50,260 bases of DNA from Laspinema palackyanum D2a (GTDB lineage: Bacteria > Cyanobacteriota > Cyanobacteriia > Cyanobacteriales > Laspinemataceae), in contig JAMXFF010000053.1 in NCBI GenBank assembly GCA_025370845.1, positions 1 to 50,260 of the forward strand. The letters run 5' to 3'. A program made the translations under genes and the position numbers. The notes beneath the pieces were generated by a model. The model was not told the origin of the DNA. It did not search any database and saw only the letters and a program-made list of their open reading frames with translations. The first letter of the stretch is position 1. The number at the start of each line of letters is the position of its first letter. This document shows positions 1 through 50,260 of the stretch, one piece after another.

Positions 1-205
1 GTAGTAACGACTTCAGTCGTTCTCTTTCTTAGTTCGTAGTAACGACTTCAGTCGTTCTCTTTCTTAGTTCGTAGTAACGACTTCAGTCGTTCTCTTGGTT
101 AAGAACGCATGGAGAAAGGGGGACCCTGTTTAACCTCAAAACGGGGATAACGACTGAAGTCGTTACTACGAACGGGGGAGGGATAACGACTGAAGTCGTT
201 ACTAC
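1..205. repeat. Cluster of palindromic AACGACT-GA-AGTCGTT repeats
   Basis: Five copies of a short element lie here. Its core is the near-perfect palindrome AACGACTGAAGTCGTT followed by ACTAC. Three copies are in direct orientation at 1-21, 36-56 and 71-91, with an exact 35-bp period and the same TCTCTTTCTTAGTTC filler. Two are inverted at 149-169 and 185-205 with a 36-bp period. The block abuts the stop codon of the next gene. The same element recurs at 46.9-47.1 kb and 49.4-49.5 kb. No gene is visible in this stretch. Confidence 0.85.
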
Positions 206-220
206 AAACGGGGATGAGTT

Positions 221-1126
221 TTAGAGGCCCAATTTTTCTAAAACCGATCGCGTAGAGACTACGTGACGATCTAACCCCAGTGCTTTGGGGGGGATGCCTA
301 ACGCTAAGGCGACTAATTGGGGAAGATGGAGGACCGGCAGATTTAACTTATGACCGATGAATTTAGCCACCTCCGGTTGACGGGAGTCTAAATTAAGGTG
401 ACAGAGGGGACAGGGAGTGACTAAACAATCGGCACCTGCCGCGATCGCCTCATCCAAATGATTCCCTGCCATTTGGAACGCTTGGTCTGTAGCATAGCTG
501 GATAGGGGCCAACCACAGCATTGGGTGCGTCCTGGATAATAGATGGGAGTGGCCCCCACGGTCCGAAAGACATTTTCCATCGATTCCGGTTGGTAGGGGT
601 CATCATAAGGGATAGTTTTTTGAGCTCGCAGCAGATAGCAGCCATAGAATGCGGCACATTTGAGTCCACTCAGCTTGCGGGTGACTCGTTTTTGGAGTTC
701 ATCGAGTCCATAGTCGGTGACTAAGGCCCATAATAGATGTTTGACTTCCGTGGTGCCTTGGTAGGGAGAACAATTTTGTTTTTCCAGTAAACCATTAATC
801 TGGTTGAGATATGCGGGGTCCGAGGTTTGGAAATCTTTGAGACGCTCATCCACATGACCGATGACCCCTTGACAAGTGCTGCAATGGGTGAGTAAGGGGA
901 GGTTGAGTTGTTCGGCGAGGGCAATATTGCGGGCGTTGACCGTATCTTCTAGGAGGCGGGAATCTTCTTTGAAGGTGCCGGAACCACAGCAGGAGGCTTT
1001 TTTGAGTTCCAGCAGTTCGATGCCGAGGGCTTTGGTTAAGGCAGCAGTGGATTGATAGAGTTCGCCGCAAGCGCCTTGAGCAACACAGCCGGGGAAGTAA
1101 GCGTATTTGAGGGTAACTGATGGCAT
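221..1126 (-). CDS. HdrB-like cysteine-rich (CCG domain) Fe-S protein
   Basis: This is a 301-residue protein with two CCG cysteine-rich domains, as in subunit B of heterodisulfide reductases and related succinate/lactate oxidoreductase subunits. It starts with a YFPGC motif. The first domain has the sequence SCCGSG followed by HCSTCQG; the second has QCCGWPL followed by TPCPLCH. Such paired domains bind an unusual Fe-S cluster and pass electrons to a partner. Cyanobacterial genomes carry this as a lone gene, often annotated heterodisulfide reductase subunit B; its physiological partner is not shown here. The frame stays open upstream to a TTG at 1180, but the ATG at 1126 places the family's YFPGC motif near the N-terminus, so I chose it. 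No partner subunit is adjacent. Confidence 0.82.
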
Positions 1127-1561
1127 GGCAGTGGCACAGTTGAGAGGACGGTAAGAGGCGATCGCCGCAAGTGAGCTCAAGGCGATCGCTTCTTCTATTA
1201 TTATGATGTGACCTGGGGCGCTGCACTGTCCTTTCTTAATAGCAGCTTAATTTTAGAAGGGTCATTAGTCCTGGGTCCTTGGTTGTTGCTCCTTGGTCCT
1301 GGGTCAGGGTTCAATTATCAATTCTCAATTGAAAAAAAATAGGTATTCTGGCAAGCAAAGAAAACAATCAGAAATCGCGTGTGGGTGATGCATCTTTCAG
1401 ATAAGATGGGAAAACGGCCTTGAGCCAGTCATCGGGCATAGGAGTTTTAGAAACGACTAAGGGCCAGAGCGACCAAACCGGGCAGGGACAATCGCACGTT
1501 AGAACGGCCCCACCCAAGCCCAAATTTGTTATGATTTGCTGCATTCAAAGAGGACATCCCC
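1127..1561. other. Intergenic region upstream of acpP
   Basis: This 435-bp divergent spacer must hold promoters for the HdrB-like gene and acpP. It contains short repeated phrases (TCCTGGGTCCTTGGT-like, about 1270-1310) and an imperfect inverted repeat around CAATTATCAATTCTCAATTG at 1313-1332. I could not pick out a convincing -35/-10 pair. No RNA gene or further coding sequence was recognised. Confidence 0.4.
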
Positions 1562-1813
1562 ATGAGTCAAGAAGATATTTTTTCCCAAGTCAAGAAAATC
1601 GTTACGGAGCAACTGGAAGTAGAAGGGGATAAAGTCACCCCTTCCGCCAGCTTTGCCGAAGATCTCGGCGCTGATTCCCTGGATACAGTGGAACTGGTGA
1701 TGGCATTAGAAGAAAACTTTGATATTGAAATTCCGGACGAAGCAGCAGAAAAAATCACCACCGTCCAAGAGGCAGTGACTTACATCGAGAGCCAAGTTGC
1801 AGCAAAAGCATAA
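1562..1813 (+). CDS. acpP: Acyl carrier protein
   Basis: This 83-residue acidic four-helix protein carries growing fatty-acyl chains on a 4'-phosphopantetheine arm. The attachment serine is Ser39 in the invariant GADSLD motif, followed by the typical helix II ([18 protein letters not shown]). Length and sequence match type II fatty-acid synthase ACPs. An AGAGGA ribosome-binding site lies about 7 bases before the ATG. fabF follows on the same strand after 386 bp, the usual cyanobacterial order, although the spacing suggests fabF may have its own promoter. The identification is secure. Confidence 0.97.
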
Positions 1814-2199
1814 AGCCGACTGCTTTCACCTGGATTCTGCGTGTTTGGTGTGGCAGCAAGAGTAAGGATTAAATCCGAGATTTGCCGGACATCTGCGGAT
1901 AATCGGGGATAAGATCCGACAAGCGCTGAACATGGAGCAGCCACTCGCGCCTTCCCTTAGACTTTGCTACCGACCTTTGAGACTTCCTTGCTTGGTTGCC
2001 GAGGTCAAGTGGATTCTTGAGTATTCGAGGGGACGAGTCTAATCATCCGAATCGACCTTAAACCATCAAGCGCTTTTGGAATCTTTCTAAAAGCTTTGCG
2101 GGATACCGCCGCTGTCACCTTCAATGGTCATAGTGCCATCGCTGCATTGTCCAGCAATAGCCAGACAAATGTCGCGTAAATGTATCAGATACAGCAATC
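1814..2199. other. acpP-fabF spacer
   Basis: This is a 386-bp gap between two genes on the same strand. I see no open frame with coding character, no strong intrinsic terminator and no recognisable RNA. It probably carries a separate fabF promoter or a long leader, but no element is clear enough to name. Confidence 0.4.
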
Positions 2200-3450
2200 A
2201 TGACAAGCTTAGAAAGAAAACGAGTTGTTGTTACGGGTCTCGGTGCGGTTACGCCGATCGGCAATACCTTACAGGACTATTGGGAAGGGTTGTTGAGCGG
2301 ACGTAATGGCATTGGTCCCATTACCCTATTCGATCCATCGAGTCATTCCTGCCGGATTGCCGGTGAGGTGAAGGGATTTGACCCCCATGACTACTTGGAC
2401 AAAAAAGAAGCCAAGCGCATGGATCGATTTGCTCAGTTTGCGATCGCCGCGAGTAAGCAAGCGATCGCCGACGCGAGTTTCGAGATTAATGAACTCAACG
2501 CCGATCAGGTGGGGATTGTCATCGGCAATGGCATCGGTGGCATGAAGGTCATGGAAGATCAGCAAACGATCTACCTCAATCGCGGACCGGACCGATGCAG
2601 TCCATTCATGGTCCCCATGATGATCGCCAACATGGCGGCAGGGCTGACGGCCATTCATACCGGAGCCAAGGGACCGAATTCTTGTGTAGTGACGGCTTGT
2701 GCCGCTGGGTCCAATGCCGTGGGAGATGCCTTTCGCCTCATCCAAGGCGGATACGCTCAAGCGATGCTTTGTGGCGGAACCGAAGCGGCAGTGACACCGC
2801 TATCCGTTGCGGGGTTTGCAGCAGCGCGGGCGGTTTCCACCCGGAATGATGATCCGCTTCATGCCTGCCGTCCTTTTGATCGCGATCGCGATGGATTTGT
2901 GATGGGCGAAGGGGCGGGCATTTTACTCCTCGAAGAACTGGAGCACGCTCTGGCAAGAGGGGCCAAAATCTATGCCGAAATGGTAGGCTATGCCATGACC
3001 TGTGATGCCTATCACATGACCTCCCCCGTCCCCGGTGGTGAAGGGGCCACCCGAGCGATGTTACTGGCAATGAAAGATGCCGGAATCACCCCGGAACAGG
3101 TGAGCTACATCAATGCTCACGGCACCAGTACCGCTGCCAACGATAAGACCGAAACCAACGCGATTAAAAACGCTTTGGGAGACCATGCTTACAAGATAGC
3201 AGTCAGCTCTACAAAGTCAATGACCGGACATTTGCTAGGGGGTTCTGGCGGCATTGAAGCGGTAGCCACAGTCATGGCAGTCGCCAATGATAAAGTGCCC
3301 CCGACGATTAACTTGGAGAATCCAGATCCGGAATGCGACCTGGATTATGTGCCGCATCACAGCCGGGATTGCCCGGTTAATGTCGCACTCTCCAATTCCT
3401 TTGGGTTTGGGGGACATAACGTCACCCTCGCCTTTGCCAAATACCAGTAA
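2200..3450 (+). CDS. fabF: Beta-ketoacyl-ACP synthase II
   Basis: This 416-residue condensing enzyme elongates acyl-ACP with malonyl-ACP in fatty-acid synthesis in the cytoplasm. The thiolase-fold catalytic triad is visible: Cys167 in VTACAAGS, His307 in NAHGTST and His344 in KSMTGHLLG. The glycine-rich C-terminal NSFGFGGHN motif is also present. Length is standard for FabF. It lies downstream of acpP and upstream of transketolase on the same strand. No strong ribosome-binding site precedes the ATG, but the start gives the normal family N-terminus (ERKRVVVTGLGAVTPIG). The presence of two His residues and overall length fit KAS II rather than KAS III. Confidence 0.96.
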   Translation: MTSLERKRVVVTGLGAVTPIGNTLQDYWEGLLSGRNGIGPITLFDPSSHSCRIAGEVKGFDPHDYLDKKEAKRMDRFAQFAIAASKQAIADASFEINELNADQVGIVIGNGIGGMKVMEDQQTIYLNRGPDRCSPFMVPMMIANMAAGLTAIHTGAKGPNSCVVTACAAGSNAVGDAFRLIQGGYAQAMLCGGTEAAVTPLSVAGFAAARAVSTRNDDPLHACRPFDRDRDGFVMGEGAGILLLEELEHALARGAKIYAEMVGYAMTCDAYHMTSPVPGGEGATRAMLLAMKDAGITPEQVSYINAHGTSTAANDKTETNAIKNALGDHAYKIAVSSTKSMTGHLLGGSGGIEAVATVMAVANDKVPPTINLENPDPECDLDYVPHHSRDCPVNVALSNSFGFGGHNVTLAFAKYQ

Positions 3451-3707
3451 AGGGTTTAAGGTGACAAGGTTGCCGGATGAAGTTTATTTTTGAGTTTCAC
3501 CTGAACGGTTAAGCCCACAGATAGCGGGTTTCATTCTATAAATTAACTCCTTGTCACTTTACCCTTGCCCATCGATCCGGGTAATGGGATCATGGGATTA
3601 CCTGTTTGCGGCGATCGCCAGGAGTTGACAACAGCTCATCACCCCAAATCGCCCTGCATTACCAGACTAACCTTAGACAATCGACCCTCATTTACACAAA
3701 AGAAACT

Positions 3708-5738
3708 ATGGCCGTATCTGCTCCTACCAAACAATCTCTCGAAGAACTCTGCATTAACAGCATCCGCTTCCTGGCGATCGATGCTGTCGAAAAAGCCAAC
3801 TCCGGTCACCCCGGTTTACCAATGGGTGCAGCGCCAATGGCGTTCGTCCTTTGGGATAAATTCATGCGGTTCAACCCCAAAAACCCCAAGTGGTTTAACC
3901 GCGATCGCTTCGTCCTCTCTGCCGGACATGGCTGTATGCTCCAGTACGCCCTCCTCTATCTCACCGGCTACAGAGGCTTAGAGTTAGAGGACCTTAAACA
4001 ATTCCGTCAGTGGGAATCCAAAACCCCCGGTCACCCCGAAAACTTCCAAACCGAAGGCGTCGAAGTCACCACCGGACCCCTCGGCCAAGGGATTGCTAAT
4101 GCGGTTGGTTTGGCTGTGGCTGAAGCCCACCTCGCTGCCAAATTTAACAAACCCGACCTCACCATCGTTGACCATTACACCTACGTTATCCTCGGTGATG
4201 GCTGCAACATGGAAGGGATTTCCGGTGAAGCTTGCTCTTTAGCCGGTCACTGGGGACTCGGTAAACTGATCGCCTTCTACGACGACAACCACATCTCCAT
4301 TGATGGTTCCACCGACATCTCCTTTACCGAAGATGTCAGCAAGCGTTTTGAATCCTACAACTGGCACGTCCTCCACGTCGAAAATGGTAATACCGACCTG
4401 GATGCCATTGCCAAGGCGATCGAAGAAGCCAAAAAAGTCACCGATAAGCCCACCTTAATCAAAGTCACCACCACCATCGGCTTCGGTTCTCCCAACAAAG
4501 CCAACAGCCATGATGTCCACGGTGCAGCCTTGGGTGCTTCTGAAGTCCAAGCCACCCGCGACCACCTCGGCTGGAACTATGGTCCTTTTGAAGTACCGGA
4601 AGATGCCCTCGGTCACTTCCGCAAAGCCGTCGATCGCGGTGCCAAATATGAAGAAGAATGGAACAGCCTCTGGACTCGCTACAAAGCCGAGTATTCGGAA
4701 GAAGCTGCCGTCTTAGAACGGATGATGAGCGGCAAACTTCCCGATGGCTGGGATAAATCCCTCCCCACCTTCAAACCCGGTGAAAAAGCGGATGCGACCC
4801 GGAACCAATCCGGTGCCTGCTTGAATGCGATCGCTGGCGTCCTCCCCGACTTGATCGGCGGTTCTGCTGACTTAGCCCCCTCCAACAAAACCTTACTGAA
4901 ATCTTCCAAAGATTTCCAAAAAGGTGCCTACGAAAACCGCAACGTCCGCTTCGGCGTCCGCGAACATGGCATGGGCGCAATTTGCAACGGTATCGCCCTG
5001 CATGGTTCCGGTTTAATCTCCTACGGTGCCACCTTCTTGGTGTTTACCGACTATATGCGCGGTGCCATTCGTCTGTCCGCCCTCTCTCAAGCTGGGGTAA
5101 TCTGGGTGATGACCCACGACTCCATTGCCTTGGGTGAAGATGGCCCGACTCACCAACCCATCGAGCATATCCCCTCTCTGCGCGCCATTCCTGACCTGAT
5201 CGTGCTGCGTCCGGCAGATGGGAATGAAACCTCTGGTGCCTACAAAGTCGCCGTGGAAAAAGCCAAAGGCATTGGTGCGGATCATCCCTATCCCTCCCTG
5301 TTGGCCCTGTCTCGCCAAAACCTGCCGAACCTGGAAGGAACTTCCATCGAAGGGGTTGCTAAAGGCGGTTACACGATCTCCGACAGCGAAGGCACTCCGG
5401 ACATCATTTTGATTGGTACAGGCGGCGAACTCTACCTCTGCGCTGAAGCGGCCGAGAAGCTTCGTGCACAAGGGAAGAAAGTCCGCGTTGTCTCCATGCC
5501 AAGCTGCGAACTGTTCGACGAACAAGACGAAGCCTATCGCGAATCTGTACTTCCTAAAGCGGTCAAGAAACGCCTGGTGGTAGAAGCCGGTTCTAGCTAT
5601 GGCTGGCACCGTTACTTCGGCGACCAAGGTTCCTCCATCAGTGTCGATCGCTTCGGTGCTTCCTCTCCGGGTGAAGTGGCTCTGGAACGGTTTGGATATA
5701 CAGTGGATAACATTGTGTCCAAAGCCTCGGCACTCTAA
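3708..5738 (+). CDS. tkt: Transketolase
   Basis: This is a 676-residue thiamine-diphosphate enzyme that moves two-carbon units between sugar phosphates in the Calvin cycle and the pentose-phosphate pathway. Visible family marks are the N-terminal SGHPGLPMG segment, the ThDP-binding GDGCNMEG...N region, the transketolase signature around [18 protein letters not shown], and a C-terminal transketolase domain. The open frame extends upstream to 3606, but the ATG at 3708 gives the usual N-terminus ([25 protein letters not shown]), so I took that. It follows fabF by 257 bp and ends in an intrinsic terminator. It is rich in C-ending codons, consistent with high expression. Confidence 0.96.
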
Positions 5739-6231
5739 GTATAACCTGCAAGAAGCATAGGGGATTGGTTCCTGGAACCACCCCTAGTGTTATACAATAA
5801 AAAGGCTCTCTAATCTTAGGGAGCTTTTTTATTGATTATGTCTTTCCCAGCCCCGATGCAGGATCACGAATGTTCTTCAAAACCCTGCCATTTTTGGACC
5901 TTTGAAAACCGGATTGATTCAATTCGGGTTGGTGAACAATCCGGTCAGTTAAAGTCTAATACCCAATCCGGTTGGTAAAAGGCGTTTTTCGGTTTTAGCC
6001 CGCGCAGGCGGGCTTTGTCCCTGTAGCCTCCGGGCTTGACGGTGCGGGTTTTGATAGACCTTTAACAACCGAATTCCGTATAAGGTGGAAATCAGAAAGC
6101 CGGTATTTTGATTCAGATGCAACCCTCTGGACCAGTCCCCTCAGAAACAAAATGCAGTAACATCAGACAAGATGCTACCGCATTTATAACTTGATTAAAG
6201 CTTAGGCCAAAATTCCCAGATTTTTGTAGGT
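5739..6231. other. Intergenic region with a GCCCGCGCAGGCGGGC repeat
   Basis: After the terminator, this stretch has no coding sequence that I can support. At 5997-6014 there is a perfect hairpin, AGCCCGC-GCAG-GCGGGCT, followed by TTTGTCCCTGTAGCC. I know this combination as a dispersed repeat in many cyanobacterial genomes. Phrases similar to AATCCGGTTGGT occur several times around it (5930-5980). Confidence 0.55.
5805..5830 (+). terminator. Intrinsic terminator after transketolase
   Basis: A hairpin is formed by GCTCTCT (5805-5811) and AGGGAGC (5818-5824) with one G-T wobble and a six-base loop. It is followed by a run of six T. It lies 66 bp past the transketolase stop codon. Confidence 0.8.
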
Positions 6232-6567
6232 TTAGCGATAAGTTGTAGAGGAGCGACCTGCTACTTCTTCCCGATCGCGAGCGGGATCGGCATAATAAGT
6301 AGGGGCTTCGTTGCGATTACGACCGGCTAAACCAGCCAGACCCAGTAAGCCTAACAAGCCTAGTAAGCCCCAATCTCCATTATCATTCTCCTCTTCGACG
6401 CTTCGAGTCCCTTCTCGGGTCTCATAAACCTCTTGGGTGTCAGTTCCCGGATTTGTTTGAGTTCCGGGGTTCATTTGAGCGGAGGCGGGTAAAATGGAAG
6501 GGGCGATCGCTAAACCTGCACTGAGAACAGTGGCGCTTAAAATTGTGGACAATTTAGAACTCTTCAT
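6232..6567 (-). CDS. Small exported protein with WGxxG-type C-terminal anchor
   Basis: This 111-residue protein has an N-terminal signal peptide (KLSTILSATVLSAGLAIAPSILPASA, cleavage likely after SASA). A short polar Thr/Asn/Glu-rich stretch follows, then a glycine-leucine segment starting WGLLGLLGLLGLAGLAG and an arginine (GRNRNE). This resembles the WGxxGxxG-CTERM class of small bacterial exported proteins, in which the hydrophobic Gly-rich helix may be a membrane anchor or sorting signal. Unlike most of them, this protein has a further ~25 polar residues after the anchor. The ATG is preceded by GGAG about 10 bases upstream. Function is unknown; it stands alone with no processing enzyme nearby. 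Confidence 0.72.
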   Translation of the reverse strand: MKSSKLSTILSATVLSAGLAIAPSILPASAQMNPGTQTNPGTDTQEVYETREGTRSVEEENDNGDWGLLGLLGLLGLAGLAGRNRNEAPTYYADPARDREEVAGRSSTTYR

Positions 6568-7588
6568 AAAAAGGAGTCTCCTTAAACATTGCTTGCTTGC
6601 TTGTAACCAATCTATCTACAATCACAGGAAGCTGCATCAATCTTTAGATGTAAACTCCGTTGGAACCCAGTTATTCCTGAAGAAATAGACAAGGGGGAAA
6701 ACACAGTATAGAGTTTAGGAAAATGCCCTCAAACTTAAAGCGGGAGACAGAAGGAGGCTCTGGCTATAGGTCTGCCGATCGCCCAGTAAAATCGGGATTC
6801 TAGGGTTTACACAGCAGTCCGAGCAAGGGTTTCTCCTCGTTGCATTAGAAGGCTAGAAACGAGCGCGATCGCCACCAAAGAGGACCTGTTGATTTCGGTT
6901 AAATTTGCCCAGGGATTTAAACCCCTCAAGAAATTCCTTCCATTCACATCCGAGGTCATCCCCAAATTAAACCCCGCTCGGGTTGATATCACTACAAAAA
7001 CGGGAATCCGATAAAAATTAGCGGTTGAAAACTGAGAATCGCCCTAAGATGGCCTGTAGTCTCAGATAACAGCGGGGGTTGCTATGTCATCAAATATAGA
7101 TAAAAAAATCTAAAAGGGTAATAAAGTAGGCTGGGCCACCCCAACCCAGTTTTTAGGCCCCGTTGCTCATCAATGTAGAAAGAGCAGGCATTAATATAAG
7201 TGGCCGGAATTTTCCCCGACAACTTGGGGGAAACATCACAGTCATCCGATCCAGGGAAGCAGACAACGGGTGCACTCAGGCATGGGAAAATCCGCTTCTA
7301 TCCGCCCAGATAGGCCCATTAGGAACCGGATTTCCTGAAGGTCAACTCGACTTAGCCACCTCCAAACGCGATCGCCAACCGGCACTCAATGGGACCCCAT
7401 CGCCTCGGACACCGTGACCCATCCTCCGCGATCGGGTATAATAAACCATCAGTTGATCGTGCTTCATCCACACTATCCGGTTTTGATCGGGAGATATCTT
7501 CCTCTACAGATAGAGGCGATCGAGATAGTTGTGACCTTTAATTTGAGTGAAAGCACATTCACTTGTCGAACTTAGTAAGGAGTATTGG
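6568..7588. other. About 1 kb without a supported gene
   Basis: Short open frames occur at 6807-6992 (minus) and 7163-7417 (plus), but neither has a ribosome-binding site, a recognisable domain or protein-like composition. The last part must hold the promoter of sucrose synthase. No RNA gene or strong terminator was found. Confidence 0.4.
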
Positions 7589-10009
7589 ATGTCAGACTTG
7601 ATACAATCCGTCCTAAAATGTGACGAAAAAATCGATCTGCGTCACTTCGCCAGCGAATTACGCATCACTGGGCAGCAGTATTTTTTGAGAAATGATATCG
7701 TCCGAGCTTTTTCAGATTACTGCACAAACCAGGAAAAGCCCTCAGATTTTTATCAATCTTCCTATCTAGGAAAACTGATTTTATATACCCAGGAAATCAT
7801 TCTGGAAAACGAAAGCCTCTGCATGATTATCCGGCCTAAGATTGCCTCTCAGGAAATCTTTCGGATCTTAGAGGACCTCACCGTAGAACCCATGACCGTG
7901 CAGGAATTGCTCGATTTGCGCGATCGCCTCGTCAATCACCACCACCCCCACGACGGCGATGTCCTCGAACTCGACTTTGCCCCCTTTTACGACTACTCCC
8001 CCACCATTCGCGACCCCAAAAATATCGGCAAAGGAGTCCAGTTCCTCAATCGCTACCTGTCGAGCAAGTTATTTCAAGATCAACAGCAGACCCTCGAACT
8101 CCTCTATGAATTTTTGAGTTTGCATCAATATAACGGGCTGCAATTACTGATTAACCAACGGATTAAAAACCGGCGGGAATTGTCTCAGAAAGTCAAAGAA
8201 GCCCTCTCCTTTGTAGGCGATCGGCCCCCCGAGGAACCCTTTGAAAACTTCCGGTTCGACCTGCAAATCTTAGGATTTGAACCCGGATGGGGCAATACTG
8301 CCGGTCGCGTCCGCGACACCTTAGAAATCCTCGACGAACTGATCGACTCGCCCAACGATGCCGTCCTCGAATCCTTCATCTCCCGGATTCCCATGATCTT
8401 TCGCATCGTCCTTGTCTCCGTGCATGGGTGGTTTGGTCAAGAAGGCGTCCTCGGACGACCGGACACCGGGGGCCAAGTCGTTTATGTCCTAGATCAAGCC
8501 CGCAGTTTAGAAAAGCAACTGCAAGAAGAATTTAACCTCGCGGGATTAGATACATTAGGTGTTTATCCGAAAGTCATTGTACTGTCCCGGTTAATCCCCA
8601 ATGCCGATGGCACTCGCTGTAACGAACGCCTCGAAAAAATTCACGGGACCGATAATGGCTGGATTCTGCGAGTTCCCTTCCGTGAACAGAATCCTAACAT
8701 GACCCAAAACTGGATTTCTCGATTTGAAATCTGGCCTTATTTAGAAACCTACGCCATTGATGCCGAAAAAGAGCTCCTGGCCGAATTTCAAGGCAAACCT
8801 GATTTAATCGTCGGCAACTATTCTGATGGAAACTTAGTGGCATTTTTGTTGGCACGTCGCCTGAAAGTGACCCAGTGCAACATCGCTCATGCCTTAGAAA
8901 AATCGAAGTATCTCTTCAGCAACCTCTACTGGCAAGACCTCGACTCTCAATATCACTTTTCTCTCCAGTTTACCGCCGACTTGATTGCCATGAATGCTGC
9001 CAATTTTATTGTGAGCAGCACCTATCAAGAGATTGTGGGAACCCCGGATAGTGTCGGTCAGTATGAATCCTACGCCTGTTTTACCATGCCGGATCTCTAT
9101 CATGTGGTCAACGGCATTGAGTTATTTTCTCCTAAATTTAACGTGGTTCCCCCAGGGGTGAATGAAGCGGTCTATTTTCCCTACACCCGCACCGAAGAGC
9201 GCATCCCATCCAACCGGGAACGACTGGAAGAACTGCTCTTTACGCTGGATGACCCCGCTCAAGTTTTTGGAAAACTGGAAGACCCGAACAAGCAAATTCT
9301 GTTTTCCGTCGCTCGATTGGACCGGATTAAAAATCTGACGGGTTTAGCGGAATGTTTTGGCCGGAGTCCTGAATTGCAAGAGCGCTGTAATCTGATTTTG
9401 GTTGCCGGTAAATTGCGAACGGAAGAGTCTACCGACACCGAAGAAATCAGCGAAATGCAAAAATTGTATGGCATCATTGAGCAGTACAATTTGTATAACA
9501 AAATTCGCTGGTTGGGAGTTCGACTTTCTAAGAGCGATTCTGGGGAACTGTATCGGGTGATTGGTGACCATAAGGGAATCTTTGTGCAACCGGCTTTATT
9601 TGAAGCTTTTGGTCTGACGATTTTAGAGGCGATGGTTTCTGGGTTGCCGACCTTTGCCACCCAGTTCGGGGGTCCGTTAGAAATCATTCAGGATAAAGTG
9701 AATGGATTCTACATCAACCCGACGAATTTAGAAGAAACCGCAGAAAAACTGCTGGACTTTGTGACCAAACATGAGCAAAATCCCCATTATTGGGATGAAA
9801 TTTCCCAACGGGCGATCGAGCGGGTTTATACGACCTATACTTGGAAAATTCATACCACCCGCCTGTTATCCCTTTCTAAAATTTACGGGTTCTGGAATTA
9901 TACATCCAAGGAAAACCGTGAGGATATGTTGCGCTACTTAGAGGCGTTATTTTATCTGGTTTACAAGCCCCGTGCTCAGGCGTTATTGGCGGAACACCGG
10001 GACCGATAA
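7589..10009 (+). CDS. susA: Sucrose synthase
   Basis: This is an 806-residue GT-B glycosyltransferase (family GT4) that reversibly converts sucrose and a nucleoside diphosphate to fructose and NDP-glucose. An N-terminal regulatory region (about residues 1-250) precedes the catalytic part. There the family motifs PDTGGQVVYVLDQARSL, SARLDRIKN-type (FSVARLDRIKNLTG) and FEAFGLTILEAMVSGLPTF...GGPLEII can be seen. The last is the EX7E nucleotide-sugar site. The frame is open from 7547, but a TAAGGAG ribosome-binding site at 7576-7582 lies six bases before the ATG at 7589, which also gives the length known for cyanobacterial SusA. The gene stands alone. In cyanobacteria the enzyme mainly cleaves sucrose to feed ADP-glucose and polysaccharide synthesis. 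Confidence 0.95.
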   Translation: MSDLIQSVLKCDEKIDLRHFASELRITGQQYFLRNDIVRAFSDYCTNQEKPSDFYQSSYLGKLILYTQEIILENESLCMIIRPKIASQEIFRILEDLTVEPMTVQELLDLRDRLVNHHHPHDGDVLELDFAPFYDYSPTIRDPKNIGKGVQFLNRYLSSKLFQDQQQTLELLYEFLSLHQYNGLQLLINQRIKNRRELSQKVKEALSFVGDRPPEEPFENFRFDLQILGFEPGWGNTAGRVRDTLEILDELIDSPNDAVLESFISRIPMIFRIVLVSVHGWFGQEGVLGRPDTGGQVVYVLDQARSLEKQLQEEFNLAGLDTLGVYPKVIVLSRLIPNADGTRCNERLEKIHGTDNGWILRVPFREQNPNMTQNWISRFEIWPYLETYAIDAEKELLAEFQGKPDLIVGNYSDGNLVAFLLARRLKVTQCNIAHALEKSKYLFSNLYWQDLDSQYHFSLQFTADLIAMNAANFIVSSTYQEIVGTPDSVGQYESYACFTMPDLYHVVNGIELFSPKFNVVPPGVNEAVYFPYTRTEERIPSNRERLEELLFTLDDPAQVFGKLEDPNKQILFSVARLDRIKNLTGLAECFGRSPELQERCNLILVAGKLRTEESTDTEEISEMQKLYGIIEQYNLYNKIRWLGVRLSKSDSGELYRVIGDHKGIFVQPALFEAFGLTILEAMVSGLPTFATQFGGPLEIIQDKVNGFYINPTNLEETAEKLLDFVTKHEQNPHYWDEISQRAIERVYTTYTWKIHTTRLLSLSKIYGFWNYTSKENREDMLRYLEALFYLVYKPRAQALLAEHRDR

Positions 10010-10037
10010 ATCAGGCATTGAACTTTTCCTAAGATAA

Positions 10038-10059
10038 CCCTTCAAGTTCTTTTGAAGGG
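10038..10059 (+). terminator. Hairpin after susA
   Basis: CCCTTCAA (10038-10045) pairs perfectly with TTGAAGGG (10052-10059) across a six-base loop, 29 bp past the susA stop codon. There is no clean T-run after it, so its role as a terminator is only likely. Confidence 0.45.
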
Positions 10060-10072
10060 GTGAGTCTTAAAG

Positions 10073-10131
10073 CTTGAGAATTAAGAATTAAACGCTCATC
10101 AGATTGATTAGATTAATTCTTAATTCTCAAG
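10073..10131. repeat. Perfect 19-bp inverted repeat
   Basis: The arm CTTGAGAATTAAGAATTAA (10073-10091) is matched exactly by its reverse complement at 10113-10131, with a 21-base spacer. The AT-rich arms and lack of a T-run make it unlike a standard terminator. It could be an RNA-processing hairpin or a protein site. Confidence 0.8.
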
Positions 10132-10927
10132 TTTAATCCCCTCTTCCGTTACCCCCGGATGTATCCCGGTCCCATACCACGATCCTCTTACCGACTCTCC
10201 CCTCATCACCCCTTCAGGTTCGAGCAGATCCATCATCGATGAGCCCCCCTCCCCATTCCTACTTGGCTTGAAATTCGAGAGGCTCGTTCTCACTAAAGTA
10301 TTTTGAAATTCCTATAAAACCCTGACCGCCAAAAAATCGACTCTTGCCTCAGTTTTTGAGCGGCCAGTGATAGCCATTTGGGAAAACTTGGGTATAATCC
10401 AAAACAACTGGCTCTGCTCCGAATCCCGAAGGATCCAGAAAAATCACTTGTTCCTTCGTGGGACTGGGTATTTAAAAGCAGACGGGAGGGGGTCGTTTGA
10501 GATCCAGTGACTCAACATAACTAAAAGAGAGTAACCCAGGGGCATCCATCAGATCCCCAAAATTAGCCAAGGACTACTATTTACATTGAGTAAATCTTGG
10601 TCTATGGTGCTAAGGGTATATTTCCATCAAGAATGGGGACTGCCCATGATTCTCGGGTTCCTCATCGTCGGTTCAATAAGGCACTGCTATTGTCTAATTA
10701 GACGGAATGCGTGCATTGTAAAAACATAATCGCAAAAACTGGAGGGGGTGCAAGTTTTATTAAAAATATCTTTTTTAGTGCATCTGAATAGTAGTGAGCG
10801 ATCGCCAATGTAGATGATCCATGACAACCCCTACTTTTTGATGATTAAGCCGAGCGATCGGTCTTGAAAAACTCCCAGTGATGAGTTTAGTATTTACCCA
10901 AACTATTCTGTAGATAGAATTCCCAAA

Positions 10928-13900
10928 ATGGCAGAAATTAGCGACCCGAACAATCCCCAGGCGACCCATCTTCTAGGATCCTCTATTCCCGGATTAGATG
11001 AAAGCGATCCCCTAGAATCCTCTCGAACTTTAGAGGAAGAGGGGATTTTTTTAGATTTATCCTTATTGCAAATCATCCAAGGCCAAGCTGGAGATGATAC
11101 GATTATTGGCTCCCAGGCTGACGATACCATCGTTGGCAATGCCGGGAACGATACCCTTTATGGAAATGTAGGCAACGATAGCCTCCTGGGAAACCAAGAC
11201 AACGACACGATCGCAGGTGGTCCCGGCAATGACATCATTCGCGGGGTCTCTGGCAACAACGTCCTCTACGGAGACCTCACCCGAGAGGGACTCTCCCTTG
11301 AAGAAGGATTTGGCAACGACATCATCTTTGGCGGCATCGGCGATGACCTAATTTTCGGCAACCAAGGCGATGATACCCTCGATGGAGAAGGGGGGACCGA
11401 CACCATTTATGGCGGCCAAGGCAACGACCTCATCATCGGTCATGAGGGGAATGACCTCCTCTCCGGTGACGGTGGCAACGACCTCATCTATGGTGGTCTC
11501 AGCAACGATAACCTTGCTGGCGGTCTCGGCAACGATACCCTCTACGGGGAAGAAGGGGATGAGATCCTCAATGGCAACCAAGGCAACGATTTAGTAGTAG
11601 GCGGTGCCGGGAACGACATCCTCTACGGTGACGACCTTACTGCCGAAGTCTTTGATGGTGGGAACGATGTCCTCTACGCCGGAGAAGGCAATGATACCGC
11701 CTACGGTGGCGTCGGCAACGACATCGTTTTTGGCAATGAAGGCAACGACCTCATTTTTGGCAACAAAGGCGCTGATGTCCTCTATGGCGGTCAAGGCGAT
11801 GATACCAGCTACGGGGGTCAAGATAACGACCAACTGTTTGGGGACAAAGGAAATGATGTCCTCTTTGGCAATCTCGGAAATGACTTCGTAAATGGGGGTG
11901 AAGGCAATGACCTACTCCTAGGCAACGAAGGAAACGACCTCCTCGACGGCGGTTCTGGAGACGATATCATTTACGGCGGTCAAGATAACGATACCATCCG
12001 AGGCAGCGATGGCAATGACCAGCTTTTTGGTGATAAAGGCAATGATGTCATTTTCGGCGGAGTTGGCAACAATACCCTGACCGGCGGCCAAGGGGCGGAT
12101 CAATTTGTCATTTCTCCGGGATTGGGGTTCTTACAACAGACGCGAAACTTAATTACCGACTTCACCGATGGGCAAGATTTCCTACTCTTAGCCGATGGCA
12201 TCACCTTTGAAGACATGGATATCCGCGAAGAATTTGATGCCACCGGGACTTTAAATACCCTCATTCTCGATCGCCTCACCGGCACCGTGACCATTTTACA
12301 AAATGTCAGTGCCAGCACCATTACCCGGGATGATTTCCTACCCCCAGTTGCTGCGCCACCGCCACCGCCACCGCCGGAAGCAGTGCCACTTCCAGCCATC
12401 CCCACCCCTCCGATTGTCAGTGTTCCAGTAATCCCGGGACCCCCAGCGCCACCGGAACCCCCACTCGAACCCGAACCCGAGGAGAGTGTCATTCAATTTA
12501 GCAATGCCACCTACCGAATTAATGAAAATGGGACTCCCGAAGCCATGCTAGTCACGGTGACTCGCGGCAATAGTAGCGAAGGGTTGATTACTGTCGATGT
12601 CGTTCTTCAACAAGGCAATCCGGGAACTGCAACAGCGGTAGACGATTATCAAAATAGTTTCCCAGTTTCTATCCAGTTTGCAGAGGGAGATACCACCGCA
12701 AAACAGGTTTCTATTCCCATTGTTAACGATACCCGCGCTGAAGATACGGAAACAATTAACTTACAACTCGCCAATCTCACAGGGACGGCAATTTTAGGCA
12801 GCCAATCTACCGCGACGGTCGAGATTATCGATGATGATAATCCAGGAGAGTTAGAGTTTGTCATTCCAGCAGAAGGGAGTTTCCGAGTTAAGGAAGATGG
12901 AACCCTGGTCCGACAAGTCCAGGTCCGTCGAGTCAATGGCAGCAGCGGCGCCGTAGGCGCTGATATCACTCTGGCTGCGGGTTCAGCGAGTACAGATCCA
13001 CCGGCACAACCGGGGATTGTGTCAGAGGATTTTGGGGCGGTGACGGTTCCTGTCGCCTTTGCGGATGGGGAGACGGCAACTAAAACCATTACACTTCCAG
13101 CGACGGCAATTCTACGGGGGCCCGTGGGTCAAGTGGATGGTCTCAAAATCGTCAACTTATCCTTGACAAATCCCACAGGTGAAGTACAAGTCAGTACCAC
13201 TCCGGCACCCCTGCAAATTGAAGATATTGATCAACTGGTTGTTAGTATTGAGGTAACTCCCCCGGGAAATGAGGCGTTTGAATCGGCCGAGGGAGACCTG
13301 CAAGCCCCGGCCACCCGAGAAGGGGCATTTACCATCGCCCTGCGAGATGCCAATGGTGCTCCAGTCAATGCTCCTCCCGGGGGTTTAACGGTTTCCTATC
13401 GGGTGGATACCACGGCACCGGCACAACCCACGGATCCACAAGCAGCAGTCGAGGGTCAAGACTACAATGCCTTCTTAAATAATGCCGCCTTCACCTTGGG
13501 GAGCAATACCGTCTTCATTCCCGAAGGAACTTCCACCGCTACCATTAACATCAATCCGATTGATGACAATTTGCCCGAAGGGAATGAATTCATTAAGGTC
13601 ATCCTGAATGAAACGGCTGATTACAACATCGCCAGTGACAAAAAAGAAGGGCAAGTTCTCCTAATCGATAATGACTCACCGATTGTCCGCATCAGTCCAG
13701 CCACCGGACGGATTAAGGAAGGAGAAAACCCTCAGACGGTCTTGACCATCTCGCGAGAAGATAGTGCGGGTAATCCGATCACCTCGGGAGCTTTGACCGT
13801 CAATTATGGAAGGGGCGGGACCGCCACCAATGGTGTAGATTATGACCTGTTGACTGGGCAAGCCGTGATTCCAGATGGTGAATCCTCGGTCAACGTTACG

Positions 13901-14368
13901 GTTCGGGCTTTGGATGATAATAATGCAGAACCCGATGAAAGCGTCCGCCTAACCCTCCAAGGGTCCACGGATACGACCCAGGTTTATCAAGTGAAAGAGG
14001 GACAAGACCAGAGTGTTGTTACTCTTGAAGATAATGAGACTCCCCAAATCAGTGTAGTGGGACGGGCTGCCGATGTCTTGGCTGACCCTCCTACAGGGAA
14101 CCAGTTCCAATTTATCCGGTTTGGCGATAAAGCTATCCCCTTGGCTGTGACTTATACTGTCGCAGGGACGGCTGTACCTGGTACGGACTATACGGCATTA
14201 CCCCTCACCCTTAACTTTACGGCAGGACAAAGTTCGGTGTTGGTTCCGTTCACTCCTATTGACAATCCGAATGATGCCCTTGCCAAGGTGGTTGAGATTC
14301 AGTTAGTAGATGGAGCAACTTACGATCTAGGGTTTGCTCCTCGGGGCAATTTGCTGTTCTTAAACTAA
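10928..14368 (+). CDS. RTX (hemolysin-type Ca-binding repeat) and Calx-beta protein
   Basis: This is a 1146-residue acidic extracellular-type protein. Residues about 53-390 are tandem nonapeptide RTX repeats (GGxGNDxLx variants such as YGGQGNDLIIG), which fold into a calcium-binding beta-roll. A TDF-type segment follows (LITDFTDGQDFLLLADG). Residues about 472-520 are a proline-rich linker. From about 520 to the end there are roughly five Calx-beta-like units, marked by EDxxTINLQLAN, DDNxPEGNEFIKVILN and DNNAEPDESVRLTL motifs; the last lacks the usual acidic end and stops abruptly. There is no Sec signal peptide, so export by a type I system is expected from family knowledge, but no transporter is nearby. 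Likely roles are surface layer, adhesion or sheath protein. The exact role is unknown. Confidence 0.88.
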   Translation: MAEISDPNNPQATHLLGSSIPGLDESDPLESSRTLEEEGIFLDLSLLQIIQGQAGDDTIIGSQADDTIVGNAGNDTLYGNVGNDSLLGNQDNDTIAGGPGNDIIRGVSGNNVLYGDLTREGLSLEEGFGNDIIFGGIGDDLIFGNQGDDTLDGEGGTDTIYGGQGNDLIIGHEGNDLLSGDGGNDLIYGGLSNDNLAGGLGNDTLYGEEGDEILNGNQGNDLVVGGAGNDILYGDDLTAEVFDGGNDVLYAGEGNDTAYGGVGNDIVFGNEGNDLIFGNKGADVLYGGQGDDTSYGGQDNDQLFGDKGNDVLFGNLGNDFVNGGEGNDLLLGNEGNDLLDGGSGDDIIYGGQDNDTIRGSDGNDQLFGDKGNDVIFGGVGNNTLTGGQGADQFVISPGLGFLQQTRNLITDFTDGQDFLLLADGITFEDMDIREEFDATGTLNTLILDRLTGTVTILQNVSASTITRDDFLPPVAAPPPPPPPEAVPLPAIPTPPIVSVPVIPGPPAPPEPPLEPEPEESVIQFSNATYRINENGTPEAMLVTVTRGNSSEGLITVDVVLQQGNPGTATAVDDYQNSFPVSIQFAEGDTTAKQVSIPIVNDTRAEDTETINLQLANLTGTAILGSQSTATVEIIDDDNPGELEFVIPAEGSFRVKEDGTLVRQVQVRRVNGSSGAVGADITLAAGSASTDPPAQPGIVSEDFGAVTVPVAFADGETATKTITLPATAILRGPVGQVDGLKIVNLSLTNPTGEVQVSTTPAPLQIEDIDQLVVSIEVTPPGNEAFESAEGDLQAPATREGAFTIALRDANGAPVNAPPGGLTVSYRVDTTAPAQPTDPQAAVEGQDYNAFLNNAAFTLGSNTVFIPEGTSTATININPIDDNLPEGNEFIKVILNETADYNIASDKKEGQVLLIDNDSPIVRISPATGRIKEGENPQTVLTISREDSAGNPITSGALTVNYGRGGTATNGVDYDLLTGQAVIPDGESSVNVTVRALDDNNAEPDESVRLTLQGSTDTTQVYQVKEGQDQSVVTLEDNETPQISVVGRAADVLADPPTGNQFQFIRFGDKAIPLAVTYTVAGTAVPGTDYTALPLTLNFTAGQSSVLVPFTPIDNPNDALAKVVEIQLVDGATYDLGFAPRGNLLFLN

Positions 14369-14409
14369 GAACAGGGTCGATTGGGGTTAACGCCCGTTAA
14401 CCCTGACCC
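14354..14409 (+). terminator. Two tandem hairpins at the end of the RTX gene
   Basis: The first hairpin, CTGTTCTTA / TAAGAACAG (14354-14362 and 14366-14374), spans the stop codon. The second, GGGTTAACG / CGTTAACCC (14384-14392 and 14395-14403), can be extended by GGGTC / GACCC (14374-14378 and 14405-14409). The two share a base, so they may be alternative structures. No T-run follows. Confidence 0.5.
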
Positions 14410-14530
14410 ATTTAGCCCCAGTCTCCCCAACCTTGAGAAGGGGAGACTCTGCGGCTTTTGTATCAATAGGTTAAGATCGAAATAACAAGCCTAGATTAAA
14501 ACCTAGCCGGAAACCGCACCCCCTAAGTTC

Positions 14531-15094
14531 ATGACTTCTCAAGTTCTTGTCGAAAAGAAAAAGTTAGAGCATCCACCTCGGGATATTCGTTATCTCGGCG
14601 ATCGCGATCTGCGTCAGTCTGCCAAGCGCGTTGCTCAAGTGGATGCAGATATCCGCCAACTGGTACGGGAAATGCTCCAAAGTATGTACACGGCTGATGG
14701 CATTGGATTGGCGGCACCTCAAGTCGGGGTCCAAAAACAGGTGATTGTTGTTGACTGTGATTTGGAAAACCCGGCAACTCCCCCCTTGGTCCTGATTAAT
14801 CCCGTGATTAAGAAATTCGGCGGCGATGAATGCACCTATCAAGAAGGCTGTCTGAGTATTCCCGGGGTTTATTTGGATGTCAAACGCCCCGAAATTATCG
14901 AAGTGGCTTATAAAGATGAACGGGGACGTCCTCAAAAAATGACGGCGAAAGGGATTGTCTCGCGCTGCATTCAGCATGAGATGGATCACCTCAATGGTGT
15001 ACTCTTTGTCGATCGCGTGGAAAATCAGTTGGCGCTAACTGAAGAACTGACCAAACAAGGATTTTCCACGAAAGACGTTAAATCCATGCGGTAG
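14531..15094 (+). CDS. def: Peptide deformylase
   Basis: This 187-residue metalloenzyme removes the formyl group from the initiator methionine of new proteins. All three family motifs are present: GIGLAAPQVG (motif 1), EGCLSIPG with the metal-binding Cys (motif 2), and QHEMDHLNG (motif 3, two metal-binding His and the catalytic Glu). Length is typical of type 1 deformylases. It lies alone between the RTX gene and a small membrane protein gene. The ATG at 14531 is the only sensible start. A weak hairpin, GGTTAACCCTTAATAGTTAACC, at about 15107-15128 followed by seven T probably ends the transcript. Confidence 0.96.
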   Translation: MTSQVLVEKKKLEHPPRDIRYLGDRDLRQSAKRVAQVDADIRQLVREMLQSMYTADGIGLAAPQVGVQKQVIVVDCDLENPATPPLVLINPVIKKFGGDECTYQEGCLSIPGVYLDVKRPEIIEVAYKDERGRPQKMTAKGIVSRCIQHEMDHLNGVLFVDRVENQLALTEELTKQGFSTKDVKSMR

Positions 15095-15106
15095 GGAAGA
15101 GTCAAC

Positions 15107-15135
15107 GGTTAACCCTTAATAGTTAACCGTTTTTT
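15107..15135 (+). terminator. Intrinsic terminator after def
   Basis: GGTTAAC (15107-15113) pairs with GTTAACC about 15122-15128, followed by GTTTTTTTACC. Stem and T-run follow the deformylase stop codon closely. Confidence 0.7.
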
Positions 15136-15194
15136 TACCGCTTCAATTTTCACCTAGTCATACTGTAGTCATACTTGATTGGTCAGGGTTTCTC

Positions 15195-15395
15195 ATGTTC
15201 ATGTCTCCCAAAACTTCCCTCTTTCTGGGCGCTTCCTGTGTTGCAGCGATCGCTTCGGTCGGTTCAATTTTTGAACTCTCCTCCGGACAACCGGAACTCG
15301 GAACCCTTGCCACGGGTATCATTCTGGCGATTAGTGTTCCCAGTGTGGTTTTATTCTTCCTCGCGGCAGTCCGGGATGCTAGAGAGTCCAGCTGA
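15195..15395 (+). CDS. Small two-helix membrane protein, unknown function
   Basis: This 66-residue protein consists of two predicted membrane helices (about residues 7-24 and 38-58) joined by a short loop (ELSSGQPELG), with a charged C-terminus (AVRDARESS). A GG-rich purine stretch lies just before the ATG; an internal ATG at 15201 is an alternative. Two other frames are open over the same span, but only this one gives a plausible membrane-protein sequence. No family was recognised. It lies between def and the convergent crtH. Confidence 0.55.
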   Translation: MFMSPKTSLFLGASCVAAIASVGSIFELSSGQPELGTLATGIILAISVPSVVLFFLAAVRDARESS

Positions 15396-15483
15396 CCCTT
15401 AAATTCCGTCTCCGGTTGAGTCAGGACACCAAACCCGCTAAACTCGCCTCTATCCTGACTCAAAAACCCGGTTTCCCCAACTT

Positions 15484-17010
15484 TTACAATCCCAAATCTA
15501 CCCCAATTCTATGGGCGCAGGCAAACCCAGAAAAAGCCACCGCATTTAATCCTTGTCCGGGAAAGGTACTATCTCCCACACAGTACAATCCCGGAATTGA
15601 GGTGCGGTTAAAGGGCATTCCCAACAATCCCAATAACTTGCGTCGGGGAATCGGTCCATAAGTCCCATCCACCCGATTTAAAAACCGGCGGTGCGATCGC
15701 GGGGTTCCCACTTCCATATAATCCAATCCCGCATCTAACCCAGGAAAAATCTCTTCTAAACGGTCAATAATTCGTCCTGCTGCTTCTTCCTTCTTCTCTT
15801 CATACTCTTCCGAAGACATTCCCTCCCAATCCTTAATCCAACTGGGGGTAAAGGTATGAATGATATGATATCCGTCCGGAGCTAAACTCGGATCCAAGAG
15901 GGTGGGAATCGACACAAAAATCGTCCCCTCGGGTTCTTCCATCTTCTGCCACTGGTCTAAGACAATATGATGACAAGCGCTATCCGGTGGCAATACCCCC
16001 GCTTCTACCCCTAAATGCAAACTAATAAAACTGGGGGATTTGCGATAGCGACTCCGCCAAGTTTCTTCTTTCTGAGGCAGTTGGCGATCGCCCAATAATT
16101 TGTCAAAGGTATCCCAGCGCGTCGCATTCGAGACAATCCGTTTGGCCCGATATTCCGCTCCCGTGGTCAATTTTACTCCCACGGCTCGTCCTTTTTCGGT
16201 GATAATCTTATCAACCCGGGATTGATAGCGAATGGTACTTCCAGCATTCACTAATCCTTCGGCTAATTTCTTAGCAATTTGTCCAACGCCGCCTTTAGGA
16301 TAATTAATCCCTCCATAGTGGCGATCGGAAAACACCATCCCAGCATTAATCATCGGGGTCATTTCTGCTGGAACCACGGACCAGCAATAGCATTCGATAT
16401 CGATAAATTTCAGCAGGGCCGGATCTTTGATATACTTGCGGGCAATATCTCCGGCATTCAGAGGCAGATATTTGACTAACCCCAAACAGGCGAGGGGATG
16501 CTGGAAAAACACCTGCATCAAATAGCGCGGTTCTTCCAGGGACAGTAACGGCATGGCATTGAGACAGTTGAATACTTTCCAGCATTCATCGTAAAATTGG
16601 CGAATCCCCTCCCGTTCATGAGGGAACCGACTGCCTAGTTCTTGCAAAAATTTCTCATAATTCCGATGAACTTCTAGGTCCAATCCGTCCGGGAGGTGAT
16701 AGTGGATTTGAACCGGATCCGGGGCCGTTTCGAGGTGGACCTTGACTGCATCCAGGGCGCGAGTCAGCAAGTTTGTGGTGCCTTTGTCCCCAAATCCGAA
16801 GATCATCGAGGCCCCTTGGTCAAAACAATAGCCGTTGCGCTCAAAGGAGCCAGAACTGCCTCCGGGAATGGTGTAGCTTTCCAGGACGAGGACTTTGGCT
16901 CCTTTGGCGGCGAGTTGGGTGGCGGTAACGAGTCCGCCAATGCCGGAACCGATAACGATAACATCAAAATTGTCAGTTTGGGGGGAGGTAGGGGTGGAAG
17001 CAACTGCCAT
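15484..17010 (-). CDS. crtH: Carotene (prolycopene) isomerase
   Basis: This is a 508-residue FAD-dependent isomerase of the phytoene-desaturase superfamily. It converts poly-cis-lycopene to all-trans-lycopene, the step after CrtP and CrtQ desaturation in cyanobacteria. The N-terminal dinucleotide-binding motif is [19 protein letters not shown], with an acidic residue after it (VLVLES). The C-terminal FAD motif is [22 protein letters not shown]. Sequence and length fit CrtH/CRTISO rather than CrtP, CrtQ or CrtI. It probably acts at the thylakoid or cytoplasmic membrane. It is convergent with the small membrane protein gene and no other carotenoid genes are nearby. Confidence 0.93.
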
Positions 17011-17699
17011 GAGTCGAAGTCTTGCGATCGCCTAAAGGGTTATGAATGGGAGAGCTGACCACATTGCACTGCACCCACATCTGGACCCCAATTCGATTTT
17101 CGGGACAACCAAATGTCGGTTTTACTGAGATCTTGCACCATTCTCAACACCCGGCGGGGGTTTTAACCCCCGCCTAACAGAATCAAGTCGGTTGAAACCG
17201 ACTGAAAACACCACGGGATAAGACTTGCAGTCGGTTTTTAACCGACTTTAGCTATGAGGCGGGGGTTTTAACCCCCGCCGGTGTTGCAACAGGTGCAAGA
17301 TGTCGGTTTGACAGACAATGCCGCAAGCTATGGGGTTATTGTAAGGGAAATTTTAGGTCAGGGGCGCAGGGATTTGGGTTATTCTTGCCCCCAAGCTTTG
17401 GGCCCACCCCCCAAAAGAAATACGGGACTAGCCGCTATTGCTGACCAATCCCGCCTGCCGATCCTTTTTGAGAGGAGAACACTTTAGTAATCTCAATATA
17501 GACTTATTGAAAATCTTTGTCAATACTTATTGAGAAGTTTTTTCAGAAAAATTTTTAGCTCATCTGCGAGTTAACAACAGGTAACGGAATCAGGGGCAGA
17601 AAACGATCGCCCCCAGATGAACGAAGCAGACCCGGAAGGCAGTACAATCGGTCTGGTCTCCAACCTAGAATTTAAGACAAGCGATCGCCCAGAAAGCCC
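17011..17699. other. crtH-upp divergent region
   Basis: Besides the inverted-repeat element, this spacer carries promoters for crtH and upp that I cannot place with confidence. An A/T-rich stretch at about 17485-17565 (TCAATATAGACTTATTGAAAATC) repeats TTATTGA twice and could be part of a promoter or regulator site. No gene is supported. Confidence 0.35.
17131..17300. mobile_element. MITE-like element with ~45-bp terminal inverted repeats
   Basis: The ends at about 17131-17175 and 17257-17300 are inverted copies of one another: TCTTGCACC, a short variable part, CAACACC, then a complete palindrome GGCGGGGG-TTTTAA-CCCCCGCC. Between them lie two more palindromes, AGTCGGTT-GA-AACCGACT (17186-17203) and AGTCGGTTTTTAACCGACT (17229-17247). 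There is no coding sequence. The design fits a non-autonomous miniature element or a compound REP-type repeat. Confidence 0.6.
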
Positions 17700-18350
17700 A
17701 TGACCATACAAATGCGAGTTTATGTGCCGCCGCATCCGCTGATCAAGCATTGGCTTGGGGTGGCGCGGGATGCCGGAACCCCACCAGCCCTGTTTCGGAG
17801 TGCCATCACCGAATTAGGACGCTGGTTGACTTATGAAGCCTGTCGGGACTGGTTGCCGGTGGTAGAAACCACCATCGAAACCCCCCTGGCTCCTTGTCCC
17901 GCCACCTTTGTCAATCCGGAAGTGCCTGTGGTGGTGGTGCCCATTTTGCGGGCGGGATTAGCCCTCATGGAAGGGGTGCAACCCGTACTCCCCTTGGCAG
18001 CGGTGTATCATTTGGGCATGGTCCGGGATGAAGAAACCCTGGAAGCGCGATGTTATTTGAATAAACTGCCGGATCAAATTGACCCCCAAACCCGAGTGCT
18101 GATTTGTGAACCGATGTTAGCCACCGGGGGGACAATTATGGCAACAATGGCGATGCTCACTGAGCGCGGTGTGGATCCGGGGCTGATTCGGATTTTGTCT
18201 GTGGTGGTGGCATCCCCAGCCTTGCAAAAATTGAGTCAAGTCTATCCGAGTTTGAATATCTATACCGCTTGCATTGATGAAAGTCTCAATGAGAACGGTT
18301 ATATTGTGCCTGGATTGGGAGATGCAGGCGATCGCGCCTTCGCAACTTGA
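17700..18350 (+). CDS. upp: Uracil phosphoribosyltransferase
   Basis: This 216-residue pyrimidine salvage enzyme makes UMP from uracil and PRPP. The uracil/PRPP family motifs are clear: VPILRAGLALMEG, the PRPP loop VLICEPMLATGGTIMATM, and the C-terminal uracil-binding NENGYIVPGLGDAGDRAF. In the PRPP loop Glu replaces the Asp that is usual in DPMLATGG; this is a conservative change. The ATG at 17700 gives a normal N-terminus (YVPPHPLIKHWLGVARD). The gene stands alone. Direct regulation by uracil is not evident from the sequence. Confidence 0.95.
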   Translation: MTIQMRVYVPPHPLIKHWLGVARDAGTPPALFRSAITELGRWLTYEACRDWLPVVETTIETPLAPCPATFVNPEVPVVVVPILRAGLALMEGVQPVLPLAAVYHLGMVRDEETLEARCYLNKLPDQIDPQTRVLICEPMLATGGTIMATMAMLTERGVDPGLIRILSVVVASPALQKLSQVYPSLNIYTACIDESLNENGYIVPGLGDAGDRAFAT

Positions 18351-18545
18351 GCCAAGGCGACACACTAGCACCGCCTTTACGAAGCCTTGACAAGCTGCCG
18401 GTGTGTCGCGCTCAAGATGAAGAGACGACCGGTGCCAATATGTTATGATATCCAGCATTAGAGGGGTTCCGGGACCCTATATTCCCAGGGTAGAAATTGA
18501 TAAGCCACAACTGAAAGCAGCAGCAACTCAACACAGGGGAAGGCA

Positions 18546-18881
18546 ATGAGTAATCGAGATAATTTTGCAGGTGGATTTTTACTGGGAACCATTTTAGGTG
18601 GCATCGTGGGTGGAGCGATCGGGGCGATCGTCGGTGCAAAACTAGCCGAAGATAATAATAAGCCAGTGGAAAACGGGAACCGTCCCGAACCTAGACCCCG
18701 AAAGCTGAAAAAACGGCAGTTTGCCGAACAAGCAGGCATGGAAACCGCACGGCGTTCTTTGGAAAACAAAATCGCTCAACTCAATGATGCGATCGATGAT
18801 GTACGGCAACAACTGAGTCATGTCAACGGGGCTGTAGTTGACGAAACAGAGACCCTTTCACCTCTGGCGGAAGAATCTTAA
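18546..18881 (+). CDS. YtxH-like small membrane-associated protein
   Basis: This 111-residue protein has a glycine-rich hydrophobic segment (about residues 8-32, FLLGTILGGIVGGAIGAIVGAKLAED) of the type found in YtxH/gas-vesicle-like and glycine-zipper proteins. A basic stretch (RPRKLKKR) and a C-terminal helix with coiled-coil character (LENKIAQLNDAIDDVRQQL) follow. AGGGGAAGG lies directly before the ATG. Such short proteins are common in cyanobacteria and have no settled function; a membrane-bound stress protein is one possibility. It is not part of a gas-vesicle cluster here. Confidence 0.72.
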   Translation: MSNRDNFAGGFLLGTILGGIVGGAIGAIVGAKLAEDNNKPVENGNRPEPRPRKLKKRQFAEQAGMETARRSLENKIAQLNDAIDDVRQQLSHVNGAVVDETETLSPLAEES

Positions 18882-19260
18882 TCCCGTCTTGATGTTGCCA
18901 CAACTAGGACTCGGGTACAATAGCGAAAAGACGGGAGCATCTCAATTTGTTCAAGAGACCTAACCCTCGGGGCCCCCTTCCCTAGGAGGGAAGGGGGAGC
19001 AAGATGTGTAAATTCCCCTTTTAGGCAAAATTGAGAGGCTCCCGAAAAGACAACGGGGTTTTTTGACCCAATTGCTGGGAATTCCCCATAAATCCAGGGA
19101 AAAACCCGGTTTGAAGTCCCCGGGGTCAAAATTCCTGTAGCGATCGCCCGGTTCGTTTGCGATTCGGAAACCCGACTGCATAAAAATTCGGCGATCGACT
19201 ACACTAAAAACAAGGCTCAATCGAGCTTAGAATTCAGATAGTCCAAGCCAATCAACCATA
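18882..19260. other. Spacer with an 11-bp GC-rich hairpin
   Basis: CCCCCTTCCCT (18973-18983) and AGGGAAGGGGG (18987-18997) form a perfect hairpin with a three-base loop. No T-run follows, so it looks more like a dispersed repeat than a terminator. No gene is supported in the rest of the spacer, which holds the YggT promoter. Confidence 0.5.
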
Positions 19261-19545
19261 ATGAATCCTGCACTAGACTTAATTTTCAGCACCCTAGCTG
19301 CATTTTTTCAAATTTATTTCGTCCTGTTGATCATTCGGATTCTCTTAAGCTGGTTTCCCAATGTCAACTGGTACGATCCTCCGTTTTCCATTGTCAGTCA
19401 GCTCACGGACCCTTACCTGAATATTTTCCGTTCTTTTATTCCGCCTTTAGGGGGATTAGACTTATCCCCTATCTTGGCAATTTTTCTGTTGCAATTCATC
19501 GGGCAGTTCTTCAGCAGCTTATCGGGTCCGGCATTAGGGTTTTAA
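19261..19545 (+). CDS. YggT family membrane protein
   Basis: This 94-residue protein has two membrane helices (about residues 8-28 and 66-88) flanking the family loop LSWFPNVNWYDPPFSIVSQLTDPYLNIFRSFIPPLGGLDLSP. This is the YggT/YlmG domain. In plastids and cyanobacteria YlmG proteins affect nucleoid distribution and division, and Gram-positive ylmG lies near ftsZ. It ends at a shared, probably bidirectional terminator with the convergent gene on the other strand. Confidence 0.9.
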   Translation: MNPALDLIFSTLAAFFQIYFVLLIIRILLSWFPNVNWYDPPFSIVSQLTDPYLNIFRSFIPPLGGLDLSPILAIFLLQFIGQFFSSLSGPALGF

Positions 19546-19590
19546 TGCCCGGTATGCAGGAAATCTCAATTCCGGGTTACTCCCGAGTAC

Positions 19591-19618
19591 AAAAGCGGCG
19601 ATATTATCGCCGCTTTTT
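19591..19618. terminator. Bidirectional intrinsic terminator
   Basis: AAAAGCGGCGAT (19591-19602) pairs perfectly with ATCGCCGCTTTT (19606-19617) over a three-base loop. T5 follows on the plus strand and four T on the minus strand. It lies between the convergent yggT-type gene and the FxLYD-like gene. Confidence 0.88.
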
Positions 19619-19653
19619 GTTGAGCGATCGGGGGGAGTCGCAAGAAATTCAGT

Positions 19654-20154
19654 TTAATCGAGACTATCCAGACTATTCTCATAGAGTAACGGTTTGACCT
19701 GCCCGCTAAATCCCCTCGCCTTGAATTTGTCTAATTTGAACGGCGTGGGGAGATTGGCGGGAACGGAGATTCTGAACTCAAAATCGCTATTTCCGGGAGG
19801 GACAGACTGAATATTCCCGAGGCGGGTGCGATTGGGCATGATATTGTTGCCATTAGCATCATAAATCACGCCAAATACATCAGCATCGTAAACGGGTTTA
19901 CCCGAGGTATTTTTAGCGGTTCCGCTAATGATAAAACAGTTGGCAGCGCTCATATCGCCACTGGCTACAATGCCCTCGGAGAGTTCTTCTCCACAGTCTT
20001 TGTAGGCGATATTGGAAACTTGGATATCGGTCAAGGCTAAAGCGGGAGGACTAAACCAGAACAAGCCGATCGCAATGGCGATGGGAAGAATTATCCTCCT
20101 CAACTGGAAGAAACGCCCGGTTTTAGTCAGGGAAAGTTGCACAGATTTCATCAT
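19654..20154 (-). CDS. Exported FxLYD-like domain protein
   Basis: This 166-residue protein has a signal peptide or N-terminal membrane anchor (IILPIAIAIGLFWFSPPALA, cleavage likely after ALA). The exported part resembles FxLYD/DUF3426-type beta-sandwich domains: NCFIISGTAKNTSGKPVYDADVFGVIYDANGN, then SVPPGNSDFEFRISVP. The frame is open far upstream into aroE, but a GAGGTG ribosome-binding site six bases before the double ATG at 20154/20151 fixes the start. It follows aroE on the same strand by 163 bp and may be co-transcribed with it. Function is unknown. Confidence 0.75.
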   Translation of the reverse strand: MMKSVQLSLTKTGRFFQLRRIILPIAIAIGLFWFSPPALALTDIQVSNIAYKDCGEELSEGIVASGDMSAANCFIISGTAKNTSGKPVYDADVFGVIYDANGNNIMPNRTRLGNIQSVPPGNSDFEFRISVPANLPTPFKLDKFKARGFSGQVKPLLYENSLDSLD

Positions 20155-20317
20155 CAGAACACCTCGGAATAGGGGATGGTTGGAAGTGAACAAAATTAAA
20201 GGAAGATAGGCGGGATTTTCAAAAACCAAGCTAAAACCTAGCTTACCGCGAGGGTCAGGAAAAAAGCCCTCCGGTGACGGCCTTAACCCGGGGTTTGAGG
20301 GGGTTAAACAAGAGGGA

Positions 20318-21184
20318 TTATCCGCGTAAATGCTGACGGAGTGCTTGCCCCATGATATCAACGGGGACCGGGCGATCGAGCCAAATTTGCAAGGCGGCAG
20401 CCCCTTGTTGGACTAACATTTCTGACCCATCGATCGCCACCAAGCCCACTGCCTGCGCCTGTCGCAAAAATTCCGTCGGACTGGGGGTGTAGATCAAATC
20501 ATAGGCGATCGCCCCCTGGGGGAGGGTGGCCAAAAGCTCGGGGGCCACCGGCGAGTGCCCCACATCCGGAGACATTCCCACCGGGGTGGAGTTGACCAGT
20601 AATCCCGCTTGGGGTATTAGTTGGGGGAGTTCTGACCAGTCATGGACCGAGAGATTCACCGGCCCAGGGAAATCCTGCCAACTGGTTTGAAATGCCTGTA
20701 ATTTGTCCAAATTGCGGCCCACCACACAGATTTTGGCACAGCCTAACTGAGCTAAACCGGCCACCACGGCCCGCGCGGCACCCCCGGCCCCTAAAATCAC
20801 GGCGAGGGTTTGATTCCAGGGGCGATCGCAACCTTTTAGGGGGGCGAGAAATCCTTCCACATCGGTATTTGTGCCTGCCCAGCCCGTGGGAGTCCGCCAG
20901 ACGGTATTCACCGCGCCGACTGCCTGAGCAACGGGAGAAATCTCCGATAACAGAGGCATAATGGCTTGTTTGTGAGGGATGGTAATGCTAAATCCGCGCA
21001 CCCCGATGGCCGCGAAACCGGCAAGGGCTGTGGGTAAATCCGACGGGGCGACAGGCCAAGGCAGATAGACAAAATCTACGCCCATTTCAGCGATCGCGGC
21101 ATTGTGCATCACCGGGGAAAGGGAATGTTTCACTGGATAGCCAATGACACCGAGTAATTGAGTTGTTCCTGTAATAGTTGGCAT
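20318..21184 (-). CDS. aroE: Shikimate dehydrogenase
   Basis: This 288-residue enzyme reduces 3-dehydroshikimate to shikimate with NADPH in aromatic amino-acid synthesis. It shows the substrate-binding SLSPVMHNAA motif, the catalytic Lys in ITIPHKQ, the nucleotide-binding GAGGAARAVVAGL, NSTPVGM, and the C-terminal VDGSEMLVQQGAAALQIW. Length is typical. It is divergent from the BLUF-cyclase gene, separated by 316 bp. Confidence 0.95.
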   Translation of the reverse strand: MPTITGTTQLLGVIGYPVKHSLSPVMHNAAIAEMGVDFVYLPWPVAPSDLPTALAGFAAIGVRGFSITIPHKQAIMPLLSEISPVAQAVGAVNTVWRTPTGWAGTNTDVEGFLAPLKGCDRPWNQTLAVILGAGGAARAVVAGLAQLGCAKICVVGRNLDKLQAFQTSWQDFPGPVNLSVHDWSELPQLIPQAGLLVNSTPVGMSPDVGHSPVAPELLATLPQGAIAYDLIYTPSPTEFLRQAQAVGLVAIDGSEMLVQQGAAALQIWLDRPVPVDIMGQALRQHLRG

Positions 21185-21500
21185 GGGCTAAAAAAGCGGA
21201 TGCTGACATCTGTTCGTGAATACGGTTAGAGTAGGGTTGTAACTACTGTCCCGCCCCTTGATTTTATGTCACAATTTTGAATAAGAACCGTACAGAAAGG
21301 GCGATCGGGTCAGGATTCTCAAGGGCTGGCTATTTGTAAAACACGCAACATCAGGGGATTTTACCGAAACATTAGGGTTGTTGAGGTTAATCGGTGATTT
21401 GTACATAGACAACCCTCTGCTGTCATACCCGCTTCCAGCCCCAGGCATTGATGGTTGAGGTTGGCGGCGCTATTTTGCATTAGTGGACTAGAATTTTATC
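21185..21500. other. Divergent promoter region of aroE and the BLUF cyclase
   Basis: The 316-bp spacer between divergent genes must carry both promoters. TAGAAT at about 21490 is very close to the cyclase start and would leave almost no leader if it were a -10 element. No clear -35/-10 pair, CRP-like site (TGTGA-N6-TCACA) or riboswitch was seen. Confidence 0.35.
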
Positions 21501-22601
21501 ATGAAAAGACTCACCTATATTAGTAAATTTTCCCGCACCCTCTCCCCTGACGAAATTGAGGCGATCGGTCGCGTATCCAGTCAAAAAAATCAACAAGCCA
21601 ATGTAACCGGAGTTTTACTTTGTTTGGACGGGATATTTTTTCAAATCCTAGAAGGCGAAGCGGAGAAAATTGACCGAATTTATGACCGAATTCTGGCGGA
21701 TGAGCGTCATACGGATATTCTATGCTTAAAATCTGAAGGGGAAGTGGGAGAAAGAATGTTTCCGGATTGGTCCATGCAAACCATTAATTTGGATGAAAAT
21801 ACCGATTTGTTAATTGGACCCATTAAGGTGTTATTGCAGACTCTCACTGAATCCCATCGTGTGTTAGAGAAATATACCCAGCCCAGTATTTTTAAAATTA
21901 TTAGTCAAGGCACTAATCCCCTCACAATTCGGCCCAAAGCGGTAGAAAAAATTGTGTTTTTTAGCGATATTGTTTCTTTTTCAACCTTTGCGGAGAAACT
22001 GCCCGTAGAAGAAGTGGTTTCCGTTGTGAATAGTTATTTTTCAATTTGTACGGCAATGATTACTCAGCACCGAGGAGAGGTCACTAAATTTATTGGGGAT
22101 TGCGTGATGGCTTATTTTGATGGGGACTGCGCTGATGACGCAATCCAAGCGAGTTTAGATATCTTGACTGAACTGGAAAATTTACGAAATGTTTCTCCGG
22201 AAGGGAGTCCGTTGCGGGTGCTCTACAGTGGGATTGGTTTAGCCAAGGGGAAAGTGATTGAGGGCAATATTGGTTCGGAAGTGAAAAAGGATTATACTAT
22301 ATTAGGGGATGCAGTGAATGTAGCGGCTCGCTTGGAAGCCTTAACCCGCAAGTTATCCCAAGCTTTAGTTTTTTCCGGTGAAGTCAAAAAGAGTGCGGCG
22401 AAATCTTGGGATTTTATCTGGCTAGCCGATTCGGCATTGAAAGGGAAATCGGAATCGATTGAGATTTATTCAATTGATAATGAAATGACGCGCAAATCCA
22501 GCGGTGGATTGGAAATTGCTCGGAATATTGGGCATTATTTGGAACGAGTGGGCGATCGCGAACCCAGTCAGATTTTTGGGGTGACCAGTTTGCCCCTATA
22601 A
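21501..22601 (+). CDS. BLUF photoactivated adenylate cyclase (OaPAC-like)
   Basis: This 366-residue protein is a blue-light-activated adenylate cyclase. Residues 1-95 form a BLUF domain that binds a flavin: Tyr6, Asn30-34 region, Gln48, Trp90 and Met92 stand at the positions of the photoactive site. A connecting helix (about 105-127, ending in Tyr125) leads to a class III cyclase domain. That domain has metal-binding Asp156 and Asp200, adenine-selecting Lys196 and Thr266 (in DYTILGDAVNVAARLE), Asn273 and Arg277. The Lys/Thr pair points to ATP, not GTP, as substrate. Length, order and sequence agree closely with OaPAC of Oscillatoria acuminata as I remember it; it works as a homodimer making cAMP on illumination. 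It stands alone, so its targets are not shown here. Confidence 0.95.
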   Translation: MKRLTYISKFSRTLSPDEIEAIGRVSSQKNQQANVTGVLLCLDGIFFQILEGEAEKIDRIYDRILADERHTDILCLKSEGEVGERMFPDWSMQTINLDENTDLLIGPIKVLLQTLTESHRVLEKYTQPSIFKIISQGTNPLTIRPKAVEKIVFFSDIVSFSTFAEKLPVEEVVSVVNSYFSICTAMITQHRGEVTKFIGDCVMAYFDGDCADDAIQASLDILTELENLRNVSPEGSPLRVLYSGIGLAKGKVIEGNIGSEVKKDYTILGDAVNVAARLEALTRKLSQALVFSGEVKKSAAKSWDFIWLADSALKGKSESIEIYSIDNEMTRKSSGGLEIARNIGHYLERVGDREPSQIFGVTSLPL

Positions 22602-23587
22602 AGAAATCCGTGGATGGGGTGCATCTTGAGCCAAACTCCCCCGAACATCGGTTCTTCGGGGAATATCGGCCCCTGGCAACCGGGAGATGCCGGAGGAGTT
22701 GCCTTCCTCAGTTAGATTTCCAGGATGAGGGAACTCCTGTATCCGGGGACGGGAATCTCTCCGTGGCGATCGCCGCGAACAAACATTCAGATCTATAAAA
22801 TTTTGATAAACCCCCTCCGGATTTTTCTAAAAACTTTATAATATCTTTAAGTGCTGAAGGGAACCCGCTTTTCAAGGGTCCTCACATCCATCAGTGACCT
22901 AAATTTTTGATCAGGCTGAGCGAACTCTTTCTCTCTTCAACACCCCCTAATTTTTCACTCCATCTACCGATTGACATCAGTCAAAATTTATGTATCACTT
23001 GCCTCGAAATTCCATATAAACGGGGTATTCTGCCCGAATTTTTCAGATTCTTCCTGTTCCGGGAAATAACGCTTTAAAGCGAGTATATCAACAAAAACAG
23101 TGAATCCTCCGCTCAAAATCGAGGTTTTCCCACCTCTTCTGTTCTGGAGGCTACCTGAGTTTGCAAGGCAAATTCCGACTCTTCCCCAAAGTCAGCACAA
23201 AGATAGAGTGACTGAATTAGAACATAGCGCAAACTAATAAGCGAAGGATACCCCAAGGAAACCTCAGCCCTATGCAGGGTGGGGTTACAGGAACAGATTT
23301 TCTGAAATATATCCTGTTTCCTCGGGCTTCCGAGTCGGCCAAAAAATAGAACAAAAAACCAGGGTGCTCACTCTATTTTGTTGCCAAATCGGGGGAATTT
23401 TTGGAAAACCGATGGTTTACTAACAAAGACTGTCCTGCTATCCGTCCTTGGGTCAAAAACCACCCTAAGTTTCACCTGGGTGATTCGACCCCAAACTCCT
23501 TCAATCTCACCATTGTAGTTGAGAAGTTTAGCAAAAACCCTCTCTTCTATTCACTTATTTTGACGATTTTACCCGAGGTATTACAAC
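22602..23587. other. About 1 kb without a supported gene
   Basis: Open frames at 22610-22798 and 23401-23691 lack ribosome-binding sites and protein-like composition. A loose inverted repeat, AGGAACAGATTTTCTGAAATATATCCTGTTTCCT, is centred near 23305 with imperfect arms. The right end must hold the promoter of the SGNH hydrolase gene. No RNA gene was recognised. Confidence 0.35.
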
Positions 23588-24499
23588 ATGAAAAAAATGA
23601 GTTTAGCCCTGACCTCTGCCGGTTTTGCGACCCTGGTGCTTTTGGGTGCAACCCCCTCCACGGTACAAGCCTTTTCTTTAACCCAATCTAATCCCCTTAA
23701 AATTATGCCATTAGGGGATTCAAATACCCGAGGCCACGGGGATGACGTTGCGGGGTATCGAGATGACCTCTGGATGCTGCTGAAGGACAGTGGATTCAAT
23801 GTTGATTTTGTAGGGAGTGAGACCAGAAATCCCCCCCCAAATTGGAATCAACCCTATGCATTCGATCGCGATCATCAGGGTCATGGTGGATATGCCATTA
23901 GCGGTTCCCCCTTCGACTGGGCCGGTGATTTGACGGCCAATATCGATAACTGGCTCAATGCCGCCACTCCCGATGTCATCCTATTGATGGCAGGAACCAA
24001 TGACTTTCTGCATCAGAAGACAACTGCCCAGGAAGAGATTGATGAACTGGGCATATTAATTGATAAAATCTTTGCTTGGTCTTCTGATGTAGCTGTATTG
24101 GTTAGCTCGATCGCCCCCTTAGCCCCCAAGGAAGGATTAGCACAAACCGCTTTATACAATAATATGATTCCGGGTCTGTTAGGCAGCGATCGCTATCAAC
24201 AGAAGAACCTCTCCTTTGTCGATACCCGCAATTTGTTTACCCTCAATGATCTCCATGATGGGGTTCACTTTACACCCGAGGGTTACTCCACCTTAGCCAA
24301 TGCCTGGTTTGATGGGATTGTTTCCGCCTCTAATCTCAATCAACCTCCTACCGGTCCTATCGTCGTTGAAACTCCCGGATCAGGCGACTCAGTTTCGGTC
24401 CCTGAACCGACTTCTGTATTGGGACTGTTAGCATTCGGTTTAGTCGGCGCAGGATCGTTACGCAAACGCCGTCATGTTTCTCCCCTTTCTAGTCGTTAA
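23588..24499 (+). CDS. Secreted SGNH/GDSL hydrolase with PEP-CTERM signal
   Basis: This 303-residue protein has a signal peptide cleaved after about Ala28 (STVQA). An SGNH hydrolase domain follows, with the nucleophile Ser45 in MPLGDSNTRG, a Gly-containing block II (GGYAISG), Asn in block III (LLMAGTNDF), and Asp/His in DLHDGVHFTPEGY. The last 30 residues are a PEP-CTERM sorting signal: VPEPTS, a hydrophobic helix, then RKRRH. Such proteins are sent through the exosortase/EPS pathway to the cell surface in exopolysaccharide-making bacteria. The likely activity is esterase or polysaccharide deacetylase-type; the substrate is unknown. It is convergent with the invertase gene. Confidence 0.88.
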   Translation: MKKMSLALTSAGFATLVLLGATPSTVQAFSLTQSNPLKIMPLGDSNTRGHGDDVAGYRDDLWMLLKDSGFNVDFVGSETRNPPPNWNQPYAFDRDHQGHGGYAISGSPFDWAGDLTANIDNWLNAATPDVILLMAGTNDFLHQKTTAQEEIDELGILIDKIFAWSSDVAVLVSSIAPLAPKEGLAQTALYNNMIPGLLGSDRYQQKNLSFVDTRNLFTLNDLHDGVHFTPEGYSTLANAWFDGIVSASNLNQPPTGPIVVETPGSGDSVSVPEPTSVLGLLAFGLVGAGSLRKRRHVSPLSSR

Positions 24500-24544
24500 T
24501 CTTCTTTTGATAGGGGAGATGGGGAAGATTGGGGGTGATTCTAG

Positions 24545-24564
24545 CCCCCCTTGGGTAAGGGGGG
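24545..24564. terminator. Hairpin between convergent genes
   Basis: CCCCCCTT (24545-24552) pairs with AAGGGGGG (24557-24564) over the loop GGGT, between the stop codons of the SGNH hydrolase and invertase genes. Only three T follow, so it may be a terminator or a repeat. Confidence 0.4.
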
Positions 24565-24607
24565 TTTGGGGGGATATGTGGGGAATTTGAGTGACCCAAC
24601 AGTCTAA

Positions 24608-26002
24608 TTAAACCGGACAACCTTGAATCTCTGGATCTTCATCAAAACTCATCAAAGAAAGAGACTCTGGGTTTTCTTGGAGCATTTTTCCGAGTAAATA
24701 TCCGGAAATTGTCCAAGTTTGATACCGCCTTGCCTCTTTGCCAATTAAGCGACCATTTTTACCATCATAATATTCCGGCCATTCATCTGTAATGAGGCGA
24801 TCGCCAGCCAAATCTAGGGCTTTTTGCCCTAATTCCGGGCGTCCCATTTTCTGAAATGCGGCCACCAGAGGCCAAATTAAAACCGGCCAACTTCCCCCAT
24901 TATGATAAGACCAAGGATAATTTTTGGGGTCTGACCCGGTAAGAATCTCCCATTCCAGATTTTCAACCGCTGGAAAAACAATCTGGATCGGCATTCGTCC
25001 TACCAAATCTGACCAGCGTTCTTCAATCAGTTGAATAATCCCTTGAGATTCTTCTTCCGATGACAAAGACCCTAAAACTGCCAATAAATTGCCCAAACTG
25101 AAAAAACGAAAATCGAGCCGACCCGGACCCAAATTTCCCGCTAAATATCCTCCTCGATCCGGCATCCATAAGGTCACCCAGTGAGGAATTGAACGGGGAT
25201 AAATATTAAACTTATTTGCCACATTTTCTCCAAATTGCTCACTTTCAAACCGATGAATTTCGTTTAATCGCTTTAAGTCGAGCCAATAATATTCTCGAAT
25301 GTGGTATCGTAAAGACCCTAATCGGCTATTAATCGCTTGGAGATAGGAACTGCCATCCTCATTATCGGACCGCAGTAACTCCCGGGCCGATCGCAAGCCA
25401 ATATAAAACAGAGATTGGATTTCCAAAGGATGACCATATACCCCCATCCGGCGGTCAATCATAAATGAACCATCGGGAACTAACAGAGTCGGGAACATCT
25501 CAAACCGAGACCGTAAACATAACTCTAAAATGAGTTTGATGCCTTCTTGAAATTCCGGTTGATGGGCGAAGGCCATATCCCCGGTTTTCTTAACATAAGC
25601 GCGGAGTAAAAACAACCACCAAAAGCCAGAATCAACCGGGGGAACTCGACCGATCGCATGGTTGCCAAAATCCCCCAATAATTCTTCTTTTCCATCTTCA
25701 TAGATGACCTTATAACTGGCAGGCATCAAACCCGCACCGGGTTCAAAGCAGTCCATTCTTTTCTCAGATTTCTGCAAAGCTAAGGTATGAATGAGGAAAT
25801 TTTTAACAATCTCGGTTTTCCCTTTAATTAAAAATATCAAAGCCCCAGAAATAAAATCTCGGATAAAGCACTGATCGTAGTTGAGTGCATCTAAGGCTGG
25901 ATCATGGGCCGCTACGGTCCCTGCTGGTTCCCCCTGATAACAGAAAATAGCATTTTCTAAGAGGGCATAAGCATCGGCTGGATTAATTTCTTTTCTTTTC
26001 AT
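24608..26002 (-). CDS. Alkaline/neutral invertase (GH100)
   Basis: This 464-residue (alpha/alpha)6-barrel enzyme hydrolyses sucrose irreversibly to glucose and fructose in the cytoplasm. Family marks are [19 protein letters not shown] near the N-terminus, [11 protein letters not shown], the [21 protein letters not shown] segment and [19 protein letters not shown]. They include the general-acid Asp and the Glu expected from the Anabaena enzyme. The frame is open to a TTG at 26029, but the ATG at 26002 gives the normal cyanobacterial N-terminus ([19 protein letters not shown]). With sucrose synthase 15 kb away, it gives the cell a second way to break down sucrose. Confidence 0.93.
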
Positions 26003-26504
26003 TGATTTAATTGATTCAACAGCAAACAAGTCGCAGGGACAGGTGGATTGTCAACCTTGAAGATAATCAATCCTCTGAGTATCCGTCGATTGTCGATAGA
26101 CTCGGTATTCAAAAATAGAAGTGGAGACAGTTAGGCGAGTGCTGGCCTAATGCTCTACTATTCCCACAAGATTTATTGGGTTTATTTTATCATAATTTGG
26201 TCCGATTGTGTTAGGGATTCGGCGTTAAATCTGAAGTTTGAAGGGGGAGATGGGATCTACAAATCCTGATTTCAACCGAATCTCTCCCTAGGGTATCTTG
26301 TCAAAATAGGCGATCGCCTGTTTGATGTAGGGCTGGGTACTCTCCCAAAAGTGCCAATCATCCAATAAAGAGGTGCAATCTACAATTTTTGATGAAATCT
26401 CCCGCCCAAAAACCTTCGGTCACCCCTCCCAAATGACGCGGTATGCTAAAACGAAATCTAAACACTGACCCATCATTACAGAAAACTTCATTTATCGTGT
26501 CGTC
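26003..26504. other. Divergent spacer invertase / antiporter
   Basis: A 0.5-kb region that must carry the promoters of the two divergent genes. It contains GCGATCGCC sites and an A/T-rich patch (TTTATTTTATCATAATTTGG, about 26181-26200). No coding or RNA gene was recognised. Confidence 0.35.
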
Positions 26505-28067
26505 ATGTCAATAGAACCCACTACAGGTGAAACGCTTATCCAGCAGAGCTTAGAGCGCTTTCTCCTTGTCCTCACCGTTTCCCTAAGCGTTGCCACACTG
26601 CCGCAAATTTTCAGTTGGGTGCGACAAATTCCCTACACCCTGTTATTAGTGATCGTCGGATTAGGTTTAGCCTTCGTCGATGTGCGCCTCGTCAACCTCT
26701 CCCCGGCCCTGATCCTGTCGATATTTTTGCCACCGTTGTTATTTGAAGCCGCTTGGAATCTGCGGTGGAAAGACTTAAAACGAGAGTTAGTCCCGGTGAG
26801 CTTGTATGCGATTCTCGGGGTTCTGATTTCCGTTTTGGGGATTGCGATCGCCCTCAATCAGTTTGCCGCCATTCCCGTTGCTACGGCGTTGTTAATCGGC
26901 GCGAGTCTCTCCGCCACGGACCCGATTTCCGTGATTGCCCTATTTCGAGAACTTGGGGTCGAAAAACGCCTCTCCACCCTAATGGAAGGGGAAAGTTTAT
27001 TCAATGATGGCGTAGCGGTGGTTGCCTTTAGCTTACTTGTGGGACTGGCATTAGGAACCAGTCAATTGGAAGTGCGCGGGACGATCGCCCAATTTGGTGC
27101 TTTTGTCGGCATTGGTATCGGCATCGGCAGCTTAATCGGATTTGGGATTTCCTACCTCACCCAACGCTTTGATTTACCCCTGGTGGAACAATCCTTAACC
27201 CTCGTCTCCGCTTACGGCACTTATCTCGTCGTCGAAGAACTCGGTGGATCTGGGGTGATTGGCGTCGTCACCGTGGGGTTAATATTGGGTAACTTTGGCT
27301 CACGAATTGGCATGAATCCGCGCACCAGGCTGATTGTGACAGAATTTTGGGAGTTTTTAGCCTTTTTTGTCAACTCCATTGTCTTTTTGCTGATTGGCGA
27401 CCAAATCCAGTTTGCTTCCCTGGCGCGAAATTTAGATACCATTGCCATTACCTTAGTCGCGATGTTAGTCACCCGGGCGATCGCCATTTATGCCCTAGGT
27501 GCCTTGAGCAATATCATAGTAAAATCGGACATCAATCTGCGGCAGCAAACCGTCTTGTGGTGGGGGGGATTGCGCGGTTCCGTTTCCATCGCCCTTGCCT
27601 TGTCTGTCCCAATGGTTTTAGAAGCGCGAGAAGAAATTATTGCCACCGTATTTGGGGTGGTTTTATTTACCTTACTGGTTCAGGGGTTAACCACCAAACC
27701 CCTGCTGAAAGTCCTGAATTTGTTGGGAGATCAAACAGTCCAGCAGAACTATTTAGAGGCGATCGCCCGTCGCGCCGCACTCCAGCGAGTCCTGAACCAC
27801 TTAAAAGAAGAACAAGATGGACCGGATATTGACTGGGAGTTTCGTCGCTATCAGACTGCCTTAGTCGAAGGACAAGTCAAGGAAATTCAAAATAACATTA
27901 ACCAAATGCGAACTCAAGAACCCGAACTCCAGGATTTTGCCCGAGAACAATTCAAAGAAGAACTCCTGGCGATCGAAGCGGATACTTATGCTGAATTCGT
28001 GCGATCGGGTCGGCTGAATCGAGATTTAGCCCCCTTCTTACAAGATGTACTCACAGGAGGGGATTGA
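26505..28067 (+). CDS. CPA1-type Na+/H+ antiporter (NhaP/NHE family)
   Basis: This 520-residue polytopic membrane protein has about 12 hydrophobic segments in residues 15-400, then a soluble, helix-rich C-terminal tail of about 110 residues. The ion-binding Asn-Asp pair lies in MEGESLFNDGVAVVAFSLL, preceded by LSATDPISVIALFRELG. The arginine-containing motif WWGGLRGSVSIALAL is also present. Family knowledge implies exchange of external protons for internal Na+ or K+, used in pH and salt balance. Cyanobacteria carry several paralogs and the exact ion preference cannot be read from sequence. The gene ends just before a block of GC-rich tandem repeats. Confidence 0.93.
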   Translation: MSIEPTTGETLIQQSLERFLLVLTVSLSVATLPQIFSWVRQIPYTLLLVIVGLGLAFVDVRLVNLSPALILSIFLPPLLFEAAWNLRWKDLKRELVPVSLYAILGVLISVLGIAIALNQFAAIPVATALLIGASLSATDPISVIALFRELGVEKRLSTLMEGESLFNDGVAVVAFSLLVGLALGTSQLEVRGTIAQFGAFVGIGIGIGSLIGFGISYLTQRFDLPLVEQSLTLVSAYGTYLVVEELGGSGVIGVVTVGLILGNFGSRIGMNPRTRLIVTEFWEFLAFFVNSIVFLLIGDQIQFASLARNLDTIAITLVAMLVTRAIAIYALGALSNIIVKSDINLRQQTVLWWGGLRGSVSIALALSVPMVLEAREEIIATVFGVVLFTLLVQGLTTKPLLKVLNLLGDQTVQQNYLEAIARRAALQRVLNHLKEEQDGPDIDWEFRRYQTALVEGQVKEIQNNINQMRTQEPELQDFAREQFKEELLAIEADTYAEFVRSGRLNRDLAPFLQDVLTGGD

Positions 28068-28104
28068 AGACAACCCTTACAAGAGTATGGGGGGGATTTA
28101 CCTC

Positions 28105-28310
28105 ACATTTAAGAACACTTCCGGTCCCCTCCCCTGTGTCTTGGGGAGGGTTAGGGTGGGGTCCTCTTGACGCGCTACATTTAAGTACACTTCCGGTCCC
28201 CTCCCCTGTGTCTTGGGGAGGGTTAGGGTTCTCTTGACGCGCTACATTTAAGTACACCTCCGGTCCCCTCCCCTTGCCAAGGGGAGGGTTAGGGTGGGGT
28301 CCTCTTGACG
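28105..28310. repeat. Three tandem ~70-bp GC-rich repeats
   Basis: Units start at 28105, 28177 and 28244 (periods 72 and 67). Each begins ACATTTAAG, continues ACACTTCCGGTCCCCTCCCC and ends with GGGGAGGGTTAGGG(TGGGG)TCCTCTTGACG. Inside each unit the CCTCCCC and GGGGAGG parts form a hairpin. An inverted fourth copy lies at 28436-28491. They sit between the convergent antiporter and sasA genes. Confidence 0.85.
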
Positions 28311-28435
28311 TGGCCTAAGCCACGTCACGAAGAAAGAGGTTGAACCAGCCTCCATACAAGCGCTTAAACCGTTAAGAGTGCGTGACATGGCGGTAAGCGG
28401 AAGCTCTCCCGTAGGGAATCGCCACTTGCGCGTGG

Positions 28436-28491
28436 AACCCCACCCTAACCCTCCCCAAGACACAGGGGAGGGGACCGGAGGTGCTCTTAAG
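28436..28491. repeat. Inverted copy of the 28.1-kb repeat
   Basis: CCCCACCCTAACCCTCCCC, then CAGGGGAGGGGACCGGAGGTG, is the reverse complement of the units at 28105-28310. With them it makes a large potential cruciform. The intervening part has its own inverted repeat ACGTGGC-CTAA-GCCACGT (28309-28326). Confidence 0.8.
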
Positions 28492-28582
28492 CGTAAAAAC
28501 CCCTACAAGGGCTGGGGGGTTAGGTCTTTTTTCAAAATTGAGATGTTCCCATCGTGGCAGACTTACTTTAATCCACTCATTT

Positions 28583-29764
28583 CTACTGTCGATACACCGG
28601 GAGGGTAAAGTGAAAGGCACTCCCTTGATTGCAAGAAGAATCCACCCAAATTTCCCCACAATTGGCTCTAATTAAGCGCTTACATAAACTTAAACCGATT
28701 CCATAACCATCTTTTTGTTCATCGCGCTTGAGGCGAAACTTATCCTCAAAAATATGCTCCTGATTTTCTTCGGGAATCCCTGGACCCGTGTCGATGACGC
28801 TAACTTGAACCTTTTGTGTCGTGCGGTGCAAGATACAAACTTCAATTTGTCCGCCTTGGGGAGTGTACTTAATGGCATTATCCAAAAGATTTACAATCAC
28901 CTGGCGGACCCGTTCTCCATCAGCATAAACCGAGGGTAAATCGTTGGGAATGTCAGTTTTGAGGGTATGGGATTTCGCTAATAAGCGGTCTTTGAAATTT
29001 TCCAGAATGTTCAACGTCAGGGTTTTGAGGTTGAGTTTCTTGGGATGAATGTGAAACTCGGCACTATTCGTGCTATGAGCCGCAACGAGGATATCTGAGA
29101 TCATGCGATCGATCAGGCGGGTTTGAGTCCGCGCATGGTAAATTAATCGCGATCGCAGTGCCGATACCGCCTCGGGATTGAGAGATTTTTCCGGTTTGTA
29201 AGTGATTTCTAGGGTTTCTAAAGCCAGGGAAGCTGCCGTCAGAGGATTTCGCAACTCATGGGCTAACATGGCAATGAGGCGGTCCTTAAAATGGACTTGG
29301 TCCAGCAGTTCTTCTTTTTCCTGCTTCAGGCGAAAAATTTCATCGGAGAGTTCCATCAGTTCAGCCGAATGTGCCAGTTCAGAAGAGATGGGTTTCCTGG
29401 GATAATGCCCGATCGCCTCCGGTGATGCCTGCTTGCTGAGATACTCTTCCACGGACTTTTGCCAACGATCCCACCACTTATCCAGTTCTGCGACTAAATT
29501 ACTACCGGCAAGAACTTGTCGGGGGCCCGGGTGGAGTTTAATCAAAGCCGGAGTCGCTACCAGTTTAAACTGTTCAGCCAAATAAGGCTGTTCGCTAACA
29601 TCGATAATCTCCAAGTCAAAGGGGATACCTGTCCGCCGTTTCTGAAAATAACTGCGGATTTTCCGAATTTGTTCACTGGATCTGGGACGCCTATCAACAA
29701 ATAGGACAAGCTGTAAAGGTGCTTCATCGTTCTGATGCATGGTTTTTTCCGGAACTGCCCTCAT
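28583..29764 (-). CDS. sasA: SasA-type circadian output histidine kinase
   Basis: This 393-residue kinase has an N-terminal KaiB-like thioredoxin-fold domain (about residues 15-100, LQLVLFVDRRPRSSEQIRKI ... VATPALIKLHPGPRQVLAGSN). That domain binds KaiC, so that the kinase senses clock phase. A coiled linker follows, then HisKA with phospho-accepting His169 in AMLAHELRNPLTAA. The ATPase domain has N box (LLDNAIKYT) and G boxes (DTGPGIP, DGYGIGLSL). Its known partner is RpaA, not in this window, and no kaiABC genes are nearby. I chose the ATG at 29764 because AAGGGG precedes it. The ATG at 29740 is an alternative that would place the His at 161, as in Synechococcus SasA. Confidence 0.92.
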   Translation of the reverse strand: MRAVPEKTMHQNDEAPLQLVLFVDRRPRSSEQIRKIRSYFQKRRTGIPFDLEIIDVSEQPYLAEQFKLVATPALIKLHPGPRQVLAGSNLVAELDKWWDRWQKSVEEYLSKQASPEAIGHYPRKPISSELAHSAELMELSDEIFRLKQEKEELLDQVHFKDRLIAMLAHELRNPLTAASLALETLEITYKPEKSLNPEAVSALRSRLIYHARTQTRLIDRMISDILVAAHSTNSAEFHIHPKKLNLKTLTLNILENFKDRLLAKSHTLKTDIPNDLPSVYADGERVRQVIVNLLDNAIKYTPQGGQIEVCILHRTTQKVQVSVIDTGPGIPEENQEHIFEDKFRLKRDEQKDGYGIGLSLCKRLIRANCGEIWVDSSCNQGSAFHFTLPVYRQ

Positions 29765-30066
29765 GCAATCCCCTTGCGGCAATGCGGCTAAAAAAGTAAC
29801 ACTCATTTTGAGCTTGAGACAAGTGACTCGATCGCCCTAGCGGTTCTTTTGTTTTTCTTTATATTTATAAATTATCCTGTTTATTGTCGATTCGTGAAAG
29901 AGTAAAAAGGATTCCACTCTCATCCCGACTTGACGGCCCAGAAGGAAAAGAGCTAGGGCCTCCGGACTGGTCTAAACCCACCCAATGGAACCTCAACTTT
30001 CAACCTGTTGAGGCAGCAGAACGTTAGTTGTCAAACCTTAACATTTTCTTAAGACTTAAGCGAGGA

Positions 30067-31893
30067 ATGTTGTCAAATTTGCCGAAAAATTCAGGGGGGC
30101 GGTTGGTGGTCACAGTTGCGATCGCCTTCTTTGTGGTGACCCTAGTCTTCACCCTCCACCGCTACTACACCTTTTACGCCTCTTTCGACCAGGGAATCTT
30201 TAACCAAGTCTTTTGGAATAGCACCCAGGGACGGTTGTTCCAAAGTTCTCTGTCTTCGGGTCTTTCCACCAATGTGGTCCATAGTGGAGAAGTCCCAGAC
30301 GTTTCCTATCACCGTCTCGGACAACATTTTACCCCGGCCTTATTACTCTGGCTACCCATTTACAGTCTGTTTCCCTCTCCGGTAACCTTGAGCGTGCTCC
30401 ATGTGACGATGGTCACCGCTGCGGGAGGGGTACTCTATGCTCTCGCCCGAGTCTATCTGCAACCAGCGATCGCCAGTTGGATCGCCGTCAGCTACTATGC
30501 CGCCAATGCGATCGCCGGTCCCACCCTCTCCAACTTCCATGACAACTTCCAGATGCCCCTGTTTGTCTTCAGTCTGTTGTTGGCAATGGAAAAACGCTGG
30601 TGGTGGCTCTTTTGGCCCCTGGCCCTCTGCATCCTCGCAGTCCGCGCCGATGGCGGCATCTCCCTCTTTGGCGTCGGTGTCTACATGACTCTGAGCAAAC
30701 GCTATCCCAAACAGGGATTAGCCATTTGTACCCTCAGTTTCATCTATATCGCCCTCTTGACCAACTGGGTCATGCCCCTGTTTTCTGACGATATTTCTCG
30801 CCGGTTCACCATTGAACGCTTCGGGCAGTATGTGGATAAAGAAGAAGCAACCACCTTGGAGATTCTTTGGGCCTTTATCAGTCAACCGGGATTAGTGATT
30901 TGGGAGATTATTACGCCGATTGGGGGAAAAATTAAGTATCTCCTGGGACAATGGTTACCCTTTGCCTTTATTCCCGCCTTCTCCCCCAGTGCCTGGGCGA
31001 TCGCCGGATTTCCCTTATTGGCGATTTTCTTACAACAAGGTCAAACCGCCTTATCCATTAATATTCGCTATGCGATGACCGTCGTCCCGGGTCTATGTTA
31101 TGGGGCAATCCTCTGGTGGTCCTACCGGCAACAGTCCCTGCAAACCCCAGTCCGGGACGTGATTCGCCAGGGACTGTGGAATAAACCGACGCCACCGCCA
31201 GTCCCCATCAATGAACCGCAGCAAACCCCCCAGACCAATTTATTAACCGGCAAGATGTCCACCTGGGGCGATCGCCTCAGTACCCTCCTCGCACCCCTCC
31301 GCAAAAAAGCCGACTACTGGTGGGAAACCCATCCAAAACTGCTCAAAATTTCCATACAGCGCTTTTGGGCCATTTGCATCGGGCTCTCCCTATTGTTTAC
31401 CTTTACCTCCAACCCCAATCGCACCTTTTATTTTATTATTCCCGACTCCATAGACCCCTGGGTCTACGTTTCCCTGCCGCAGCAGTGGCAACATAGTGGC
31501 CACATCCGGAACTTAATGTCCCAGATTCCCCCGGATGCCAGTGTTTCCGCCACCACCTATTTAGTCCCTTCCCTCTCCGGACGCCGAGAGATTCTGCGCT
31601 TTCCATTTTTGCGGTTTCGCAATGATGCTTCAGAAGAAGTCAACGTCGAATATGCGATCGCCGACTTGTGGCAACTCCAGCAATATCTCCCCGCCTTCAA
31701 ACATGACCGCGCCCTCTTTCGCGATTTAGTCCCCTTCATCGAACAACTCCATGCCACAAACCAATATGGCATCATTGGATTTGAACAGGGCGTCATTTTA
31801 ATGCGCCAACAAACTCCATCAGATTCAGCAGCATTAGCGGCATGGCAACGGTATCGTGAAGAGATTGAGCCATTATTGCAACCGGATCTGTAA
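30067..31893 (+). CDS. DUF2079 polytopic membrane protein
   Basis: This is a roughly 608-residue membrane protein with about ten hydrophobic helices. Early conserved text is YYTFYASFDQGIFNQVFWNS and GQHFTPALLLWLPIYSLFP, the signature of DUF2079. A Pro-rich cytoplasmic or periplasmic loop lies near residues 360-420, and a soluble C-terminal part follows. The DUF2079 fold resembles GT-C glycosyltransferases, so transfer of a lipid-linked sugar is possible but not shown. A GT4 glycosyltransferase follows on the same strand after about 100 bp, which supports a role in glycan or glycolipid synthesis. Start is uncertain: TTG at 30028 adds 13 residues, and neither start has a well-placed ribosome-binding site. 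Confidence 0.85.
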   Translation: MLSNLPKNSGGRLVVTVAIAFFVVTLVFTLHRYYTFYASFDQGIFNQVFWNSTQGRLFQSSLSSGLSTNVVHSGEVPDVSYHRLGQHFTPALLLWLPIYSLFPSPVTLSVLHVTMVTAAGGVLYALARVYLQPAIASWIAVSYYAANAIAGPTLSNFHDNFQMPLFVFSLLLAMEKRWWWLFWPLALCILAVRADGGISLFGVGVYMTLSKRYPKQGLAICTLSFIYIALLTNWVMPLFSDDISRRFTIERFGQYVDKEEATTLEILWAFISQPGLVIWEIITPIGGKIKYLLGQWLPFAFIPAFSPSAWAIAGFPLLAIFLQQGQTALSINIRYAMTVVPGLCYGAILWWSYRQQSLQTPVRDVIRQGLWNKPTPPPVPINEPQQTPQTNLLTGKMSTWGDRLSTLLAPLRKKADYWWETHPKLLKISIQRFWAICIGLSLLFTFTSNPNRTFYFIIPDSIDPWVYVSLPQQWQHSGHIRNLMSQIPPDASVSATTYLVPSLSGRREILRFPFLRFRNDASEEVNVEYAIADLWQLQQYLPAFKHDRALFRDLVPFIEQLHATNQYGIIGFEQGVILMRQQTPSDSAALAAWQRYREEIEPLLQPDL

Positions 31894-31996
31894 GCGACAA
31901 TCGGCATCTAAAGCGGGTGCCGATTTAGCAAGGAATTGAGAAGGCTGCAAAATGTCAGTTCGATCCAAACCTAAACTTGTGTAATAATCTGCGTCC

Positions 31997-33184
31997 ATGA
32001 AAATTCTGGTACTCACTTGGGAGTTTCCTCCCCGGATTGTCGGGGGTATTGCACGTCACGTTGCCGAATTATATCCGGAGTTGGTGAAATTGGGCCATTC
32101 CGTCCATTTAGTCACCGTAGAATTTGGTCAGGCCCCGATGTATGAACAACTGGAAGGGATTGACGTGCATCGGGTCCCGGTCGAACATGGAAACGACTTC
32201 TTCCACTGGGTGACCAACATGAACGAGAGCATGGGGCGTCATGGGGGCAAATTGATTTTAGAAGAAGGACCCTTCGACCTGATTCACGCCCATGATTGGT
32301 TAGTCGCCGATGCGGCGATCGCCCTCAAACATCACTTTAAAATCCCCCTGATTGCCACCATCCACGCCACCGAACATGGCCGCAACAACGGCATTCATCA
32401 CGAGATCCAGGGGTATATCGCCCAGAAAGAAAGAGACTTAGTGTACAACTCCTGGCGAACCATCGTCTGTAGCGACTATATGCGGCGAGAAGTGGAACAA
32501 GCATTAGGCTGTCCCTGGGATAAAATCGACGTCATTTTTAATGGGATCCGGGCCGAAAAAAAACCCCGGTGGCAGGATTTTGATGCCCAAACCTTTCGCC
32601 GTCAGTTTGCGGGCGATCATGAAAAAATCGTCTACTATGTCGGTCGAATGACCTATGAAAAAGGCGTTGAAGTGTTATTAAGAGCTGCCCCAAAAATCCT
32701 CTGGGAAATGGGAGGATTGGTCAAATTTGCCATTGTCGGCGGTGGCAATACCGACCACCTCAAACAATTAGCCTCAGCCTTAAATATTTGGGATAAGTGC
32801 TATTTTACCGGCTTCATGTTTGAGGATGACCTGCACAAATTTCAAGCAGTTGCCGATTGTGCTGTTTTTCCCAGTCTCTATGAACCCTTTGGCATTGTCG
32901 CCTTAGAAAGTTTTGCCGCCCGGGTTCCGGTGGTTGTGTCCGATACGGGAGGATTACCCGAGGTGGTCCAACATACAAGAACCGGCGTCGTCACCTGGAC
33001 CAATAATCCCGACTCCCTCGCTTGGGGAATCCTCGATGTGTTGAAAAATCCAGCGTATGTACAGTGGTTGATTGATAATGCTTACGCCGATTTAAACCGG
33101 CGATTTAGCTGGCCGAAGTTGGCGCAACAAACCGAAGCAGTTTATCATCGAGTGGTGCAGGAGCGATCGCAAATTATTTGGTAA
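31997..33184 (+). CDS. GT4 family glycosyltransferase
   Basis: This 395-residue GT-B enzyme begins ILVLTWEFPPRIVGGIARHVAEL, the starch-synthase/GT4 donor-fold start. It has YVGRMTYEKGVEVLLRA at the start of the C-terminal domain and the EX7E motif in EPFGIVALESFAARVPVVV followed by DTGGLPEVV. It transfers a sugar from a nucleotide donor to an unknown acceptor. The N-terminal part looks like bacterial glycogen-synthase-like proteins, but it is shorter than GlgA (about 480) so it is not the main glycogen synthase. It follows the DUF2079 gene on the same strand and probably works with it in cell-surface glycan synthesis. Confidence 0.9.
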   Translation: MKILVLTWEFPPRIVGGIARHVAELYPELVKLGHSVHLVTVEFGQAPMYEQLEGIDVHRVPVEHGNDFFHWVTNMNESMGRHGGKLILEEGPFDLIHAHDWLVADAAIALKHHFKIPLIATIHATEHGRNNGIHHEIQGYIAQKERDLVYNSWRTIVCSDYMRREVEQALGCPWDKIDVIFNGIRAEKKPRWQDFDAQTFRRQFAGDHEKIVYYVGRMTYEKGVEVLLRAAPKILWEMGGLVKFAIVGGGNTDHLKQLASALNIWDKCYFTGFMFEDDLHKFQAVADCAVFPSLYEPFGIVALESFAARVPVVVSDTGGLPEVVQHTRTGVVTWTNNPDSLAWGILDVLKNPAYVQWLIDNAYADLNRRFSWPKLAQQTEAVYHRVVQERSQIIW

Positions 33185-33302
33185 TGTGAGGGGGATTTCC
33201 AAGTTAGTACCCCTGTGGAAACCCAAAACAAGAGCAGATCCCCAACCCTCTGACTAAGCCGTAAATTTCCGAAAACCCTTAAAAATCAGGAGGAACGGTC
33301 CC

Positions 33303-33617
33303 TTGGCAATCACCCCCGAACAACGAGCAAAATTACTTCAACTGTTTGAGACTCTGAATCAAACAAGGAACTATGTTTATGATGCCTATGACACTGGATT
33401 AATGGTGACCGCAAAAGATTCAGTTTATGACTTATGGCAGCAAGTTGACACCGATGAGATCCTGGAATCTGAGACCAAACAACAACTCATAGAATATCTT
33501 CTAGCCGCTAGAAGGGGGATCTCAACCGCTGGAGGTAGTTCCACAGAGGAACGCGCAGGGCGCTGCCTGGAACAACTGGGAAAAGTCACCCGTTACCTTG
33601 AAGAACGGCTGAAGTAG
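33303..33617 (+). CDS. Small conserved-looking protein, unknown function
   Basis: This 104-residue soluble helical protein has no family I can name. It starts at a TTG: AGGAGGA lies about nine bases upstream of 33303, and the next Met is too far inside (residue 35). The sequence is charged and helix-rich (LLQLFETLNQTRNYVYDAYDTGL ... CLEQLGKVTRYLEERLK), without signal peptide or membrane helix. It follows the GT4 gene by 118 bp on the same strand. The strong ribosome-binding site and codon pattern support it as a real gene. Confidence 0.68.
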   Translation: MAITPEQRAKLLQLFETLNQTRNYVYDAYDTGLMVTAKDSVYDLWQQVDTDEILESETKQQLIEYLLAARRGISTAGGSSTEERAGRCLEQLGKVTRYLEERLK

Positions 33618-33862
33618 GGTAGAACTCAACTCCAGCATCCGGACTCCAGACCGAAAACCACCCCGTTGCTGCATCATCACTCTCCAAAACAGGACCTAAG
33701 ACAGTCAAAACCCCACTTACCATCATCGGATTCTAATCCCGAATCACCGGCCCTAGAGGGTCGGTATCGGATTAGGAAACCTAACCCACTTCCTGTACAA
33801 ACCTCCCTCAATCCCCTCCCCAATCCTTCCGGGAAAATCCGGGAAATCCGTGGTTCATCCCT

Positions 33863-35035
33863 CTACCTCAACAATTGTCCCCGAACTTTCCGTAATGATT
33901 CAATCGTAACGATCGCCTGTTGTGCCACTCTATCAATCTCTTCAACGGTATTAAATCGCCCAATGCCAAATCGCACGGAAGCAAAGGCCAATTCTGGCGA
34001 TCGCCCGATCGCCTCCAACACATGAGACGGCGCAATTTTAGCCGAAGTACAAGCGGAACCGGAGGAGACCGCCATCACTGATTGCAGTCCTAACAATAAC
34101 GCTTGACCATCCACTCCCGCTACACTTATATTTAAGTTACCGGCTAATCGTTGAGTGGGATGACCATTCAAAAACACCGATTCCAGAGATTGCAATTGCT
34201 CCCATAACCGCTGTCGCAATCTCGTCAGGCGATCGCCTTCTGACTCCATTTCTGCCAATCCCAACGCCACCGCTTTCGCAAATCCCACAATCTGCGGTAC
34301 ATACAGGGTCCCCGATCGCAATCCTCTTTCATGTCCTCCCCCATGAATCTGGGGGGCAATTTTCACCCGGGGATTCCTCCGCCGAACATAGAGTGCACCC
34401 ACCCCTTTGGGTCCATAGATTTTATGGGCCGTTAATGACATTAAATCCACCTGCATCTCCTGCACATCTAGGGGAATTTTGCCAATTGCCTGTGCTGCAT
34501 CACTATGAAAAATTATCCCTCTTTCTTTACAGAGCAACCCAATTTCTTGCAAGGGTTGTAAGACGCCAATTTCATTATTAGCCGCCATCACGGATACCAA
34601 GACGGTATCCGGACGCAAGGCAGTTTCTAACTCAGACCAATCCAGCAATCCATCAGGTTTAACCGGCAAATAGGTAATTTCAAAACCCAAGGTTTCTAAG
34701 TAAGCACAGGGGTCGAGAACGGCATTATGTTCGGTTTGAACCGTAATAATATGCCGTCCTTTTTGAAAATAACTTTCCGCCACCCCTTTAATAGCTAAAT
34801 TATTGGCTTCCGTTGCGCCACTGGTAAAAATAATTTCTTCGGGGGTGGCATGAATGGCATCAGCGAGGGTTTGTCTAGCTTGTTGAATAGCCGCTTCTGC
34901 TTCCCATCCATATTGATGATTGATGCTGGCAGGATTGCCGAAATAGTCGGTAAAATAAGGCAACATTGCCTCAATCACCCGTTGATCTACCGGGGTGGTG
35001 GCATGACAGTCGAGATAAATGGGGCGATCGGACAT
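33863..35035 (-). CDS. iscS: Cysteine desulfurase (IscS/NifS family)
   Basis: This 390-residue PLP enzyme takes sulfur from cysteine as a persulfide for Fe-S clusters, tRNA thiolation and other uses. It begins IYLDCHATTPVDQRV, and has TSGATEANNLAIKG, FHSDAAQAIGK, the PLP-binding Lys205 in LTAHKIYGPKG, and the catalytic Cys329 in SGSACTSAKI (class I, with a long loop). The frame is open to a TTG two codons upstream, but the ATG at 35035 is preferred. No iscU, iscA or nif genes are adjacent. Paralogs are usual in cyanobacteria, and whether this one serves nitrogenase cannot be told. Confidence 0.93.
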   Translation of the reverse strand: MSDRPIYLDCHATTPVDQRVIEAMLPYFTDYFGNPASINHQYGWEAEAAIQQARQTLADAIHATPEEIIFTSGATEANNLAIKGVAESYFQKGRHIITVQTEHNAVLDPCAYLETLGFEITYLPVKPDGLLDWSELETALRPDTVLVSVMAANNEIGVLQPLQEIGLLCKERGIIFHSDAAQAIGKIPLDVQEMQVDLMSLTAHKIYGPKGVGALYVRRRNPRVKIAPQIHGGGHERGLRSGTLYVPQIVGFAKAVALGLAEMESEGDRLTRLRQRLWEQLQSLESVFLNGHPTQRLAGNLNISVAGVDGQALLLGLQSVMAVSSGSACTSAKIAPSHVLEAIGRSPELAFASVRFGIGRFNTVEEIDRVAQQAIVTIESLRKVRGQLLR

Positions 35036-35238
35036 AACCAAGTTTAGGGGAAAGAGTAGGCTCTAACTTTAGCTTAACTTAAATGAGTCTGAAATTAAAC
35101 GTCTCGACGGGATTTAGGATTAGTTGTAGGGTACATCTGAATCTGGCACCCGTGGCAACACTCGACGGGAGATTTATCCTGAAAAGTCTCAGGGTGTAAT
35201 ATTTTTAGGGGGTTAAAAACTGATGGAGGGGTGTTCCA

Positions 35239-35284
35239 GAAAAACGCCCCTACAGGCGGAGGTTTGAAGCCCTCCGCTGCCTGT
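35239..35284 (-). terminator. Probable terminator of the receiver-kinase gene
   Basis: On the minus strand, ACAGGC-AGC-GGAGG pairs with CCTCCGCCTGT (35252-35284) with a three-base bulge. A short run of T follows at about 35239-35244. It lies just after the stop of the gene on that strand. Confidence 0.5.
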
Positions 35285-35297
35285 GGTGTACTCTTTC

Positions 35298-36575
35298 TCA
35301 CTCCGGTTGCTGCAAGACATAATCTTCAGTCTTGATATCCGGGCGATCGCTAGATTTAGCCGACTGGATGCGGATGGGTAATTCAATTTTAAATTCGGTT
35401 CCTTTTTCCAAATTGGAAATACATTCAATCGTCCCTTGATGTTGCTGCACCACAATTTGATAAACCATTAATAACCCCAGTCCAGTTCCTGAACCAACGG
35501 GTTTTGTACTAAAAAAGGGGTCAAAAATTTGGGATTTAACGGATTCCGGAATTCCCGGACCATTATCGGCAATCCGAATCAAAACTCTATTTTCACTTAA
35601 AATTTCAGTCTGAATAGTTAAACAACCAGGATTAGAAGCGGAATATAAACGGGAAGTTTCTATGGCATCAATGGCATTATTGAGAATTTGCAGAAACGCT
35701 TGATTAATTTGGGCGGCATAGGATTCAATCGCCGGTAATTTCCCGTAATTTTTAATCACCTGAATCTGTTGATGAGTGGCGTTAGATTGTAAGCGATGAC
35801 CTAAAATTAACAAGGTATTTTCCAGGGCTTCATTGATTTGAATGCACTGGAGTCCCGAGCGTTCAAAATGGGTAAATTCTTGAAGAGATAAGACAATTTT
35901 GCGAATGCGATCGCTCCCATGTTGCATGGAACCAATAACTTTCGGTAAATCTTGCAGCATGAAATTCAAATCGATGGAGTCGAGTTTAGTTTGAATCCCC
36001 TCACTGGGGTGATTGACTTCTTGTTGATATAACTGCACCAGGTCAATTAAGTCTTGAGTATATTCTTGGAGATGACTGAGATTGCTGTAAATAAAGGTAA
36101 CAGGATTGTTGATTTCGTGAGCGACTCCAGCGACGAGTTGACCAATGCTGGACATTTTTTCGCTTTGGATTAATTGAGACTGCGCGCGTTGTAAATCATT
36201 GAGGGTTTTACTCAGGCGTAAACCGGCGCGAACCCGGGCCATGAGTTCCTCGGTGTCGATGGGTTTAGAGAGGAAATCATCGGCCCCGGAGTCTAAACCA
36301 ATCACGCGATCGGTCACCAGTTCCCGGGCGGTTAAGAGAATAAAAAAGGTACTGGATAAAGTAGGGTTGGCTTTGATGTGCTTACAGACGGCTAATCCAT
36401 CCAGTTGGGGCATCATCCAATCGCAAATAATTAAATCGGGACGGAGTTGCTCTGCCTGATAGATACCCTCTTCTCCATCGGAGGCGATCGCCACCTCATG
36501 ACCTTCACTTTCGAGCAAGTCTTGCAAAACAATTTGCACGGTAATATCATCATCAATCGCTAAAATTTTACCCAT
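35298..36575 (-). CDS. Receiver-histidine kinase protein
   Basis: This 425-residue protein has an N-terminal receiver domain (residues 1-120) with the acidic pair D8/D9, phospho-acceptor Asp52 in LIICDWMMPQ and Lys104 in FLSKPID. A short coiled linker follows (LNDLQRAQSQLIQSEKM), then a HisKA domain with His153 in GVAHEINNP. The ATPase domain shows NNAIDAIE, DNGPGIPESV and GSGTGLGLLMV. This REC-first arrangement, with no sensor domain, suggests it is a phosphorelay partner driven by another kinase. The 1703-residue hybrid kinase lies directly upstream on the same strand, 310 bp away, and is a candidate partner by position only. Confidence 0.92.
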   Translation of the reverse strand: MGKILAIDDDITVQIVLQDLLESEGHEVAIASDGEEGIYQAEQLRPDLIICDWMMPQLDGLAVCKHIKANPTLSSTFFILLTARELVTDRVIGLDSGADDFLSKPIDTEELMARVRAGLRLSKTLNDLQRAQSQLIQSEKMSSIGQLVAGVAHEINNPVTFIYSNLSHLQEYTQDLIDLVQLYQQEVNHPSEGIQTKLDSIDLNFMLQDLPKVIGSMQHGSDRIRKIVLSLQEFTHFERSGLQCIQINEALENTLLILGHRLQSNATHQQIQVIKNYGKLPAIESYAAQINQAFLQILNNAIDAIETSRLYSASNPGCLTIQTEILSENRVLIRIADNGPGIPESVKSQIFDPFFSTKPVGSGTGLGLLMVYQIVVQQHQGTIECISNLEKGTEFKIELPIRIQSAKSSDRPDIKTEDYVLQQPE

Positions 36576-36885
36576 AATCTGGTTATCATTGATAATTTTT
36601 GCGTTTAATTTTTTCCTTGGCCCAGGGAATCTAAACCTAACGTACCCTGAGTTTTATTATAATTTAGACCGGCTACTGTTACAGTATCGGGACTCTAGTT
36701 AAGACCCTGGGGAGGTTTCCAAAACCTTGACTTTCTTAGCCTTCTGTGAGGACTAGAAACATAGTTTCTGGTCTTTTGAAGTGGGAGCCTATCCCTCCAA
36801 ACCCCTCTGAACAAGAGGGGCTGATTCACAACTCAACCCCGGTTAAAATATCGGAGGGGGTTGGTTAACCGTTTGACCGGCGGAT
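36576..36885. other. Spacer between the two kinase genes
   Basis: Two hairpins are visible: GACTAGAAAC-AT-AGTTTCTGGTC (36751-36773, near-perfect) and CCCCTCT-GAACA-AGAGGGG (36802-36820, perfect). Neither has a T-run. No gene is supported. Confidence 0.5.
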
Positions 36886-39800
36886 TTAGGGTAACTCGGT
36901 TAGATGAGTGTCAATAAACTCGCGAACGCTCTGTAATTGAGCTTGCAAGCGAGATAAAGGTGAGTTGGCTTCAGATAAGCGATTTTCCCGAGCGAGAGTG
37001 CCTATCTGTTCCGCTAAGGCCGACATCGCTTGCGCTCCGACATTGGCACTGGAGCCTTTGAGCCGATGGGATACCCGGTCAACCTTAACACAATCATTGG
37101 CTTGAATGGCGTCGGCGATCGCCTGGGTATCCGCCGTGGCGGTGGTGGCAAATGCCTCTAATAGGCGGCGCTGGAGTGCTCTTTTGCCGCGAGAGACTTC
37201 TTCGAGACGGTCTAGGTTGATGGGGGGTGCGGAGTCCGAGGCGATCGCCGAAATCCGCTCGGGAGGCAGATGCCGAGTCGAGGAATCCGGTTTTGGGGGT
37301 TGGATCAAGGGGTTGATTAGTTGATCGGCTCGAACAATCCACCGTTCTAGCAGCGCACTCAAGTGATCCAAATGGACGGGTTTGCTGATATAGTCATCCA
37401 TCCCAGCGGCGAGACACTTATCCCGTTCCGCAGACATGGCATGAGCCGTCAGAGCAATGATCACGGTTTTGTGAGGTTGAGATGGGTCCGGGGACTCGCC
37501 ATCGGCAGAGGGGGAAAAGGACCCGGTTGCTTCCCGTTTGCGGATTTCTTGGGTGGTTTGATAGCCATCTAATCCGGGCATCTGACAGTCCATCAAGACA
37601 ATATCGTAGCGCTTTTGGCTGAGGCGGGCGATCGCCTCGATCCCATTCCCCACACATTCCCCTTGATAGCCTAATGCTTCTAATTGATGGAGAATCACCT
37701 GTTGATTAATCGGGTGGTCTTCTGCCACTAAAATATTCACCGTGGAACGAATCCGGGGTTGCACTGGGGTGATGGAGGGTTGAGAACCGAGGCGACTGCC
37801 TCCTTGGGGTTGAGATGGCACCGTTGGCGGGCGCAGGACCACCGTCATGAGACTATTAAACAGTTCCGACGATCGCACGGGTTTGACTAGATGTCCTTCT
37901 ACAAAACTCAACCCGCGCTGTTGCAAGGATTGGACCAGTCCCAGGGCGCGATCGCGATAGGGGAGAGTTGTCATCAAAAATAGGGAGGTTTGTGGGGGAA
38001 ACGGGGATAATTTTTGAATAAATTCTTCGACGAGGGCGGGATTAGACTCGTCAGTGAGGATACAATCTGTACAGTTTTTACAATCCTCTTTACCGTCTGC
38101 GTCCTCGTGGCGATCGCTCTCAATTCCTAAGAGCAAATGAAGGTCAACGATCGCCACTTGATAGCGTCGTCCTGTGGTAGCTGCCTCTTGCAAAGTCTGG
38201 CATAATCGGCTATAATCTGCCACTTCATCTATACTGATCCCCCAATCCGCCGCTAAATATCTTAACGATTGACGAGTCGCGGCATTTCCCTGGGCGATTA
38301 ATACCTTAACTTCCGTTAAGGCGATAGGCAGAGCACAACGGGGAATCGAACCGGATACCCGAGTCCCCTGTTTGCGAAACTTCAGTTCAAACCAAAAATT
38401 CGAGCCGCGATCGGGGTAACTTTCCACCCCAATTTCGCCCCCCATCAGTTCCACCAATTGTTTACAAATCGCCAATCCCAAACCCGTCCCCCCATAGCGT
38501 CGGGTGGTGGAAGTATCCACTTGAGAAAAGGATTGAAACAGGGAGTCTTGGCGATCGCTCGGGATCCCAATCCCCGTATCTTGCACCGTAAACCGCAGCC
38601 AGACTTCTTGTCCTCTGGCATGGGAAGACTCCGGCTTGATCGACTGATTGACCCGAACAACCACCTCCCCCCGGTGCGTAAATTTAATCCCATTGTTAAT
38701 CAAATTTAACAGAATCTGACGGAGGCGGGCTGCATCTCCGATTAAGTGTTGCGGCACCTTCGGGTCAATCCAGACAGCCAATTCTAAACCCTTCTGATGA
38801 GCTGGAGCCGCTAATAAATCCACGACTTCTTCAATACAAGTTGACAGTTGAAAATCTAACGATTCGAGATTCATTTCTCCGGCTTCCAGCTTAGAAAAGT
38901 CCAAAATATCATTGATGACCCGCAACAAATGTTCCCCACTGATGCGGATGGTTTCAGCACAATCCCGTTGCTGATGAGAAAGAGGGGTTTGTAATAATAA
39001 ACCCGTCATTCCTAACACCCCATTCATGGGGGTCCTAATTTCATGGCTCATGTTGGCAAGAAATTGGGATTTGATTCGGGCTGCTTCTAGGGCAGTTTCC
39101 CGAGCTTCCACGAGTTCATTAATATTATCGGTGACAATGGCAATTCCTCCAACTGCCCCGGTGGGACTGTACCAAGGCTGAATCGCCCAACGCTGATAGA
39201 GTTTAGACCCGTCAGCCCGTTCCCAGCAATCTTCCCTAGAAGAGATGGATTCTCCACCTAGAACCCGTTCCAGCAGAGGACCCCACTGTTCAAATAGATC
39301 CGGCATCACCTCAAAAAAGTGACATCCGATCCAGGAAGGATTGTTGGAGCACAGATCGCCATTGTAATCACTCAACCACTTTTGAGAATGGGCAATATAG
39401 CGCAAATCGTGATCAAGCATTGCCATCGCCACGGGTGCTCGATTAATGATTTCTCGCAGTTGCAGGCGTTCTTTTTCCAGGGCTTCTTCGTACTGTTTGC
39501 GGTGAGTGATATCTTTGTGAGTCCCTAATATCCGGAGGATGTTGCCTTGGTAATCCCGTTCTACCACCTTGCCTCGGTCCAGAATCCATTGCCATTCCCC
39601 GGTTTTGGTGCGAATCCGGTATTCGAGTTCAAACCCCGGAGTACCACCGTTGAGATGCTGGTTCCAGGCGGCGATCGCCTGGGGTAAATCATCAGGATGA
39701 ATCAGTCTGCGCCAGGATTGGAGCGGATTGTCAGTTTCATCGGGCATCCAGTCGGCGATCGCCCGCCATTTTTTCCCGATAAACAAATCTCCCGTCTCCA

Positions 39801-41997
39801 GATTCCAATCCCATAATTCCAAATTGCTGCCTTCGAGGGCTAATTGCAAGCGTCGGTTACTTTCCTGAAGGCGATCGAGGCACTTGTGATTTTCCAAATC
39901 GCATTGGGACAAGGGTTGTCCCTCGCAATCGGCGATCGTCACCTCTACGATATTGGTATAAATACTATAAATCCCCACCACGGCGCCAGTGTCATCGGGA
40001 ATGGCATGAGCGCGCAACAAGGCAGTCTTCCCCGTTCGGTCTTTGTGTTGTAACAAAACTTCTGCACACCAACTATACCCTCGGCGGACGCTTTGGCAAA
40101 TTTCGCGATCGAGTTCTGGAGTGCCGTACAGTTGGCAAATCCCTCCGGTTGCATTGATTTCATCACGACTATATCCAAATTGTTCCTGAAATGCTCTATT
40201 TTGATAGGTGAGAATCCCCTTGAGGTCGGTGATGGCAATGGCATCGGATGCTTCATTTACACCCCACTCCAGCCACGATCCAGAGGCGATCATCTGCCGA
40301 ACACGATTCACGGGAGTTCGATTGGGAATCCTCACCCGAAAGCGCTTGGGGTGTTTTTTGGTCGGGTTGAGGAACAACCCGGTTGAGGCGTCCCGATCGC
40401 CGGATGTCGGATGAGATTTGCGGATGCAGGACCGCGATTGTCTTAGTTTGACGGTTAATAACATCGAAGATTGTAATTGAATCGGTTGCACTCCAGGGCA
40501 ATCCCCAAAATTCGGATCCGATATCAGACTCTGCGGTTCTTCCGATGATTCTGCCGATGTTTGAACCCAATCCGGTACGATCGCCCTTTGTCCTTTCCAA
40601 ATCAATAGCGCTACTTTATGATAGCGATCAAAAACAGGTTTGATAGAAAAATTCACCCCCTCCCCCCTGCCGTTGCTTAAGTCGAACTCAAGACAACCGC
40701 GAACGAATTCCCCCTCAGCCGCTGTGGCGATCGCCTGCTTTAATTGTTCTTGTACTGCGTTATTCTGAGGGTAAGTTTCCTGGCATTCCGAAGGAACCCA
40801 CCCTCGACTGTTCCAAAAGGGCAGACCCACTTCCTCTACCATCCCTGAATCCCCATCGCCTCTGTCTCCCCGGGTGTAAATCTCCAGCAGGGTTCCCTCG
40901 GGTTCTAGCAAGGCGATCGCCTCCCAGGGTTCCGAGGAGGATAAACCACTCCCCTGAATATCTCCCTTAGACTGTCTTCGATAAGCGGCGATCGCCCGTC
41001 CTGCGGTTTGCAATACAGGGATTTCCTCGGGACTAACCGACTTCCCGTGAGGATACTCAAACCCCATCCATCCCAGACAACAATCATCGGCAAGCGCGGG
41101 AATCAGCAGAATCGAGGCGATCGGGCGATCGGCAAAAAAAGACCGTTCGGATTCCGGCAATTCCGCCACTGCCAGAGCAATCGCCTGTCCCTCAGAGGCA
41201 CTGATCTGCTCTAAATCCGGTAAACTCGGGACGGTCCCCTCCCTGGGTAAGTTGTCCCCATACCACTGCGATCGTAAACCCGTTCCCTCCCCATCTCCTG
41301 CCTCCAGGGTTTCCCAGAAGTAAGCACCCGTTGCACCAGACACCTGGGCCAGTCGTTGTAGAATCTCTTGATAGAGTAGAGTTTCACTCTCGAAATCTGG
41401 CGTTACAGCCCTGAGTAACTGTTCCTGAATCTCCACCACCGCCTTGAGGTAGGATGAACCAGAACGGGTATGCTCCAGTTGAGGGTTAGAGTCCCGGTTG
41501 CATTCCCCAGAGAAATCCCTTGTTGATGTCCCGCCACTGCGGTTAGAGTAACCATTGACCCGGGCCACTTCCCCAGCCAACCGAGGGGCCGTTTGCGCCG
41601 GATTTTCGACTGACTGTTGCTGAGTTTTTGGGGGATTCCCCGTGATCAGGTGACCTTCCCATTGCCAGGATTGTTGTTCCTCAAGGGCGATCGCCATTGA
41701 TTGCATCAAGTCTTTCCAGTGGTGTGAATCCAGGCGAAAGCTCATCTCAACCCGAACAGGTTTAGACTGTCTTTGCGGATGGCTTTCCTGATTTTGCCCA
41801 GATGTAGCCGGGTTTTTTCCCTCCCAGGTTCCAGGAATGCTCTCATCGTCCTGATTCCAGGCTAGATCGAGCAGTTCCAACACAATCTCTGGATTGCGAG
41901 TCTCTTGCCTCGGTTGACTAGACTTTACGGATTTAATCGGAGTCAATTGGCGAGTTATTGAGGAGGAGAGTGGGGTGGGTTCTACGGGAATGACCAT
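36886..41997 (-). CDS. Large hybrid sensor histidine kinase (GAF-PAS3-HK-REC2-HPt)
   Basis: This 1703-residue protein appears to have, in order: an N-terminal low-complexity region (to about 185), a GAF-like domain (about 190-345), an unassigned part, three PAS domains (about 590-700, 720-850 and 850-970, with PAC motifs such as YRIRTKTGEWQWILDRG), HisKA with His985 in FLANMSHEIRTPMNG, an ATPase (GTGLGLAICKQL at about 1173), two receivers and a C-terminal HPt with His1644 in VSHRLKGSSAN. The second receiver is intact (Asp1470 in LMDCQMPG). The first has lost the acidic pair (VLIAQGN in place of VLIVDDN) but keeps Asp and Lys, so is probably a pseudo-receiver. No membrane segment is seen, so it is soluble. 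The signal is unknown. Confidence 0.93.
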   Translation of the reverse strand: MVIPVEPTPLSSSITRQLTPIKSVKSSQPRQETRNPEIVLELLDLAWNQDDESIPGTWEGKNPATSGQNQESHPQRQSKPVRVEMSFRLDSHHWKDLMQSMAIALEEQQSWQWEGHLITGNPPKTQQQSVENPAQTAPRLAGEVARVNGYSNRSGGTSTRDFSGECNRDSNPQLEHTRSGSSYLKAVVEIQEQLLRAVTPDFESETLLYQEILQRLAQVSGATGAYFWETLEAGDGEGTGLRSQWYGDNLPREGTVPSLPDLEQISASEGQAIALAVAELPESERSFFADRPIASILLIPALADDCCLGWMGFEYPHGKSVSPEEIPVLQTAGRAIAAYRRQSKGDIQGSGLSSSEPWEAIALLEPEGTLLEIYTRGDRGDGDSGMVEEVGLPFWNSRGWVPSECQETYPQNNAVQEQLKQAIATAAEGEFVRGCLEFDLSNGRGEGVNFSIKPVFDRYHKVALLIWKGQRAIVPDWVQTSAESSEEPQSLISDPNFGDCPGVQPIQLQSSMLLTVKLRQSRSCIRKSHPTSGDRDASTGLFLNPTKKHPKRFRVRIPNRTPVNRVRQMIASGSWLEWGVNEASDAIAITDLKGILTYQNRAFQEQFGYSRDEINATGGICQLYGTPELDREICQSVRRGYSWCAEVLLQHKDRTGKTALLRAHAIPDDTGAVVGIYSIYTNIVEVTIADCEGQPLSQCDLENHKCLDRLQESNRRLQLALEGSNLELWDWNLETGDLFIGKKWRAIADWMPDETDNPLQSWRRLIHPDDLPQAIAAWNQHLNGGTPGFELEYRIRTKTGEWQWILDRGKVVERDYQGNILRILGTHKDITHRKQYEEALEKERLQLREIINRAPVAMAMLDHDLRYIAHSQKWLSDYNGDLCSNNPSWIGCHFFEVMPDLFEQWGPLLERVLGGESISSREDCWERADGSKLYQRWAIQPWYSPTGAVGGIAIVTDNINELVEARETALEAARIKSQFLANMSHEIRTPMNGVLGMTGLLLQTPLSHQQRDCAETIRISGEHLLRVINDILDFSKLEAGEMNLESLDFQLSTCIEEVVDLLAAPAHQKGLELAVWIDPKVPQHLIGDAARLRQILLNLINNGIKFTHRGEVVVRVNQSIKPESSHARGQEVWLRFTVQDTGIGIPSDRQDSLFQSFSQVDTSTTRRYGGTGLGLAICKQLVELMGGEIGVESYPDRGSNFWFELKFRKQGTRVSGSIPRCALPIALTEVKVLIAQGNAATRQSLRYLAADWGISIDEVADYSRLCQTLQEAATTGRRYQVAIVDLHLLLGIESDRHEDADGKEDCKNCTDCILTDESNPALVEEFIQKLSPFPPQTSLFLMTTLPYRDRALGLVQSLQQRGLSFVEGHLVKPVRSSELFNSLMTVVLRPPTVPSQPQGGSRLGSQPSITPVQPRIRSTVNILVAEDHPINQQVILHQLEALGYQGECVGNGIEAIARLSQKRYDIVLMDCQMPGLDGYQTTQEIRKREATGSFSPSADGESPDPSQPHKTVIIALTAHAMSAERDKCLAAGMDDYISKPVHLDHLSALLERWIVRADQLINPLIQPPKPDSSTRHLPPERISAIASDSAPPINLDRLEEVSRGKRALQRRLLEAFATTATADTQAIADAIQANDCVKVDRVSHRLKGSSANVGAQAMSALAEQIGTLARENRLSEANSPLSRLQAQLQSVREFIDTHLTELP

Positions 41998-42860
41998 TGG
42001 ATATACCTTTTTTTATTTAGACTTTAAATGGGGGAGTGAACTCTTCTTAAGATTCAACCTTTCCCGGGCAAAGTTACTATGCTGTTGGTGATTTTAATGG
42101 TTTCTTTATTTTTTGCACAGAAAAAATACTGAATTGCTTCTAGGCGAGATTCGGGCGGGATGCTTGGAGATGGAGTTGCCTAACTCAATTTTAGGCTTAA
42201 TGTCACTTGTCCTTAGTCTAACCCGAGAGTTGGAAGCAAGGAAGAATTTAGGGGCGATCGCTGAGTGGGAATGGTTCGCCCCTTTCTTCGAGTTCAATTT
42301 CGGGCCAGTCGGTTAGAGTTTTAGGAACACCTGGGTATTTCTGCCCAGCCGTTCCCCCTAGGGTTTGTCAGGGGTTAGGGGAGATTTCACTGCCTCACCG
42401 GGGTGCAATAGCAAGGCGGTCCACCGGCTGTTGAGTGCTTATATTTCACCCGGGGTTGGCCGGGAATTGGACCCGATGGATTTTCCAGTAAAGCCTGGTA
42501 TTTCAAGGGTTTTGCGATGTTTTGCGATGCGGTGGTGCAGTTGATAAATTGCCACTTTGTATAAACTACAGGGATATATCCCTAGGGATTTTTGCTGGGT
42601 TTACTCGTTGCACCATTCCCCCCGGGGTGTGAGATGGGACTGGCCCTTTGCACCCTTCAAACCGTGGAGTTTCTCCCAAAGGAGAGTCTTTGTGATCGTC
42701 AGCGATCGCCACTTCACCCCCTCCAGTTTCCCATCTCAAATCCGATTTATCCACTGCCCAACTATCATAAATATTGCGAAATATTACAAGAATGTGCGCT
42801 TTTCCCCCGGGGATAGTTTTGCGCCTCTCAGGAGTGATTGCCCAGAATTAACAACCGATG
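41998..42860. other. About 0.86 kb without a supported gene
   Basis: The open frames at 42113-42316 and 42557-42919 have no ribosome-binding site, domain or credible composition. AGGGATATATCCCT at 42570-42583 is a perfect palindrome, and TTTTGCGATG occurs twice in a row at about 42511. The left end holds the promoter of the hybrid kinase. Confidence 0.4.
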
Positions 42861-43420
42861 TGGGGAGGCGATCGCGCACTGCCGTGGAACTCGGTGAATC
42901 AACCAACAAAAGTTTTTGACGAAATCAACAGCTTGATTTTACAATAAAAAACAGGATTGGTAATGCAGAGCCATGTCAATACCACAGTAGGGAGAACCGG
43001 CTTAAGCGAGATCGTCCCAACCGATAGCGCAAGATAGACGGTCGGACAGACAAAAAAATTGGAGCAGAGGTAGCAAAGCGCTTTGCTACCAGATTTGTCG
43101 ATCTGACGTCTCCAACTCTAGGGCGATCAGCCCAATCAAATAACTAGACTTGTCAGTAGGAAACTGTTTTCTAGTCGTGTTATAAAGGTTAAAACAACGG
43201 TACACTCCCATAGGAGAACGTCCGGCTACAAGCGAGATCGGCTGCCAACTCAGAGCAACCTTTCATCACATTCGGAAACGCGGTCTAACCCTTCTAGTAA
43301 TATTCGTTGCTAAAAGTGGACGCGCTTCGATGTATTTTTGGTCTATAAATCCTAAATTAACCCTGTATGACGTCCCTAAGACGCTATAGCATGGGATAAA
43401 CCTATATGAGGTTATAGAAA
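42861..43420 (+). repeat. Leader repeat, copy 1 (upstream of short RHH gene)
   Basis: About 0.55 kb of non-coding DNA repeated with high identity at 43873-44425. Two blocks are nearly unchanged: 43135-43192 (58 bp, identical to copy 2) and 43236-43338 (103 bp, one mismatch). It holds a 22-bp perfect palindrome GGTAGCAAAGC-GCTTTGCTACC (43069-43090) enclosed by TTGGAG / CTCCAA (43059-43064, 43110-43115), the nested arms ACTAG..CTAGT (43143-43175), and hairpin CTCC-CATA-GGAG (43205-43216). It looks like a long structured leader or a regulatory RNA in front of the gene. Confidence 0.85.
43358..43412 (+). promoter_or_regulatory. Candidate RHH operator, copy 1
   Basis: TAACCCTGTATGACGT at 43358-43373 is followed 39 bp later by the related TAAACCTATATGAGGT at 43397-43412 (13 of 16 matching). 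The second copy ends eight bases before the ATG. Paired direct repeats in phase are typical for RHH repressors, so autoregulation is likely. Confidence 0.55.
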
Positions 43421-43849
43421 ATGCCAACCAAACCAGTTACCTTAAGATTCCCCGAAGAACTCTTAGAGGCAATCGATAAGATTGTGGTTTCTACCAGTTC
43501 AAACCGCACCGAAGTTGTGATTAAAGCTCTCCAACAAGTCTTTTCGGGAGAGGCAACTCAACCCACCCCCATGACAACTCCTGCAACAACTCCGGATAGC
43601 ACCCTCCTAAAACGACTCGAAGACCTAGATGTCAAAATCTCTAAAATCTCTAGCGTCATGGAGCAGTTAGATTCCAATGTTCTCTCCCATCTAACTCAAC
43701 GAGTCAGCCTCTTAGAAGAAGGATTAAGTTCCTCTGAACCTCCGACTCCCACCGAGGCTCCTAGTACCCCCAAAACGGCGACCAAAGGCCAAAAAAGAAG
43801 TAGAATATTCCGTTTAATAAAAGACTTCTTTTTTTCAAGTCACCTCTGA
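43421..43849 (+). CDS. Short ribbon-helix-helix protein (paralog lacking basic tail)
   Basis: This 142-residue protein begins with an RHH (CopG/MetJ-like) DNA-binding segment: a beta strand (KPVTLRFP), helix ELLEAIDKIVV, turn STSSNRTE, and helix VVIKALQQVF. A Thr/Pro linker and a coiled-coil helix (about residues 60-105, LLKRLEDLDVKISKISSVMEQL) follow. It matches the downstream 316-residue protein up to TKGQKR, then ends within about 17 residues (IFRLIKDFFFSSHL), so the lysine-rich tail and C-terminal domain are missing. It has the same leader as its paralog. It could dimerise with the long form. The intact RHH and coiled coil argue for a working gene rather than debris; loss of the tail may have been by deletion. 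Confidence 0.78.
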   Translation: MPTKPVTLRFPEELLEAIDKIVVSTSSNRTEVVIKALQQVFSGEATQPTPMTTPATTPDSTLLKRLEDLDVKISKISSVMEQLDSNVLSHLTQRVSLLEEGLSSSEPPTPTEAPSTPKTATKGQKRSRIFRLIKDFFFSSHL

Positions 43850-43872
43850 AGGGTAGAGTCGGTGAAATAACC

Positions 43873-44425
43873 GGACGATCGCACTCCGGTGGTGATCGGC
43901 TAATCAAAAAACAAAAGTTTTTGACGAAATCAACGGCTTCACTTTACAATAAAAAACAGGATTGGTGATGCACAGCCATATCAATACCACAGGAGAGACA
44001 ACCGGCTGAATCGCGATCGGTCCAATCAATAGCGCAAGACAGAAGGTCTTACGGACAAAAAGATTGGAGCAGGGTTCCCCAAGTGCTTTGCCACTGGATT
44101 TTTCAACCGGATGTCTTCAACCCCAAGGCGATCGTGCCCATCAAATAACTAGACTTGTCAGTAGGAAACTGTTTTCTAGTCGTGTTATAAAGGTTAACAG
44201 AACGGCGCACTCCCCAGGGAGAACGTCCGTCTACAAGCGCGATCGGCTGCCAACTCAGAGCAACCTTTCATCACATTCGGAAACGCGATCTAACCCTTCT
44301 AGTAATATTCGTTGCTAAAAGTGGACGCGCTTCGATGTATTTTCGATCTATAAATCCCAAATTAACCCTGTATGACGTCCCCAAGACGCTATAGGATGGG
44401 ATAACCCTGTATGACGTTATAGAAA
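43873..44425 (+). repeat. Leader repeat, copy 2 (upstream of long RHH gene)
   Basis: Second copy of the leader. The 58-bp block at 44139-44196 and the ~103-bp block from about 44241 agree with copy 1. The enclosing stem is kept as TTGGAG (44064-44069) with CTTCAA (44115-44120) through a G-U pair. The small hairpin is kept as CTCC-CCAG-GGAG (44210-44221) with a changed loop. The 22-bp palindrome of copy 1 is broken. Changes cluster in loops and between blocks, which suggests constraint on a structure. Confidence 0.85.
44363..44417 (+). promoter_or_regulatory. Candidate RHH operator, copy 2
   Basis: TAACCCTGTATGACGT occurs twice exactly, at 44363-44378 and 44402-44417, 39 bp apart (close to four helical turns, so on the same DNA face). 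The second copy ends eight bases before the ATG. TATAAAT at 44350-44356 could be a -10 element just upstream. Confidence 0.6.
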
Positions 44426-45376
44426 ATGCCAACCAAACCAGTTACCTTAAGACTACCTGAAGAACTCTTAGAGGCGATCGATGAGATTGTTGTCTCCACC
44501 AGTTCCAATCGCACCGAAGTCGTGGTTAAAGCTCTCCAACAAGTCTTTTCCGGAGAAGTAGCTCAACCCACCCCGACGACCACTGCTGCAACCCCTGCAA
44601 CCCCTGCAACTCCTGCAACCCCTGCAACAACTCCCGATACCACCCTCCTAAAACGACTAGAAGACCTAGAGGTCAAAATCTCTAGCGTCATGGATCGTTT
44701 AGATTCGGATGTTCTATCCCGTCTAACCAAACGAGTCAGCGTCTTAGAAGAAGGCTTAAGTTCCTCCGAAGCACCGACCCCGGTCGAGACTCCGAGTACC
44801 ACAAAACCTGCCAGCAAAGGCCAAAAAAGAACCTCCACGGTCAAGGAAACCAAAGCAAGCAAGGTCTCTAAAGAACCGGACGAACCCCCGGCCTCCAAAG
44901 AACCGGACGAACCCCCGGCCTCCAAAGAACCGGACGAACCCCCGGCCTCTAAGCAGTCTAAAACCAAAACCACCACCAAAACTCCCAATGGACGGCGGCG
45001 GCAGGCTAAAACCGAAAAAAAGCTCCCCGCCGCAAAAGAAACCTCTAAAACAAAAACAATCGCTTCTGCGCCTCCGGCAGAGGAACCCACTCCCACAAAA
45101 CGTAGAACTCGCGCTAAATCTACTCCAGAGGTCACCACCCCTGCTGCAACAAAAAACCAGCGGGGGACAATCGAATGGCTCACGGTCAAACAGGCATTTG
45201 AGAAACTAGGCGGCGATGCCAGCGATCCAGAATCGGTAGTTTCTAGCATCGATGGTGCTCGAACCGTCAAATTAAATCGGTTCGGGGTACTGAGTTCCGC
45301 AGATTATAAAACCTTTGGTTTAGAATTCCGACCCGATCGCCGCAGTCGGCGTTTACCCTGTTTGCGGAAACTCTAA
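44426..45376 (+). CDS. Ribbon-helix-helix protein with long basic tail
   Basis: This 316-residue protein has an N-terminal RHH DNA-binding domain (residues 1-43) that differs from its short paralog at only a few sites. An (ATP)n stretch (about 52-68; nine-base DNA repeats), a coiled-coil helix (about 70-108), and a long Lys/Pro/Ala/Glu-rich disordered region with three copies of SKEPDEPPA (about 147-175) follow; this region resembles histone H1-type tails. A C-terminal globular part (about 245-316) has WLTVKQAFEKLGGDASDPESVVSSI and a basic end (DRRSRRLPCLRKL); I do not recognise it. A nucleoid-associated or DNA-bridging role is a reasonable inference. The gene ends before a bidirectional terminator shared with psbA. 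Confidence 0.82.
   Translation: MPTKPVTLRLPEELLEAIDEIVVSTSSNRTEVVVKALQQVFSGEVAQPTPTTTAATPATPATPATPATTPDTTLLKRLEDLEVKISSVMDRLDSDVLSRLTKRVSVLEEGLSSSEAPTPVETPSTTKPASKGQKRTSTVKETKASKVSKEPDEPPASKEPDEPPASKEPDEPPASKQSKTKTTTKTPNGRRRQAKTEKKLPAAKETSKTKTIASAPPAEEPTPTKRRTRAKSTPEVTTPAATKNQRGTIEWLTVKQAFEKLGGDASDPESVVSSIDGARTVKLNRFGVLSSADYKTFGLEFRPDRRSRRLPCLRKL
44866..44950 (+). repeat. 27-bp in-frame tandem repeat
   Basis: TCTAAAGAACCGGACGAACC plus CCCGGCC recurs three times and encodes SKEPDEPPA in the disordered part of the long RHH protein. A nine-base GCAACCCCT repeat lies at about 44587-44632. Both can change copy number by slippage. Confidence 0.8.
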
Positions 45377-45540
45377 CCCCCCTGATTATCCCCTACCCAC
45401 AACCGCAGGATTCCCAAAGTGATCCCACGGAGTGCGAGTTCCCTTATTCAAGGGGAGAAAGGGGATAACGCTTTGGGAGAATCCCTTCGGCCTCATCACG
45501 ATAGACTTGGGTTGATATCAGTCGGAAAAATACCCAAATA

Positions 45541-45572
45541 AAAAGCGCCCCCAAATTGGAGGCGCTTTTTTT
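45541..45572. terminator. Bidirectional terminator between RHH gene and psbA
   Basis: AAAAGCGCC...GGAGGCGCTTTTTTT forms a hairpin with arms AGCGCC / GGCGCT (45544-45566). T7 follows on the plus strand and TTTTT on the minus strand. Confidence 0.85.
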
Positions 45573-45586
45573 AGTCAAATCTCAGA

Positions 45587-46669
45587 TTAACCATTGATAG
45601 AAGGAGCAGTCAAAGCAACCGGAGTCGCTTCACCAGCAGCCAAATCAAGGGGGAAGTTATGAGCATTACGCTCGTGCATGACTTCCATACCCAGGTTAGC
45701 CCGGTTAATCACATCAGCCCAGGTATTCACAACACGACCCGTGGAGTCGATGATGGACTGGTTGAAGTTGAATCCGTTCAAGTTAAAGGCCATCGTGGAC
45801 ACACCTAAAGCGGTGAACCAGATACCCACAACCGGCCAAGCAGCTAAGAAGAAGTGCAAGGAACGGCTGTTGTTGAAAGAAGCATATTGGAAGATTAAAC
45901 GACCAAAGTAACCGTGAGCGGCGACAATGTTGTAGGTTTCTTCTTCTTGACCGAATTTGTAACCGTAGTTTTGAGATTCGGTTTCGCTGGTTTCACGAAC
46001 TAAGCTGGAGGTGACCAAACTTCCGTGCATGGCACTGAACAAGGAACCACCGAACACACCGGCAACACCCAACATATGGAAGGGGTGCATCAGGATGTTG
46101 TGCTCAGCTTGGAACACCAACATGAAGTTGAAGGTTCCAGAGATACCCAAAGGCATACCATCAGAGAAAGAACCTTGTCCGATCGGGTAGATCAAGAACA
46201 CTGCGCTAGCGGCTGCAACAGGTGCAGAGTAAGCAACGCAGATCCAAGGACGCATACCTAAGCGGTAAGACAATTCCCACTCACGACCCATGTAGCAGAA
46301 GATGCCGATGAGGAAGTGGAAAATAACGAGCTGGTAAGGGCCACCATTGTAGAGCCACTCATCCAAGCTGGCTGCTTCCCAGATGGGGTAGAAGTGCAGA
46401 CCGATCGCGTTAGAGGAAGGAACAACTGCACCAGAGATGATGTTGTTTCCATACAGTAAAGAACCGGCAACAGGTTCGCGGATACCATCGATATCAACGG
46501 GAGGTGCCGCGATGAAGGCGATGATGTAGCAGACGGTAGCGCTTAAGAGGGTGGGGATCATCAACACACCGAACCAGCCGATATAGAGGCGGTTTTCGGT
46601 AGAAGCGACCCATTCGCAGAAGCGGTCCCACAGATTAGCGCTTTCGCGCTGCTGTAAAGTGGTGGTCAT
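45587..46669 (-). CDS. psbA: Photosystem II reaction-centre protein D1
   Basis: This is the 360-residue D1 core protein of photosystem II, with five membrane helices. Tyr161 (TyrZ), Asp170 (Mn ligand), His198-region chlorophyll ligand and the ...[10 protein letters not shown] processing site (mature end at Ala344, 16-residue tail) are all present. Residue 130 is Glu (GRE), the form typical of D1:2 high-light-type proteins; D1:1 has Gln. Cyanobacteria usually have several psbA copies. This one has its own promoter 40-75 bp upstream of the ATG and a bidirectional terminator. It is adjacent to no other photosystem gene. Confidence 0.98.
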
Positions 46670-46715
46670 AGTTTTATGATTGCTATTGGTTTGTCGAGGT
46701 AGTTATGATGTTTTT

Positions 46716-46744
46716 AGATTAACGGGTTTGTAACGATTTGTAAA
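46716..46744 (-). promoter_or_regulatory. psbA promoter
   Basis: On the minus strand, TTTACA (46744-46739) and TAATCT (46721-46716) are separated by 17 bases, a good sigma70-type promoter. Transcription would start near 46708, giving a leader of about 40 bases. Inference from sequence only. Confidence 0.7.
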
Positions 46745-46865
46745 GGGGTTGTTACCCTAGTTTTTCTAATCAAACAGATAAGGTGAGCTTATCTGGTCAT
46801 TGAGATGTAGAAGTACAATCCTGAGATTGAACCGGGTGGGGAGCAAAAACGGGGTTTCCTACCGG

Positions 46866-46940
46866 AATGGGGAGGATGGGGGAGATGGGGGAGATGGGGA
46901 GGATGGGGAGGATGGGGGAGATGGGGAGGATGGGGGAGAC
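46866..46940. repeat. GGGGAGATGGGGGAGGAT minisatellite
   Basis: Tandem units of GGGGAGGAT and GGGGGAGAT fill this stretch. An inverted counterpart (CCCCATCCTCCCCATCTCC) lies at 47150-47280, so the two could form a long hairpin around the repeats between them. Confidence 0.88.
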
Positions 46941-46945
46941 TGTTC

Positions 46946-47140
46946 GTAGTAACGACTTCAGTCGTTGCTCTCGTGTGATGGCTTACGCCATCACACGAGC
47001 AATTGGAGAGTCTACCGCCTACCTGCTTGGGGACTGTAGGCAAGGCTTCCAAGAGAGCGTTACATGGCTGAAGCCATGTAACGAGGAAACGACTGAAGTC
47101 GTTACTACGAACAAGAAGAAACGAGTTCAGTCGTTACTAC
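46946..47140. repeat. Nested palindromes with AACGACTGAAGTCGTT elements
   Basis: The palindromic core occurs at 46946-46966 (direct), 47088-47108 (inverted) and 47120-47140 (inverted, one arm mutated). Between them lie GTGTGATGGC-TTAC-GCCATCACAC (46974-46997) and GTTACATGGCT-GA-AGCCATGTAAC (47059-47082), which share a TGGC/GCCA heart. Confidence 0.8.
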
Positions 47141-47149
47141 AAGAATCTC

Positions 47150-47280
47150 CCCCATCCTCCCCATCCTCCCCATCTCCCCTCCTCCCCATCCTCCCCATCC
47201 TCCCCATCTCCCCTATCCTCCCCATCTCCCCTATCCTCCCGATCTCCCCCATCCTCCCCATCTCCCCCATCCTCCCCATT
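47150..47280. repeat. CCCCATCCTCCCCATCTCC minisatellite (inverted partner)
   Basis: A run of CTCCCCATC and CTCCCC(T)ATC units, reverse complement of the block at 46866-46940. Its length differs from its partner, as expected of slippage-prone DNA. It causes a long open frame of repeated IL-P-I residues that I do not accept as a gene. Confidence 0.88.
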
Positions 47281-47447
47281 GTTTTGGATAAGGGTTCAGG
47301 AGGGGGTGAGAAACGGGGTTTTGTTGAGAGAATCTTTGCTCAGGCAGAGAAAATCAGGACCAGAAGCCCGGTTTCTGGTCCGATAGATGTAAGACGGTAG
47401 CGACGTCCTGGGAGGAGTTCTATAGATGCGGTAGCAACTCGCCCTTT

Positions 47448-47654
47448 TTAAGCAGCTTTGGCAAAAATTTCAATGATCTGATCGATTTCATCTCGGGCGT
47501 AGGCGATCGCCTCTTCGGGAGTCTCAAAGGGTCTGAGGTTGATATTCCGGTATCCCTCGGGACTATGAAATTCATAAAAAAAAATATCTTCTGCCAGAAT
47601 CGGAACGACGATCCAGCCGCGATAGAGTTCTCCTCGCAGGTCATAATTTGCCAT
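47448..47654 (-). CDS. Small conserved-looking protein, unknown function
   Basis: This 68-residue soluble protein begins MANYDLRGELYRGWIVVPILAEDIFFYEFHSP and ends in a helix (TPEEAIAYARDEIDQIIEIFAKAA). The mixed beta strand plus C-terminal helix pattern suggests a small alpha/beta fold. AGAGGA precedes the ATG by about six bases. Overlapping frames at 47420-47644 and 47641-47934 look random. I do not know its function; short proteins of this type are common in cyanobacteria. Confidence 0.72.
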   Translation of the reverse strand: MANYDLRGELYRGWIVVPILAEDIFFYEFHSPEGYRNINLRPFETPEEAIAYARDEIDQIIEIFAKAA

Positions 47655-48577
47655 AGTTTATCCTCTTGAATCGGGGCTTGAGCACCCCATCTTTGTTAAA
47701 ATTACAGTCTAGCCATTCCCGTGCGATCGCGACAACAGATACCTCACCCCTCAACGGGATTGCCGTAAGGCGAAAGACCGATCGCGCAGGGAAAAGTCCC
47801 CAATTGTTACCTAGGATGTTTCTGAAGAGAGACCATGAGCGTTTAATTTTGTCAATATTCGGGAGAAGAATTGTTATAAAAGGCGGACAAGTTTTGGCCG
47901 ATTGATTCGCCACAACATCCAGTGGCGATCGCATCTTAAGCGGGAAATCTAACCGATATCGGCGGGCCTGAAGAGGGGATAATCTATATCTGATGATAGA
48001 AATTTTTATCGTATCTACCTTTAGTCTTATGGTTTTCGGCCAGAAAAATCGTTACATTAGTTTATAACCGAGCGAAAAGAGGAAAGATAGGAGTAGAATC
48101 GATCGCGGTGCGACATTCGGAACCGTTGGGGTCCATGTCCTCCCTTAGCCCGGTGGTCAAGGAACACCCAAGCCGTTCTAACCCACGGATCATTCTGATC
48201 TGGAGGTTGGATTCGGATTGCGCCGGTTTGGAGTAGCCTGAAAACTTGAGGGACATCGTAAAAAAAAGAGCTAAGATCCAAGTCGAGGGGGAAGCCACCC
48301 AAAAATTCGCTCCTTACAGGGTAAAAGGAGTCGAAAATCGGCTTGCCCGAATGCCGACTGCGGCTAAAAGCACAATGGAGGCAAAAGCAGCCTTGTGAAA
48401 CCCTGGCCAAGTCGGAGTGGAAAACACAACCAGACCCGGATTTGCATCACTGCAAATTCTGATGAGAGTCACGTTCTACCCGGATAGCGATCGCAGTGAG
48501 TCACATTAAAAACGGCCACACTAGAACCATAGCCGTATTTTCAAGCCCTAGAAACGCTGTTACCTTTGAGAGTTATT
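47655..48577. other. About 0.9 kb without a supported gene
   Basis: The two open frames on the minus strand at 48057-48410 and 48062-48298 have no ribosome-binding site or recognised motif and overlap one another. Around 47990-48015 there is a short A/T-rich inverted repeat (GATAGAAATTTTTATC). I saw no rnpB, ssrA, ffs or tRNA signature. A short unknown RNA cannot be excluded. Confidence 0.4.
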
Positions 48578-48964
48578 ATGTTGTATAAACCCAGCTTTGG
48601 CGATCGCCAGCTTGCTGAATCCTTTTATCAAGCCTTGTTCAACCGTTTCTACGATTCCGTAGATCGCCCGACTCAGGAATTATTAAGAGAATGTCAATTT
48701 GGCCTTGCGCCTTCCCCAACGGGAGTCAAAACCTTTTTTATTTTGACACCGGATTTAGAGCAAGCTCAAAACCTGATCGAACGGATCGAGGGGATCATCA
48801 ACGGAGTCATGGCAATTATGGTCGGAGTTCACCAAACTGCTATTTGCATTGCACCCCCAGATGGCGGCGACGGTCCCCGTCAGCAATCGGCACAATTGAA
48901 CCCACGCTACATGATGGCCAAAATATTTCCCCATCCTCTACAAGACGATGAAGAACTGGGTTAG
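48578..48964 (+). CDS. Conserved-looking cyanobacterial protein, unknown function
   Basis: This 128-residue soluble protein begins MLYKPSFGDRQLAESFYQALFNRFYDSVDRPTQELLRECQ. It continues with LAPSPTGVKTFFILTPDLEQAQNLIERIEGIINGVMAIMVGVHQTAICIAPPDGGDG. No known domain is visible. The frame is open upstream to a TTG at 48566, but GAGAG about seven bases before the ATG at 48578 favours the latter. It is followed by 580 bp without a gene, with a strong terminator at 49254-49285. Confidence 0.72.
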   Translation: MLYKPSFGDRQLAESFYQALFNRFYDSVDRPTQELLRECQFGLAPSPTGVKTFFILTPDLEQAQNLIERIEGIINGVMAIMVGVHQTAICIAPPDGGDGPRQQSAQLNPRYMMAKIFPHPLQDDEELG

Positions 48965-49253
48965 ACCGATCCCGGTAACAGTTCAACGATAGAAGAAACG
49001 AGAAGTTAGATCCAGAAGGGGGCTTTCCTGGACTGGATTGCCCCCTCCAAGAATAGGGAGATTTTAATTCGGGGTTTGGGGATAAATCCACAGAATCAGG
49101 GAAGGAAGCGATCGCCCACCTTTCGAGGAGTCCTCAGCAAAATTACGGATGTCGCTACAACCAACCCTCGTATTTTTCCTGATGACAAGCCTGAAAACTC
49201 ACTGCACAATAGAAGCAGAAAGATAAACATGCTGGTACACCTTCCTTTGAAAA

Positions 49254-49285
49254 ACCTGCTCCTCACCCCAGGAGCAGGTATTTTT
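49254..49285 (+). terminator. Strong intrinsic terminator without a close gene
   Basis: ACCTGCTCCT (49254-49263) pairs perfectly with AGGAGCAGGT (49270-49279) across a six-base loop and is followed by ATTTTT. It lies 290 bp past the nearest plus-strand stop codon. Confidence 0.85.
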
Positions 49286-49387
49286 ATGGCCGGTAGATCA
49301 TGATCCCCAAGGCGATCGGCTATTGTTGTGCAGATCACCCGGGGGGCGATCGTTAGCCCTGTCCAGGATTTATGCCTTATCTTTATA

Positions 49388-49537
49388 AGCGACTGAAGTC
49401 GTGACGTTGAACTGGGAAATAACGACTGAAGTCGTGACGTTGAACTTATGAAGATAACGACTGAAGTCGTTACTACGAACGAAGAGGGGGATAACGACTG
49501 AAGTCGTTACTACGAACGAAGAGGGATAACGACTGAA
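49388..49537. repeat. Array of AACGACTGAAGTCGTT elements
   Basis: Four copies and one cut copy run at a 33-36-bp period: about 49388, 49421, 49456-49476, 49492-49512 and 49528. The first two end GTGACGTTGAAC and the next two TTACTACGAAC. The last is broken within the core and runs straight into the stop region of the molybdoenzyme gene. Confidence 0.85.
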
Positions 49538-49545
49538 GATGAACT

Positions 49546-50139
49546 TTAGTAACTGTAGCGTTCTTCTGCCCAGGGTTCTCCTCGACGGTGGTAACCGTTG
49601 CGTTCCCAGAATCCGGATGCTTCTTGCGCTAAAAATTCTAAACCATTAATCCATTTGGCACTTTTCCAAGCGTAAAGATGAGGGACGACGAGGCGGAGGG
49701 GTCCGCCATGTTCGGGACTCAGGGGTTCATCAAATAGAGTGTGGGCGAAAAAGTTTTCTTCCCGGAGGAAATCGGCGATCGCAATATTGGTGGTATAATC
49801 TCCATAGCAATGTTCCATGATGCAAATTGCTTTCTCATCGACCTTGAGATGCTTCATGAAATCGAGGACTTTGATTCCCTTCCACTTGACATCGAGTTTA
49901 GACCAGTGGGTAACACAGTGAAAATCGGCGGTAAACTCCTGTTGGGGCATGGCCATGAGATCATCCCAGGTAAAGCTTTGAGGTTCCACCAGACCCCAAA
50001 CTTTTAAGGAATAGCGATCGCAAGAAATTTGCGGCGTATCCCCATAGGTGAGGACAGGAAAACCCGTAGCCAGATGTTGTCCGGGGGGAACGCGATCGCC
50101 GAGTTCGGCAGAGGGTTTTTTAAAGAATTTACCCAACAT
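49546..50139 (-). CDS. Sulfite-oxidase-type molybdopterin oxidoreductase
   Basis: This 197-residue protein is the molybdopterin-binding domain of the sulfite oxidase family. The Mo-ligand Cys75 is in DFHCVTHWSKLDVKWKG. It also shows CYGDYTTNIAIADFLREEN, SPEHGGPLRLVVPHLYAWKSAKWINGLEF, which supply pterin contacts. It is a short stand-alone member of the YedY/MsrP-like group; there is no Tat signal, so it is probably cytoplasmic. The substrate is unknown. The region downstream of its stop is occupied by the palindromic repeat array. Confidence 0.92.
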   Translation of the reverse strand: MLGKFFKKPSAELGDRVPPGQHLATGFPVLTYGDTPQISCDRYSLKVWGLVEPQSFTWDDLMAMPQQEFTADFHCVTHWSKLDVKWKGIKVLDFMKHLKVDEKAICIMEHCYGDYTTNIAIADFLREENFFAHTLFDEPLSPEHGGPLRLVVPHLYAWKSAKWINGLEFLAQEASGFWERNGYHRRGEPWAEERYSY

Positions 50140-50230
50140 AAGGATGATTTTTTGATAACTTATAAGCTCTAAGTATAGTTAAACCCACATTCCGCAGGTA
50201 AAATAGGATAGTTTGGAATATTCTAAAACC

Positions 50231-50260
50231 ATGACAGACATAGCATCTGATATCATAGTA
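50231..50260 (+). CDS. Start of a further gene (partial)
   Basis: An ATG at 50231 opens a frame MTDIASDIIV that runs off the end of the window. The divergent position relative to the molybdoenzyme gene makes a gene start plausible. With only ten codons, nothing can be said of its function. Confidence 0.35.
   Translation, partial: MTDIASDIIV

Follow-up and report, generated by a model that had tools for sequence, protein, structure and literature searches.

We identified in the genome of Laspinema palackyanum D2a (7.41 Mb, 116 contigs) a gene, pac, that very probably encodes the Laspinema orthologue of OaPAC, the BLUF-class III adenylate cyclase of Oscillatoria acuminata PCC 6304, with a predicted inhibitory tail at its C terminus. 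The gene lies in a stretch of 50,260 nucleotides (contig JAMXFF010000053.1, positions 1 to 50,260), the whole of which is referred to here as the window, and forms an open reading frame of 366 codons with an ATG start and a TAA stop (Table 1). The best matches of its product among PDB sequences were the OaPAC entries (phmmer; 5x4u, residues 1–366, 728.9 bits, E = 6.8e-219), with bPAC as the next match at 427.6 bits. The ungapped alignment with the 5x4u chain spans the full length of both proteins, with 334 of 366 residues identical (91.3%) and 32 substitutions. The original prediction had called the protein near-identical to OaPAC and would have abandoned the idea at an identity below 70%; the value obtained is that of a close orthologue, for which "near-identical" is slightly strong wording. 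The gene itself is ordinary, being the orthologue of a well-described tool protein in a sister species.

Table 1. Features of the pac locus in the window (positions are those of the window)
Feature	Residues	Position	Strand	Basis
pac, BLUF-class III adenylate cyclase, OaPAC orthologue (very probable)	366 aa	21501..22601	+	Open reading frame, PDB and Pfam matches
BLUF domain; Tyr6, Asn30, Gln48, Asp67, Trp90 and Met92 kept	1–93	21501..21779	+	PF04940, 95.7 bits (cut-off 25)
Connector with alpha3 helix; Leu111, Leu115 and Tyr125 kept	94–137	21780..21911	+	Helix 105–123 in the model
Class III cyclase catalytic domain	152–325	21954..22475	+	PF00211 (Guanylate_cyc), 60.7 bits (cut-off 21.9)
C-terminal helix segment	326–350	22476..22550	+	Within 322–350, the longest invariant run of 8 Laspinema copies
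C-terminal tail	351–366	22551..22598	+	Last nine residues are the counterpart of the OaPAC-inhibiting part (PMC6937261)
aroE-pac intergenic region, 316 bp, between divergent genes		21185..21500	.	Spacer comparison
aroE, shikimate dehydrogenase, divergent neighbour		20318..21184	-	Pfam PF08501, PF18317 and PF01488; synteny

All nine residues that the original prediction had placed at matching positions (Tyr6, Gln48, Trp90, Met92, Tyr125, Asp156, Asp200, Lys196, and Thr266) were found there in the alignment with OaPAC. Tyr6, Gln48, Asn30, Trp90, and Met92 were invariant across the 27 rows of our alignment A1, as were Asp156, Lys196, Asp200, and Thr266; Lys196 and Thr266 we take to be the substrate pair. 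The catalytic domain also carries Asn256, Asp270, Asn273, Arg277, and Glu279. In OaPAC crystals, the flavin pocket comprises Tyr6, Gln48, Asn30, Arg63, Lys29, and Met92, and a calcium ion is bound by Asp156, Asp200, Asp270, Asn273, and Glu279 (PMC11533990). With the W90A mutation, activity drops and the large conformational change triggered by light is suppressed; L111A/L115A abolishes light activation, and a Tyr125–Asn256 bond spans the dimer (PMC10634658). D67N makes the protein more active and lengthens its recovery from 3.6 to 15.3 s (PMC10448171). At every one of these positions, the OaPAC residue is conserved in the window protein, and among the residues named in the accessible parts of this literature there was no substitution at those reported as mutated (Y6, D67, W90, and L111/L115), in the flavin pocket (N30, R63, K29, Q48, and M92), or at the Tyr125–Asn256 bond. 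Asp321, a second, surface ligand of calcium in the OaPAC crystals, is Glu in the window protein (D321E), and that surface calcium is called not physiologically relevant (PMC11533990).

Six of the 32 substitutions fall in residues 1–93, 3 in 101–137, 21 in 138–350, and 2 in 351–366, and the two stretches singled out in the original prediction, 80–106 and 186–230, hold 4 and 7 of them, respectively. Such changes could belong to a functionally diverged PAC of the same fold, with dark activity, lifetime, or light sensitivity clearly unlike those of OaPAC, which would make it a useful natural variant. The candidates include two changes where alpha3 begins (F103L and R106G), I186M, the R189Q, Q190H, and G191R changes about ten residues before Asp200, and Q354E and K362T, which fall in the C-terminal part whose deletion alters OaPAC activity (PMC6937261). 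Gly106, Arg191, and Thr362 recur in 4, 3, and 4 of the 8 Laspinema copies, respectively, so the genus does hold natural alternatives. Since each of the 32 differing residues is present in at least 1 other Laspinema copy, the window protein adds combinations rather than unheard-of residues. However, the unchanged mutated, flavin-pocket, and intersubunit-bond residues, the identity of residues 92–100 to OaPAC, and a dN/dS ratio against OaPAC of about 0.12 (dN 0.047, dS 0.395) make clear functional divergence unlikely, though by no means negligible.

Copy number, genomic place, and phylogeny all bear on the orthology. One intact, stop-free copy was found in each of the 8 Laspinema genomes searched (E up to 1e-60), with the 7 others 90–97% identical to the window copy and that of 1 genome (G001) identical to OaPAC over the whole protein. 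The named close loci belong to Laspinema sp. D2d, Laspinema olomoucense D3b, Phormidium pseudopriestleyi FRX01, and 2 Oscillatoria records; "Oscillatoria" acuminata PCC 6304 and P. pseudopriestleyi are sisters of the Laspinema isolates (PMC9500459). Within the D2a genome, the query matched 30 places, counting its own locus; identity at the remaining 29 was no more than 37%, and the genome holds a single BLUF match in total. A divergent aroE gene adjoins pac in the window and in all 12 other Laspinema loci examined (L009–L013 and L035–L041, with 7 further distinct proteins), separated by 315–317 bp in 8 of 8 spacers measured. In a tree of 39 rows (37 of them different), the 8 Laspinema copies form 1 clade, OaPAC included, with support of 100/100. 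One copy per genome, the single BLUF match, the aroE synteny, and this clade together identify a vertically inherited orthologue, not a second PAC, and none of the tests run (copy number, synteny, and tree) gave evidence against orthology. Horizontal acquisition or duplication of a second PAC is therefore rejected as very improbable, although patchiness across the order (matches in 20 of 388 genomes) can accompany transfer or loss. The "second natural version" of the original prediction is thus a natural version of OaPAC, but not an isolated second one, as it is 1 of 8 in the genus, all in the same genomic place. Before distinct proteins were counted, identical ones were collapsed, and incomplete rows (L031, 297 aa; the second L028 frame, 273 aa) and a partial match at a contig end (G374, residues 133–335) were left out. 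No open-licence PMC paper was found in which "Laspinema" and "cyclase" occur together.

The pooled dN/dS of the 8 Laspinema copies was 0.112, a figure obtained from pairwise values that are not independent, and pac is under purifying selection in the genus. Least probable of all is a relic that has lost its light response or cyclase activity and persists as a binding protein, as the named catalytic and photochemical residues are complete, the frame is intact, and selection is purifying.

A GDSL hydrolase gene lies downstream of pac in 10 of the 12 other Laspinema loci; in L010 and L039, which carry the same protein, the sequence ends less than 200 bp past pac. In L039, of the P. pseudopriestleyi type, the 169 nt after the stop codon could not be aligned with those of the other 7 Laspinema copies. 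Outside the genus, divergent aroE-pac pairs occurred at 5 distinct places among 28 loci (L014/L043, which carry 1 protein, L015, L032, L045, and L047), with spacers of 167–566 bp. L034 and L044 had only a partial aroE match 0.6–1.5 kb off, in L028 aroE was about 2.8 kb away, and no aroE was found at E up to 1e-5 in the flanking DNA examined for the remaining non-Laspinema loci. We found no evidence supporting aroE as part of a light system.

The aroE-pac spacer contains blocks identical in the 8 Laspinema genomes, among them CTGTCCCGCCCCTTGATTTTATGTCACAATTTTGAAT. The motif TGTCACA was present in 8 of 8 Laspinema spacers and in L047 and missing from L043, L015, L032, L044, L034, and L045; a related form, TATGCCACAAT, was seen in the L015 and L032 spacers, and the form TATG(T/C)CACAAT recurred in those of L047, L015, and L032. 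A cAMP-CRP site in the spacer was considered and is not claimed, because in Laspinema TGTCACA lies nearer to aroE than to pac and no proper two-half palindrome was seen by eye.

Elsewhere in the window, a 74-nt inverted repeat (46866–47280; arms 46866–46939 and 47207–47280) is 91% complementary and built of G-rich and C-rich 9-nt units, with short repeats containing AACGACTGAAGTCGTT between its arms that recur at 49385–49525, some copies being altered. The reading frames at 43421–43849 and 44426–45376, spaced about 1 kb apart, resemble each other, have duplicated upstream DNA (300 nt, 82%), and are, we presume, ribbon-helix-helix-like. A single CRISPR-DR28 match (5996–6019, 37.3 bits, gathering threshold 35) is probably isolated or due to chance, as the search of 5700–7600 revealed no array of repeats of this kind.

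By homology with OaPAC, the window protein would act as a homodimer, with Leu111 and Leu115 of the alpha3 coiled coil present. Blue light would excite the BLUF flavin and rearrange the hydrogen-bond network of Tyr6 and Gln48, Trp90 and Met92 would relay this change to the alpha3 coiled coil, and alpha3 would shift the 2 cyclase domains so that ATP is converted to cAMP; the dark state would be regained within seconds, and the C-terminal tail would keep activity low. We infer this photochemistry, dimer, catalysis, and tail inhibition from published OaPAC work, in the accessible parts of which no cellular role for OaPAC was found. The cAMP produced would most likely be sensed by cyclic-nucleotide-binding proteins, of the CRP type or others, with pili and motility as possible targets, by analogy with Synechocystis, in which blue light raises cAMP via Cya1 and Sycrp1 and Sycrp2 act on pili and motility (PMC7690835). 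Cyclic-nucleotide-binding matches numbered 12 in the D2a genome, and with 11 of them above the Pfam cut-off, cAMP receptors are available, which may be linked to the window PAC.

The C terminus sets the Laspinema proteins apart. All 8 copies, that of the window included, end in SQIFG(V/M)(T/K)SLPL, and this tail was missing from every one of the 30 different complete PACs examined from other genera (L057, L059, and L063 among them). In OaPAC, removal of 9 or more C-terminal residues raised photoactivity 30–60 fold in HEK cells at 1 light intensity, BLUF spectral changes were independent of tail length, and 15 OaPAC tail residues grafted onto bPAC had no effect (PMC6937261); the Figure 1 legend of that paper covers a C-terminal comparison of OaPAC, bPAC, Euglena PAC alpha, and mutants. 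Across the 8 Laspinema copies, nucleotide identity averaged 0.899 in the tail and 0.898 in the gene as a whole, but dropped to 0.632 over the 120 nt directly past the stop codon, so the tail reads as protein. Part of this drop is due to L039, owing to its unalignable downstream DNA; without it, the values were 0.901 for the tail and 0.745 for the 120 nt past the stop. We therefore predict from sequence that the window protein is a tail-inhibited, low-activity PAC like OaPAC, despite Q354E and K362T. The AlphaFold model (27 rows, monomer; mean pLDDT 80.5, pTM 0.62) had pLDDT below 50 in residues 116–126 and 355–366 and is thus uninformative on how the tail docks.

Residues 322–350 form the longest run without an amino-acid change in the 8 copies, followed by 233–260 and 147–172. 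Segment 326–350 had a mean identity of 26% (maximum 52%) to 21 other PACs, whereas residues 138–325 averaged 60%. At 12 of the 25 positions of the segment, the residue is Laspinema-specific (common to at most 1 of the 21). We tentatively propose, at somewhat less than even chances, that the invariant helix and the short hydrophobic tail (approximately residues 326–366) make up a genus-specific gain-control module born in this lineage, which would desensitize an intrinsically bPAC-like cyclase for bright surface mats. Two observations count against it. Silent variation is also low here, with 8 of 29 codons varying in 322–350 vs 13 of 28 in 233–260 and 16 of 26 in 147–172 and a dS of 0.196 for 326–350 vs 0.389 for the whole gene, so local recombination or constraint at the DNA level is possible. 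Further, the dN/dS of the tail (351–366), drawn from few codons, was 0.22, higher than that of the gene. If the proposal is true, high activity would be expected of the tail-less PACs of neighboring cyanobacteria, and separate tails may have evolved in further PAC lineages. The set of orthologues makes the published tail inhibition testable by comparing tail-bearing Laspinema PACs with tail-less cyanobacterial ones.

The original prediction had also described BLUF-domain PACs as rare in bacteria, which is fair in the sense that they are patchy in our samples. At E up to 1e-60, the order sample gave matches in 20 of 388 genomes, from 9 of 149 genera; Laspinema accounts for 8 of these genomes, and 1 match is partial. 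In the phylum sample, 5 of 386 genomes and 3 of 143 genera matched, the D2a genome included. A scan of a genome collection yielded 26 loci, 24 with cyanobacterial titles, 1 from a Thiomargarita MAG, and 1 from a Candidatus Omnitrophota MAG, the last 2 forming long branches of unsure placement in the tree. Some Pseudanabaena-type genomes carry 2 PAC frames side by side (L025:1309-3546, L028, and G638, which is L057/L059), the second frame of L028 being partial. The second copy of L025 and the proteins of L027, L029, and L057 share a tail of their own, KTLF(M/I/K)LYD(R/Q). Argonema-group PACs (L034, L044, and L048) have a different short tail, which ends in EPNFRF, so tails particular to one lineage may be widespread among the PACs of cyanobacteria.

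OaPAC, for which crystal structures are available (PDB 4yus, 5x4u, and 9f1w), has been studied in depth as an optogenetic tool, and the 8 natural orthologues reveal which positions of the enzyme tolerate change and which are fixed. It shares with the window protein the length of 366 residues, the domain order, the functional residues, the tail, and the aroE neighbor; only 2 of the substitutions between them are in the tail. The bPAC/BlaC protein of Beggiatoa sp. (PDB 5m27 and 5mbj) likewise joins a BLUF domain to a class III cyclase and is 57.8% identical to the window protein over 348 aligned columns (5mbj chain), but its chain stops 3 residues past the Glu348 position, beyond which OaPAC continues for 18 residues, and its activity is approximately 100 times that of OaPAC (PMC6937261). 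Other cyanobacterial PACs, including those of Planktothricoides, Argonema, and Pseudanabaena, have the same architecture at 52–66% identity (A1) without the Laspinema-type tail, and the low identity of their 326–350 segment was seen across the 21 non-Laspinema rows compared. Euglena PAC alpha and beta also combine BLUF and cyclase domains but, unlike the window protein, carry 2 of each per chain and assemble as a heterotetramer (PMC6937261).
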